From: Saturnia japonica
Lineage: Eukaryota; Arthropoda; Insecta; Lepidoptera; Saturniidae
Direction of reading: 5' to 3'
Assembly (NCBI GenBank): GCA_033032175.1
Contig: CM065322.1
Location: 12,958,001-13,022,000 of the forward strand
DNA: 64,000 nt
The translations under genes and the position numbers were made by a program. Each line of letters starts with the position of its first letter. Position 1 is the first letter of the stretch. The notes under the pieces were generated by a model that was not told the DNA's origin, did not search any database, and was given only the letters and a program-made list of their open reading frames with translations. Below are positions 1-64,000 of this stretch, piece by piece.

Positions 1-380
1 CAACACCATCTATTGGTGAGCGATGGAAAAATCGTTGTATATGATGCTCACTATGGATATAACTTGGCACAACGTCATCTATTGAATCTATAAAACGCCA
101 TTAATAAATAATTTATCTAGTTTAAAAATGAACTTTTTTGATCTTTTCCTTTGTATCCTTTGTACATCCTTGATGCCAAATTTCAAATTTCTCAGTCTGA
201 GAAATGGTTTAGGTTATTGATGAGTGAGTGAGTGACTGAGTGAGTCAGTAAGATAAAAATGCTACTTTTCAGACCCTAATAATATCAAGATCTATAATAG
301 GTTTTTTCGTAAAATTTGGAGTTTTATAGAGGGTCGAAAGTAACTCGAAATAGTTTGTGTAATTATACACACTGACCGGG
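1..380 (+). repeat. Interspersed repeat, family I copy 1
   Basis: A block with the landmarks TTGGCACAACGtCATCT, then a TGAG-rich simple stretch (221-250), then TAAAAATGCTACTTTtCAGA and CTCGAAATaGTTtGTGT. The same landmarks recur in the same order at 26075-26385, so this is a diverged interspersed repeat. It begins with CACCATCTATTGGTG, an imperfect palindrome also seen elsewhere. No coding potential. Confidence 0.6.
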
Positions 381-399
381 TGTCGCCCATTCTAAACTT

Positions 400-590
400 G
401 GCTAACAAACTAGTGTGTCTAAATCGTGAAGAAACCAGAACATAATGCTGGGGCATTTTTCATCCTTACTTGGCTACCGACGCCAAGTTGACCATATGTC
501 GCCAAACACCTATAGGTGTGTTCCATCAGCTGAACTTAAGAGCCAGTCAAAATATTTAGCATGCAACACCATGATATATACTTCTTGTTA
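400..590 (+). repeat. Interspersed repeat, family II copy 1
   Basis: Contains CGCCAAACACCTATAGGTGT followed by GTTCC, CAGCTGaACTTAAGAGCCAG and a TTAGCATGC tail. Clear relatives are at 21940-22090 and 37155-37330 in the same orientation, with shorter pieces near 32495, 45915 and 53560 and an inverted piece near 55285. Probably a SINE-like or short non-autonomous element. No tRNA boxes recognised. Confidence 0.55.
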
Positions 591-3235
591 CAACGTGTAA
601 AAAATCATATTAAAAAAAGAAATAAAGACGCTATAAATTAAAATCTAGTCAAATTTAGACCCAAATAAGTTGAAAGAGACTAATTTGGCATAACAGCATT
701 TTCGTATTTAATTTTAATTTAATTTAAAATAGAAACACAATTTACAGTCAAAAGTTGTCTTCCTCGATAAACTGCATCGTTATTTAGAATCATTAAATAG
801 ACATCTTAGCCGCATTTTATAAATTATTTATATCTGTTGAAATCAATAAAAACATAAAATAACATTAAGTTAGAGTAAGTTATGTATTATTTATTTATTA
901 TACTAATGTTTTACTTCGCTCGTGTCATAGACTTTCGCTCCATCTTTTACATCTTTGGATAATGGATTTGAATTGAATTGAATTTGGAATTGAATTATAT
1001 TTTATGAACTCAAGACCTCACTATAGTAACGATGGATACGTGTAATAAGTTTCAAGATAGGATTTCAGGGGAAAAAAATCGGGTTAGACGACTCTGTGGC
1101 CAAGATATTCCCTATTGTAACAGTTAGAACCACAACTGACAGGCCAGCAAGTTTAAAATAATTATAAATAACTTAATAAATCGGTGTGCACTATGGGCCC
1201 AGGTGGGTTCAGAAATGAACTTGATAACTGTAGAGCTATATAATACAGGCGTATTCTGTTAGGGCCTGGACATGAAACTTCACAGAATTAGATTTCAATT
1301 TTATTTAAAATCAATCATTACGTATGGTCCGATATTCAATTCAATTCCTTTATTCAACAATCATAATCATTATAAATAATAGGTTTTCTTATAATTGATT
1401 CTCCATGACAATACTTTTATTCTTTGTTAAATCACGGCCAATTTTTTTTTTTTTTGTTAGTAGAAAATAATAATAGGTTATATAGTACAAAATAGAAAGT
1501 ATTAATGATTTAATGTAACGTTAAATCTAAATAGATCTTATCATTCATATATATAATATATTTTATCGTAACTTTTATGAATTTATCACGTTTTATGATA
1601 GACATAATCAACATAAATACTTGAAATAATTCGTACTAGTAAATACAAATATTACTTAAAAGATATTGTGCAAACGAGACAAATTTATTTCGTTTTTATA
1701 ATATAAAATATGTAATTACATATTATTATATAATTAAAATCATAGTACCTACTTATTGATATACCGCAAGAAAACTACAAAAATCTATTAATGAAACGAT
1801 GTAATATTTTTGGAGAATATTCATTATACTTATATAAAAAAAATAGGTATCCGAAATTATTATCTATTAATTTTATCACTTACCATGAGGCGGACCGCAT
1901 GCTTGTTTGCCACCATCGTGGTATAAAAAAACTACATAACTTAGGATAAAAAATCTTACTAACTACGTACATGGTTTATAATTAAGTAAAAATCATTTAA
2001 AAACGTTTCGTATTTTCCATATATTATTTTTATATATAGCATATATACACATATATATATATATATAGGATATGATATTATAACAAATAATAACATGTTA
2101 CGTGTCATAATTATTTTCCTTAACCTTCAGCAGAGGCAAAAATAATTTGTTTTTATTTTTAAGACGAAAAACAAGTTCGATGTAGCAATTATGTAAACGT
2201 AAGTCACTCTACCAGTATTATCATTTTCAGACATTGGAATTTAAATTCTTTTGTATTAAATATTTGCATAATCGGCGCCACAATGATACATAAGTGGGTA
2301 CGTCTGCACAAGTAAATTTATGTAAGAAAATTAATTAAAACTGTTAAAACAACGATCATCGCATTCACCAGTGCAAAATTATAACATTTAAAAATTATAA
2401 AAATTTTGTCGTTTAAAAACACATTTCCCAACCAGTTGTAAACTGAAATCCGTTTAGGTAACACCATAGAAAAAAAAACTACCACTGCACAATTTGAATT
2501 TTGAAGGAAAAACACGTTAGTATTTATTTACACACACACGCGACGGACTACGTAAGCAATTTTCCCGCGTAAATGAAAACGAGACGCGTGTATCCCCTTC
2601 AGCGGTTATATACAAACTGATTGCAATCGGCAACATTTTGCTTGCAGACCGCAACAGTGTAATAATAAATACTGTACGAACGCGCATTTTTGTTACCAAC
2701 TTAACCTCAACGCAACCGGTTTCGAAGTCTGATTCACTTATACAATATAATTTAATAAAAACTGTCAAAAAATGGCATTGGAAACATATAACGTACTTTG
2801 ATATTTTAAATTATTATACACAATTTAACAAAAACCTCGTTTTCTTATCGACTGAGGATTTTATCTGTACCGTATTTTAATTTAAAATTTTTCATCACTA
2901 GGTCGATTTTCAACCGTTCACTTTTGACTTAATTTTATTATATCCCTCACAAGGATTATATTTCTCAAAAATGAGCACTTTCAACAGAATACACTTAAAG
3001 AATCGGCAAATAATCTCATCTTCTGTAACAACGTCAGAATAAAAGTTGTTGGAAATTGGTATAATAAAAGATTCTTTTTTAAAGTGAGAGTGGTACGGCT
3101 CAATTTCAGACTTAAAAATCCTTTTAGGAACAATCAGCTACTATACTTTGAAATCAATATTTTGGAGAGGTCTAATTAAACCTTTTTTTTAATTTATTTT
3201 TTAAATTGGAGAAACCCGTCATTTGTATACACTCG
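591..3235. other. AT-rich stretch without recognisable genes
   Basis: No coding region or named element seen. It contains a (TA)n microsatellite at about 2044-2068 and several A- or T-runs. Short open frames at 2318-2880 lack any family resemblance, splice context or codon pattern. Confidence 0.6.
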
Positions 3236-3237
3236 CC

Positions 3238-3259
3238 GGGGGGGGGGGGGGGGGGGGGG
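3238..3259 (+). repeat. G22 homopolymer flanked by an inverted repeat
   Basis: 22 consecutive G, immediately flanked by CACTCGCC on the left and GGCGAGTG on the right (an 8-bp perfect inverted repeat using the last two G of the run). It sits exactly at the 3' border of the R1-like fragment read on the minus strand, where it appears as a C-run. Could form a G-quadruplex. The run length may be unreliable in assembly. Confidence 0.85.
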
Positions 3260-3491
3260 CGAGTGCTTATATGAGACTCTTACTCACTAAAACTCCACGG
3301 TGTACTTCAGCCGCCATAGAGGGGCGACATGGGCTCGCGGTTGCAATCAACCACGTCGCCCCGACGGCAGGCCCGGCTACTACTGCCGGGCCACCGCAAC
3401 GGGAGACATTCCGGTACAACCCTAACTGTCTCCCACAGCCGCCAAACCGGTGCAATGGAAAGACGGACCCCCCTCGTCTTCCCTGACTTGG

Positions 3492-4016
3492 CTAGGGCGG
3501 CGGGAGTTGGCGGATGAATCGCCTCCTCCTGCCGCCCGTTCGTCTTTGGCGGAGAGGACCGCTCAGAGGATCCTCTTCGCGTGCCCTCTCCGCGGCTTCC
3601 TTCTGCGACATCACTTCCTCGCAGAAGGAGGCCATCGCCGTCCATACCCTCTCGCTGCCAAGCATGGCTCTTACCACACTCGGCAGCGAGAGATCTTCAC
3701 CAATAACTGCGGCCAGAGTGCGACGGAGTGCAGTGGAGGGCTCCCTCCTGGCTATTTTGTGCAGGTACCATAAGAAGCATCAATGTCCGGACAGTACCTG
3801 CACAAGCTTAAACGTCAGGGAGCCCTGCTCCCTGCTACACCACTGCGGGAGGACCGGGTGGACGGCGTCTATGGTATAACGTCCAAAGCACGCATCCACC
3901 AGGTCCTCCTCCCACCTCCTCAATACGTCCTCGTGGACTTCCCGCCTAACCATTACAATTTCTTCGGGAGCCGGAGGCTCTCCTGACTCCCAACCCAATC
4001 CAGCCTTTTCCAGAAA
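3492..4016 (-). pseudogene. Broken C-terminus of R1-like ORF2 polyprotein
   Basis: Carboxy-terminal part of an R1-type endonuclease/reverse-transcriptase protein. The frame reads EEIVMVRREVHEDVLRRWEE, then LTFKLVQVLSGH followed by TGA at 3782-3780 where the family usually has glycine (SGHGCF). After the stop the same frame resumes with CFLWYLHKIARRE, TLAAVIGEDLSLP, VVRAMLGSERVWTAMASFCE and VMSQKEAAERAREEDPLSGP, ending at the natural stop 3494-3492. The C..C..H..C zinc-knuckle segment that normally lies between YLHKI and the TLAAV block is missing, leaving only about eight residues. So the copy has one nonsense mutation and one in-frame internal deletion. Assignment rests on the SGH.CF..YLH and LASE/LGSE.VW...F.E motifs known from R1/TRAS-type elements. 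Confidence 0.75.
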
Positions 4017-4019
4017 CCC

Positions 4020-4860
4020 GGTAAGTTGCCGGAAAAGAATGTGGAGGAAACAAAGTCTATGGTTCTGGGGAAATCTCTCCGTTATGCGCCACACTATGCA
4101 CGATAGCGGGTTAGGGGTTCGTGACGTCACATCAGGCGTGGTCCGCCAGCCATGTAAAAATGTTTTTCACTCTTTTTGCAATAACTCGGGAACCACTTCA
4201 CTTACAACAATAATTTTTTCACTATCGGATGCGCCTTTTTACCGCGCAACTTTTGATATATCACACAATGTTTTTAGCGCGAAAAAACCTATTTTTAGGA
4301 TTTTCTAACCGCGGAACAGCTTAAAAATGAACCGCTCGACTGTTGTCAGATTGACACCTTACAACCTATCCTAATTAAACCTCTGTTAACTTAAAGTACC
4401 ATCATTCGAAAAAGTAAATTACATATCGTTTTCGTACTTTTCGTTTATTCTAACCAAATGGTTAGAATTTCGACTCGATTTTGTTGTGGATGTTCAGTGA
4501 GTTCATACGGTACCCATTTCCCTAGCTTTTTTTATCATTCCAATTTGTCGTAAACAAAGCAGTATCGTTCTATCACTTGAAGGCAACTAATTCCGACGTG
4601 GTTTAATATGAAACTGTTGCCACTACGGCTTTCAATTCTTCGTTATCGACTTTCGTTTCCGGTTGGCAACGGGACTCATTGTTGAGATCAAAATTTCCAA
4701 AACAGAGGCGAATAAATCAAAAACGTATCGTGCGTCGTTGATATTGCGTGTTGGAATTCGTATTGGAAAATAATTTGAACACCAATAACAAAAAAAAATT
4801 GAAACGCTGGAAAACAAATGAACAGCTGATTTTTCACAGCAAAATCACTCTGAGAGGTTT
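4020..4860. other. Unassigned sequence
   Basis: 4020-4330 has higher GC than its surroundings and one TGACGTCA site. The remainder is ordinary AT-rich DNA. No gene or named element recognised. Confidence 0.4.
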
Positions 4861-5050
4861 GGTTTATTACAATATGTATGGTGGTCGCAACCTCTACCAC
4901 TCCGCTTTATTACTGAATACACACCGGCCGATCCCGAAATATGACAAACCAAAAGAAAATCACATTGACAGGTTTATCACTATGTGTATGTTGGTTGTGA
5001 TCCCTACCACTCGCCTTCAATGTATTCATGTTGTAACATGAAACTTGCAT
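4860..5050 (+). repeat. Interspersed repeat with ACACCGGccGATCCCGAAA
   Basis: Contains GTATGGTGGTCGCAACC, then a GATCCCGAAA motif, GACAGGTTTATCACTATG, and ends with ATGTTGTAACATGAAACTT. Related pieces in either orientation lie at about 7243-7300, 41595-41635, 44050-44125 and 44630-44700. The GATCCCGAAACAC motif also appears in the minisatellite element at 44555 and 62195, so these may be parts of one larger element family. Confidence 0.45.
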
Positions 5051-5187
5051 TATGCTCTTTTATGAATATGCTATTCGAACACTCCTAAATAATATAATTA
5101 TGTATAGAAACTATCTTCTATATCTATATATATAATAAAAACGTAACTGATCGATGTCTGAACATAAAAGATATAAGAGAAAAACTA

Positions 5188-5924
5188 TTAGGTCGGGGAA
5201 AAAGTGTTTTAGCATATCGTATATAGTATACCACTTGTTATAAAATGTCTTTGCCTGACTATTTGTATCTGGCTGGTTTTGGTAACATTAAAAAGGTTAC
5301 ATTAAAAATAAAAAAATAATAAAAAAACATATATATAAAAAAGTTGTTTCCCACTATTTTTCATTAGTTTTTCTTTCTGTAAAAATGAGTGAATCTAATG
5401 CAGAAATTCGATACCTTTTAAAATATTATTACAGAAAAGGCAAAAATGCAACTCAAGCACCGAAAAATTTGTGATGTTTATCGACCTAATGCAGTGCCAG
5501 TAATAGTAGCACAAAGTTACTTCAAACGTTTTCAGTTGACAGAAAGCGACCGGATAACGCTAGACCACACACATCTTTAGCCACTCAGAAAAAATTAAGA
5601 GAGTTTGGCAAGGAGGTGTTAGTGCATCCACCAAATAGCCCTGAACTTGCACCTTCAGATTTTCATCTGTTTCGGTCTCTTAGAATTCTTTAGGTTTTGT
5701 AAAGTTAACATCAAGAGAGGACTGCCAAAACTATTCGTCGCGTTTTTTTTATCAGAAGTCCCAAAGTTTCTACAGTAACGGGATCATATATCTACCTACA
5801 AAATGGCAGAAAGTCATCGAACAAAACGACACATATATACTGTAAATAAATGTAAAAACAACTTTGAAAAAAAAATCTTTGGCTTTTCATATAAAAATGC
5901 GAAGAAACTTTTTCCCCGATCTAT
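5188..5924 (+). mobile_element. Internally deleted mariner (D34D) element
   Basis: 737 bp with terminal inverted repeats: left TTAGGTCGGGGAAAAAGT, right (reverse complement) matching TAGATCGGGGAAAAAGT. It is flanked by TA on both sides (5186-5187 and 5925-5926), the normal mariner target duplication. Full mariners are about 1.3 kb, so roughly 550 bp of the centre is gone. Non-autonomous, possibly mobilisable in trans. Confidence 0.9.
5386..5692 (+). pseudogene. Remnant of mariner transposase
   Basis: Two disconnected pieces of a mariner transposase. The amino end starts at ATG 5386 with SESNAEIRYLLKYYYRKGKN, the paired-box-like DNA-binding domain, and breaks with a stop after about 30 residues. 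The carboxy part begins near 5551 with DNARPHTSLATQKKLREFG and ends with HPPNSPELAPSDFHLFRSL and a stop at about 5692. The spacing between the DNARPH aspartate and the PSD aspartate is exactly 34 residues, the D34D signature of classical mariner, and both catalytic aspartates remain. The first catalytic aspartate and the region between the pieces are deleted, so no active enzyme can be made. Confidence 0.85.
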
Positions 5925-5939
5925 TATTATGGGGGGCCT

Positions 5940-6300
5940 TTATCAACGCAGTAGAACCCAAAACAATGTGTGTTAGAAACTTTGTCTCTTTGTCTGTTTG
6001 CCAACATTTGTGCGCGTTAATCTCAGAAACGGCTTAACCGATTTGGATGCGGTTTTCACTAATATATTGTGGTAAGCTTCACTTAAAATTTAGTGTTTGT
6101 TTTATTTCAATCAATTTATAAATAAAAACGTTATATCAATTTAAAAAATCACTTCGAACAATTTTTCAATAAAAATGCTATAAAATAACTGTTCAGTTGA
6201 ATTGGCTGAAAATTTAGTTATCTGTATATTATGGTTTGTAAAATGATGATGATAAAATTTTACATATAATTAAAAAATGGACAGTTTGGGAACATTAGTT
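5940..6300 (+). repeat. Diverged short interspersed element
   Basis: Begins near CGCAGTAGAACCC and contains TCAGAAACGGCTTAACCGAT, a motif shared with the repeats at 49394-50112, 60884-60990 and the window end (ACGGCTTGACCGATTC-like). Probably a decayed Helitron-like or SINE-like copy. Ends uncertain. Confidence 0.4.
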
Positions 6301-7295
6301 ATTTCCAATATACGTTGACTTGAGATCTGTATGATAGATCATATTAAAATGAGGTCAGCATAGGCTGGATATTGTCGGCCGATCAATTTTGATGAATAGA
6401 GATATATTGGACCTTGGAAAAAGACATAGGGTACCTTATGGCGCGAAGATAAAACTTGAAGAGGTCAAATAGGGGATGAAAGTTTGAATGAAGAACCCAC
6501 TATTTATCAAGTTAGGGTATTAAAAATTCATATTTATGCTTTTAGGAAGAAATAACAGTGTTTCATGTTTTTGAAAAATCATCCCGCAAAGCAGTACAAT
6601 AAGGGATGATATACTATACCATACATGTTCAAGAAGGTTCCGCGAAATATTTGCTAGGCCTTTAATTCAATGTAATCGCGAATCAATCCCTCTCGAACCT
6701 ATTACTGCGATACACAGTAAATAAAAGAGACTCACCTCGTCAGGGGCGGACGGTAACCTTGAGTTTGCTCCGTTGACGTGCACTGCAGATTGTGAAGTAT
6801 TTGTGTTTGTGTATAGTGAACTGTGTGTAAGCGTGTATGCAGCCTCAAATCTCATAGGACACTATCACGCAAGCAATCAGTTAAGCAAATACTCTCTGGT
6901 ATACCAACTCAAGTTATTCAATGCAAATACCTTAACACCACCGTTAATTACATATATCTCAGTGCCAACCCAATGCCTGGAATGATGTACCGTGTAACGT
7001 AGCTTCACAAGAACGCACGCTGGAGCACTGTAGCAAGCACTAAGCAGACGCGAGCTCGCGGCCAAAGCACGAAGTAGACTGTGCCTACGTGCGAGCAGAG
7101 ACGTCGGACGAAGCCAGGGGGCGGAGAAGCGCAGCGCCTGCGCATAACGATTGCCCCCGCACTTACAATTCGCCAAGCACAGCGATCGCGGCATCGTACG
7201 ATGCGGCTAATGAACTTACTCCAAACAATACACATAGAGTGATCAACCATCTATGATTTTCTTTGGGCATGTCGTATTCCGAGATCAACCGGTGT
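6300..7295. other. Unassigned; includes a GC-richer block
   Basis: 6300-6660 is plain AT-rich DNA. 6960-7210 is clearly GC-richer, with short open frames on both strands but no motif I recognise and no splice context. It could be an old transposon 5' end or a CpG-containing regulatory segment. Nothing decides between these. Confidence 0.35.
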
Positions 7296-7440
7296 ATATC
7301 TATACTAATATTATAAAAACAATTTTGAACCTTTTGGGCAATGCACGCCGACAAAGCAGCCAAGCAGCATTTAAATTACCGTAACTAAATTTATTAGGAT
7401 TTCTATATAAAATATAAATGTATATACGTATACATTTATA
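7295..7440 (+). mobile_element. Helitron-like repeat, head fragment
   Basis: Starts with TCTATACTAATATTATAAAA, the head shared by several copies in this window, and includes GACAAAGCaGcCAAgC. It is cut off where the LINE tail begins. Confidence 0.5.
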
Positions 7441-7509
7441 CTATGGCAGACTTTGTAAACCCTTTATCGTTGAACAAAATTGTAATGCACTATTTATAAT
7501 TATTGCAAT

Positions 7510-8100
7510 ATAGAGTATGAGCCCCCGCGCAATCACTAAAGAACAAGTTCCAGGAATTTAGTATTTTAACTTTGCCCTCCCAATATATCTTTGATAACTT
7601 AATGTATGTTCGTAAAAACTTAGGCAAATTGGATTTTGTCAAAGATCAGCACAAGATTAATACTAGAAATAGAGATAAATTAGTCGTACCGTGTTTTAGA
7701 CTTAGTAAGACCTATAAAGTTTTTTAGGTAATAGTGTTAGGTTCTTTAACAAGATCCCGAAGCACATTACTGATTTGTCGGACAACAAGTTTAAGGACCA
7801 TGTCAAGCGGGCTTTACTGTCAAAATGTTATTATAGGGTGGATCATTATGTGAATGATAGTGATGTCTGGAAGTGACTCTCTCTCTCTCTCTGTGTATCC
7901 ACTAAATTATTATTATTTTACCAGTTATATTAACATTTGTGCAGTTGAAAAGAAAAGAAAAACTCGATCGAGTTTCTTACCGGTTCTTCTCGATCTCTGG
8001 GTCGTTTCCCGAACCGGCAGTAGTATTTTGACAATCATAAGTGCCTTCTTAGGGCCTAAATTGATTAAAGATTATTTTGATTTTGATTTGCAAACCGTTT
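7510..8100 (+). mobile_element. Non-LTR retrotransposon 3' end (LINE family L1a)
   Basis: The carboxy end of a reverse-transcriptase ORF. One frame reads FQEFSILTLPSQYIFDNLMY and VRKNLGKLDFVKDQHKINTR up to about 7726. After a frameshift it continues FNKIPKHITDLSDNKFKDHV, KRALLSKCYYRVDHY. The 3' UTR follows, with a (CT)n tract (7878-7892), CTTACCGGTTCTTCTCG, CTTCTTAGGGCCTAAATTGA and the tail GATTTTGATTTG. The same tail sequences occur inverted at 32345-32460 and 41265-41400. The YNTR/NTRN.DKL and F.N.LP patterns are usual for jockey/CR1-like insect LINE C-termini. Clade not resolved. Confidence 0.75.
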
Positions 8101-8104
8101 GATA

Positions 8105-8737
8105 AGCGCATGCGGATAAAGCGGTCAAACGAAATATTAATTACTAAAATATTTTTTTATTCTGATTTCTATAAAAGTTACACATGTACTATCATAAACT
8201 ATCTTGTAGATGTTTTAGCGTAGAACAATGTCGTGGTACATTATTTTCTAGGTGAATAATTTTCTTGATTAACCCATCAAGCCGTTTTTGAGTTAAATCC
8301 GGACATAAAAACAGACAGTCGGAAGTGGAAGCCCTACCGAACTGCTTTTATCTGCGTGCGTGTAAATACAATGTTCTAGAAAAATATTGGTCCTAAGGGT
8401 ATTTTAAAAAAATCCGCGATAGCATATGCTTATCTCTTATAAATAAACCACAACAAGGTATTTTGCGTTTTTTATTTTGTTGAACTTCAAAAACTTGATC
8501 TATGAGCATTATTTTTACGCATGGCATATTATTGCTTATGAACAAAAGTAACTTCACCATAAACACAAATTTTATGAAATCAAACTTTGCCCTTTATTGC
8601 ATTTCATTTGGACACAGCTTAGGAGATAATGAAGTGAGAACTATACATATGAAAACAATAATATGTAGACACCGATATGTTGGCGGTGCGGTGTTTGTCG
8701 AATAAAAACACGGGTGAAATCGTGGGACACAGTTAGT
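8105..8737 (+). mobile_element. Helitron-like non-autonomous repeat (family H1)
   Basis: Carries the family blocks GCGGATAAAGCGGTCAAAC, GTCGGAAGTGGAAGCCCTAC, GCATTATTTTTACGCATGGC, GGCGGTGCGGTGTTTGTCG and the tail ACACGGGTGAAATCGTGGGA followed by CACAGTTAGT. The head is missing here, displaced by the LINE tail just upstream. Tail and head resemble the lepidopteran Lep1-type Helitron-like elements. Confidence 0.6.
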
Positions 8738-9074
8738 ATATATATATTTGTAAAGAAAACACTCTTATACAAGCACTTTTCTTAAATTTGTTTCTTCCGC
8801 GTTATCTATGAAAAGTTACTAGATTTCAAAAGTGACGTCGAACTATACGTGATATATTTTTTTAAACAAAATGACATGTTATAACTGTGACCAGAAAACT
8901 CTCTTATAAATTATTTATGTTGTATAATTGTAAGAATATGACAATTCCTGAAATAAAGGCTTTAAATATTGTTTCTTATGTTTACAGAGAAATGCAATTA
9001 CGTCTTTGTTTCATTATTTCCGATATTTCAAAAGTATATAACGGAACCGATATACAAACAGGTCGTATTTCGTT

Positions 9075-9500
9075 GCTTGATACCGCCCTTAGGGCGGTTC
9101 CATTATAGACGGCACCATCATTGTGATGGTCACCGTCACAACGGTCACATCACGGTAGTTATGGTACCGCACGAATATCTCTAGAGATTTGAACGGTCCG
9201 ACGGCTCGAGCGAGAATTCCCTTTTGCCTTTTTTATTTTGTTTTTCTGTCTGACTATAGTGTTAGCCTGAGGGGCCCTAAAAAATAGAGCCCCTGACGGC
9301 TTATTTCCTTGATTTTATCATCGGGATCGATAAAGATGTTACGTGGCCGACGCTAAACGGCGGGCGTTTAGTTTGGGTGTAAGTCATGGCGGCTTTCACC
9401 AACGGATTCGCGTGATTCAACGCGGTGTCGAAGTTTAATCTCGAGAAAAATTTAATGTACGATTCGATTGAGGGAAGTTTCATATCTCTATGGAGATCTT
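9075..9500 (+). repeat. GC-rich repeat with hairpins
   Basis: Contains ACCGCCCTTAGGGCGGT (perfect 7-bp arms round a TTA loop, about 9083-9099) and then several short inverted ATGGTCACCGTCAC/GGTCACATCACGG units. GTTAGCCTGAGGGGCCCTA at 9262 and the following AGAGCCcCTGAcGGCTTa recur at 49475-49530. Probably part of an interspersed element. No protein recognised. Confidence 0.45.
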
Positions 9501-12200
9501 TCTGTCGAACGTACTAAGGGGCCTTGTTTATTTTGCATAGGAAACGGGTTTGAAGTGTTTAGACATATTATGCGCGAATGTGGCACGGCTATATGTCATG
9601 ATCGGGCGAACACAAATCTTGTATAGTGTAAGCTTGTGTCTCAGGAACATTTTGCTTACTACCAGATGCAGCAGTTGACCCACGACCATTGCGGCCATGT
9701 TCCGAACTATACGACTTTACTGTCGAGAGTAACACCGAGATATATATATCTTAATTAACCGCAGTTGTGGTCGTATTTATATGGATGTCTCCTATCGACC
9801 ACATTACAAACATGTTTTATCTACAACAATGACATTTAGCGGAAGTTGTGTTATTGTATTCGTAGATGGCACTTTTGCTAACGCTTTTTCAATATAATTA
9901 ATTTCTTATATTAATTATAGATAACACTTTGCATTTAGATCATATTTTACCGATACCGAGCGAAGCTCAGTCGCCCACATATTTAATAAAACACTCATTA
10001 ATACAATCGTTGCCATAACAACTTTCTGAACGGTTAATCGGTACCTACTACTGCATATCATACAAGTTTTACCACCTTCAAAATATGGACAGGCGAGATT
10101 TATCGTATACTGACGTTAGACGTATGAAACTTTCGCTGCAGAATATACTTTATCAATATTTTAAAATTATTATTTTTTTGCGAGAACATTTTTATTTAGT
10201 ATTTATTAAGGTGAACTTTCGAAACAACCGTTTGTGGCGTCAAATTAATTTTGTATGCAAATGTAGAGACCGTCATTCGGGCGCTGCGATCACGCAATAA
10301 TAGTTTTAACACTTTTTACTGCACAATTTATCACTCTTTCACAAAACAGAGGTATACCTCTATGTTAAATATACACACAAAATAATTTTAATAAATATTC
10401 TATAATTTTAATAAGCCTTTGTAATTTTATAAAGTTATGGTCGGTTACGAGATAAACAACATAATTTCCACATGTTATTTATTGCTTTCCCATCATACAT
10501 TTTTCACTGAAGTTGAATGCGAAATGCACACCAAGACGGCGGTTTGACAGTTATATTCTTAATTGCAATGCATATTATATTCTCTAACTTTGATGATTAA
10601 CAAATATATATACAGATCGATTATATCCTACCTCACGTCCATCTTGAGTATGCTCTGCCATGAAAATTGACAAGGAAGTATCTCGTCATCTTCCTTACCC
10701 TCGTATTTGTGCTTTCAGTTCACCGCCAATCTATTTAAATCTCGATAAATTGTCACCATTAGTACTTTCGGAGTACGAGGTCTCGCCATCTACATTGGGG
10801 ACATATTCATTCCATTTGACTTTGGAAAAATCTTCATCATTGTCTTCGTAGTTACAATTTTTACGTATTTCAGTTACATAGTTAAAAAATAAAGCTACCA
10901 TGCAACGTATTAGGTGTTGACACGTCCATTGACATCATCACTAATGTAGGATTCAGGATTAATAAATACTTAATGTATAATACTAAGCCTAGCGGTTTCT
11001 ATCTATTTCCGAGGTTAAAGAAGTATCTGGAAGTGTAAATGTAAAAATGTAAATTTGCAAGTATCTATAAACTTTATAATGTTTAACTTTATAGTCTTAT
11101 GGTTGTAATAGTTCCTTGAGGTCCTAACAGAACCAATCTGTTTTTCCGCAGCACCGCTTTTTGCAAACTCGTCTACAGACTCGTTGTCTGGGATTCCTGT
11201 ATGCCCCGAGACCTATCTTAGAATTAGTATGTTACTTTTACCCATACATTTCAGAACTGCAGAAAAAATAGGCGACATGTCTCGATTCATTTGAATCTGA
11301 AACCAGTGCTTAGAGAGCGGCCTGTATATACAATTGAACATAAATCGTATTGTTAACATAGGCCTTTTGCAGCTAGGAAAATGAAGGCGAAATAAAGAAA
11401 ATACGTATTTATTGAATTTATATAATACTTACTCAATTATAATATTATATTACTAATTATTTTTGGTGGTCATTATTGATTTAGTTATACTATTACAAAG
11501 GCAAAAAGCGCAACAAAATAAATTAAGCCGTAGGCTTAAAGAATGTATCAATTCAAGTTCAGTCGGTCGGTCAAACGCGGCACGCAAGAGAATTTGGTGA
11601 ATGGTGTCAAAATATTTTATGACGTAACTCGAAACGATGTAAACTGAGGACTGGCTGTATTCACAGCATATTGTACGATGATGTAATAAGTCGAAAGCCT
11701 TTGAAAAATCAGACTGGCTGCTCCTATTTCAAGAGAGTGGCGGAAGTCTAAGATTATATTATAAACAAAAACTTTATACATTCTCGCAAGTGTACCGAAG
11801 TACCTACCACTTATTATAATTCGTACGTTGAACTCAATGCTATTTGATACATAAATGAACAAGAATTAAGAACAATCCACTACGTTTCATACAAATGTAG
11901 TTTCAAAATAAAAGTTTCTTGAAATTAATTATTTTAATTGAACACCAGTTCTGCAAAGCGGTTTCACTCACGTTTCATTTTTAAATTTTTGAGTCACTGA
12001 TAGAAAACTCGCAGAACTTTGGCATAAATAATATTTTTAGTTTAGACGTTAACAGATCAGCCTTTCCAATTAATGCTCGGTTATGGCAGGGTGGCCAATA
12101 GATTTAGTACACACCAGTGAGCGTTTTATGTTGTTGATTTTCTTTGATAAATGAGTGACATGCAATTACAATACACGCAACTACAATTAAACACGTCTAC
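9500..12200. other. No recognisable genes
   Basis: AT-rich DNA without motifs I can name. Open frames near 10085-10300, 10660-10851 and 11617-11862 show no family resemblance. Confidence 0.55.
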
Positions 12201-12204
12201 TAAA

Positions 12205-12570
12205 TTTATTTATTTAGGCTCAAAATTTTAGGATATATAAACTTCACAGCACATTTTTAGAATTGTAAAATAATTAGAATATAATTGTAAATGCCAATTA
12301 AGAAGTAGTACATACATTGCATTTTACAATTATACTTAATGATAATGATAAGTATGTGTGTGTGTGTTTGTGTGTGTGAGTGTTAATTTGCACGTGTGCG
12401 TATACGTGTGAGTATGTGTGAATATTATGTTAGTTTTTTAGGTTTCCTGTAATTACTCTTGAAGTAAACCTTTTAGAGACCGACTTGAGAAACTGCATTC
12501 GACTTAGGTGGAAAATCTCAATAACAATGACAGGCTTATTGTACTGTGTAGTACGCCTGTAAAGGATGGA
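12205..12570 (-). mobile_element. LINE 3' fragment, inverted relative to the next element
   Basis: Reverse complement of this stretch matches the 3' end of the LINE at 12640-15610 block by block: TACTACACAGTACAATAAG, GATTTTCCACCTAAGTCGAA, TGCAGTTTCTCAAGTCGGTC, TAATTACAGGAAACC, the CA-rich repeat, and the AAATAAATAAA end. It is a separate, heavily 5'-truncated copy of the same family lying head-to-head with it. The (GT)n stretch at 12357-12420 is the family's CA-repeat read on the other strand. Confidence 0.85.
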
Positions 12571-12705
12571 AAAAATTGATGGGTGTAAATATTAAACATG
12601 GCTGTTGGAAGGCGTCAATGATGCTGAGGTATCAGATGCACGATACGATACGATACGTCGAATCCTCTTAAATCAGGCAATTCAAGGCAGGTTGGCGGGG
12701 AAGTT

Positions 12706-13446
12706 ATGATTTTGGTGCGCCGTGAATTAAGCGCACATCGTGTCTATCCACTATGCAGTGACGACCCTGGTACTTGTGAGTTTTTACACCTAAAAATTGA
12801 AGCCCGTGCTCTACGGAGCGAATGTAATCTTCACATTATCTGCGTTTACTTGCCAGGGACAGGGTCATCTAGAGACAGTCTTTTATCATCGCTCAACTTT
12901 TATTTACAAAGTTGTAGTATCACAGGTATCCGTGATGATAATATTTTAATCTTAGGTGACTTTAATCTACCCAATATCACTTGGATTTTCGATGATCCCG
13001 GTCGTTTAACTCATTCTTCCGGTAGTCTTAGTGACTGTCAAAAAGAATTTGTTGACCTACTATCGGAATGGGGTTTGAGTCAATACAATACAATTAAAAA
13101 TGATAATAATCGATTTTTAGATTTGGTGTTTGGCAATACTCATGCAGTTGTAACCAGATCACTGTCCCCAATAGTAAAGGAAGATCTACCTCATCATCCA
13201 GCTTTAGAAATTCAATTTCCATATATAAATCTTAATGTACTAAAATATCCGCAGCATTTTGTTTATAAATTCAGACAAGCCGACTACCACAACATAAATT
13301 CGAACTTGAGCGCTTATAACTGGGATTGTGATTTGGGTAAGGAATCCATTGATAACGCTCTTAATGTTTTCTACGAAAGAATAAAATTAGCTATTGATAA
13401 ATACGTGCCCCGCTATCTTAGGACCAGTAAAAATATACCGATATAG
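12706..13446 (+). pseudogene. LINE endonuclease domain (truncated)
   Basis: Open frame of 246 codons, open upstream to about 12670 (NSRQVGGEV before the ATG), so the ATG is not the true start. Visible endonuclease motifs: VYLP at residues 47-50 and ILGDFNLPNITW at 82-93, the GDFN block of exonuclease-endonuclease-phosphatase enzymes. DLVFGNT follows further on. The catalytic S-D-H block expected near residue 165 reads DLPHHPAL, so the conserved aspartate is replaced. In the life cycle this domain nicks target DNA to prime reverse transcription. It ends at TAG 13444. The same frame reopens and continues about 55 codons into the linker before the RT. Confidence 0.85.
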
Positions 13447-13603
13447 TACTCACGGCCACTTATGCATATTATTAAGGAAAAATATAAATACCACCAAAGA
13501 TGGAAAAAGTTTGGATTACTTTCAGATTATCACAGTTTCTCACTCCTAAGATCACGGTTTAAAAAAATGCAAAATCTTTGCTGGAAAAATTATATTAAGA
13601 AAT

Positions 13604-15087
13604 GTGAACTCTCAATCCAAAGTAGGAATATGTAGGAACTATGTTAAAAATTTAAAAAAGTCGCAACCATTTCCTGCACATGTAAGTTATGGGACCTTAT
13701 CCGCAAATGATGGTGAGGACACGTGTAATCTATTCTTAGACTTTTTTCAATCTGTTTACACAAGCAATAATACCCAACGCTCTGTGAATCACTCTTCCAA
13801 AACTAATTATTTGAGCAGAATGGGCTCTTTAAATTTATCTCCAAGCTTAGTACACAAATACTTAAAGTTAACTGACCCTAATAAAGGTGCAGGAACCGAC
13901 AACATCCCTTCTTTTTTCGTTAGGCAATGTAGTGAAGCCTTGGGCGTTCCTCTTACTATACTATTTAACAAATCACTAACATTGAGTTATTTTCCAAGTA
14001 AGTGGAAAGAGGCCTTTATAACACCAATCTATAAATCCGGGTCTAGATCAAATGTAGAAAATTACCGTCCGATTTCATTACTCTCAGTGTTCAGTAAATT
14101 ATTTGAATTATTAGTTCACGACCAGATATACAATTTTTTAGCTACGTCTATCCCCGCGACTCAACATGGATTTATGAAAAAAGATCGACTGAAACTAATT
14201 TAGCTGTGTACTCAGGTTATATAGCGTCTGGAATGGACCAGGGTTACCAGGTTGATGCCGTATACACTGACTATTCCAAATGTTTCGACAGAATTAATCA
14301 CGATATTTTGGTGCAAAAGCTTTCTAGTGTCGGTATACATGGTGATTTATTGAGATGGTTCGCTTCTTATGTTTCTAATAGACATCAAGCAGTGCGCGTA
14401 GGTGTACACATTTCACGCTTTGAAAAAATTCCATCCGGTATCCCGCAGGGATCACACCTCGGTCCGTTACTGTTTAATGTGTATGTCTCTGATATATCTT
14501 CCTGTTTTAAACATGCTGAATGCCTTATGTATGCGGACGATACTAAAATTTTCAAGGTTATTCGTAGTATTAATGACTGCCTTCTCCTTCAGCAGGATCT
14601 GGATCGACTCTGTGACTATTGTCAAATAAACAAACTGGATCTTAATATAAAGAAATGTAATTCTATAACTTTCACACGTAAACTTCGTCAAATTAATTAC
14701 AGTTATTCTTTAAATCACTTGCCAATCCAAAGTGTTAACTGTGTGAAAGATCTGGGGATTATGATGGACTCGAAGTTACTGTACAATCTTCATTACGACT
14801 TTATTCATCAAAAAGCCATCAAAATGTTAGGATTTATATTTAGAGTCACAAAGCCATTCAGCAAAATTCTACCACTTAAAATTCTTTATTTTTCTTATGT
14901 GAGAAGCTGCTTGGAATATGCGTCATCAATATGGTCACCAGCTTTCATTACACATAATAACAGGTTGGAAAATATTCAAAATAAGTTTTTAAAATTTCTT
15001 AGTTTCAAAGGTAAGAACCATCCCATGGAGTACAATAATAACTTAAAGCACTATAACATTTTGTCACTAAAAACCGTCGAATCATAA
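13604..15087 (+). pseudogene. LINE reverse transcriptase, frameshifted
   Basis: Two frames that belong to one protein. 13604-14203 gives NYVKNLKKSQPFPAHVSYGT, then DPNKGAGTDNIPSFFVRQCS, FPSKWKEAFITPIYKSGSR and NYRPISLLSVFSKLFE (RT blocks 0-2). 14206-15087 gives YTDYSKCFDRINHDIL (block A with catalytic aspartate), SGIPQGSHLGPLLFNVYVSD (block B), LMYADDTKIF (catalytic YADD, about 14530) and LGIMMDSKL. The two are separated by a one-base loss in an A-run near 14180. A further shift joins the endonuclease frame near 13600. The YADD box is intact but the gene cannot give a continuous product. Confidence 0.9.
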
Positions 15088-15353
15088 ACGATATGCGTTT
15101 TCTATATGATTTACTCAACTCAATAATAGATTGCCCTGAACTCTTAAGTAAATTATATCTGGGAGTGCCTAGTAAGCATACTAGGAACCCCACTTTATTC
15201 ACCATTTCTTCTGTAAAGCATACATATTCTCAAAACTCCACCCTTTATAGGTGTACTACACAGTACAATAAGCTCTTCAATGATATTGATATTTTCCACC
15301 TAAGTCGAATGCAGTTTCTCAAGTCGGTCTCTAAAAGGTTAGTTCAGGAGTAA
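15070..15353 (+). pseudogene. LINE ORF2 C-terminal region
   Basis: After a one-base shift near 15075 the frame resumes as RRIINDMRFLYDLLNSIIDC, then PSKHTRNPTLFTI, LYRCTTQYNKLFNDIDIFHL and a stop at 15353. This is the conserved tail of the protein, without zinc motifs. Its last 110 bp are the part duplicated, inverted, at 12440-12570. Confidence 0.8.
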
Positions 15354-15612
15354 TTACAGGAAACCTAAACACATGCGCACACATGTTAATTAACACACAT
15401 ACACACCCACACACAAACAAACACAACCATACACATAATACTTGGTAAACTAATTTTAAATACATTCATACACACTTATCATTATCGTTAGGTATAATTA
15501 TAAAATGTAATTTATGTCCTACTTCATAATTGGCACTTTGGAATTATATTGTGATTATTTTACAGTTTTTAAATGTGTTGTGAGGTTTGCATATCTTAAA
15601 TAAATAAACATA

Positions 15613-16110
15613 CTTTAAAAAATTGTTTTGATAACGATTTACATAGGTCGATACAAAAATGGTCTTGTATACCTATCTCGTTTTAACACAAGCATAATTA
15701 TACTCTACTCTTTCTGTTTAAGGATAACAGGCTGACTGACATATCAACGTAAAGCCCCTACAAGACCGTGAAAATTTTTCATGCTGGTTCCATTTCTACT
15801 ATATGTGAGAATTAAGGAAGGATTATTGGAAGTTCAACTCCTATAGTGGTGAATAAAATATCTATGAGAATTGGTATTTAGCAATTCAGTAAGGTAGTAA
15901 AAAAGATGGGACTAGATAGATAACCGAACTATGACTTGAGGAAAGTCGCGAGTAAAGCGCTAGTATAATACATATACTAAATCTATGATTACTTTGTTCT
16001 TGCTTAGTGCACTTTTATAACCCTCGCATTGTACGGTAATTGCTCTACCACTAAAGGTCGTAGCGTGATGTTAGATTAATCATCACCTTCCTCAATAAAT
16101 CTATACGAAT
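15613..16110. other. No recognisable genes
   Basis: AT-rich DNA. I see no motif or repeat match. Confidence 0.5.
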
Positions 16111-16119
16111 ATACTTAAA

Positions 16120-16752
16120 ATTTAATAAAGCGGAAAGTTTTGATTGTTTGTTCGTTTAAACACGCTAATCTTTAAAACTACCAGTTGGATTCGAAAAAAT
16201 CTATTTGTATATGATAGGCAGATTCACGAGACATAGTATAAGCTACATAGTATAAGTTATCTAATATGAGACTACAATTCTCAGCTAGGCTTAAATATTA
16301 TTTTTTCTTTAAGTATGTCGGAAGATAGAAGCTTTCCCGAAATGCTTTATCCGCGTGCCCTGGCGAAACGAAACGTAAGTATAATATTCTACAAAAATAT
16401 TAGCCCTTAGTATACCTTAAAAAAGTACTCAATAGAATATACCTATCCCTTTTACATAAGCCACAATGAGGTATTTGATGAATTGTTGTTTTTTTTTTAA
16501 TGATTAAAAATAGATTTTTGAGCATTATTTTTAGGCACACCATATTAATACTTACGAACAAAAGTTACTTCATCATAAAGACAATTTAATTTAGGCTAAA
16601 TTTTACCCTTTGTAGTATGTCATTTGCACATATATCTTATCAGATAATGAAAAATTAAAATAATTTGTACTTGCAGGATGTGAGAATAATTATGATATGC
16701 TACACGGGTGCGTTGTTAGCGCGGTGTTTGTCGGATAAAATTAACAGCTAGT
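16120..16752 (+). mobile_element. Helitron-like repeat, family H1
   Basis: Head-region blocks GCGGAAAGTTTTGATTGTTT and ACTACCAGTTGGATTCGAAA, the middle block GAGCATTATTTTTAGGCACA, and the tail CTACACGGGTGCGTTG, CGGTGTTTGTCGGATAAAAT, AACAGCTAGT. Near-complete copy with the last ACACGGGTGAAACCGTG unit deleted. Confidence 0.6.
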
Positions 16753-16754
16753 AG

Positions 16755-16860
16755 GCTACAAAATGCAAAAACATTTTTTTCTAATCTGACTGGTAATTCT
16801 TTAAATTACAAACAAACTCTTGAGCTTTATAATATTAGTATGGCTATATTTTAAAATTAA
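16755..16860 (-). mobile_element. Helitron-like repeat, inverted fragment
   Basis: AAAATGCAAAAACATTTTTT, TCTGACTGGTAATTC and CAAACAAACTCTTGAGC match 27190-27290. Read on the minus strand this is a head end of the H1 type. It directly abuts the tail of the plus-strand copy. Confidence 0.45.
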
Positions 16861-17110
16861 TAAAGATTAATACAGGGTGGGCCAGAAAGATTTGCGAATT
16901 TTAAAAAATAATAAAAAAAACTACATACAATACACATACACATACACATTTTATACACGGGAAGTATAGTACGCCATTTCTCAATTAATAGGCTATAAGA
17001 ATTGTCACTAATATTAGTATAAATAAAAATACGGGATGAAAATAATTACTGCGTAACAAACGCATTCGGAGCCATGGGCACTCCTCTCGTATTATCTATG
17101 TAAATATTAT
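16861..17110 (+). repeat. Helitron-like repeat, family H3 fragment
   Basis: TATACACGGGAAGTATAG, AATAGGCTATAAGAATTGTC and GTAACAAACGCATTCGGAGC match blocks of the better copy at 60240-60816. The usual CCGCGGGCATACCGCTAGT tail is decayed here. Confidence 0.45.
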
Positions 17111-17589
17111 AAGATTGTATTTATTCAAGAACGCCAACAGTTGAGATATGTTAATTAGTCACATTAGCAGTTAGTTTTGTCTGAATTCGCAGCGTCACAG
17201 AAATATAGTGTGAGGCAGCGTGACCCATGCAATTAATTATAGTATGAGATTTGGCTCTGCAGCTTGAATACCAACATTATTATGACTCAAATAATTATTA
17301 CAAACAGATGCAATACCTATACGTGCTTAAGTCATACTGGCAACAACTATGAAGTCATCTCACTACAGTCATGATGTGCCTACAAAAAAGCATGATTATG
17401 TCTTCAAATGTGAATCTTATTTATTTCTTTTGTTACTAAATAAACTTGGACTGATTATATAATGAGTTTATTGATAAAATTACAGTTAACAAGAAGAGAA
17501 CACTGGAAGACACGTAATGGCTGTATTATAGGTTTGCGAGCAGAGAGCGCTGTTGAGACAGTGTTGCAAGGTCATAATTTATATTTTTC

Positions 17590-17795
17590 CAACATCTTTA
17601 ACTCTTTAGAGAAGACCATTCAAAGACCAGTTCTGATTTACGGCAATAAAACGTGGGCCGTAACGAGGCTTAATAAAATTCGCAACTAGAACCTGTGAAG
17701 AAGCCTTGTGTACGTAACATGGCTGACAAGATGTAAGAGAGTAGGCTGCGATGGGAAGATCACGTGAAGAGAAAGCCACCAGATTCGTCACTACA
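17590..17795 (+). pseudogene. LINE ORF2 C-terminal fragment
   Basis: PVLIYGNKTWAVTRLNKIRN is followed, after stops and shifts, by a stretch recalling RLRWDGHVKRKPP. The (V)LIYG.ETW..T and RLRW.GHV motifs are typical of the C-terminal part of RTE-like or related insect LINE polyproteins. Short, broken, no other element part seen. Confidence 0.6.
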
Positions 17796-17946
17796 ACTTT
17801 CCTTTTATGATCAGACATTCAAAGGCATGCCCAAAACTGAAAAAGTGTAATGCTAAAGGATGTAAGGGTGTGCAAAGTTTCCGAAGACGAAATCAATCAA
17901 GCGAAGGGAATAGAGAAGAAGTTAATTACTGTTTCATCCAAGAAAA

Positions 17947-18255
17947 CGGCTGTTATTGTGAACATTTAAAAAAAAACTTTTTATTACATTCAGTATTTTC
18001 TTTTAATTTCCTAGCAACATAGAATTTCCTAGCAATATTTATTCCTTACAACCTACACTATCAATTATCATAATAAAATTGCATAATTTTTTTTTTAATA
18101 ATTAGGTTCGATTCCCGACTCGTGTATAAGTTTTTTTTTAATCTATGAATGCAGTTTTTCTTACCTTTAAAATCAATGTTATGGTTTTTAAGAACATATT
18201 TCTCTATCTCATATAGTTTCAGAATTACCCTCACTGGTCCATTTAAATGTTACTC
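17947..18255 (+). repeat. Interspersed repeat, family III copy 1
   Basis: About 300 bp with close similarity to 26720-27018 in the same orientation: GGCTGTTATTGTGAACATTT, TCCTAGCAACAT, ATTAGGTTCGATTCC, GTGTATAAGTTTT, ACATATTTCTCTATCTC, CCATTTAAATGTTAC. GGTTCGATTCC fits a Pol III B box, but no matching A box or tRNA body was found. Confidence 0.65.
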
Positions 18256-18334
18256 CATACTCCACGTATAGATCATTCCATATTTGATAGGCTATAAGAA
18301 TCCGGGAGTTGACTGTATGTTTAATAATGAAATT

Positions 18335-18620
18335 AAATTATTGAATAATACTGGTATATAGCTAAAAAGTCTAAAACCATACAAATCTGGAAAAAGTAAT
18401 TGTTTATTTATTTCATTTTCCCTTTGGATAATCAATCAATTTTGTCTGAGTCATGTGATTTGAAACGCCGATTAGAAAATGTGACGTCACCATTTAGGAA
18501 ATATGAACATTAGATTCTTACGTGAATTATCACACTTGTCAGTGTTATTATACAAAATGACATTTAAAATAATGACGTCACGGGACCATAAGGGGCGTTT
18601 TTGTGACGTGTTTTTTATGG
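18335..18620 (+). repeat. Interspersed repeat, family IV copy 1
   Basis: Matches 23190-23400 in order (aaaaCCATAcAAAT, TCTGGAAAAA, TTTCATTTTCCC, GAAACGCCgATtAGAAAA). This copy contains two TGACGTCA palindromes (about 18483 and 18584). TGACGTCA also occurs in similar surroundings at 54390. Confidence 0.5.
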
Positions 18621-18774
18621 CAATGAAAAATATTTTTAAATTACTTTTTATGATATATTAATGAAAAAAAAAATGTTCTTATGTATTATTCTCAACATGT
18701 AAAGTGTTTAAAACAATTTTCCAAAAATTGTCATGTCCCGGATTGTGAAAATACAAATAAGTAAAAATAAAATT

Positions 18775-18842
18775 ACGAAACGGAAATTATTATTGCGTAA
18801 TAAACGCGTGTGCAGCCGCGGGGTACCGCTAATATAATATAT
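18775..18842 (+). repeat. H3 tail fragment
   Basis: TAATAAACGCGTGTGCAGCC then GCGGGGTACCGCTAATA, a decayed version of the H3 tail at 60779-60816. Confidence 0.5.
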
Positions 18843-19499
18843 ATGCTATTATACTATTATAATGCAACTTTATCTACAAAGTGATTAAGGTAAATTTCAT
18901 TAAAACTTTGTTCTATAACCGTCAGTCATGGAACAAGTGTCGTAGTCAATTAAGGCTAACAGTGCTGACACCGTATCGCGACTCGGCAAGAATTTAATCA
19001 GGGTAAAACGACTCTGTTCAAACCCGTTTCACACGTCACTGGTTTTATTAATTGTATTTTTACTAAAAACTATTTTTATTTTACAACTATCTATGTCATA
19101 TTCGTATTCGTCCATAAATTTCCTATCGGCTACATCTCAGGAATTTTAACGACTATAGAACATTAATTTTCATAAATCATTTCTTAATGCTCGCCAACTT
19201 AGGAAATTTTGTACAAAATTTCATAATTTTTCAACCCATTGAATTTTAATACATAAATATTTGTGTGTGTACAAACAGGAAAAAAATAGGGGCTTAAATA
19301 TGAAATTGCCGTTATATTATTTTTTTTTATTTCGTTCTTATATTTTACATAACAGAAATATACTTGAAAGTGGCGAATTCATCATCCAAGTGAGCTGAGG
19401 GGTAATGAAAAGTATATCTATACAAATAAAATTAAAATTTATGTTTGTAATATCAAAATAACTGCTTTTTACTAAATGCATGTGAAAGTGTATACGAGA

Positions 19500-19930
19500 C
19501 TTATAACAAAAAAATAAACAATTTATAAAAAAATTGTCTATATATCTGTTCGTTCCGGTTAATCTTCGAAACGGTTGCAGCGATTTTAGGGATATTTTAC
19601 TGACAGATAGCTGATATTATAAGGAGTAACTTAAAGTAAAAATAGTTATGTATATAAAAGTAAAAATAGTTATGCTTCTGCCCAAATAAAAAACATTTCA
19701 GGAAAAGTCGATTTTGGGGCGCTTCAATTGCTTATGCTGAATAAACCGTAAGAGATAGGTATATCAAATTAATGTAGTACATAAATGTGGATCTTATATA
19801 GACCTACAAAAAAGTTTTGAAGAGTATATGTCTATCTTCTAAGGATCACCTACAATGAGCACTTTTATCTTTATAATAACCGGAAGCGAAGGTATATGCA
19901 ATATCGTGTCGTGGCTACATCGTGTCGTAG
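19500..19930 (+). mobile_element. Helitron-like repeat, family H2 (decayed)
   Basis: Shares TGACAGATAGCTGATaTTAT, GGAGTAACttAaAGT, GGGCGCTTcAAtTGCTTAtG, CTGAaTAAACCgTAAGAGAT and CACCtACAAtgAGCAcTTTT with the copies at 53742 and 54853. The GC-rich tail is degraded. Confidence 0.5.
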
Positions 19931-20168
19931 CGTCCGAAACAAACGTAAGATATCTAATTTCATATCCCTACAGCAACATACAATCCCATTTGTGAATGAA
20001 ATCTGGAAGTTTTATCGTGTCTGTTAACAGCTTATCTATCGAGTAAGGTAATTAAGGAATTCTTTGCTGATTTATTATATCACAAAGCAAAAAAAATTAT
20101 ATCGCCGTTGAATCAATTAAGAAAATAACAATAACAACCTTTAGATATTTCAATGCTAATTAAAGACC

Positions 20169-20243
20169 CAGACTTCTCGTGCGAAGGTACGCTTTATCAC
20201 CCCAGCGTACTATGTATTGGCGATTTCAAACAACGAGAAGTCT
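20169..20243 (+). repeat. Nested inverted repeat
   Basis: Outer arms AGACTTCTCGT and ACGAGAAGTCT, inner arms GTACGC and GCGTAC. The loop contains TATTGGCGATTTCAAAC, which recurs at 52170-52187. Possibly the end of an unclassified repeat rather than a functional hairpin. Confidence 0.5.
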
Positions 20244-20249
20244 ACAGTA

Positions 20250-21935
20250 CTTTATTTTTGCATACTACGAAGAGGTTCGGATTTCTTTCATCTTCATCAT
20301 CATCATAGGGATATTCCAAGAAATTCAACGGTTGATACCGAAAAAGCAAGCATCTAATAGGTGTATTTTAATGCGACTAGATTTTTTTAAGGTATTAATT
20401 GACTTGGCAAAGTATGATGAGTAATTATGGAATATTCTTCATTACATTGTCTATATTTTTTTTGATACTTCCGCCTGAAATGATAAAACGGTTATTTCGC
20501 CTTTCTGCAACAAAAACGTTTGTTATTAATTGTTGAATTGAACCTGAAAATGTTAAATCTAAAACTAATAGTAAAAAAGAAGAAAAATCAAAAAGGTATG
20601 TAACTGAAACGATTAAAAAGATGGAGTTGAGCACGTAAACCCGAAAGTTATTAACCTATAAGGAATAAAGTGTTTGAAATGTTTGAATGTTTGAAATGTG
20701 TGTTAATGTTATAATTTAAAAAAAAAACTATGTTGCAGATGAGATGTGATACAACCACAATGTATTACACGAGTTTCGCCCCTCAACGAGGCATCCTCAG
20801 ACCCATGTTGACTCCACCGAAGCTAGCAGATTACGGAGTGCTCCCGAAGTGCATGTTGATAAAAACATGATATAAAGAGTTGACAACTATTAGGTACGGA
20901 GTTTTAGTATTTGCAGTGCACTCAGAGAACATTTCAACGACCAGTAAAATTATTGCTTATTACGGTAAATGTAGAAAAATGCCCGTATTATTGATAACAA
21001 TTGTATTCACTTTGGACTTATGTTTTCAACCAAAAGCGTTCAGTAGCGTGACCGATTGCTGTTTCCAAGGCACCAGACCAATTATTACTTTAACTTTAAT
21101 TATTATAGACTAGACCAATTTTAATATGAACTTTATACGTAGAATTGTAAAAGATTAATAATAAACAAACAGACAACGCCACAATGCTATGTTTATAAAG
21201 TGACATACTGAGTACGTGACCGGAGGTCTATATATAGTTTCGAATATGGGTGATTTGTTACATGATTGTTCCTTTAGGGTTGTGACAGTAAATTTTTTGG
21301 CGTTGACGTAACTTTCATTTTTCTATACAGTGGTATTTTAGATTTCTTTCTGCAATGCAATTCTGAAATTTAGGTCTTAAATCTGACTTGTGTTAATAAC
21401 CAACAATTCCTCAAAATCTTATTTCACCAAAGCAAGCGTTTGACAGTTCTCCTTTGGTAGGTAGAAAGCCTTACTATTGAACCGAGAGCTAGCGGGTTCG
21501 ATGCCCACATATGACTTTTGTGTGATGAGCATAATAATTATCAGTTTTGTGCCTGAGTTGTCAATATCTATATTTTTATTTTATTTATTTTGGCTCGCCA
21601 TCATAACATAGCATTATACGTTGTAAATAAAAACTATTGATAATATTAAACTAAAGTGCTGTTATACTTAAAGGCAAACACGACGTTCTCAGACAGCACA
21701 CTTAAATAATAAATTTAACTATTTACATTTACAATAATAAACATTAAACATAAAGAATTAATATAAATTGGAATAATAAGATAAGATAGGTAATGCTATA
21801 GGAATAATAATGAAATAAATTAAACTAAATGAAACTAAAAGAAATAGCAGCTTATTAATATTGTTCTTCAGGGTTAGATGACTGATATTCCAATATTGTT
21901 TTTATATATGTACCTTTGCATATCAGATGTTTCGT
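20250..21935. other. No recognisable genes
   Basis: AT-rich. A GC-richer patch at 20740-20850 (GTTTCGCCCCTCAACGAGGC) looks like old repeat sequence. Nothing coding seen. Confidence 0.45.
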
Positions 21936-21939
21936 CACC

Positions 21940-22090
21940 ATAAAACCATAGCATGATGGTAAAGTGTTTTCTAACGTCCGCATGGCTACCTATCATCCTT
22001 AAGTTGAAAATCTGTCGACAAGCACCTATATTGTGTTCCGGCAGCTGCACTTAAGAGCCAACTCCCCTCTAGGCTTTACATGCTATAACA
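21940..22090 (+). repeat. Interspersed repeat, family II copy 2
   Basis: CCATAGCATGATGGTAAAG, then CTACCTATCATCCTTAAG, AGCACCTATATTGTGTTCC, GGCAGCTGCACTTAAGAGCC and AGGCTTTACATGCTA, parallel to 37155-37330. Confidence 0.6.
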
Positions 22091-22129
22091 ACTTTGATTA
22101 GATTGTGGTCAAGTGGTAATACAAACATA

Positions 22130-22465
22130 CATACATCATGCTTCTCTCGCGACAGTGTAGGCAGAGACCACGTCCTTCCACTTTCTACGATACTAGCATA
22201 CATCTATCGCTTCTACAATATTCATCACCCTTTTCACGCACACTCGTCGGTTTAGAGCAACATTGACTTGATCTTTTTTCAAAACATTTCCGATTTTATC
22301 GTGAAACGTTCTTCTAGGACTTCCTCTTCCAACGCTTCCATTCACACTCACCTTATAAATTTGTTAAGTCGTTATTCTTTCATTTATCCTCTCAACATGA
22401 CCAAACCTTCTAAGCATACCTTTTTCAATCCGTGTGACTATATCTTCTTAAATATGGTAAAATAC
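22130..22465 (-). pseudogene. LINE ORF2 C-terminus, inverted
   Basis: On the minus strand the frame gives GMLRRFGHVERI then, with breaks, a stretch FHDKIGNVLKKDQVNVALNR and RVCVKRVMNIVEAIDVC, then RRKWKDVVSAYTVARE. The LRRFGHVER motif, the D.I..VL......V...RR.C.K..M.V.EA..VC..R.KW..V.SA pattern and the terminal position are typical of the 3' end of a widespread lepidopteran LINE (RTE-like or related). It contains stops and is 5'-truncated. Confidence 0.65.
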
Positions 22466-22469
22466 GTGA

Positions 22470-23185
22470 AGTAAAAGCTTTCGGTACTATTTTAAGCGTA
22501 TTGCATACACGGATGAATGTAAGATTTGGCATGGTTTAAGTTTATATGGAGAAGGAGTTCAGAAAGCTACAATTTTTCTATAAAGATCTTAGTATAAATT
22601 AATACTGCGAATCCTAAACTGACCAGTACCATTGAACTTAGACCCCCCAAACTATTGACATTGTCACTCAACAAAAAGTGACAGCAAACGATGTAGATAA
22701 TACTCATTGTTTATGAATACTGTAAATGTCAAAGAGAAAATAGTCTATGATCAAAAAGTCACTGGTCGAATTTCGCCCTTACGGCGATCGCTAGTACCTA
22801 TAAAAGATTATAAAAAAATATGTTAGAAACACGTTTGGGCTTCTCTACAATCACCAACGTTAAATGCATAATATATATACCACACTCATGAGTTCTACAA
22901 TAAACTATTATTTTAATACGAACTCTGCAAGATCTGAAGTTTTAGTTACGTTGAAGACAAGTGGTATTTGGCAGCCCTACACATGGAAAGCTATTGGTCA
23001 AATCACGTGCTCACTAAATTGCCTATTGGCTTGTATTTATGACATACAATACAACAAAATAGAGAATTTCTGGATCTTTGAGAGATATCTACTTATCCGT
23101 ATCTACGATTATATATCCATCTATATCAGAATTCGCGAGTTGAAAATATGTTTAAAATAAAAGTTAATTATTTAATCATTTTGGT
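22470..23185. other. No recognisable genes
   Basis: AT-rich; the open frame 22864-23160 has biased, low-complexity composition and no family match. Confidence 0.5.
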
Positions 23186-23189
23186 TTTT

Positions 23190-23400
23190 ATTGATAGAAA
23201 GCCATATAAATACAAGTCTGGGAAAAATATTATTTAGTTTGTTTAATTTTCCCAAGGGAAAATTGTGATATTTTATCTATGCATCACGTATTTGGAAACG
23301 CCAATCAGAAAACGTTACGACATCGTACAGTATTTATATACACAATTGAGTATTGTTAGGAAGTGTTTCTACACTTTTTCACTAGTTCTACAGTGAAATA
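23190..23400 (+). repeat. Interspersed repeat, family IV copy 2
   Basis: Diverged copy of 18335-18560 (shared GAAACGCCAATCAGAAAA block and TTTTCCCaaGGGaAAATtGT region). The TGACGTCA of copy 1 is mutated here. Confidence 0.45.
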
Positions 23401-24820
23401 AGAAACTTTGCACGATATCTTTAAACTTAGTGTTATTTAATTAATGTTATTATTGTTATTAAATAAAAATGTGTATTAAATGTGTAATAATGGATAAATA
23501 TTCATTATGATTATGATAGCGGATATGATTTTTAACGTACAAAGTGCTTAACTACTTTAAAAAGTTTAAAGTGACTTTAATTTCTGTCTCTGTTCAATAA
23601 TAAAAAGCTATAAGTCTTATGTGGATAAGGATTGGAGAAAATAGCTTCGCAAATAACCTAATATTTTCAAATTATTATTTAAAAGATAAAAAGGGTTACT
23701 GTAAGATAGACTTATGCCATCGCGGACTTTTTTCTAGTCTTATTGAAGAACTACAACTCTCTGGTACACTATTTTGACGTATTTCTTAAAGTTTAGCCAG
23801 CGTAAGCCATGTAAGCGCCTAAAAATCTGTTTATTGACGACTTGATAACAAAACATTAGATTTTATCTACTATACAAAAGTTTAATTATAATGTATTTGG
23901 TATATTTCTTTTGCTAAAGTACCCATAAGTGATTTGTGTTAATCTTTATGCCGTATTTAATTGTATAAATTGTACTGTTCTCATTACACCCATACTACCC
24001 CCTGATCTACACTTTGAAGCATATCCATCCAAAGGTTGCAGTTTACGCATCGTGTGAAACCTTTTTAGTTATTATTCATTTCTTTTTAATGTTAAGACAT
24101 TGTCATGTCAGATTATATTTAATTCTTGTTTTTTTATTCATCGCAATGTAACCGTTGGAAATATTATAATTAATTCAAGACATGACTTGTTTTTCTTAAT
24201 GATCACAGAAAACTAATTTATACAATTAATTGCCTGGAAGAAATTGCTTCCAACAATAAGGCTGTCCTTTGTACCAATTATATAATAGTAATGTTCGATT
24301 GGATCTGTAATTAAAGATATATATAAACAAGTTTAAATAGTAAATAAATACTAACCTTTTATAAAAAATTAAAAATGATAGTGAAAACCGTATAAAACTC
24401 CGTTGCATGGTTTACAAGAAATAACTTTCTTTCATACTAAGGATAGATATAGATTTATTGAGAAAGTTTATAGTAGGCTGTATAACTTCACGCTACGTCT
24501 CTAAGGAATGGATCAGTGACCATGAACGTCAAGAGATATGCAAGTACGGGAAGTTAGAACAAAGATAGGCTACACCAATGACGTTTTATAAGTAGACGCG
24601 TTATACTCTTACTAAAAGCAATTTGAACACGGTACAAATTTTGTTATCAGCATGTTGAAACAAAAGAGATAGGAAATCACAGCGTACGGCGAAAACTCTT
24701 TTGTCAAAAAAGGACAAAAGTTTTTTTCTCGCTCAAGCCGGTATCAAGTCAAAAGTATATGTAGGCAATTGCTCTCCATTCAAAATTGTATGTAATGAGC
24801 GTCAATGCTGCTGTACCTAT
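23400..24820. other. No recognisable genes
   Basis: AT-rich intron-like or intergenic DNA with nothing I can name. Confidence 0.5.
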
Positions 24821-24825
24821 CTATA

Positions 24826-25092
24826 CAGATATTATATAGAGGAAAGATTTGATTTTTTGTTTGTAATGGGTAAACTCAAAAACAACTGGACTTATTGTAA
24901 AAATTCTTTCACCAATATAAAGCTGCAGTACCAGCAAGCACTATAGGCTATATTATAATTTGAAAAATTATTTCATTCCTCATAAAAATATCGATAGTTT
25001 TACACAAAGTATAAAAAATTGCCTACACGGGTGCGTTCGACATGTTTGTCGTATAAAATTAACACGGGTGAAAACTTGGAGCACTACTAGTT
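24826..25092 (+). mobile_element. Helitron-like repeat, family H1 (short form)
   Basis: 267 bp: head ATATTATATAGAGGAAAGAT then TTGATTTTTTGTTTGTAATG, middle GGCTATATTATAATTTG, tail CTACACGGGTGCGTTCG, ACACGGGTGAAA, CACTACTAGT. Nearly the same as 43727-44000, so both are recent short derivatives. Confidence 0.65.
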
Positions 25093-25094
25093 AT

Positions 25095-26070
25095 ATCATA
25101 AACTGCAACATCTGATTATCAAATAACAAAAGTAAGAAAAATATTCGCGCATAAAACAACGATTTAGATTCCGTTTAACATTAGATACGTAATCACCTTG
25201 ACGGGTCAATGTGGATGTTTGCGAACAAACTAATACAGCAATAAAACAACAATCTTGTGTAGAATCAACATCAGTTGCGATTATGTTGGATATTTTCATT
25301 CTGTTCAAACACCACTATTCCAGTATTTAAGCATCCAGTAATTTTATTATACTCGACCACAAAAATACAAAGTGTTTAATTGACGATATAGTCAACTTCC
25401 AGAAAGGGAATTGCTTCTTAACTACATCGGCCCTCTAATGACGTATTCGTGTGGTTCTGTTACGGAAGGGGGAGGAGGGAATTAGATGAAACAGCTCTTC
25501 AGAACACTCACTATGATACAGACAATAAAACACGCTCAGCGAGGCGATGTCCTGCGCAGATAAAGTGGCTCGATATATTAAACTGAAATTATCAGAAACC
25601 AGAGGGTATCTAAAAAAAATTAATATCCTTAATAAAAACCGAAACTTATTAAATATTCCAAATACTAGATCTGAACACTCATATCCGTAACATCCATAGC
25701 GTAACATTCTAAGCTTAGTATGTTTCCATCTTGGGCCTCAACGAAACTTAACATCGAATGTTATCGCGGTCAAACTTTCAATCTTAACGCATTGATACTT
25801 CAATGTACTACGTACTAGAGACGACGCGGCGACGCTTCAACCAGGCTGTTAATAGAAACATGCATTCGAATGCATACACTCGCACTCTCCCGGACATTCC
25901 TACAGCTGTAATTAAAAGAACAGCTACTTAATTTGGAACCCGTCAGATCTCAGCTCTTGTATCGATGGCAACGACTACCTCGAACGTCGTATCTACCGAA
26001 CTTGCCCCTTTTTCCCATTTATGTTTTAGTTGGGACATCGCTACTTTTTGAAAAGCCACACAATACAATC
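25095..26070. other. Unassigned
   Basis: No gene recognised. 25815-26040 is GC-richer, with GACGACGCGGCGACGC, which recalls the palindromic GCGTCGACGCG patch at 50465. Significance unknown. Confidence 0.35.
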
Positions 26071-26074
26071 TATA

Positions 26075-26385
26075 TTGTTGAGCGGATGGTCAGACCGTTG
26101 TATTTGATATAAATTGGCACAACGCCATCTTTTGGTGAGAGGATGGAAACACAATTAATAAAGGAGTGTTCTAGGTTCTGGATGAGTGAGAGAGTGAGTA
26201 GCTAATAAAAATGCTACTTTCCAGAATCTAATAACTCAAGAACTAAAATAGTTTTATTCGTGATATTTGGGATTCTTGTTGTTCAAGGGGGGTTTATTTA
26301 ACTTACAAAATTTCATGTGTCTCTCGAATAGTTTTTTACTTATTTATAGCGGTGTCAAAGATATCTCGAAATGGTTCGTGTGATA
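26075..26385 (+). repeat. Interspersed repeat, family I copy 2
   Basis: TTGGCACAACGCCATCTTTT, GATGAGTGAGAGAGTGAGTA, TAAAAATGCTACTTTCCAGA and TATCTCGAAATGGTTCGTGT follow the order of copy 1 at 1-380. Confidence 0.6.
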
Positions 26386-26719
26386 CCTCGATTCTTTAAT
26401 ACAATAAAATAAAAATTATTCAACAAAATAAAATAAATGGTGACTCTACTGCGACCAACTCATAACAGGACGTGTTTATTTTTGGCCGCGTGCCAACTTT
26501 CACACAAAACACGAGCAAATTATTCGGAATCGCGTCAATACTACTCAATGGCAAACTTTTGCTTTCTTTAGTATGTATTTCAAATATACAGGGGATGTAT
26601 CGTTTAAATAGGTTAGTGAGAGTAACTCCGAAATTATAAGAGATAGAAAAATATGTTATAAAGAACTATGACATCGATTTTAAACATTAAAAAAACTGCG
26701 GCTTCATTATCAACATTAC

Positions 26720-27018
26720 GAAATGGCTGTTATTGTGAACATTTCAAAAGAAAATTATTCAATTTAGGATTTTCTTTTAATTATAGATATAGGTTTCCTA
26801 GCAACATTTATTCCTTTTAACCTACATTATCAATTATTGTAATAAAATTATATAGTTTTTCCCCCTTAAAATGATTAGGTTCGATTCCAGACTGTGTATA
26901 AGTTTTATTTTTATTTATAAATGCAGCTTAACTTTAATATCGATGGCATGGTTCTTTAAAACATATTTCTCTATCTCTTACAGTTTCAGAGTTCCCCTCA
27001 CTAACCCGTTTAAATGTT
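26720..27018 (+). repeat. Interspersed repeat, family III copy 2
   Basis: See 17947-18255; same order of blocks, ATTAGGTTCGATTCC included. Confidence 0.65.
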
Positions 27019-27084
27019 ACACCTGTATACAATATAATTGCTACGTCTGCAAAATTTACTTTTCAGAAGAGTTATTTATATATT

Positions 27085-27300
27085 TCACTAGTTGTGCCCT
27101 ACGGTATCACCCGTGTTAAAATTATTTGAACAACTCCACTTCGCCGCCGGTAACGCACCCGTGTAGCCTACAACCTAAATAGACTATAAAATGCAAAAAT
27201 ATATTTTTGAATCTGACTAGTAATTCCAGAGATTAGCGCATATAAACAAACAAACAAAAAATAATCTCTTGAGCTTTAGAGATATCACTATAGATTTTTT
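27085..27300 (-). mobile_element. Helitron-like repeat, family H1 (inverted, short)
   Basis: The plus strand reads TACGGTATCACCCGTGTTAA, CGGTAACGCACCCGTGTAGC, then TCTGACTAGTAATTCCAGAG and a CAAACAAACAAA stretch. Reversed, this is the H1 tail and head with most of the middle gone. Confidence 0.6.
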
Positions 27301-27304
27301 TAAA

Positions 27305-28475
27305 CCGGTAATAGCAGTGTCTTAATGCTCAAGCGAGATAGTGCCTTAAATAGAACGTCACTATGCCAATCACAGATTTAAGAAAATAGCACATGGAGCC
27401 TTCAGAACAACAAATACGGGACATGCATTTAGCTCTGTAGCCTTGACGACTAGATAAGGACACGTGCTATCGTACGAATAATGTTACTAGGGTAGTTAAA
27501 ATAAGTTTTACTGTTTCTTTACCACTCCAAGAGTTTAGTCGTTAATCCGTCATCGCTCATCAAAAAACTGCTTTTTTACTTGAAATGAAGAGCTCCAAGA
27601 TCCTCTACATACCAATTTTCAACTGATCATATATCTGCTTTCTTGATTTTTTTCAAATATCAATTAATATTACTTGGATCTCTTTATGTATTTTGCCTTA
27701 ACTTGCAATATATATCCCTAATGGTTCAGATGTCGTAAGCGTGTGGAGTTTTTGGCTGCCATCTTGAATTTTAGATTTTTGCTTGAGACATTAAATTACC
27801 TAGGAAACCATATCGCTATATCTTTCAGTATTTGCAGATCGTTATCAAAAAAATAAACGATTATATAACAAATATTACCCTCCTTTTGGTTTCCAGGTAG
27901 TCAGGCCGAAAATAAAATGATCTTCCAACGCTATATACATATTATATTTGACAATAAATTCCAGGAAAATATTTCATTGTATCCTAGCAATATATTTGTA
28001 ATATTGTTTTCAATAACAAAACAACACGGAAAATCCTATCAAAATGTGCTTTGTTACCAATGAAACGATACTCGATACCGATACGATACGGTCTTCTTTT
28101 TTTGTTTTTACGAAGAATTTTTACAATAAAATAGCACATAAGACAGTATATAATATTTCTAAAATAATAATAAAGCACACGGGGTGCTGAAATTGCATGA
28201 TATCCTTACAAAATTGAAACAATTGAATACTAATATGGGACATTTTCGTGTTCTGGCCGGCTCCATCTGCTGTTTTCTTAAATCTGTGATGCCAATGTAA
28301 CATATCTTCATCTCTACAAGTAGACATATCTCCCGTAACATACAAAATACACGCCCTCACTAACGAGCAATTACCTCGCATTCCAACTCAAACATTTCTA
28401 ACAATCGTTATGTGCGTTACACATGCGCGTAAGTTGTACAAAGACTTGACAGATAATAGTGAATACGACAAATTA
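27305..28475. other. No recognisable genes
   Basis: AT-rich. Open frames at 28121-28381 (minus) show no family resemblance or splice context. Confidence 0.45.
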
Positions 28476-28479
28476 TTAA

Positions 28480-28740
28480 AAAGGAAACAAAGAACCCGAC
28501 TGCAAACAAAGCACTTGAGTAGAAAAATATATTTGTCTATTTTTGCTTTTTATTTGATTCCCAGACGTCGAACTCAAATATCATATAGCTTATTCCACTC
28601 CCACAAGTAAAACGAATCTAACGACCTCGCGTATGCTAAAATCCATTAAGCTATTTAGGCTACAGAGCATGCCAAAGAAATAGACATACATACATACATA
28701 CTCTCGAAAAACATTATCCTACTTTTTGCAGTCGGATAAA
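28480..28740 (+). repeat. Interspersed repeat, family V copy 1
   Basis: CTATTTTTGCTTTTTATtTg, ATTCCCAGACGTCGaACT, TCCACTCCCACAA, GACGAATCTAACGA-type blocks and GGCTACAGAGCaTGCCAAAG then AAATAGAC and a (CATA)n stretch. The second copy is 34800-35050. Confidence 0.6.
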
Positions 28741-28744
28741 AAGT

Positions 28745-29435
28745 AGCACATATTTGGACAAACCTGTTTCATAAATCTCTACCGTACCACTAAAACGCTG
28801 ATTTAGTGGTTTTTTTTTATTATTTTAACAAAAGCGGCAGTAAGTTTTTACATATAACAAGCAATCGTTCTCGTGAATCGTATGCTAAATACAGAAATTC
28901 GAAATACGCATAAATTTAAGTTGCACAAAGAGCTCAAGAATAAGAAAGATTAAAAGACGAACTATATAGTAAAATAATTTCATGGTAAACCATTAATTAC
29001 GACGACATCTAAAGACATAACGTAGACGTCAAAAACAGTGCAAGTACGTAAAGGTAAAACACAGTGAAAGTACACTTTACTAGCACTACAAAGTGACTGC
29101 CCTGTCTCTAATGTTATGCAAAGTACAACCCAAACACAACAGCGAATACAAAGAGATCGGAAATCCATTTGCAATTGTCGTTGTTATTATCCTGCATTAT
29201 TATCTGTTCGTGTGACGTCACGCGCGAAGGACCCGATGTAACACACTGACCAGGAGATGGTTTTACAGCTTCACGGTACGGCAAAGATACGACACGCAGG
29301 GGACGGACGGTTAACTTCGTTCCCGCACACCCACCGCCACGTCCCTCTCTCTCTTCGGTGTGAATCCCTTGAGTCTCGCAGCCGTCCGTGGGGTACAAGT
29401 GACACAACACTTACAATCACTTAGCTACCCACATA
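28745..29435. other. Unassigned; GC-richer at 29200-29400
   Basis: 29205-29400 contains TGACGTCACGCGCG and a GC-rich CT-containing stretch. It could be regulatory or old transposon sequence. No protein or exon can be defended. Confidence 0.35.
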
Positions 29436-29440
29436 CATAA

Positions 29441-29775
29441 TTACACACAATATGTTCATACATACGTGCACACCACATAGGTACATAGGTTCTGTAAGGG
29501 ACCTTTTTTTCTTTTTTTTACGCTAGTTAGTGTAGATCATATTTTCAGATCATTAAATACATATACACATGTTCCTTCCTTCCTCCCTGGAGGCAGGGAC
29601 ATGTATTTATGTATATGTTAGTTTAGCTCTAATTTTACAGATAGGGAATTTGCCAGATTGCGACTTCACTGCAATCGTGGTAACGCCCCAGCCAAGGTCC
29701 GGCCACTTCGGCACCGTTGCGCGCTTGTTGCCCGGCTTGACAGTTTCCAGTATGTCACTTGCAGGTTTATGTAAC
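29441..29775 (+). repeat. Interspersed repeat, family VI copy 1
   Basis: About 330 bp that matches 49500-49865 in inverted orientation: ACACACAATATGTTCATACA, TACGCTAGTTAG, TAAATACATATACACATGTT, CTCCCTGGAGGCAGGGACAT, GTATATGTTAGTTTAG, GGTCCGGCCACTTCGGCACC and TTGCGCGCTTGTTG. Confidence 0.75.
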
Positions 29776-29779
29776 ACGG

Positions 29780-30420
29780 CCCTTACCGCTAACAGCCTAC
29801 AGCGATCTATATAATTACCTATAGACAGAAAGTTCCCTTGTACCCCTCGAGAGCAATCAACTTTAACGTTACTAGAAAGAGTCAAGTGTCCCCTTATCAG
29901 CTAAATGGTTGTTTTTGGATATGTGAATAAATTCATGGCAGTAGTATATATAATGAAGTTATAAGAAAAACTATCAGAGGTAATTAGGCTTTACAAGTTA
30001 ACGAGTAATAGTCAATCAACAATCAAGTCTTATATCTATATAAAATAAATATAAGAAAATTAAGAATAAAGTCTTCATAGGTAGGAAGATATAGGGGCCA
30101 TAATAAACACCTGATATACACATTAGGGAATATAGAGGCGGAGTAAGTTACAGACAAAGATAGACTTGGAAAATTGTTAGATTTTACTCTATTTAACATA
30201 AAGACTGCGGACTGCACATCATTTGCTAGTAGGGACAAGTGGAAAACACATATACGCACATACGAACCTTAAATAAATTATTTCTTAAATATACAATCAC
30301 AAGTAGTTAAACAAGGACTGATTATCGATGCTATTTTTAATTGAAATCTATAATGTCGTGCCATTATGAACAAATTAATCATAGCGCGATTTTGTTATCC
30401 GTACGTCACCAAAATTTTCC
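29780..30420. other. No recognisable genes
   Basis: AT-rich DNA without motif or repeat match. Confidence 0.5.
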
Positions 30421-30421
30421 T

Positions 30422-30423
<2 letters not shown>

Positions 30424-30456
<33 letters not shown>
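30424..30456 (+). repeat. T33 homopolymer
   Basis: 33 consecutive T. It is followed by GTTTTCTCCCTATGTAGGCA, whose TATGTAGGcA.TTTTGCCAATGTCAAGTGTG part recurs at 63742-63772. It may be the poly-A end of a retroelement inserted in the minus orientation, or simply a hypervariable tract. Confidence 0.8.
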
Positions 30457-30457
<1 letters not shown>

Positions 30458-30559
30458 TTTTCTCCCTATGTAGGCAGTTTTGCCAATGTCAAGTGTGGAC
30501 AAGTACACGTTTCAGAATTCAGTTGCCAAATGTTCGGTGTACTGTAGAAAAACCTGTGA

Positions 30560-31505
30560 GTATAATCCATAAAAAGGATACATTGACACAACATAAAACA
30601 TTTACTAATTTATACATAATTCTTCAAGGTAACCACATGTTGTAGGTAGATGTCACCTCAAACATTATTATTCATTCACGTCTCGAAATAATACTGCTTT
30701 CCTTCTATTTATTAATATAAATGTTATTAAATTTCTTGTTAAACCAGTCCATTACATCTGAAATATTTAATTGAAGTATCGAAGAGAAGCGAACAAGACT
30801 CGAGCCATTTAATAATTCGACAAGATTATTTACAATTCATAAAGGTATTAATAATTTCCTTTTCTCTAACAACTGCGTAATAACAATATAAGTACAAAAA
30901 GTGTTTTCTTTGTTTTGTAAAGAAACAACCTTATTTCTGTATTTTGAAGCAATCACTATAGTACTTATCTAATTCTCCGAATGTAAGTTTAAATATTACA
31001 AAGAACTTGGACCTGTCTAAGAATATTTAATAAGAATTAGCTGTCGTCCAGAGGTCGAAATTCGACAAGACACTTTTTGATCATATAATATTTATTATAT
31101 GTTTGATATTTGCAGTATGAACGTAAACATCATATTGTTATTTTCACTTTTCACTCAATAACAATATCAGTATTGGGTAGTCTAAGTTCAATGGCACTGG
31201 TGGTAATTTTATTAAATTTAATGTATTAGTAACAAATAATACGTGTCAATTATAGCATTCTCAACTCCTTTTCCATATAAACTTTAACAATGCCAAATTA
31301 TACACACATCTCCGTGCGCGCAATAGTAAGCATATTGAGGAGTTCGAAGTTTTCTCCTCACATATTAATAATAGTTAAGGGTTGGCATACGTTCCGTATA
31401 AACAGAGCGACCATTATCGAAACTCCGAAATTGAAATACGCGTTAAGGTTAGGAACTAAAGACGCCTGAGTGAATATATTTCTTACGTATTTATATATTT
31501 TATTT
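30560..31505. other. No recognisable genes
   Basis: AT-rich DNA, nothing identified. Confidence 0.5.
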
Positions 31506-31507
31506 TG

Positions 31508-31745
31508 TGATATTGACTGCTATGAGCGAGGTCCTGGGTTCATATGCCAGGTCGAGCAAATTTTTATTGGGTTTTTCCTATGAAATTCTCAGTAGCAGCT
31601 CGGAGTTTGGTTTGGGTTGATTAATGGCAATAGGCTCGCCCTCTATTACATGGGACCTAAAAACATACTCTGCGAACCGTGGGTGTAAATTAGTACACCT
31701 CAGCCCAACCCTTCGGGGAATACAGGCGTGATGATATGTATGTAT
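31508..31745 (+). mobile_element. tRNA-derived SINE, copy 1
   Basis: Starts inside the tRNA-like head (GACTGCTATGAGCGAGGTCC, TGGGTTCATATGCCAGG) and continues with the family body: ATTGGGTTTTTCCTATGAAA, TTCTCAGTAGCAGCTCGGA, TTAATGGCAATAGGCTCGCC, GTGTAAATTAGTACACCTC, CCCTTCGGGGAATACAGGCG and a TATGTATGTATA tail. The A-box region is truncated. Confidence 0.8.
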
Positions 31746-31889
31746 ATTGACTCTGGAAAGGATAATTAACTTACTTGAAGAATTTGTCAAATGTATTTCA
31801 TACTGCTCAGTCGATATAACGTCCCGTATCAGTTTCCACCAATTATGACAAACCTAGTGAGAGTTAACGTTGTTTAAAAAGTTGATAGG

Positions 31890-32290
31890 TTTTAGACGCA
31901 GTGGTGGTAGTAAGCTCTACTGTTAGTAATTTGGTAGGTTTAGTTAATAATACTATATTCTTAGGTATGACACTAAATGTAAAGTTTCAATGTAGTCCTC
32001 ACATTAAAACTTTGATGAAAAAATTAAGCTCTACTGCATTCGTAATGCGTAAGATTCGTCAGTTAATAAATATTGCTACTGCTAGGTTAGTCTATTTCAT
32101 TTACTTACATAGTTTAATGCCCTATGGGTTTTTACTGCGGGATACCGCAACTGAGTTATGAACCATATTTCATAAAATTACAAGCAATTTCAGCAATCTG
32201 CAACACTAAAGGACGAGTTTCCTGTGCCTCCTCATCTTGATTAAATGTTTATTCGGGAAAACTTAAATAAGTTTGATCTTGAATTTGAAG
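31890..32290 (+). pseudogene. LINE reverse transcriptase C-terminal fragment
   Basis: IFLGMTLNVKFQCSPHIKTL, MKKLSSTAFVMRKIRQLINI, ATARLVYFIYLHSLMPYGFL then a stop at about 32161; traces of the family continue to IRENLNKFD near 32260. FLG.TLD....W..HI..L..KLSSA....R+IR.L and ARLVYF.Y.HS.M.YG are characteristic of a common insect jockey/CR1-like LINE. IRENLNKFD recalls VRKNLGKLD of the tail at 7510, so it may be the same family. Confidence 0.7.
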
Positions 32291-32344
32291 TTAGCACAAT
32301 TTCAATAGGTACTAAAAATTAATTTAAAATAGTAATTCCATCAT

Positions 32345-32460
32345 TAATGATGGAACACTTCCAGACATCAATATCGTTCACATAATGATCCACCCTATAA
32401 TAATCTTTTCATAGTAAAACCTGCTTGACATGGTCCTTAAACTTGAACGACAACAAAACA
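32345..32460 (-). mobile_element. LINE 3' coding end, inverted (family L1a)
   Basis: Reverse complement closely matches 7781-7875: AAGTTTAAGGACCATGTCAA, then GCAGGTTTTACTAT, TTATTATAGGGTGGATCATT, ATGTGAACGATATTGATGTC. It lies inverted next to the plus-strand fragment at 31890, so the two halves of one family point at each other. Confidence 0.75.
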
Positions 32461-32494
32461 ATTCCTAATAACTTTATGTTGCAAATAAAAAAAC

Positions 32495-32555
32495 ATGTCA
32501 ATATGTTCCAGCAGCTGCATTTAAAAACCAGTTCTAAGCTGATGTCTTCAAAAAC
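32495..32555 (+). repeat. Family II repeat fragment
   Basis: TATGTTCCAGCAGCTGCATT then TAAAAACCAGTTCTAAGC, a short piece of family II. Confidence 0.4.
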
Positions 32556-32919
32556 TTCGTCGCAAAACAGCATTATATATCTAAATACTTGCATATAACT
32601 TATAAATAAAATCATTGCCAATGTATGTAATTACTTATTGCCTAGCCTGGTAGTAATTAGCTGATTTATTTACTATCCTTAGAAATAAAATAGTAGGTTG
32701 GCCCGTCTAAACTCACCAAAAGGTATAAGTAGTCATTATAGGTAGCTAAACGAACAATAGGTCTAAGATCACTCAGTTAAAAACAGGCACGCATGGAGTA
32801 CCTATTGAAGTACCTAAAGAATTTCGCCTTAATCGAGACCCTACTTCATCGGATAATTCAAACAAACAATAAAACAAACAATTCAAACAGTATGCGGGTT
32901 AGGTAGCTTTTGGGCTTAC

Positions 32920-33300
32920 ACTGGAGCCTAAGTGTTTCAGGTATTCTCTAATAGCAGTGTTCAGTGTTGAGTGCACTTCTTTGTTGGGCAAGGTTTGTGA
33001 CTGATCGCGTAAATCCGCTACTGAACTAACGGAACCGACAGTTTTCAATTTCGTTACCAATGTCATTTCATATTGTTCGACCGCTAACAGTAATAAAAGA
33101 AGTCTCTACGCTGTGCGTGCTAACTAACATTAAAGTACCTGGGATTTTTCGTAATCTTTCCACAACCTTCACGAAGACCACCAACGAGAAGCTGGACGTT
33201 CCAGAAGAAAGTGGATTTGCGTTGTTAGTTGCAGATCTTTTGCTAACTTGGGGTACACTGAACGCTGTAAAGGGTGTGATCATCAGTATTGGTTCTTTGA
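32920..33300 (-). pseudogene. Possible decayed coding fragment, family unknown
   Basis: On the minus strand one frame reads LAVEQYEMTLVTKLKTVGSV, SSVADLRDQSQTLPNKEVHS, TLNTAIREYLKHLGSSVSPK, AT and stop (about 33090 to 32925). Just upstream another part of that frame reads LAKDLQLTTQIHFLLERPAS, RWWSS but is followed by several stops. Composition is protein-like, but I do not recognise the family and see no clean splice sites. It could be a dead transposon gene or processed pseudogene. Confidence 0.3.
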
Positions 33301-34000
33301 AAAAAACAGCTTAAAGTTGATTACCATCATCAATAACCAGGTACCCTTACATCTTAACCTCAAGGTTCGTTGCTCGGTAGCACAAGACAATTTTGTCAGA
33401 GATGATCATGCAGTCATGATAACAATGTCATTGTGAATGTCTCTTGTTTTCGCGCATTTCGGAACCAGCCAATGTGATATATAGTTATTGATAGCTTGCA
33501 GTCCGGCAGGACAGTGGTAACCGTCGACCGATTACTAATCTCTCGGTAGTCGCCGTTATTTTTGGATTGTTCTGGTCTTACCATCTTTTTCTTTTTGGGA
33601 TAGCGAACCATTTGGCCAATTCGCCAGTCCGGACCGCCCGCGGATTTCTCCCCTGTGTATTCTGCAGGGACCTTTATTAAGTTTTTTTTATTAACGACGT
33701 GTTGTTCTCTTTGTTGTTTTATTGTGTTTATGGGTTTTCGTGTTGTTATCGATGGTAAAACGTGGCAAGTGATGATTATTTGGTACTTTTACATATACTT
33801 AAGTTGTGCTAGTTATCTTTCTATTGTGTTACTGTGTGTCATCCTTATATCTTCGATTTTTTTACATTATTACTAGGGCGCATAAAGATTACCAATTGTT
33901 TTCTTGTCTTAATTTAAGTTGCTACATAAAATATATACCATGATTTTTTTTTGGGATTACCATCAGGTACTGTAATCTCACTTCGCCTTGCTAAGTATAG

Positions 34001-34570
34001 TAAAGCAGGCCAAACGCGAGTCGGACTAGCGCACCGAGGGTTTCATAATTGTACGGCTACATTCACCAAAATAATTAAGTAACATTACTACAGAAAGCAC
34101 CCAACAATTGTAACAAAAAATAAAATATATTAAAAGACAAACTTCATTTTACCGTTGGTAAACTGTTATCCTCATACATCGACATATACCGCGGTCAGTT
34201 TACCAACTGCAAAACTTTTATATTCGCTAAAAACTTGTTTGTGATACATATACAAATTTACGGTTTTTGGATTTTTTACTTTACTTGTGCTTTAAGACAT
34301 TGCTTCTTGCCAAATTTATGAATCTAGGTCAACTGGAAGAGCCCTATAGGTTTTTATTCCCTTTGCGAGTGTTCAAACTTGAAAGTTTGATTTTCTCTCA
34401 ACTCTAAGGGATTGCAGACTTAAGTATTTTAAATTAATTTCACCTTGATACTTCCACGCACTCCTGAGAAAAAGGTTCTTGATAGACAGACGGGCAGTCA
34501 AACGGACAACGAAGTGATCCTATAAAGATTCCTTTTCTCCTTTTGATGTATAAAATCCTAAAAAATTCTA
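34001..34570 (+). repeat. Interspersed element with AAACGCGAGTCGGAC start
   Basis: Begins GGCCAAACGCGAGTCGGACT, AGCGCACCGAGGGTTTC and ends near GACGGGCAGTCAAACGGACA, ACGAAGTGATCCTATAAAG, ATTCCTTTTCTCCTTTTG. This start/end pair is common in lepidopteran genomes (inference from memory of the pattern, class not certain). No coding capacity seen. Confidence 0.5.
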
Positions 34571-34799
34571 TGTAGCCAAGGTCTTAGCACGATTTGTCGG
34601 TAAAATTTCAAATAAATCGGTGAAAAACACAGTGCTGAAAATTGGTGCATTATAAAAACTGTGCCTAGGTTTTTGTGTAATAAAAATTACCTTTGTAACT
34701 ATCTTTTAAATAAAATAATACCAAAGGTCGTTTTATACGGAAACTTTACATGTTAGTCAATTAGCCTCCCCACTGTCGATATACTAAGACAAACAAAAT

Positions 34800-35050
34800 T
34801 ATTCATAAGGAAACAAAAAACCAAATGCAACAAAACCACTTGGCCAAAATATTTTTTTTTTTTTCTATTTTTGCTTTTTATCTCATTCCCAGACGTCGTA
34901 CTGAAATACTTTATAGTTTATTTCACTCCCACAATTAAGACGAATCTAACGACACCTCGTAATGCTAATAAAAGGCTACAGAGCTTGCCAAAGAAATAGA
35001 CTATATACATACATAGGGTCGAAAAATATAACCCTCCTTTTTCGCAGTCG
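34800..35050 (+). repeat. Interspersed repeat, family V copy 2
   Basis: See 28480-28740. Same blocks, with a T14 run in place of part of the first block, ending CTTTTTCGCAGTCGGGTAAT. Confidence 0.6.
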
Positions 35051-35421
35051 GGTAATAATACTTCATGGAGTATTAAAAACACGAGTATACGTTTCTCGGT
35101 GCGAGAAAATTACAAATGTCGGTACAGTTCATTGTGCAAAACCTACATACAGTAAAACAAACCACAAAATTAAAAATAATGATAGTTTGCAAAAATGTTG
35201 ACCACTCTGCTAATATTATATTTATATTCAAATATTCTGATTATCATATAATTTAGTATAAAAACATACACTAGAATCCATTTAAAATACTAAAAAGTGC
35301 TTAAATGAAGTTGTGATAGCGCGTGTTACTTTTTTAAAATAGCTCACACATTTACAATTTAAAAAAAATATCATCCACCACCCGTTAAAAGCCTCAAAAC
35401 CACTCGAAATCGCGAACTCAC

Positions 35422-35621
35422 TAGCGTAATTATTTCCCACTATCTGAAGTAGCATATCTTCGTAAGACATCTGGGCTTGCATTTCCCAGCCGAACAGTTC
35501 TATCCCGTAACTAATCATATAATTGTGGATGGTGGCCGCGAGGAGGTAGCCACCATCGCCACCAAGTCGATCGTTATAAGCCGGTGTGTCGTATAAAATA
35601 ACTGCACGGCCCCAGTTATAT
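35422..35621 (-). CDS. Exon C: alternative exon of the receptor guanylyl cyclase-like gene
   Basis: Third recognisable exon, 200 nt. The acceptor is ttaccaacag before 35621 and the donor is GTGAGT from 35421. The first base A completes the CA left by exon A (Gln), and the peptide runs YNWGRAVILYDTPAY, LGGDGGYLLAATIHNYMI, then GIELFGWEMQAQ, MSYEDMLLQIVGNNY. It lines up with exon B from the start (Y-x-W-x-x-x-x-x-L/I) to the end (YLGYKYT against IVGNNYA) with a two-codon length difference. Unlike B it has no cysteine and no NxS/T sequon. Joined directly after B it would be read out of frame and meet TGA after about 35 codons, so it must replace B rather than follow it. Reading on past the donor stays open only for about a dozen codons of non-family sequence. 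The next downstream exon was not found. Confidence 0.8.
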
Positions 35622-36165
35622 CTGTTGGTAATAATAAATTCGGGTTACGTCATCTATTGTCGATAAGCGTAACTAATTGTAAAAGGGTTTCAAATCTGAC
35701 GCACCTCATAATATAACCATCGTATGTAAAAATTACACAAGATATTGTATTCCTAATTCAAATAATTAATGAATGCAAAAAAGATTTCTGTTTTAAAATT
35801 AAAACGAATTTTTATTGAGTACATAATTAATTAAAAGAAATCGGTATGTGACGTCAAAATGCTTATTATGACTTTATTTAGAAGAGAGTAATTTTTTGTA
35901 AGAATAATTTAAGTTAGTATGAATCTTAATTTGTTATTGTAATCTTAAATATTAACATTTCACTTTTAAAGCGAATGGGTGTGAATTAAAAATTACTTAC
36001 GTTTGGACTTATGTTTGTAAAGAGAAAGTAACTATTTATTGAAAATAGCTTAGTTGAAAATGTGTTTACTGCCATCTAGTGGTGAGTAGAATCATCAATT
36101 TTAAAAATATCTTACCATTAAAACAATCTTAGTCGTTTATAATAGTAATGTAAAATAAAGCTTAC
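35622..36165 (-). other. Short intron between alternative exons B and C
   Basis: 544 bp, AT-rich, with no open frame. It holds GCCATCTAGT (plus strand 36071-36080), the exact reverse complement of ACTAGATGGC at 36371-36380, which spans the acceptor of exon B. In the transcript these two 10-nt stretches could pair and loop out exon B (see findings). Another short motif of the same kind (GTCATCTATTG) is at about 35650. Confidence 0.6.
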
Positions 36166-36371
36166 TTGTGTATTTATAGCCGAGGTAAAATTTCAAATTC
36201 TCCGTATAGTTGAGCCCAGCGTCCGATGTGGTGTCCCACGGCGTGTAAATAATGTCGGCATCTTTAAGGAAGTTGGCGAACGATTTCATCATGAGATGGC
36301 AGGTCGACTTGCCGGCAACGTGAACTTGCGCCTCGGGTTCATTGATGAGTAGTAGTTGCCGCCATCCGTAA
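36166..36371 (-). CDS. Exon B: alternative exon of the receptor guanylyl cyclase-like gene
   Basis: Second recognisable exon, 206 nt. The acceptor is tctacgccatctag before 36371 and the donor is GTAAGC from 36165. The first base T completes the CA left by exon A (His), giving the family-typical passage LFR-H-YGWRQLLLINEP. It continues with AQVHVAG, STCHLMMKSF (one cysteine), ADIIYTPWD and LNYTENLKFYLG, which contains an N-glycosylation sequon NYT. The exon ends with one base of a codon. The segment corresponds to the start of the second lobe of the ANF-receptor fold (W...LL..EP...VAG..TCHLMMKS). It lies 12,063 bp from exon A and 544 bp from exon C. Same entry and exit phase plus matching layout mark it as an alternative to exon C. 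Not a retrocopy: splice sites are intact on both sides. Confidence 0.85.
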
Positions 36372-37154
36372 CTAGATGGCGTAGAAAAGAAGCGTGTTAA
36401 GAAAACCACACAGTGCAAAAATAAAACAAACTTACAGAACGGACGTATTGCAGTTGTCTATAAATTAATAACTTAAGATTAAAGTTATATCTTGTAACTT
36501 AATAACAAATAATTATCTAATAATAGTTCTTAAAGTTTTAATAGCCTTCACAGATCACGTTAATCTTCCTTAAAGAAAAACACGGTTATGTAAGAAAACA
36601 AGAATCAGGGTTGTTATTTAATTAAATTTCAATTGTGAATACCGTTTTGGCACTCAATGGTATTAGGCGTACTAAAGTCAGTTCGTGACAATGATGTAGC
36701 CAGGACTTTATTTAAGGAAGGGGGGCAGAGAGGCAAGGAAAAAACTAATAATATTCATACGTTGTTACAGCATTGCCTTCTATATAAATATTTGAACTAC
36801 ATCGACAATGTCTTTAAGTTGTTCGTAAAAAATAATAATACATATTTTTCCGACCAGAGTTTTGGAAGTATAATAAACATACAAACAGTAAACATTAAGT
36901 ATTTGCGTTGCATGCGAGTCAAGTAGTTCAGTTCCCAGCTTACCCCATTCGTACTAGAGATGGTGCAAGCTGCCCACCTTTCCAATACCTGGTTACGTCC
37001 TTGACTCATGCAGCCCACCTACGTAGTCAATTATACTTCTTCTATACTACGTCCATTGTCTATGATGTTGTGATATGGGATATGATGGGTCAGTTAGTAA
37101 CGTATACGGATTCCGCGTCCATCGCTGCAATGAGCATGAACTTTCGGTGAAGAA

Positions 37155-37330
37155 AAAAATCGTGATGGAACCATAGCATGGTGGTAGGGCTTTTTCTTAT
37201 ATCGGCCTGGCTAACTACCACCTTCAAGTTAAAACCCGTCGCCAAACACCAATAGGTGTGTTCCGGCAGCTGTAATTGAGAAACAGTCTTTCCATTAGGC
37301 TTAGCGTGCTACCATCTTGGGCCATACAAC
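37155..37330 (+). repeat. Interspersed repeat, family II copy 3
   Basis: ACCATAGCATGGTGGTAGGG, GTCGCCAAACACCAATAGGT, GTTCCGGCAGCTGTAATTGA and CTTAGCGTGCTACCATCTTG. The best-preserved copy. Confidence 0.6.
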
Positions 37331-37419
37331 CACAAAGCTAAACCCTGATGCCTAAAAAGAGATGCCGGCCTGCAAACCCCTCAGTAACTAGATATACAAT
37401 GGTTGATGACAAAACCATC

Positions 37420-37670
37420 ACGCATGTATTCCCCGAAGGGTTAGGCAGAGGTGTACATTTGTACACCCACAGTTCGCCGAGTATATTTTTAGGTCCCATG
37501 TAGTAGGGGGCGAGCCTATTGCCATTAATCGGGCACGAAACCAAACGCCGAGCTGCTACTGAGAATTTCATAGGAAAAACCCAATAACACTTTGCTCGAC
37601 CTGGGATTCGAACCCAGGACCTCGACCATAGCAGTCGCGCTTACGACCACTAGGCTAACGAGGCATTTAA
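37420..37670 (-). mobile_element. tRNA-derived SINE, copy 2 (best preserved)
   Basis: The minus strand begins with a tRNA-like head: TGCCTCGTTAGCCTAGTGGT (A box TAGCCTAGTGG), CGTAAGCGCGACTGC, then GGTCCTGGGTTCGAATCCCA (B box GGTTCGAATCC). The family body follows: AAATTCTCAGTAGCAGCTCG, TTAATGGCAATAGGCTCGCC, ACATGGGACCTAAAAATATA-like, GTACACCTCTGCCTAACCC, CGGGGAATACATGCGTGATG. Internal RNA polymerase III promoter boxes are intact. This is an element, not a functional tRNA gene, as no acceptor stem partner follows. Confidence 0.85.
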
Positions 37671-37754
37671 AACGGTTAAAACGCGCTAAACCAAATCAGA
37701 CTTATTGTGATAAGTTAATCACTATGTCACACACTACCCTTTCACCTCGATTGA

Positions 37755-38250
37755 TTATCTATACTAATATAATATAGCGGAAAAGCTTTTTTGTTTGTTT
37801 AAACACGCTAATATCTGGAACTACCAGTCGGATTCGAAAAATTCTTTTTTTATATGATAGCCAGACTCACGAGGAATAATATATAGGCTATATAACATTA
37901 AGCTACAGATCCCAGCTAGCCTTAAATATTGATTTTTGTTACGTAAGTCGGAAGTCGAAACTCTCGCGAACTGCTTTAGCTGCGTGCAATGGCTTAATGA
38001 TTAATGATACGTTCTACATCTAAATAATTCAGCGATATAATATATCTATCTCTTGTAAATAAGTCACAATAAGGTTTTTAAAAAAAAATTAAAAATTAAT
38101 TTATGAGCATTATTTTTAAGCGTGGCATATTAATCCTTCCGAACATAAGGTATTTTATCACAAATACAATTTAATGAAAATAAACTTCGTCTTTTACAGC
38201 ATGATATTTGAACGCATAGTGTATGCCAGACCTCACAATTGGCATGTCCT
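37755..38250 (+). mobile_element. Helitron-like repeat, family H1
   Basis: Head TCTATACTAATATAATATAG then CGGAAAAGCTTTTTTGTTTG, ACTACCAGTCGGATTCGAAA, AAGTCGGAAGTCGAAACTC, GAGCATTATTTTTAAGCGTG. The tail is lost or decayed. Confidence 0.6.
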
Positions 38251-38814
38251 ACCACCCAACAAATATACTTAAAATCATTGATTAATTATTGGTTGAAGAT
38301 GGCGTGGCGTTATCAACAATACGGGAACCAATAATTAATTAATGCAAATAAATATAATATAAAAAATGTTGTGAAATTTTTCTTCATAAAAAAAAGTTGT
38401 AGGAGCTAAATCGAATAGTTGGCGCTGAGAGTTTATACAGATTTGCTTTGATAGAGAATACGTGGATTTGCTTTGATAGAGAATACGTGATAGATAAACA
38501 TCTTCTTATTTAGGCATGAGGATTAACAAAGATATAGAATTTTATTTATTATCAAATAAATCGTAATTATTTATATCAATTAAAAAGTTTAGTCATAATA
38601 GGTATGTTTAACCATAATCAGTACGAGAGTGATAAAGCAGTTTTGCACTGTTTTGAAGTATGTTGTTGATGCCACATTCCGGAACACATTTCGGAAATCT
38701 CTTTAGAGATTTTTCTCTTCTCGGTACAACCCTACGGTATAAAACATCCACTACCTACGATACTTTAACCGTTTACCATCATATGGTTGTTTTTCACTAT
38801 AGTTGTATAAGAGT

Positions 38815-39130
38815 AGAGGAGGTGGAGGGCAATCGAAATCATGGCGGACCTCTCCTCCAGTACAAGGGTGTCCAAAAGCGACACATTAAGAGATGCAACA
38901 TAGAGCCCTCTCATTGGGATCGTTTGGCAGCACACCGGTCAGAATGGCGCAGGATGGTAAACAGCCATGTACGCGAGTTCGAGGTTCAGCGTAAAGCTGA
39001 CCTTGATAACAAACGCGACCGGTTAAATGCTCGTCCAACTGCTGCCATAACATATCATTATGAGAACGGCGTACTCACGTGCCCTCAGTGCGCACGGAGT
39101 TTCGCCGCGAAGATAGGCTGTATCGTTTAA
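38815..39130 (+). pseudogene. LINE ORF C-terminus (RTE-like)
   Basis: Frame reads GNRNHGGPLLQYKGVQKRHI, KRCNIEPSHWDRLAAHRSEW, RRMVNSHVREFEVQRKADLD, then VLTCPQCARSFAAKIG and a stop after CIV at 39130. The G.RNHG.P.LRYKD..KR.....I....WE..A.DRS.WR pattern and a terminal CP.C zinc-like motif are typical of the 3' end of insect LINE polyproteins annotated as endonuclease/reverse transcriptase. The expected final H..H pair after KIG is missing (CIV stop instead). Upstream sequence in the same open frame (from 38660) is unrelated. Confidence 0.7.
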
Positions 39131-39134
39131 AGTT

Positions 39135-39870
39135 AAGTTGGTAATATAATATGTATATGAACTACAACAATATACTATTTTACATATGGTGGCTGTGTGC
39201 CAATTTGCTAATCACCTGTCACGAATTATTTCCATACTCAGGATATCTGATAAGGGTAAAAGCTCGGCTCTTACCGTTGATACGTTTTTATTATTTTGAG
39301 TGCAAGTACTCTACTGGTCCAAATCCGATACGAGGGGTTCCCACTTCTATATTTAGATACTCAACGACTATGCTTTATCTAACAAAATTCTATACAGGAT
39401 TAGTGGTAGGGAAAATCCAGATTATCTGTTCACATTTTAGTCGTTATCAATGTTTAGTTTATTCCGGATGACTCGGATTAGATAATAAATATTAAGAATG
39501 ATGCAGAAATGTAACAAAAAAAAGTGCAATTCTCAATCATGATTTATTTTTATCTATAATCACTATAATCGAGATAATAACGTAAATGATGTTTTGTTCA
39601 AAACCTTAAATCTCCGAAAGTTATATTTCTTTTTCTTGATTTAGCAGTATAAAATCATTTGCCAGCATCAATGTGTTTAACTCTCTTCATAGTAATTTCA
39701 ATTATTCAAAGATGGCTCAACAAAATTATGGCTCCCTTGCTCTAGTAGTATCTAGGGAGTTTTTCTGACATCTCAAAATGCATATTTTCATTTTAAATTT
39801 ATAATCCACTTATATTCCAAATATAGTTTCCAACGAATAGCGCATTTAGTTATAAGGCAGGGGAAAAATC
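39135..39870. other. No recognisable genes
   Basis: AT-rich. The open frame 39151-39471 has no recognisable domain. Confidence 0.45.
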
Positions 39871-39876
39871 ATAATA

Positions 39877-40146
39877 TTACGCACCTTCGACAAGACAAGG
39901 GCTTCATTGAAACCTTCGGTGATACAAGGGCTCAATTGTTAAAAGTACATAAAATGAGTTACGTACGTCTAAGTTTTTTAAAAACATGCTTTTATCTGGA
40001 GGAACAAAGACGCTTCTAAACAGTGTAAGCTATATTTCACACAAAGAATAATTATTTGAGAGCAATATTATCAGAATAAATGTTTATCCTGAAAAACTAC
40101 AAAACGTGCATTTAATTAAGCCCTTGCCTTACTGAAGGTACGTAAG
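39877..40146. mobile_element. Short terminal-inverted-repeat element (MITE-like)
   Basis: About 270 bp. Left end TTACGCACCTTCGACAAG, ACAAGGGCTTCATTGAA. The right end, reversed, reads CTTACGTACCTTCAGTAAG, GCAAGGGCTTAATTAAA, so the arms agree at most of about 35 positions. Just inside the left arm lies a second degenerate copy, ACCTTCGGTGATACAAGGGC. No coding capacity. Non-autonomous DNA transposon, superfamily unknown. Confidence 0.65.
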
Positions 40147-40414
40147 AGGATATTTTAAGTAAGATAAAAAGGTTTTAAACCATTTTAGATTTGTTTCCTA
40201 AATTTTATGAAGCCTTATTTCTATATCAATATAATTTCGGCTTACATTTTAAATTTCTCAAATAAATTAATAAAATATAATTTATTGAATTATTTAAGAT
40301 ATGTTTATATATTTTGATTCCTAATTATTGTTTCATAAGTTTCCGGTTCCAATTAAACATCTGTTTATATGAATTTATATGCAAAGCCGATAATAACTCC
40401 ATATAATAGAACTG

Positions 40415-40632
40415 CCTCAATAGCCTTGTAGTCGTAACCGCGACTGCTATGCTCGAGCTCCTGGGTTCGATTCTCAGGTTGAACAGAGCGTTATTGGGTT
40501 TTTCTATGAAATTCTCAGTAGCAGTTCGATGTTTAGCTTTCTGCCCTATTACCAACCCTTATTATGTTGGAGTACATTAGTACACCTCTGTCTAACCCTT
40601 TGGGGATACAGGCGTGATAGTGGTATGTTTAA
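40415..40632 (+). mobile_element. tRNA-derived SINE, copy 3
   Basis: AATAGCCTTGTAGTCGTAAC (degenerate A box), CTCCTGGGTTCGATTCTCAG (B box), ATTGGGTTTTTCTATGAAAT, TTCTCAGTAGCAGTTCG, AGTACACCTCTGTCTAACCC, GGGGATACAGGCGTGATAG. The central part with the TAGGCTCGCC block is deleted. Confidence 0.8.
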
Positions 40633-41264
40633 TAGAAAGTTACGCGAATTAGTCCTACACGGTTATCGTTCGGTCCCAAATATCGCGAATGTTCGGGGTA
40701 TTCGAAGTTGACAGTGGCGTTTGCTTTTTGTTTTGATTTGCTATTATTACATTTATTACCATTTATTTTAACTTAAAACTTTTGTCGCAGAATAAAAAAA
40801 AGGGTAATTGTTAAAATCGAAATTAATTTCACTACCAAATCAAAATTGACTACAAGCGATGTTTAGATAATAAATTCCATAAATTCTTTTTATTGAATTT
40901 ATTCTTATTTTTTTAATATGAAATAATAAAACCTTTATACATTGTTAGAATTACAAATTAGGAACCTACCAATATTATGAGTAAAGTGAATACGAAATGA
41001 TCTCTTAATATATGATGTAAAATAAATTATATTTTCTTTGTATATATCTATACTAAGTGAATATTTAAGAGGACTATGTAAGTAAGAATATTATTAAAGT
41101 TTCTTTTGAAGCTTGTTGATTATGTAATATCAGTATCTGTAGCAAGATATACCTAAAATTGCTAAGCACAGTACAATTACAATTACAGTACAAAGGCTAT
41201 CTACCAATGGTCGCCTACTACGTACTGGCCTACAAATCTTTCGGCAGGTGGCTATACAAAGCAT

Positions 41265-41400
41265 ACAACACGTTTTGTATTTTATTCAATTTAGGCCCTA
41301 AGAAGACACTTATGAATGTCATCACACAACCTCCGGTTCGCAAGACATCCCAGTCATCGCGACAAGCCGGTAAGAGCCGACCGCGTTAATCAACATTTTT
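41265..41400 (-). mobile_element. LINE 3' UTR fragment, inverted (family L1a)
   Basis: The minus strand reads CTTACCGGCTTGTCGCGATG, ACTGGGATGTCTTGCGAACC, CATTCATAAGTGTCTTCTTA, GGGCCTAAATTGAATAAAA, matching the 3' UTR of 7978-8070. Confidence 0.7.
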
Positions 41401-41429
41401 TAATTAATTATTTTTCATGTGAAACATAC

Positions 41430-42800
41430 AATGCGGCGGGTTGGTTGGTTGGTTGGTCGTGCGATGGTCCACCGTTCGTCGTGTGGAGACCAAATAGTTT
41501 TTTTTTTAATATACAGACTAGATTATTTCATAGTTTCATAGATAGATTAAAAACTTTTTTTACACTCACTGGTTCCAAAACGCGACTAACCAAAAGCGGA
41601 TCAGTGCGACGGATTTATCACTATGTGTATGTGTGTGGTGGTGTACGTATGGTACGTGTATGGTGTATGGACACAAGTCCAACAATTATCTATAGGTCTT
41701 ACACGCGGTCAAACAACGAATATAAAAGCTTTATTGGAGTAGTTTATAAAATATATTTATTATCTATTATCTAGCATAAAGATAAACCTAGAATTGTCAC
41801 CGGTCGTTATTTTCGCTTTTCCATCAAAATAATAATAGCCTGACTAAATGTATTTCTGTTTATATGTTTTCGCCTATTAAAAAGACTTAGTATTCATTAA
41901 TTGCAGAGAAGCGTTAATATCTTTTTAAAGCGCGTGTTATGAAACATATCAAAGTACTCGTATTATAGCAACACAGCTCCTGTAGTAGGGATACAAGGAG
42001 AGAAATTAATTGTTTTTCGTGAGTTATGTACTCTTCTTTCCGATTGATTCCGAGAAAATTATTAGTAATATAGTATTTATATCTTTTACAAGTTTTTATA
42101 GACATTTATATTGAAATTAGAAAAGTTTTTGAAATACGTAAATCAAGAGTATTTCTGTCAGCTTTGATAGTTGTTAAAAGCAATAGACCATTCCTTTACT
42201 TATATAAATTTAGTAACAGCACTTCAAGGGGCCAAACGCAGGAACTAAAATTAGTGACTAGCTATATTTGAACAACATGAAAACTCATACAAAGGCTCTC
42301 ACTCTATAGAAAAAGCGGGAATATGAATCGCTTCCGCTCCGCTTATGATAACATATACTCAGACATATTCCAGTCGATACGACCTTCTTTACGTAACTAA
42401 TTATAGGCTTAGATTACTCTTGGGAAAGTCTGTAACACGGGTGTATTTTAAATAATAAATTGTGAAGCATGAAACATTATTCCTTCATACAAGATATAAA
42501 GTAAGTTTGATTATAAAAAATTTATAGAAAGGAATTTAAAAAACAATTAAAAAATCTTAGGATAATCCAATAGAGGCGCGATATGAATTGAGAGTAACTG
42601 TGCTGCCCCTCCAGCTTATGCTCTGCCCGCAGAAGAGCATGCCGCTGGCCACAAACAGCCATGGCCTGATTGGAGAACTGTGAACCGTTTTCGAACTCAT
42701 ATTTGTCGCTGTAATATTATTCTATACAATTAATATGGTTACGTGGAAACTATCAGACATATTTGAAAAATCCTTTCTGCATCGTATAACCTTTTTATTG
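41430..42800. other. Unassigned
   Basis: Contains a short GGTT microsatellite (41440-41456) and a small GC-rich patch at 42590-42700 with no recognised content. The rest is AT-rich. Confidence 0.4.
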
Positions 42801-42809
42801 ACGAGGATT

Positions 42810-43380
42810 TATAAGATATGCTACGCTGTGTCCCACGGTTTTACCCGTGTTCATTTTATCCGACAAACACCGCACCGCCAGCGCATCCGTGTAGCTTTCC
42901 GCAAGAACAAATTATTTTACCTTTCCATTATCTACTAAACTATGCTATAATAAAGGACAAAATTAAACTTCATACAATTCTCTTTATGATAAAATAACGT
43001 ATAATGGTAATGCAATGTCTAAAAATAAAACTCATAAATCAATTTTTAATCTTCAAAAAAAAAAGTAAAATAACTTATTTTGTCTTATGTATAATGGATA
43101 GGCTTATGCTATAACCGATTATTTTTTAGATATACTAAGGACCAATATTTTTGTTTAACATTGTATTTATGTATCATTAACCATTACGCCAACGCACGAG
43201 GATAAATACTTAACAAAAACCATTATTAGCACTAACTAAGAGTTTTAGTGTAATGTTCTGGTTTTCACAAGCAAAAAGAATTTTTCGAATCCGACCGGTA
43301 GTTCCAGAGATTAAACAAACAAAACAAAAAGCTTTTCCGCTTTTTATAGAAAAATATTAGTATAGATATAATTATACTTT
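42810..43380 (-). mobile_element. Helitron-like repeat, family H1 (complete, inverted)
   Basis: Plus strand begins with the reversed tail GCTGTGTCCCACGGTTTTAC then CCGTGTTCATTTTATCCGAC, AAACACCGCACCGCC, and ends with the reversed head CGAATCCGACCGGTAGTTCC, AGCTTTTCCGCTTTTTATAG, AATATTAGTATAGATA. About 570 bp and nearly full-length, so a useful reference copy of the family. Confidence 0.7.
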
Positions 43381-43726
43381 ATGACTTTATGGAGCAGAGC
43401 AATAAAAACCACAAACAGCAAAAAAGGGAAGTGACAACAATGTTAGGTTGCATGCGTGCGTTGAGAGGCGGAGCAGAAGAGAGTTGGTCAAATAAATTAA
43501 ACATTTCAAAATTAAATTTATATCCATTATACGATTTTATTTCGTTCTACATCCAAAATTGTTTGATTACCTATTTATGTATAAAAATACAGCTATTCTA
43601 GCCCCTTTCCTAACATTCCCTTTAAACCTCGACCTTTCAAAAATTTATTATTCGGACAGCATCCGCTCACCGGAAAATAGACATGTACTGAGATTGAAGG
43701 CTGGGTACCTATACAATTCTCTTTAA

Positions 43727-44000
43727 TCTATACCAATGTTATAAAGAGGGAAGATTTGATTTTTTGTTTGTAATGGATAAACTCAAAAACTACTGAACAA
43801 ATTTTAAAATTTCTTTCACCAATATAAAGCTACTGTATCAGGGAGTAACATAGGCTATATTATAATTTGAAAAATTTCTTTATTACTCATAAAAATGTCG
43901 ATAGTTTTACGCAAAGTATAAAAAATTGCCTACACGGGCGCGTTGACTATGTTTGTCGTATAAAATTAACACGGGTGAAACCGTGAGGCACAGCTAGTTT
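43727..44000 (+). mobile_element. Helitron-like repeat, family H1 (short form, complete)
   Basis: Head TCTATACCAATGTTATAAAG, AGGGAAGATTTGATTTTTTG; tail CACGGGCGCGTTGACTATG, ACACGGGTGAAACCGTGAGG, CACAGCTAGT. Both ends present, about 270 bp. Sister of 24826-25092. Confidence 0.7.
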
Positions 44001-44268
44001 TATCATAAAATTATATAAAGTTTACATAATCTCGCAATAAGTGATAGTTGTGTCAGAACGTATCGCGACTACCATGCATAGAGTGATAAACCTGTAATAA
44101 TGGCTCCCTTTTGGTTTTTCAGACAATATATATCCAGCTACTGAGAGACCTGCAGGAGCGGCGTTGCTGGGACGACCACCAATGGATTGGATGGATTGTA
44201 TTTGGATTGTAGAGTACTTACCTTCAAGTACCTCAGTGCCGTCATTTAACCGTGATATCATTAAAAAA

Positions 44269-44544
44269 ACTTGGCCGTCACGGGACGCCCGGCAGATGTG
44301 AAACATCTTAGGAAGTATTAAAAACTTGGTCGTCAAGGCACGCACGGCAGATGTGAAACAACTTAGGGAATATAAAACACTTGGCCATCACGGGACGCCC
44401 GGCAAATGTGAAAAATCTTAGAGAATATTCAAAAACTTGGCCGTCACGGGACTTCCGGCAGATGTGAAAAATATTAGGGAATATAAAAAAACTTGGCCGT
44501 TACGGGTCGCCCGGCAGATGTGAAACATCTTAAGGAATATCAAT
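44269..44544 (+). repeat. Minisatellite of five ~55-bp units
   Basis: Five head-to-tail units of 55-56 bp, each starting ACTTGGCCGTCACGGGACGC (with variants) and containing CGGCAGATGTGAAACATCTT. The first starts at 44269, then about 44324, 44379, 44435 and 44491. A single related unit is at 62001-62055. Units differ from each other at several positions, so the array is not fresh. Confidence 0.9.
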
Positions 44545-44802
44545 AAAAAAAGCACCGGGTGATCCCGAAACACGAGAAACAAACAGAATGACTTTCTTTT
44601 AGTTAGAAAGTCACTGTGAAGATGTTGAGTTTATTACCATATATATGGTGGTATTCCCTACAAACCACTTTTTATCTATACATGTTTAACATGAAACTTT
44701 GAAATGATCTGGTATGTCTATTGAAAACAACGAACACGGTTCCATATCGCCAACGTTGGGGCCAACACCCGGTCTGACCCGCCGCAATAGATGTTTCACA
44801 TC
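44269..44802 (+). mobile_element. Minisatellite-bearing element, copy 1
   Basis: The array is followed by CACCGGGTGATCCCGAAACA, AAGTCACTGTGAAGATGTT, CCAACGTTGGGGCCAACACC, CGGTCTGACCCGCCGCAATA and ends in GATGTTTCACATC (44790-44802), the exact reverse complement of GATGTGAAACATC at 44295-44307 in the first unit. The same left, middle and right blocks occur at 61998-62349. This suggests a non-autonomous element with inverted ends and an expandable internal array. Class unknown. Confidence 0.6.
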
Positions 44803-44879
44803 ATAATATGTCCAAAATTTTCATAGAGAGAGATCAATTTTGTACTAACACTAATTCTTGTGCTAGGGCTAATTAACAG

Positions 44880-46980
44880 AGAAAATGGTATACGGAGGAT
44901 CAGTTAGAAATAGCGCAGAAAAACAAAGACTTCATGACTCAGCGAAATATTAACGGAGAAAAAGTCCTGTTGGCATCATTTGCTTGGTTATCTTGAAAGG
45001 ATTAAAAAGAAACCATTCATTCGCCATTGTGCTAGAATTTTACTATGCTTACCATCAGTGACAGCACCGTCAATTTGCCGTGCTACTATAAAAAAAAAGA
45101 TTCGTGTAGATCAGAAAGCGTTGACGAAATTTCAATTCGGAGGCTCGCTGAACTCTTTCTGGTTCGCTGAACCAGCTGAATATGTATGTATATTTTATTG
45201 GTATATGACGATAGTCAAACAAGTTTTTGCGAGATGATTCGGCTGAAGATAAAACCATGCAAAACCAAAGTGCAGATTCTAAAACAACATATCGGTATGT
45301 TGTCGGCGACTAGAAATAAATTTTCAACTTAAGGGTGATAGTAATATAGTTAAGCCTTTGAAAATGCCCTATCCATCACTATTATGAAGATATTAAACAA
45401 ATTCATCATACTTCATGTTTTCTTATAAGTTATTATATCTATTTGAAAGTTTTTGGCGAGATCTTAATATTCCATGTTGTAATTTTTAGTCGACCTACGT
45501 ATTTAACCTTATATTATGTAATATTAGTGGCGTTTTGCGTGATATAGTTTGTCAAAGTGAAATTATAAAAAATTACTAGAAGCATGAATTTTAATTTACT
45601 TCAAAAACTCCTTGGAATTTTTTTAACAAGAGAGCCATCACATTTTTAATGCGTTGCTTAAACTCTAAAAATTAGAATATTTTTATATCCACTTCATTTT
45701 GGTCATTGGGTATAAACAGAGTCGCCATTGAAGAAGAGACTTTATAACATTAACATTACCATACCTACTTAATTCAATTCGTGCAAATTGATCTGAAATT
45801 TCGTTGTTAATTAAAAATAAAAATGAATCGATTTGTAAAAGTGTCTCAACTTTTACTGAATGAAAGTATTGTACTGAAACTATATCAAAATATAACCCAT
45901 TTTCCCGTACTCGCCTATTTGTGTTCTAGCAGATGAACTTGAGAGTAAGGCTATGTTTCTGAGCTCAGGATGTTTTTACATCTAGCAATATTTAGTAATG
46001 CTGTTATGATCAAAATATTTCTAAGATAATAATAAAATCACCGCTTACTATAAAAGAAAATTCTAAAAAGCAAGGAGAATATGAACCGTAATAAATCTAA
46101 TCACGTCTCTGTGGGGCTATCAGACATGAACTTCCAATCAAATCAAATCAAATCTTCCGAATCCCATGACTATTCAGAATCTAAGTTGAAATTTATTACG
46201 TGGATAATACACATAAGTTACTTATTTCATCTTTACACCTAATAATATTTTAAAGAGGTAAGATAAAAACCTCATAATTATTATAACATTATAAATAAAT
46301 ATTTTGTTTTTACTCTTGCCCTTATTACCTTACTCTTTAGTCATTTATTACACTTAGAATAAAAGAAGAAAAGTCGTTTGCTGTGTTCCTCTATTGTTCC
46401 TTATAAATTATAAATGATCGGGTCGAAAAACGAATTACAATGGTTTTTTTTTAAAACGATGTTACAACTGTTAATTAATTCCAAGTGGCAGTGGCAAAGA
46501 AACTTGAATCAATTATTTACGATGGATTTAACGCCTTCGACAATCAAATATCCTTCAGTGAAAAATCCTTTTTAGAAATCATCCATTTTATATAAGGAAA
46601 TTTTTCTAGATCCCTCGTTTTAAGCTGTACTTCGTCCATCATTAACCCCTAAGAATTTTACTGAATAGAAGATATACACAATTAATTATTTATTATAGTA
46701 ATAAAATCCAATAATATAAAAAAAAAACCAAATTATTATTTTTGTCCGCTGTCTACCCTCAAGGGGAAGATGGCTTGATTGGTTGATGTAAATCTTAGAA
46801 ATAATTTCAATGTTGTTCCGATTTCCATTCCATCCCGAATTTTTGTATATAATTCTCCAATTTATTTGAAGAAAGGACCAATTTTCACGGGTATAAATTT
46901 TAATCTAACAGTAATTGAATGCCTTGTTTATTTTCGTTTATATTTCTGGCGCTTCTTCAAAATTGTTTTTTTATGAGTTA
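44880..46980. other. No recognisable genes
   Basis: AT-rich. The open frame 44980-45237 contains protein-like VTAPSICRATIKKKIRVDQK, ALTKFQFGGSLNSFWFAEPA but I cannot assign it. A family II scrap is at 45915-45960. Confidence 0.4.
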
Positions 46981-46984
46981 ATCT

Positions 46985-47365
46985 ATGTATTTTATGTTTT
47001 CTTTTTATGCTATAGAACAGCGAACAGGCAAACGATACGACCTACTTGAAGGTAAATGTTTACCATTGCCTATAGATAGCTGCAATATCAGAGGTTTAAA
47101 GCATATTATGTTGTCAACATTGGAGACCAAGTCCGGTGAAGCTGTAAAAGCCGCAGCGGCTTTAGAGCCCCTAAGGCTAACAATGAAGTCAGATCTAAAA
47201 AAAAACACATTGGAGACTGTATTGCAATCGCTTTTTGAAGAGCCTAATGTCATATGCATGGAGGAAACCTTGCTGGGTAACCCATCCACAATTCTAGTGT
47301 ACGCAAAAAGAAGTTCTTTTTTTTGTTGTCGCTTTTTTTTAATATTTGCAGTCGTGGTTCTGTAG
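46985..47365 (+). CDS. Unidentified open frame, possible exon or pseudogene
   Basis: Inside the receptor intron, opposite strand. The stretch EQRTGKRYDLLEGKCLPLPI, DSCNIRGLKHIMLSTLETKS, GEAVKAAAALEPLRLTMKSD, LKKNTLETVLQSLFEEPNVI, CMEETLLG reads like a soluble, helix-rich protein. It is bounded by an acceptor-like TTTTATGCTATAG before GAACAG (about 47016) and a donor-like G|GTAACC after CTTGCTGG (about 47276), and both boundaries would split a codon after its first base. I do not recognise the family. There is only a faint likeness in the ALEPLRLTMK block to the core domain of MutS homologues. The antisense frame is also open, which weakens the case. It could be an exon of a nested gene, a dead transposon ORF or chance. 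Confidence 0.35.
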   Translation: MYFMFSFYAIEQRTGKRYDLLEGKCLPLPIDSCNIRGLKHIMLSTLETKSGEAVKAAAALEPLRLTMKSDLKKNTLETVLQSLFEEPNVICMEETLLGNPSTILVYAKRSSFFCCRFFLIFAVVVL

Positions 47366-47369
47366 CTGA

Positions 47370-48428
47370 TGGTAAGAGTTGTTGAATCCAAAAAAAAACG
47401 GTGACTGACTAGAGATCAGCAATTCATAACCGGTTGCTGCTGTAATGTCGACAGCAAGGCCTCGACAGCTAGATGTATGACATTGGATTCCGAAACGCAA
47501 TAAACTAAAACAAAGGCACTGTGAAGGGTTTAACACCATGAGCGTGGTTGTTGCGATCCGGTTAGACATAATTGTCATACATTACCATCCAGCAAAAGTT
47601 AATGTTATAGATTTAGCTTTTGGCCACAATCTTCGATGCTAAGAGACAGTGTGGTCGAAAATGATACCATGCTAAGCCTAGATACAAGAATTGATTCAAA
47701 CTCTGCAACCGAATCAACCCTATGGGTGCTCGATAACAGATTTTGAATTTTTGCTGTCAGGGAAATCATTCAAATATCGTAAATCAATGCAAACTTTTAA
47801 AGCAAATTGTAAAATATTCGTATTACTTACCTGAAATTATTAACCATTAAATCGATGTTGCTTCAGCTCGAGTAGTGTACTTCAGTGTAATGTAATCAGT
47901 CTTATATAATATACTATACGTACCTTTAATACGATCAGCAAACAATTGAAGCGTTTAAAAATTGTAATATGTCAAAAAATAACTCTTTCAGGGGCTCAAA
48001 CACATAATACCACTTTTAACTTTTAGTAAATTAAAAATATCTGAACACAAATTTTCAAATATCGAATTACTGATCGAAGAGTGTTTATTTGTTGCAACGT
48101 ACTAAGTCTTCATCAAAATTAATTAGTCAATTTTTTTTTTAAATTTACAGTCGTTAAAAAATCTTCATTAGTTATGCCATCTGCTGGTAGCATTTGCAAT
48201 GAAGATACAGTCAAGAAATATGTAGGAGGCGTCATCTATTAACAATGTTCTCTGTCTGTATAAGTACATTTTTTAATGAGAATTCATAATTAATTTTCTA
48301 ATCATAAAAGTTTTATTGAAATACAAAATGAAAATAGTTATGTGATCAGATATTTTTTTAATCAAAAAAATAAATCAAACATAACTTACCGTCGGTCGTT
48401 GTATTTAGGTAAATAATTTTAAAAAAAT
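47370..48428. other. No recognisable genes
   Basis: Intron sequence just downstream of exon A. GCCATCTGCTGG (48178) and GTCATCTATTAAC (48232) are variants of the short motif noted at 36071. Nothing else seen. Confidence 0.45.
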
Positions 48429-48434
48429 ACTCAC

Positions 48435-48618
48435 TGTCGAAACAAATCGATGATGAAGTAAGCAAGGTCTTTGAAACCTAAGGGCCCCGTTCGGACCATC
48501 ATGTAGAACTCGTCTTGGCATGTCTGTTTTGGTTTAACAAAGTCGAAAGTGAAGCCTCCCGTGGTCACCAGAGGCGTTCCGGTGCCTCCGAGGAATCTTG
48601 TTATTCTCGCCACCGATG
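48435..48618 (-). CDS. Exon A: ligand-binding domain of a receptor guanylyl cyclase-like protein
   Basis: Internal exon of a type I ANF-receptor/PBP-fold extracellular domain, the ligand-binding part of single-pass receptor guanylyl cyclases, which make cGMP when ligand binds outside the cell. Seen: the minus strand reads a pyrimidine-rich acceptor ending ttctttcacag before 48618, 60 whole codons, and a donor GTGAGT at 48434-48429. The peptide includes GGFTFDFVKPK, a cysteine soon after, then DEFYMMVRTGPLGFKDLAYF and IIDLFR. The TFDF..K..C..DEFYM..RTGPL.FKDLA order is characteristic of this family. The exon begins with two bases of a codon (CA) and ends with two bases (CA), so it needs a partner starting with one base. 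Exons B and C both fit. Inference: the gene resembles insect Gyc76C/32E-type receptors, but which one is not resolved. Upstream exons are not seen in the remaining 15 kb. Confidence 0.82.
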
Positions 48619-48644
48619 CTGTGAAAGAAAATCATAATTAAAGT

Positions 48645-48840
48645 AAATGTTAGCCTAATGGCCTCCTAAGCACGACTGCTATGCTAGAAGTCCTGCTTCG
48701 ATTCCCAGATCGAACAAAGTGTTATTGAGTTTTTCTATGAAATTCTCATAGGAATTAAAAACATAACCGGCGAACTGTGGGTGTATATTGTACACCTCTG
48801 CTTAATCCTTTGGGGATACTGGCGTGATGGCATGTTATGT
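48645..48840 (+). mobile_element. tRNA-derived SINE, copy 4
   Basis: TTAGCCTAATGGCCTCCTAA (A-box region), CGACTGCTATGCTAGAAGTC, CTTCGATTCCCAGATCGAAC (B box), TTGAGTTTTTCTATGAAATT, CGGCGAACTGTGGGTGTATA, TACACCTCTGCTTAATCC, GGGGATACTGGCGTGATGGC, then a GTTATGTTATGTT tail. Inserted only about 25 bp upstream of the exon A acceptor on the opposite strand. The TAGGCTCGCC block is deleted. Confidence 0.8.
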
Positions 48841-48844
48841 TATG

Positions 48845-49390
48845 TTAACCGCATGAAGATACTTTTTAGCGACAATTTTTAAAGTATTTTTTTTTATCGT
48901 CATGGCCAAACACGAGTAAAATTTTCAACATATAACTGTTCAAGTACAAAACAATTTTTTGAAAGTTGTACACTCCCGGAATACAAAGTCGCAATTTAAT
49001 AGTTTTTTTAATAACGAATGAAGGCACGTTATTAGCAGTAACTTTGTAAGTAACTAACAGGATTTCTGTTTCGAACCTGGCGTAAATAAGTGTTACCCTT
49101 CACCCGCAAGTTCTTTGGATTCTTGCGCTGTGTAACTTTACCATATATTAGAATTCTTACTCAACATTCTTATGTTAGCGCCTACAATTCCTTATTAGGG
49201 TTTATAGTAAGTTATTTTTTTTATTTTTTTAACTCACTTGTACAAAGACAAAAACGGTTTGGAAGTACATAAAATTTTTTCAGGGCCAAGATTAATTCGG
49301 ATCTTTTTTGAACGGAAATGACATTCACTAAAATTTGTTTCTATTTATCTTTATATAGTTCCATTATAATGATAATAAATATTTTATTCA
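48845..49390. other. No recognisable genes
   Basis: AT-rich; no upstream receptor exon recognised. Confidence 0.45.
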
Positions 49391-49393
49391 CAA

Positions 49394-50112
49394 ACTAGCT
49401 GTGCCCGCGGCTCCGCTCGCGTGATCTACAAAAAGCCGTCGGTAATGTGGTTCTTTTTTTTGTTACTGACCTTACTGTTAGCCTGAGGGGCCCTATTCAA
49501 AAACAGAGCCGCTGATGGCTTTTACAGCTTTACCGGGCTTGGGGGCGAAGGCTGAAAGCACTCAGCCGCGAAAGCGTGGACAACAAGCGCGCAAGGGTGC
49601 CAAAGTGGCCGAACCTCGGCTTGGGCTGATGCCGGATTGACAAGAAGTCGCGATCTGACTAATTCCATATCCATAAAATTCGACCTAAACTAACATATAC
49701 ATATATATATATATATGTCCCTGCCTTTTGGGAGGAAGGAAAGAATATGTGTATATGTATTTAGTGATCTGAAATATGGTCTACTCTAACTAGCGTAAAA
49801 AAGAAAAAAAAGATTCCTATGTACCTGTGTTGTGTACACGTATGTATAAACATATTGTGTGTAAAGATGTGACTTACAAACCACGCTTTTGCCCACAGAG
49901 CGTGGTCGCCTGCCAATTATTTGAAGGATAAAAATGCTTATTATATTTTTTGCGCGGATCCCTAATTCTTTTTGTAAAATTTTAGTAGCCTAAATACTCC
50001 CTATATCACCAGCTGTATGACAGAGAAATTCCCGTTAAAATCGGTTAAACCGTTTCGGAGTTTAGTCGGAACAAACGGACAGACAGACAAAAATTTTATA
50101 GATTGGGTTTTT
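49394..50112 (-). mobile_element. Helitron-like element (inverted) hosting family VI repeat
   Basis: The plus strand starts with a reversed tail ACTAGCTGTGCCCGCGGCTC, CGCTCGCGTG and ends with GAAATTCCCGTTAAAATCGG, TTAAACCGTTTCGGAGTTTA, GACAGACAGACAAAAATTTT. Between them sits the family VI block (49500-49865). Either family VI inserted here or the outer parts belong to one larger composite. Confidence 0.6.
49500..49865 (-). repeat. Interspersed repeat, family VI copy 2
   Basis: Inverted match to 29441-29775, extended on one side by CAGAGCCGCTGATGGCTTTT, TTTACCGGGCTTGGGGGCGA. It includes a (TA)n tract at 49700-49717. GTTAGCCTGAGGGGCCCTA just left of it is shared with 9262-9280. Confidence 0.75.
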
Positions 50113-50114
50113 GA

Positions 50115-53100
50115 TGAAGTTCCGTATATGCTTTTATTTAGTAAAAAGCTGTTATTTTGAAATTACAGACAGACACTTCCATTTTATACATTTTGTAGAT
50201 ATACAAGAATAATTACTAATAAATTTTTGTACTGAAATATGAATGCTTTATTTCCTCTAAATTTATTTCTTAAACGACTTAACTATAAAACTTTTCTTCA
50301 TTTTCTCTTGTTAATTATTCTCTTTATAATTTAAATTGTTTCTTTACCTTAACTTCGATGTAATGAGAAGTTTAAATTTAAATTAAAGAACATTTTCCGC
50401 CAACAACGATCGACTTTGCGAGTAATTCAAATGCAATTTCACTCTAGCGGAATCTCCCTGAAGCGTCGACGCGCCGCGTCGCGTCGACTAAAACTGATGA
50501 AGTCAGATCTAATTACGACTTTATAGCTAAGCCGGCTAAGTTTTACTTTCATTTAATCAATCATTTTGATTAGTGTTTGCGATATGTTTTAACCGCTTCT
50601 GTTGTGATGAAAATTTTATTTATCGTTTGGCTGTACAATTCACGTTCCTTTGCCTTTGATAGTAATTGGTAAAATGACAGATTCTTTTAGGCGTTACTTA
50701 TGTTTGTTCTATTTTTCAAGGCGTATTACGAATCTCATGTGTTCTAATTATATTGTAATACGTTATCATACAGTAAGTCTCAGTAATTTAAAGCAATCCA
50801 ATGGCAAAAGGATCCAAAGACCCAACCTGAACAGCCTCTGTGCCATTTATATATATGTGCTCACTGAATCAGCGTTTCCTAAACTGTATAAACTTTAGTC
50901 TGGATTGTTTAAAAAACATAAATCAAATCGATAAGAAAATATTATTAAAAAAATAATCGAAGCGTTTAATTATGCACGAAGAAGTTATTGTTCTTTGGAG
51001 CACTTCTCTTGAGTTTCTTCGTGATACGCCCCAGGCAACGTCGGCGGTGTGCTTCCGAATACTCCTGGGGAAAGGAGATGGGACTAAACATGGACAGTGT
51101 TAGAAGAAAACCTCCGTCAAAAATTACCGGCAGCGTAAAATTTGCAGAGGCCGAGGAAGAAAACCTCACAAATAAACGGTTTATTATATTGACTAGCTGC
51201 AGAAACGATTAATGCGAATATAACTCAAAAATGAGGTCAAAATATTACTAATTTTCTTTACAAAAACTTCACTTATTTTACTAATCTGGTCCTAAATTTT
51301 AACTTAATTATCGTGCTTTATTAGGTAGGACTTTGACAATCATGTTTAATTTTTTAAATGTCTACCGCTGAAAAGGTTAAGATACACTGGTCTGAATAAA
51401 ATAAATTTAAAGACAATTCACACTGGTCGTTATGGATAATTCTCTAACTGTGAACAACCTATTCAAGATCTTGCAACTGATCCAGTCTTTGAATTAGCAA
51501 AATCAAAATTAATTAAATAAATCTAAATAGAACTGATGGTATTTCAAACCCCTCAATTACCCGCGATTGCCAACTTGTATGGCCATAGAACATTTACTTT
51601 TGATACGCTACAACCACTAAAGAAAACAAGTCAATTATTAACAAAAACTTTCCTGGTGTATCTTCAAAGTCGAAGGACCAATACCAATTCAATTAAAATA
51701 AGACTACCCTTGAGGTATCTTCCCTTCCAACAAAAAAAGAACAATCCAAATCGGTGCATATACAAAGAGGTTATACATCCATAAAAAAAAAAAATTATAT
51801 ACGTTCGAATTTAGAACCTCCTTCTTTTTTTTGGAATTCAGTTAAGAAAGCAACATCGAAAGATCTATGAATATATTTATAGAACTAAAACGTAATGTAG
51901 AAAGAGCTTTTTACCTACTGATTAATGACTTCCTAATGATTTAAATTAAACCTTGATGCACGCCCGTGGTAGAATGTTGTAACTTGCGTTAAATTTATTG
52001 CATTTAAATTTCTCATACACTTACATACATACATACACATACACAATATTTTGTACCGACTACAAGTTCAACATGTATAATAATAGCAGAGTTTAAGTGT
52101 CTCACTACTTGATAAAACCTCTTCCCGAGGAAAGGCACTTGATTAACCACCACGCAATCTACGACATATTGGCGATTTCAAACGCTAAAATATCCAGTCT
52201 TATATTTTTCTTACAATTTTATTACAAGAACATTTCTCGAGCGTTCAGATTTTCTCATTGACGGTTTCCTTCACCATCAGCCGATACTGTTAAATTAAAA
52301 TTACGTGAAGACCATCGCTGGATATTTACAACCAGCATTATGCTGGGCTAGAACTTTTTTGTACTAACATTTGGTTTTTGTTACTTTTAGTAGTTGTAAA
52401 ATACTTTTAATAGTCTGTAGTCTCTAATGCCTTTGTCATATATACATCTTTCTATCTTTCTTTCTAAAATTATACGTGACAGAACCAAACATCGAATCTA
52501 ATTCTGCCTACCTAAACCAGATAACCACCAAGACTTAACTCATACGCATAGAAAATTCACGGATTTTTTGAACTTTATTTTACGCTACAAAATAACATTT
52601 TCTATAATATTTGAAGTCTGTTACAAAATTTAAAAAAATAATAAACTCGTTAAATCAGAGTTGCAGTGTAAACTGCCTGTATTCAAATTCAAAAAATGTA
52701 TCAATATTTTAGTAAAATGTATGAAAATTTAATATCATTCTACACCTTCTCTTTCGTTAAGTCATCAATCAACGTACAACGTGTATGAATAATGTATGTT
52801 TCGCCTATTATCTGAAACGGTGAGCAAAGAATTTTCACAGGAAAAACGTAGCTGTTATAAACAGAGAGTGATACGCCTACAGGGAATAAGAAAAATCGGT
52901 TTTTAAATCTAATGTTCTTAGATTTTGATATATTATGTAATATTTATCTCTATCCTAGATGGAAGTACCTTAGAAGCTATCAATATCTTTCCAGATGTGA
53001 TTCTATGAAGGGTAGAGACCAAGAGTACCACCTCTATGTATGAAAAAGTGTGCATCGAAAAGCGTCAAATTATTTTCAGTCCACAAACATTTCCCATTAT

Positions 53101-53740
53101 TGTTCATTATTTTTTTTAGTTTTATAGCAGTAAAAACTTTAAAATCACGAAAAATTATCGTTCCCTCTTGCTACACCAGCGCCATTTTGATGGGTTTTTG
53201 AATTGTAGCTTGTTGCTTTCAGTTCGACACTTTTCAACTTGTCCCCAACATATGTGATACATAGGAATTAACTATTTACTTAACTGTGGTAAATCAATAT
53301 CATGCCTAATAAATAAATAACCAGACGAGTTGTGGCGGGATCTTTATTTATCATATTGTACTTTTTATTTTAATTCATAAACTTAAGTTATTTGTCTGTA
53401 CTATGTAATATTAGTGGCATTTTAGAGGTATGAATTCAACGCTATCATAAAAAGAACACTAGACAGTTTTAATAAGGAAGCCACCATTTTTTTATAACAT
53501 TTTTAGAATTATGAAAATTAGAAAAATATTCCAACTACATGAAACTTATGTTGTAGGACTTTCACTTAGCTTAGTGTGTTACCATATTGAACCACATCGT
53601 GACTTAAGATCAGGTGAGATTGTAGCCACAGCCCTAAGCCTAATAATAAAAAGATATGCATAGCGTTCAAGGAAAAATACACGATACCTTGAAAGCTTCG
53701 CATAACCTTAATTAGCACTAAAAATAAGTAGTAACAGCAA
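50115..53740. other. Mostly unassigned AT-rich DNA
   Basis: A GC-rich near-palindrome GTCGACGCGCCGCGTCGCGT, CGAC lies at 50466-50489. An open frame on both strands at 50966-51212 cannot be assigned. TATTGGCGATTTCAAAC at 52170 recurs at 20217. Family II scraps are near 53560-53640. No gene supported. Confidence 0.4.
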
Positions 53741-53741
53741 T

Positions 53742-54135
53742 TATCTATACAATTAATAAAATTGAAGTGTCTGTTTGTAATGTCAAAATAACAGCTTTCA
53801 CTGGTAGATAGCTGATTTTATAGGGAGTAACGATGGCTACTTTTATTTTAGAAAAAGAATCAGGGTTCCGCACAAATTAAATAAAAGGTCATGGTGTATC
53901 AATTCGGGCGCTTAAATGGCTTACGCTGAGTAAACCATAAGAGATACAGCAAATTAATGTACTAAATAATTGTAGACATTAAAAAGACCTACAAAAAAGT
54001 CAGCGAGAGTAGATATCTATCTTTTAAGAAACACCCACAATAAGCATTTTTGTATTTAAAATAGCCGGGAGCGTGGAAATAAAAAACGCGCGGGCATTCC
54101 GTATCGCACGTGAGCGAAGCCGCGAGCACAGCTAA
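53742..54135 (+). mobile_element. Helitron-like repeat, family H2, copy A
   Basis: Head ATCTATACAATTAATAAAAT, TGAAGTGTCTGTTTGTAATG; internal GGGCGCTTAAATGGCTTACG, CTGAGTAAACCATAAGAGAT; tail ACGTGAGCGAAGCCGCGAGC, ACAGCTAAT. About 390 bp with both ends. Close pair of 54853-55242. Confidence 0.7.
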
Positions 54136-54139
54136 TTTT

Positions 54140-54850
54140 GTATATTCTTAATCGACATTTTAAGAGACCTAATGACTATATTTTGCCCAAACTTTAAAAT
54201 ATCCATGTATATCAATCATCACCACCAAATAGTATATAAAAAAGTTGTTTTAACATTATAATAAAAAGGCCACTCGACAACATGGGCGTCGCCTAAACAA
54301 TCATAAACAACCACTAATTGTTAATACTTGTAATAAACAAATGAATCTATAAGGTTTCGTGTAATACAGACATAGCACGCTCCGGCCATGACGTCACCAT
54401 AAAATTTACTCTACATACGTGTTTATGGTCAATATATTTTTCATTAATATTACTAATATTCATAATACTCGTGTATAATTGTTAGAACACTACAACTCTT
54501 GAATTGCAACTTTTTTATGTTTTTCAGGTTTAACGAACTTAGCTGATGTTAAGTGACGACGTGTCCCAAAATACTAATTACAGATATGAACACACCTATT
54601 ATGTGCTTGGTGACATATTTGAACTTGAGGGTTTTTTTATACAACTAAAGTGGCAAACAAGCATGCGCCCCCGTTTAATGATAAGCGCTTATTATACCAT
54701 AAATATTATTAACGCGTTCCTGACCTTGAACAACCTACTCCATGGAGCTCTGGAAATCCTAATCACCGCAGGTCCACAACACAAGGTTATTTGACTAGAA
54801 TCATCTATAGGGTGGAGGCGTTCCACTTGTCGAACTGCCCCAAATACAGA
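54140..54850. other. No recognisable genes
   Basis: The open frame 54546-54794 has no recognisable domain. One TGACGTCA at 54390. Confidence 0.4.
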
Positions 54851-54852
54851 GA

Positions 54853-55242
54853 AATCTATACAATTAATAAAACTGAAGTTTCGATTTATAATGTTATAAA
54901 ACAGATTTTTACTAAATGCATATGAAAATGTATACGATACCTATAATTATAGTAAAAAACGAATTAGGGTTCTGCATAATTAAAAAAGAACTGGTCATGG
55001 TGAATCAATTCGGGAGCTTAAATTGCTTACGCTGATTATACCATAAGAGATAATTCAAATTAATGTACAACGCAATTATAGACATTAAAAAGATGTACAA
55101 AAAAGTCCGCGAGAGTATATATCCGTCTTCTAAGGAACACCCACAATAAGCATTTTTGTCTTTAAAATAGCTGGGAGCGGGGGAGCAAGATTCGCGCGGG
55201 CATTCTGTGGTCCACGTGAGCAAAGCCGCGGGCACAGCTAGT
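54853..55242 (+). mobile_element. Helitron-like repeat, family H2, copy B
   Basis: Head TCTATACAATTAATAAAACT; internal CGGGAGCTTAAATTGCTTAC, TTAAAAAGATGTACAAAAAA, GAACACCCACAATAAGCATT; tail CACGTGAGCAAAGCCGCGGG, CACAGCTAGT. Same length as copy A, about 720 bp apart in the same orientation. Confidence 0.7.
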
Positions 55243-55284
55243 CTCAAAATAAATTTCTACGTGTTTTACCTCTCTTTGAAGAAT

Positions 55285-55345
55285 GGTAGCAAACCACACA
55301 GTCGGACTTTAGGAAAGGCCCCACTACCATGCTATGATTTATTAA
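55285..55345 (-). repeat. Family II fragment, inverted
   Basis: GCCCCACTACCATGCTATG is the reverse complement of the CATAGCATGGTGGTAGGGC block at 37165. Confidence 0.45.
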
Positions 55346-55479
55346 GATGTTATTTCGAAGCCTAGGCTCACTGCAAAGATTCGAACTGACAATCATCAAC
55401 ACGGTGTCCGTTCATGCTACCACTGAGTACCATTTCTTCCATATGATTGATTGATTACTAACTCCTACTTTCAGAGATG

Positions 55480-56115
55480 TGTCCATTCCGTTAATCGACC
55501 ATCTGGAACTTCTAGACGTTATGTTGTCTTCAACCCTCAATTTTGGTTCCTTCATTGAGTATAAAGCTCAATTGGCTGCCAAAAATGTAGGTATCCTTGC
55601 AAAGGTGAGACGGTACTTCACGCCGGTTCAGCTGCTGGATCTTTAACAAGCGCAAGTCCGATCGTGCATGGAGTACTGCTCTCATCTTTGGGACGGATCA
55701 GCCAAGTATCGTCTTGGGGCATTGGAGGCAATCGAGAGGCGTGCTAAAAAACTCACTGGCAACGATTTGCTAGTTTAGACAAGGTTACAGAGCCTTGAAC
55801 GTCGGTAGAAAATTGCCAGTTTATCGGTTTTTTACCGGATACATTTCGGCTAGTGTGCGTTGAAATTGCACAACTTAATTCCCCATCCTTTTTCCATTAT
55901 CGGACGACAAGAGGACACGGCGAAGCGTCATCGATTTATGGTAGGTATTCCACCAGTGCGCACAAAGCGTTTAGCTAGGACATTTATCATTTAACATGCG
56001 CACCGCTAAAAAGTGGAACACTTTGCCGGATTTCGTATTTCCTGATAATTACAACCTGGGTATCTTCAAGTCTCGGCTGAATAGGTACCTTCTAGGCAAG
56101 CTTGCTCTATCGTAG
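55480..56115 (+). pseudogene. LINE reverse transcriptase C-terminus
   Basis: With several stops and shifts the frame gives IPLIDHLELLDVMLSSTLNF, then AAKNVGILAKVRRYFTPVQL, LDL-stop-QAQVRSCMEYCSHL, WDGSAKYRLGALEAIERRAK, KLTGNDLLV, and finally NMRTAKKWNTLPDFVFPDNY, NLGIFKSRLNRYLLGKLALS with stop TAG at 56113-56115. The K.LGVL.+.+RYFTP.Q.L.LY.AQVR.C.EYCSHLW.GAP.Y.L..LD.IQRRA pattern and R....WN.LP..VFP..YN...FK.R...YL.G ending are those of a widespread lepidopteran jockey-like LINE. 5'-truncated and inactive; no 3' UTR match to the other LINEs here. Confidence 0.8.
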
Positions 56116-56119
56116 ATAG

Positions 56120-57495
56120 GATGAGGCGAGATAGTGGTCAAACGCAAGAATATCCATATTTAAAAAAAAACTTGCATCTAAGGCTTCTTTGTCCGATATA
56201 TGAAATCACCAATCTACAATATTATAATATGTAAAGTGGATTTCTATGATCACCCGCAATACATAAAACTAATGGGATTATAAACGAATTAATTTAGTTA
56301 AATTAATTCGTCAACTTGAAAATGTTAACTTTAACTTAATTTAGCCGACAATTGACCTTAATTACTTAATCCATTTCTCGTTAAAGTTACATCAGAAGCG
56401 ACTCCTCTGGGATCTATCATCATGGCATTAACTTATGTAATAACATTAACAACCCATCTCAGGAATTTCGTCCATGACAAGATTTGCAATACCGTGGTAT
56501 CTTAGTACTGTACGAAAAAGTTGCAGGTCCGTTTTCTGTATAAGGTGCACTTTTTTTCATTTAGACGTTATTGTACACCGTTCATATTGGTTGAACTGGA
56601 TTGGTGATTGGATATAACTTATCGAATCTTCATGGGGTTGTGTTCAATGCCAAGAAAACCCAGGTTTGCGTGTTCTCTTGTATAAATTTCCTTTCCCTCT
56701 GCTTACTCTTCAGAATGTCTCACTCGCAAAACGTGATAGATTATAATAAATAATAATAGTAATTATAAAATAAATAATAACTGCATAATAAAGGCACGAG
56801 CATCGCTCGTATACACTACACTATATGCGCGTAACTAGTTTCCCGGAACAGCTCTAGCTATTTGGATGTTTGCATTTTAATGTGTTTCTTTCCCAGTTTA
56901 CTTAGCTTTTTTTAAGATAACAAGCGAAGTGCGGTCACCGAGATGTCATGTTAGAATTGAATAAACGAATTACATTCAGAGATCCGAGAGTGAGAAAATA
57001 AGATAATGATATATGTCAGTTGTGATAAAATACATAAGAGCTTTTGAATTGTACGTGCGTATTGAATGAAGCACAAAGCTTTTGAAATGTCACCGTGTTG
57101 ACACATTCGGTTCTATTGTACTTATATTCATTTATTCACATGTAACATAGTGCAGATATTGTTAACAAGGGTTTACTTAGAAATAAAAAATGGCGTCTAA
57201 ACAGTAATGAAATTTCTGGAATTTCAACTGTACTGTACTGGGATCAAGTAGGTTCCGTACACAATTAGTACCACATTTATATTCATATACCTTTTAATAG
57301 GTCCATTTTACTACAAATTCCAGAATATGTACTAAAAAATTAGTTATTTTGATACTAAATAAGGTTGCGAGTTTTCTTTTAAAATCTGGAGTGGTTCCTC
57401 AAACCTTACGGACATAAATAATGTACATAGATAGAATCCGAAATCTCCATATTTATATAAAAAATAACAATTACAAATAATGGGAAAGTAGATTC
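56120..57495. other. No recognisable genes
   Basis: AT-rich DNA with nothing identified. Confidence 0.5.
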
Positions 57496-57499
57496 TATG

Positions 57500-57640
57500 T
57501 AACCAGGTTGAAACCCGGCCTATATCTCCAAAACGTTTGGCAGAGGTGTAATATTGCACACCCACAGTTCAACGGGTATGTTTTTTAGGTTCCATGTAAT
57601 AGAGGGCGAGCCTATTGCCATTAATCGAGTACAAGGCAAA
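57500..57640 (-). mobile_element. tRNA-derived SINE, copy 5 (3' part)
   Basis: Plus strand TTTGGCAGAGGTGTAATATT, GCACACCCACAGTTC, AGGTTCCATGTAATAGAGGG, CGAGCCTATTGCCATTAATC, the reversed body of the family. The tRNA-like head is absent. Confidence 0.75.
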
Positions 57641-57967
57641 TGTGTAATGAATGAATAAATGAGTAATGTTTTTGTAGCAGTACCGTTGTCTTATGATTTA
57701 TGCCGGAAGTTGCTGTAAACAATATAAAATATAAAAATGCTTCACCATTATTATGTTCTGTGATTTATGTTGTATTGTGTTTAATGAAGTCATGTGAGGT
57801 TAATTTAAGAATGAAAGAATTTAATGTACATAAGGAGATAACTAAAAATGATAACTAACCCATGATAGTTAATAGAAAATTCGGAAAAGCTTATAAAGTA
57901 TATAAAAAAAATAGCAATGTCCACGGTTTCACTCGTGTTAAATTAAATTTATCCAACCAAGTACCTA

Positions 57968-58215
57968 ATTAGCCTAGTGGTCGTAAGCGCGATTGCTATA
58001 CTCGAAGTCCTAAAAATCGACTCCCAGTTCGAGCAAAGTGTGTTGTGGTTGTCCTATGAAATTCTCAGTAGCAGCTCGGAATCTGGCTTTGTCCCTGATT
58101 AATGACAATAGGCTCGCCCCCTAATATATGGAACCTAAAAACATACCCGGCGAACTGTGAGTGTACGTTAGTACACCTCTGCCTAACCCTTCGGAGATAC
58201 AGGCGTGATGGTATG
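57968..58215 (+). mobile_element. tRNA-derived SINE, copy 6
   Basis: TTAGCCTAGTGGTCGTAAGC (intact A box), GCGATTGCTATACTCGAAGT, a mutated B-box region (AAATCGACTCCCAGTTCGAG), TATGAAATTCTCAGTAGCAG, TGACAATAGGCTCGCCCCCT, CATACCCGGCGAACTGTGAG, TACACCTCTGCCTAACCC, GATACAGGCGTGATGG, ending in a GTATGTATTTATG tail. Full length, about 250 bp. Confidence 0.82.
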
Positions 58216-58514
58216 TATTTATGTTATTTATAAAAAAAGTATTTCACTTTTTCAAAGCATTTAGAAAATATTTTACCATTTGTACTGAAAATACCAACAC
58301 AACATCCATTTGTATTTGGAATGTGGAAAAAATTATAAACATGGTATATTAAATACATTTACAATTAACAAAATACATAATACAAAACTATTTTGCAATA
58401 AGTTTGAAGGTTTCTTCAATAGATCAAGCTAAATTTGGCATATTTCTTATCCTGTAATGCACTGTACATTGGACAATAGTCTAATGAAAATACAACCATA
58501 CGGTGCCGCGGTTA

Positions 58515-58534
58515 TTGTTGTTGTTGTTGTTGTT
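58515..58534 (+). repeat. (TTG)6 microsatellite
   Basis: Six TTG units plus TT. Confidence 0.9.
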
Positions 58535-58569
58535 CAAACTACTTTGATTATTACTTAAAAACCGATAAA

Positions 58570-58690
58570 CGACGTATAGCTCACCAATAGAGGCAAATAC
58601 CTACGAATGCAGGCAAATACGCCCTTTACACGTTCGTGTTCATCTCTATTCACTAAATACAGGCGAACGTGTATAGGCCGTTTTACATGT
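58570..58690 (+). repeat. Short repeat with inverted ACACGTTCG/CGAACGTGT
   Basis: AGGCAAATACcta and AGGCAAATACgcc are direct repeats of AGGCAAATAC. ACACGTTCG (58637) and CGAACGTGT (58664) form an inverted pair. Possibly the end of an unclassified element. Confidence 0.45.
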
Positions 58691-58699
58691 TACGCCAAC

Positions 58700-59630
58700 T
58701 TTGAAAGTTTGAAGCAATAATGACTGAGTAGTAGCGTGTATTTAATAATTTAAATAATTTTACTATCGCCCCCACGCTCACTCAATCATTTATAACATGC
58801 CATCTCTTTCTACGCACTGCTTTGTTACTCTTCGGTTAATTGACAGAGTTATTTCACAGCAATAAATCAAGCAATAGACATCTAGTAAATATGTTGTAGA
58901 TGGTCGGACTAATAAAAAGTACGAATAATGAAGAGCGGTACTTGAGAAAACAAGCTATTCGCTCTTAATGAAGCTATCGAACCGGCATTGGTAATAAACT
59001 GAAATCGTCACATGAAAATTAAACGTAAATGAGTCAATAAAGTGCGCACCTCCGTTATACTACTCTACTTTATTTTCACCGTGGAGCCTTTCTCTTATCA
59101 TTTTCCTACCTCGTTTACTCTTTCTGTTTTTTTTTTTTAATATAATTTTTCTATCACTGCTTACCCTTGAACAGGAAAGTGTACCTAAAGATGTTTAGCC
59201 TGGATCTTTTATTGTATTTAATTCTATATTAATCTGAAATCTAAGTACATTAAAAACACCGAAAATTACTTATATATACATATATAACAAAAAAAAAACA
59301 ATAAATTATATTGACTGATTGAATTATATATTATTATATATAACAATTGTTGAATTGACTTGCGCGTTGACTATCATACGTTGGTTGCACCTTTTCAGAA
59401 ATCTTGAAACAGGTGCCAACAACAACTGTACGAATATTTACCTGAATCAGACGAACAATGACCAAATGCAAAGAACACGAATACTAAACACAATTTTTCT
59501 GTTATACTTTATACGTATTTATGGAATTGTTCAGTTCAAATACCATAACGAAAGCTAAGTAAGTCTGTAAACAAAAATCAATAAACTATTTTATAGTATT
59601 CACTGTGATCGCTTCTACAAATTCACCAAA
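58700..59630. other. No recognisable genes
   Basis: AT-rich DNA; the open frame 59319-59558 has no recognisable domain. Confidence 0.45.
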
Positions 59631-59633
59631 TGG

Positions 59634-59748
59634 TTTTTCAATCGTCAGATTAACTTTGTTTGAGGAATAATTTTGACAAATAAAACATGAAAAATGTTCA
59701 CAGATAAATAAATTATTCCATAAACAAAGTTATCTGACGATTGAAAAA
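59634..59748. mobile_element. Foldback / MITE-like element with 39-40 bp arms
   Basis: The left arm 59634-59673 starts TTTTTCAATCGTCAGATTAA, CTTTGTTTGAGGAATAATTT. The right arm 59710-59748, reversed, reads the same with one base missing and about two mismatches. The loop is 36 bp. Such long near-perfect arms in 115 bp indicate a young miniature element or hairpin-forming insertion. No clear target-site duplication recognised. Confidence 0.8.
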
Positions 59749-59749
59749 T

Positions 59750-60235
59750 CGGCCCTAAGAAACAAATAAGAGAAACATAAGAAATATTTAAGCAACACGC
59801 TTTAGTAAAACGACCTCTCTTTTAAAATGGCATTCTAAAAACGAAATCGATTGGCAGATTCTTTTATTTATTAAGTGTAAGCAAACGCAGAGAAGTAGAC
59901 ACACAAACGTTCAGAATTCACAAGGGAGTGTGTACACAGTAGACGCACATTTGGAAAACTTCACACGACGATAAAGTGTATAATAATATTGACGTAAACT
60001 TGCGTCGAGGGACCCTTTACGAATTCTTTTCAATATTTAGGATTCGGTCACTCAGGGGATGTTCTTAAATCGTCTCATTTTAAAAATAAACATTATTTTA
60101 TACTTTATATTAATGAAGATGGTTAGCAACAAAATAATAAATCTGAGCAGCACCTAAAAAAGTTGATAGGTTTTATTGAAATAATATCTGATCGTCGATT
60201 TTTGTAATAAAATGACACCGTACTCATTTGGACCT
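59750..60235. other. No recognisable genes
   Basis: AT-rich DNA, nothing identified. Confidence 0.5.
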
Positions 60236-60239
60236 TCTT

Positions 60240-60816
60240 TAAAAACTATAATAAGAAATATTCGGTCTAATAATTTTTTTTTTTTTGTTAATTCAATTAT
60301 GTACACGGGTAATATAAGTCATCCCATAAATAATAAGCAATGAAAATTTTCAATAACACTTTTGGGAACCGTAAAAAAAAGAATTAAAAAAATATTAAAT
60401 TTCATTAATTCTTAACCGATTTTGATGAAATTTTATACACGGAAAGTCTAACTATTTACACAATGAATGGGTTATAAGAATTGTCAATATTACTTCTAGA
60501 ATTAAAAAGAATGTAATTTAAAAATTTCATCAATTCTCAACCGATTCTGATCAAATTTTGTAGACGGGAAACATACATCATACTATAATTGAGAAGCTAT
60601 AAGAATAATGCTATAAGAATTGTTAATAATGCATTAGAAACTGTACATTAGAATAATAGTTTTCAACCGATTTTGATGAAAATTGTATACGGGAAATACA
60701 AGCCACTCCTCAATTGATACGGCATATGAATTCTCAACAATATGAGTTAAAATAAAGGGATTTAAATAATTATTACATAGTAACAAACGCGTGCGGAGCC
60801 GCGGGCATACCGCTAG
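60240..60816 (+). mobile_element. Helitron-like repeat, family H3 (with internal repeats)
   Basis: Tail GTAACAAACGCGTGCGGAGC, CGCGGGCATACCGCTAGT at 60779-60816. The body has three or so repeats of about 120 bp around CTcAACCGATTtTGATgAAA, TTTTGTAcACGGGAAAtAc, and GGcTATAAGAATTGT. Fragments of the same family are at 16861, 18775, 60884, 61620 and the window end. Confidence 0.6.
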
Positions 60817-60883
60817 TCCTATATGAATGACACCGATGAAGAATGTTATGCCATTAGAAATTTTTGCCAGTTTTTCTATTGAA

Positions 60884-61020
60884 ATTTAACTCATAAACGG
60901 CTTGAGATTTTATGTCCAAAAACTCAAAAACGGCTTGACCGATTCATATGAAACTTTGTACATAGGACGCTTCTATAATTAATTAATTGATAAGGATATA
61001 ACAATTATGAGTAATACATA
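60884..61020 (+). repeat. H3-related fragment
   Basis: AAAAACGGCTTGACCGATTC, ATATGAAACTTTGTACATAG, AATTGATAAGGATATAACAA match the window-end copy (63900-64000) and the H3 body. Confidence 0.5.
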
Positions 61021-61119
61021 CAACTTGGTTGGGCATAAATAACTAAAGTATATAACTTAACGGATTTCAAATTAACATGAATTGGATGTTAGTGTTCCCG
61101 CTATCCTAGAATGTAGCTC

Positions 61120-61435
61120 TTGGATTCGCTGAACCTCTCGCTGTCGTGTGGTATAAGCGCATCTGATTGGCCCATATATATTGCCGAACTACCTCCAACC
61201 GTAATCAACTAGCGACGTGCAGTTTACACATTTTGTTCTGTGCCTAAAACTCTAGTCGGATAATTTTTACCGATGAAATTTTTGTATGTGACAGTATCTT
61301 TGTGTCTTTTTTTTGTGTGATTCCCGGCCGGGTAAAGAACATTGAGTTCTGAAGAAGTTGTGGTTTTTGTGCTGGAAAGAACGTTTGCCGAAGACTAGCA
61401 GAGCAGAAGTGTTCTGGGTTGCTGGATTCAAAGGT
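61120..61435 (+). promoter_or_regulatory. Promoter-like segment with possible non-coding first exon
   Basis: Composition rises in GC here. Plus strand: GATTGGCCC (inverted CCAAT) at about 61156, CCATATATATTG at 61169, CGTGCAGTTTACAC about 45 bp on, then an untranslated-looking stretch to TGGATTCAAAG|GTTAGTGGGC, a plausible 5' splice site at about 61433. No ATG-initiated frame of any length. It could be the start of a plus-strand gene beyond the window, or a transposon promoter. Evidence is pattern-level only. Confidence 0.25.
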
Positions 61436-61997
61436 TAGTGGGCATACTTAACGTTCAATGCACCTAAATCTTATTTTTGAAACCATATTCTAGATTGGGC
61501 CAAGGGATATCAATACAAATAGAATTTAAATTAATCATACTTGCACAAGTACGATCACCGCGGTGAAGAGATTATTTACACGTCGCTTCATCACAACTCT
61601 TGTAAAAATATGAAACTGATAATGATGAAAATTACATACTGGAAGTATATGTAATTTCCTAATTGATGCGGAGCCGCCGGGTGTATGAATATGTTGGTAG
61701 GAGGTAATCATTAGTACTACATAACTGATTCTAAAAATTATTTCACTGTTACAAAGCTACGATCCAGGTTGATGGTTATAAAGTATGATTTTGTTATTAA
61801 ACGCTGTTATAAGGAACGCGTTAGAAGTCGTCGGCTATTGTTAATCATAAATATGTCAGACTCTTCGCACGTACTCATAGCTTCAATTTACGTTAAATAA
61901 ATATGGCTACACAATTCTTTAAATATATTAAATACTGTCATTTAATATCAGAAGAGACCTTGATTAAAGTCTAGTTTATATTTGATCTATTAAAACA

Positions 61998-62349
61998 AAG
62001 TTGGCTGTCACGGGACGCCCAGCAGATGTGAAATAAGATGTATTAAAAATAAAATATTTTTGTGTTTCTCAGCTTCTACGCACTACTGAAGTTCACTCTT
62101 GTCTTTGAATATGCAGTAGGCAAAGAGGTGATAGGTTGACTGACTGACTGACTGTACCTGTACATACCTGTATCTGATAAATAAATACACCGGGTGATTC
62201 CGAAACACGGCAAACAAAAAAAAGCCACTGTGAACATGTTTTAATCTACACATGGACGTACAATGTTGGACCAAAGCGTCGCCACGCTAACATGCGCTAA
62301 CATTCGGTCCAACAACAGGTCTGACCCGCCGCATTAGACGTTTCACATC
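61998..62349 (+). mobile_element. Minisatellite-bearing element, copy 2 (single unit)
   Basis: TTGGCTGTCACGGGACGCCC, AGCAGATGTGAAATAAGATG, then CACCGGGTGATTCCGAAACA, AGCCACTGTGAACATGTTT, an internal inverted pair TGTTGGACC (62264) / GGTCCAACA (62306), GGTCTGACCCGCCGCATTAG and GACGTTTCACATC (62337-62349). Same order as 44269-44802, but with one minisatellite unit instead of five. Includes GACTGACTGACTGAC at 62138-62152. Confidence 0.65.
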
Positions 62350-63840
62350 AATAAAATTGGATGCCTGTATTTGCGTAGCGTTAGAAGTTATAGGTACTTC
62401 TTTGAATTGTCACACTTGATGTTGTTTGACATATAATAAGGTGAAGATACCTTCAGCTGCATAAAAAAAGAGATTTAGCAAGTGTAAGCGCTGGTTTGTT
62501 TATTTTTCCAACTAGCCAGGTTATTAAATTTGGGCCGGGCCACCTTCCTTGAGCGATTGGAACATATGCACAGTGACACGGAATGAAGAAGCAAAAGGAC
62601 TCGCCAGACTGCAGCTTTTAATGAAATTTAGAGGCCTCCACTTGATTCACTCTAGCATGTACGGTGAAAGTTTTTTATTAAATTTTGAAAATCGCGCTGT
62701 CACCTTTTATTGTTTCAAACTTGAACTTTCGTCGCTGAAAGGGTAGAGGAGAAAGGGATAGGTAGATTACAAGGAAAAGGATGGATAATGTATCATTTTA
62801 CATATTATGATTGGCATATTATATGCCTTTTTAGCGTAAACAGCAGGCATCTTTACAGTGTACAATTTTGTTGTTAAAGTATGCGAATTATCAAAATTCA
62901 CTTTCATCTATTTTACATAATACCCCTACAGAAGCATTACTTATAATATAGAAGTATATGAACTGATGTATACACACACCCAGCCCTTAAGACATCACTT
63001 AAATTCAATTCAATTTACTAACTTTGAGTAAACTTGTGCTACTTTTTGTTACTTAGGAACTAAAAGTTCAAAGCTGTTATTTCATGATAAAGAAAGTTTA
63101 ACAAAATAAATGATTTTTACGTTTGAATCATATCTTTGGAAAGAAAACTTTTACAATTTCTCATTAAAATTTAACTAGAAGTTTTCAGCTGAACAATCTA
63201 ATTTATGAGTTTGGAAATGTTGAAAAACGATGGTTTTTTTTTCATATTATTCTATCTTTAGTTTCTTATCATCACATATATATCTAATATTTGCAAATTT
63301 AATAAATTATCATATATTTATAAAATTCTATAAATTTACACCTAGGTGATTTTTCATTGTTGTCTGTATAAACCGAGCAAATATAAAATCCAACAACACA
63401 AAAACATCCTTTTTTCTACTTATGTCTAAAATTGCTTTTATTCAGGGTCTACAAAAATATAAAGTAGTAACCGACCCGTGCGTATATTTCGTTTAATAGA
63501 ATGTAAACAATTTTACTAACAGTTGTTGTTACTGACATGTTAGTTAATAGATGAAGCCGTGAATATATTTTGATTAGCATTAACAGGCAGTATTCCTAAT
63601 GAAACGGTTTTAAATATTTTATAACAAAATTATTAATTTATCAAATTGTCGTTAGCAATGGAGAACATAAGCTTCAAAATGATGTTTAAATTATGAATAG
63701 GTAATGAGGAATTTATTTTATTTTATTTGTGGCTTTCTTCCTATGTAGGTAATTATACCAATGTCAAGTGTGACAAAAATCTATATTTATGTCTGTATAT
63801 GTAATAATTTGTCCAAATTTTCCGATGGACATACTAAATA
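62350..63840. other. No recognisable genes
   Basis: AT-rich; the open frame 62549-62746 has no recognisable domain. TATGTAGGTAATTATACCAATGTCAAGTGTG-like text at 63742 recalls the sequence beside the T33 tract at 30468. Confidence 0.45.
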
Positions 63841-63849
63841 TATAAAGAA

Positions 63850-64000
63850 CCCTGATCACGAATATGCGCTTCATTATTTTTGTCGGTCTGTTTATACGTA
63901 CGGCTTGAACACAAAAATCGCTTGACCGATTCTTATGAAATTTTGTTCACGGCTATCTTATGTCAATGATCAATTGATAGGTTATAAGAATTTTCAAAAA
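63850..64000 (+). repeat. H3-related repeat, cut by the window end
   Basis: ACGGCTTGAACACAAAAATC, GCTTGACCGATTCTTATGAA, ATTTTGTTCACGG, CAATTGATAGGTTATAAGAA belong to the H3 body. Confidence 0.5.

Follow-up and report, generated by a model that had tools for sequence, protein, structure and literature searches.

Candidate mutually exclusive exons in the ligand-binding domain of a receptor guanylyl cyclase gene from Saturnia japonica

Exons IIIb and IIIc of FGFR2 are mutually exclusive exons in the ligand-binding domain of a receptor. Among the membrane guanylyl cyclases of insects, many have, to our knowledge, no known ligand. A 2025 paper (PMC12393706) states that CG10738 was confirmed as the eclosion hormone receptor of Drosophila, and PMC12611267 identifies Gyc76C as a receptor for ITPa. 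If the gene described here does swap its pocket segments by splicing, a ligand can escape tests that use one isoform only, and specificity for a hormone has to be ascribed to isoforms and not to genes. The locus described here resembles FGFR2 in that one of two adjacent exons, B or C, fills the ligand-binding slot while the signalling part is unchanged.

The window, by which we mean the whole 64,000-nucleotide stretch of Saturnia japonica DNA that was analysed, carries on its minus strand part of a gene that, on the sequence evidence, is very probably an insect natriuretic-peptide-receptor-like membrane guanylyl cyclase with B and C as mutually exclusive exons. The parts of this gene in the window are as follows.

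Exon A, 48435..48618, minus strand: 184 nt; shared upstream exon of the ligand-binding lobe, with two bases left over (CA).
A-B intron, 36372..48434, minus strand: about 12 kb.
Exon B, 36166..36371, minus strand: 206 nt, 68 full codons; pocket segment of putatively ancestral type, conserved cysteine present.
B-C intron, 35622..36165, minus strand: 544 nt, 25% GC.
Exon C, 35422..35621, minus strand: 200 nt, 66 full codons; divergent alternative pocket segment, without the conserved cysteine.

The acceptors read ...cacag (A), ...tctag (B) and ...aacag (C), and the donors gtgagt, gtaagc and gtgagt respectively. Exon A translates as SVARITRFLGG...IIDLFR followed by CA, and B and C each require two incoming bases and pass on one. 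After CA, B supplies T, giving His and the segment YGWRQLLL...YKYT plus one base, and C supplies A, giving Gln and the segment YNWGRAVI...NNYA plus one base. The coding frame is open through both exons, whereas the other two same-strand frames hold 3 to 4 stops in each exon, and GC content is 48% in B and 46% in C against 25% in the intervening intron. All coordinates, lengths, splice sites and phases given for the three exons in the original prediction were reproduced from the window sequence, together with its spacing of 544 bp between B and C, its Y-x-W start (Y-G-W in B, Y-N-W in C) and Y-T/A end (YKYT in B, NNYA in C), and its statement that A ends with exactly the two bases that B and C need.

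Reading phase is 2 after A, 1 after either A+B or A+C, and 0 after A+B+C. The A-B and A-C joins are in frame with a downstream common exon, which relatives indicate is entered in phase 1, whereas A-B-C, and a join from A that skips both exons, break the frame. When C is read after B a stop is met 35 codons in (codon 164, B ending at codon 129), in line with the earlier figure of about 35 codons. As in a mutually exclusive pair, the two exons are adjacent, have intact splice sites and share entry and exit phase; use of both or of neither breaks the frame, which is a common, though not universal, feature of such pairs.

We propose that A is spliced to B or to C, either of which would then be joined to one common exon (its product starts with IVVVCANP in relatives). 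With A ending in phase 2 and the common exon entered in phase 1, both or neither would shift the frame; frame-shifted mRNAs would then carry an early stop and would probably be broken down, and this frame check together with decay would enforce a choice that a splicing regulator might set by tissue or stage. The choice would swap 66-68 residues in a stretch whose NPR-A counterpart bears most of the docking-derived hormone contacts, and the B and C receptors would probably differ in ligand or affinity, with kinase-like and cyclase output unchanged. One gene could in this way probably make receptors that sense different signals. Three other causes of exclusivity were considered and rejected: RNA pairing of the flanks of B and C, for which the best stems are no better than those of shuffled sequences (23, 21 and 9 of 25 shuffles reach the scores); steric exclusion by a too-short intron, which is ruled out by the 544 nt between B and C; and mixed spliceosome types, ruled out by ordinary GT-AG at all sites.

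The assignment of the gene draws on its relatives. Of 725 candidates, 19 proteins matched a combined A+B+C protein query at E up to 1; a further search for relatives returned 406 proteins at E up to 1e-5, of which the best 120 are listed. Among lepidopterans, the full-length relatives are receptor guanylyl cyclases that go by the name atrial natriuretic peptide receptor 1. This name is also the usual one among the named matches listed, the Bombyx protein being called a receptor type guanylyl cyclase; these named matches are lepidopteran, hymenopteran and blattodean, and there are no dipteran names among the best 120 of 406. By precomputed Pfam accessions, most listed relatives carry ANF-receptor, kinase-like and cyclase domains, which agrees with the prediction of a receptor guanylyl cyclase-like gene; it is in these proteins that the transmembrane, kinase-like and cyclase parts are seen. 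An ectodomain of the ANF-receptor type is likewise found in the relatives, while the window exons alone stay below the Pfam cut-off of 25.4 bits (A+C 15.8, A+B 12.8). In the PDB, natriuretic receptors are the sole matches to A+C, at E 0.29-0.38, and A+B has no match at E up to 1. Exon A shows 73-88% identity to its counterparts in the listed lepidopteran relatives (the listing of A and B identities comprises the proteins before P0020, minus eight without a pattern match).

With 121 relatives as tblastn queries against the window at E up to 0.01, exactly three places are matched, and these are A (84 of 121 queries), B (86) and C (3, namely P0003 from Heliothis, P0004 from Amyelois and P0019 from Galleria). 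It is these matches of relatives, more than the exons taken by themselves, that decide in favour of the three exons. The window therefore appears to include neither the first exons nor the common exon and cyclase part; barring very short undetected exons, the former would be over 15 kb upstream of A and the latter over 35 kb downstream of C. The same search found no further exon of the gene in the A-B intron, where very short exons could escape it. This intron does hold a tandem array at 44262-44548, with about five copies of a 56-base unit at 82% matches, for which a 111-base double unit is likewise called. Elsewhere in the window, on the plus strand, lies a decayed non-LTR retroelement (12628-15087) in three overlapping or adjacent frames, with endonuclease (PF14529, 32.3 bits) and reverse transcriptase (PF00078, 69.5 bits) matches and a middle piece that has no Pfam match.

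Both alternatives are annotated in Galleria mellonella. Isoforms X3 (P0013) and X4 (P0019), which come from automatic annotation, have 182 residues in common, then one differing segment, then another 1010 shared residues. The segment is of B type in X3 (RHYNWRQLLL...) and of C type in X4 (RQYGWTRTALLYDTPAY...), so that the predicted pair of receptor isoforms differing by this exon has an annotated counterpart. Directly before the aromatic-x-W motif the two proteins show a His/Gln change, as predicted from the window, where CA comes from A and the third base, T or A, from the exon that follows.

Exclusivity itself is a different matter, since two other models hold both types and annotation thus shows no strict exclusivity. 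In Amyelois, X2 (P0004) has B and C in one protein, joined as ...FYLAYR/FEWQR..., which a donor inside AGGT at that Arg codon would explain; in the window, no GT occurs close to the position at which the Amyelois model would exit B. The Heliothis virescens model P0003 has an N-terminus that is unrelated, followed by B, a piece of C and a second B, and is either a fault of assembly or prediction or a sign that B was duplicated once more. Mutual exclusivity fits the annotation of Galleria, where X3 has B and X4 has C in the same slot, but not that of Amyelois P0004.

The Amyelois fusion suggests another reading, in which B and C are used in tandem and in frame in some transcripts, yielding single-exon and double-exon receptors. 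Sites that would keep A+B+C open do exist in the window - three GT in B, at -143, -116 and -74, and one AG in C, at +20, that is, 20 nt inside the exon - but they lie far inside B or C, such that much of B or some of the start of C would be lost. A double segment is also without counterpart in the NPR alignments, each of which takes one segment. Tandem use strikes us as very unlikely, and the choice of one exon or the other is the reading we carry forward.

C-like segments or fragments number 4 of 121 with the window included and 3 without it; a complete C segment occurs in two full proteins, of 1259 and 1319 aa. The 90% clustering of sequences may hide further C forms, and, from the nature of that clustering, cluster representatives are probably biased to B because B is two residues longer. 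As a lone query against proteins of full-receptor length, exon C gave no match at E up to 0.01 among 12 candidates. This reflects the word filter and the divergence of C, and not absence, because two matches of the A+B+C query contain C-like segments.

B and C are only distantly similar. BLASTP aligns them with 8 of 49 residues identical (16%) at E 0.020 for a single comparison, overall identity is 16-20%, and among 5000 shuffles the global score was reached by 2 and the local score by 27. The C profile scores low against all other groups. To place the two types we also considered the longer proteins that the gene yields, which have a different N-terminal lobe and the same junction; we call these the long form, and those with the lobe containing A and B or C the short form. 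On average, window B shares 79% of its residues with the other lepidopteran B segments (15 in number), 35% with 52 non-lepidopteran segments of the short form and 18% with the three C segments, and the lepidopteran B profile scores a mean of 51 bits on non-lepidopteran short forms but 8 bits on C. The B type is retained in 52 of 52 non-lepidopteran short-form segments examined and is found in Hymenoptera and cockroach. Identities and profile scores together indicate that, for the short form, the B type is ancestral.

That C is a recent lepidopteran copy of B finds no support, since window C is about equally far from all groups (mean identity 0.19 to lepidopteran B, 0.23 to non-lepidopteran short-form, and 0.19 and 0.19 to long-form segments). 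In a segment tree of 49 of the 118 segments, thinned by hand, the C branch is long and its position open. The main segment alignment omits P0003 and P0004, and the group comparisons were made without the fragments P0020, P0021, P0050 and P0060 and the odd P0026, with the B and C parts of P0004 re-added. The original prediction had described interchangeable halves of the binding pocket. B and C do fill the same slot, but the pair is uneven, with B old and C a divergent extra, seen to date in Lepidoptera alone.

Divergent as it is, C is conserved along its length among the species that have it. Identity is 37/66 between window and Galleria, 42/66 between window and Amyelois and 42/66 between Galleria and Amyelois (56-64%), with the patches YDTPAY, GGxGG and MLLQ shared, and 32 of 49 residues match the Heliothis C fragment. 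The corresponding values for B are 52/68, 47/68 and 56/68, the Amyelois B being two residues short. These comparisons argue that C is maintained as coding sequence in at least four lepidopterans and evolves faster than B. They also bear on whether C might be a poison or decoy exon, one that is mostly joined behind B, shifts the frame and reduces the amount of receptor, or else a rarely used, dying duplicate. The stop met 35 codons into C in A+B+C would suit such a role, as would the far greater divergence of C than of B and its presence in few relatives, yet a poison exon needs a stop and not a full-length frame conserved at 56-64% identity over 66 residues in three species, and Galleria X4 has C instead of B with all else unchanged. 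We consider this very unlikely, and retain C as an alternative coding exon.

What the swapped segment contributes to the receptor can be judged from natriuretic peptide receptors. The segment aligns to NPR-A 144-208 by HMMER and a manual count, with residue names that agree with those in PMC9699598. Table 4 of that paper, a product of docking and dynamics and not of crystallography, gives at least 12 distinct hNPR-A residues that hydrogen-bond BNP or lebetin; of these 12, 10 fall in 144-208, the two outside being Glu119 and Lys132. The alignment to this hormone-contact stretch accords with the earlier placing of the exons in the ligand-binding domain. Protostome receptors probably lack the human pocket, according to PMC6878697.

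All 115 segments of B-type, short-form and long-form origin have a cysteine within segment residues 17-36 (TCHLMMK, TCQLMMK, PCFLTLS), and none of the three complete C segments does; the Amyelois C has one cysteine elsewhere, and the Heliothis C fragment contains none. In the HMMER alignment, with positions counted along it, the B cysteine falls on Cys164 in both NPR-A chains displayed, and NPR-A Cys213 is matched by the cysteine that the common exon supplies (IVVVCANP). These two NPR-A residues presumably form a disulfide. As C is without the cysteine while the common exon supplies its partner, the C form would keep one disulfide partner alone, and from this we would expect it to differ in lobe stability or dimer behaviour. 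An N-glycosylation sequon is likewise present in the segment in 16 of 16 lepidopteran B and in 0 of 3 C.

The cysteine counts could also be read as those of a C form that is a blank or dominant-negative partner, binding no hormone and dampening the B form in dimers: the cysteine is lost from all three complete C segments and from none of the 115 others, and the common exon still gives the other cysteine. The conserved patches YDTPAY, GGxGG and MLLQ would, however, be needless in a mere blank. We hold a dominant-negative role to be rather unlikely, and note that it has its splicing part in common with the explanation we prefer and differs in function only, such that confidences in the two overlap.

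In all five lepidopteran same-species pairs examined (Vanessa, Colias, Maniola, Pararge and Plodia), the short and long forms have nothing in common at their start past the first residue, whereas downstream of the junction they do not differ over the length of the shorter sequence. The long-form lobe, which in Vanessa reads KLGVLLPADPNQVFSLAKVLP...SLSTR, is the more NPR-like, its best NPR match being at 2.2e-28 against 9.6e-10 for the short lobe, and this likeness would fit an ANP-receptor clade. In 4 of 4 hymenopteran pairs the long model starts with a complete short lobe, to which the second half of the long lobe is added, and the first hymenopteran residue past the junction is I in the long form but V in the short, which is what a phase-1 junction common to both would give. 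Such chained models are seen in hymenopteran and termite sequences (P0057, P0077, P0062, P0068, P0056, P0053 and P0104; checked on the four same-species pairs, and by eye on the sequences) and reflect either an error of annotation or a receptor in which a half-lobe is doubled. In Achroia grisella, the long-form model X2 (P0026) skips the second half of the lobe and stays in frame (...FYISESA|VVVVCANP), possibly a receptor with a truncated pocket.

The B/C choice thus lies within an older one, between the long and the short lobe. We tentatively suggest, as a reading with less than even chances, that one gene might yield a three-way receptor set - long form, short form with B and short form with C - joined through a common phase-1 junction to one cyclase, where the C form, its conserved cysteine gone, would add a further receptor, to date a lepidopteran one, that has a new ligand or a redox- or dimer-dependent action. 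Identical elsewhere, the B and C forms amount to a natural swap experiment by which specificity could be located in a natriuretic-type pocket.

We found no report of mutually exclusive exons in a receptor guanylyl cyclase by title or abstract start, in a search whose coverage leaves out most subscription journals, and the four papers in which both of these terms occur are, to judge by their titles, about something else; the B and C isoforms are already present in automatic annotation, and the novelty of their description is provisional. A close parallel is that annotation, Galleria atrial natriuretic peptide receptor 1 X3/X4, which shares with the window the gene family, the slot and the His/Gln difference at the junction (52/68 residues identical in B, 37/66 in C). 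The Bombyx mori receptor type guanylyl cyclase X2 (P0009) is a B form, 81% identical to the window in B and 83% in A, and B is the sole Bombyx form among the proteins returned. By name alone this protein would be BmGC-1, a published cyclase whose expression, according to PMC1435932, tracks the circadian clock. The ectodomains of Galleria B and C forms align over nearly their whole length with vertebrate NPR-A/NPR-C (best 5.5e-52 and 3.7e-54). Set against known exclusive receptor exons, the lost cysteine of C is the unusual point. Compared with FGFR2, finally, this is an unrelated class of receptor, B and C are only 16-20% identical, and ligand switching at B/C is something that we infer.
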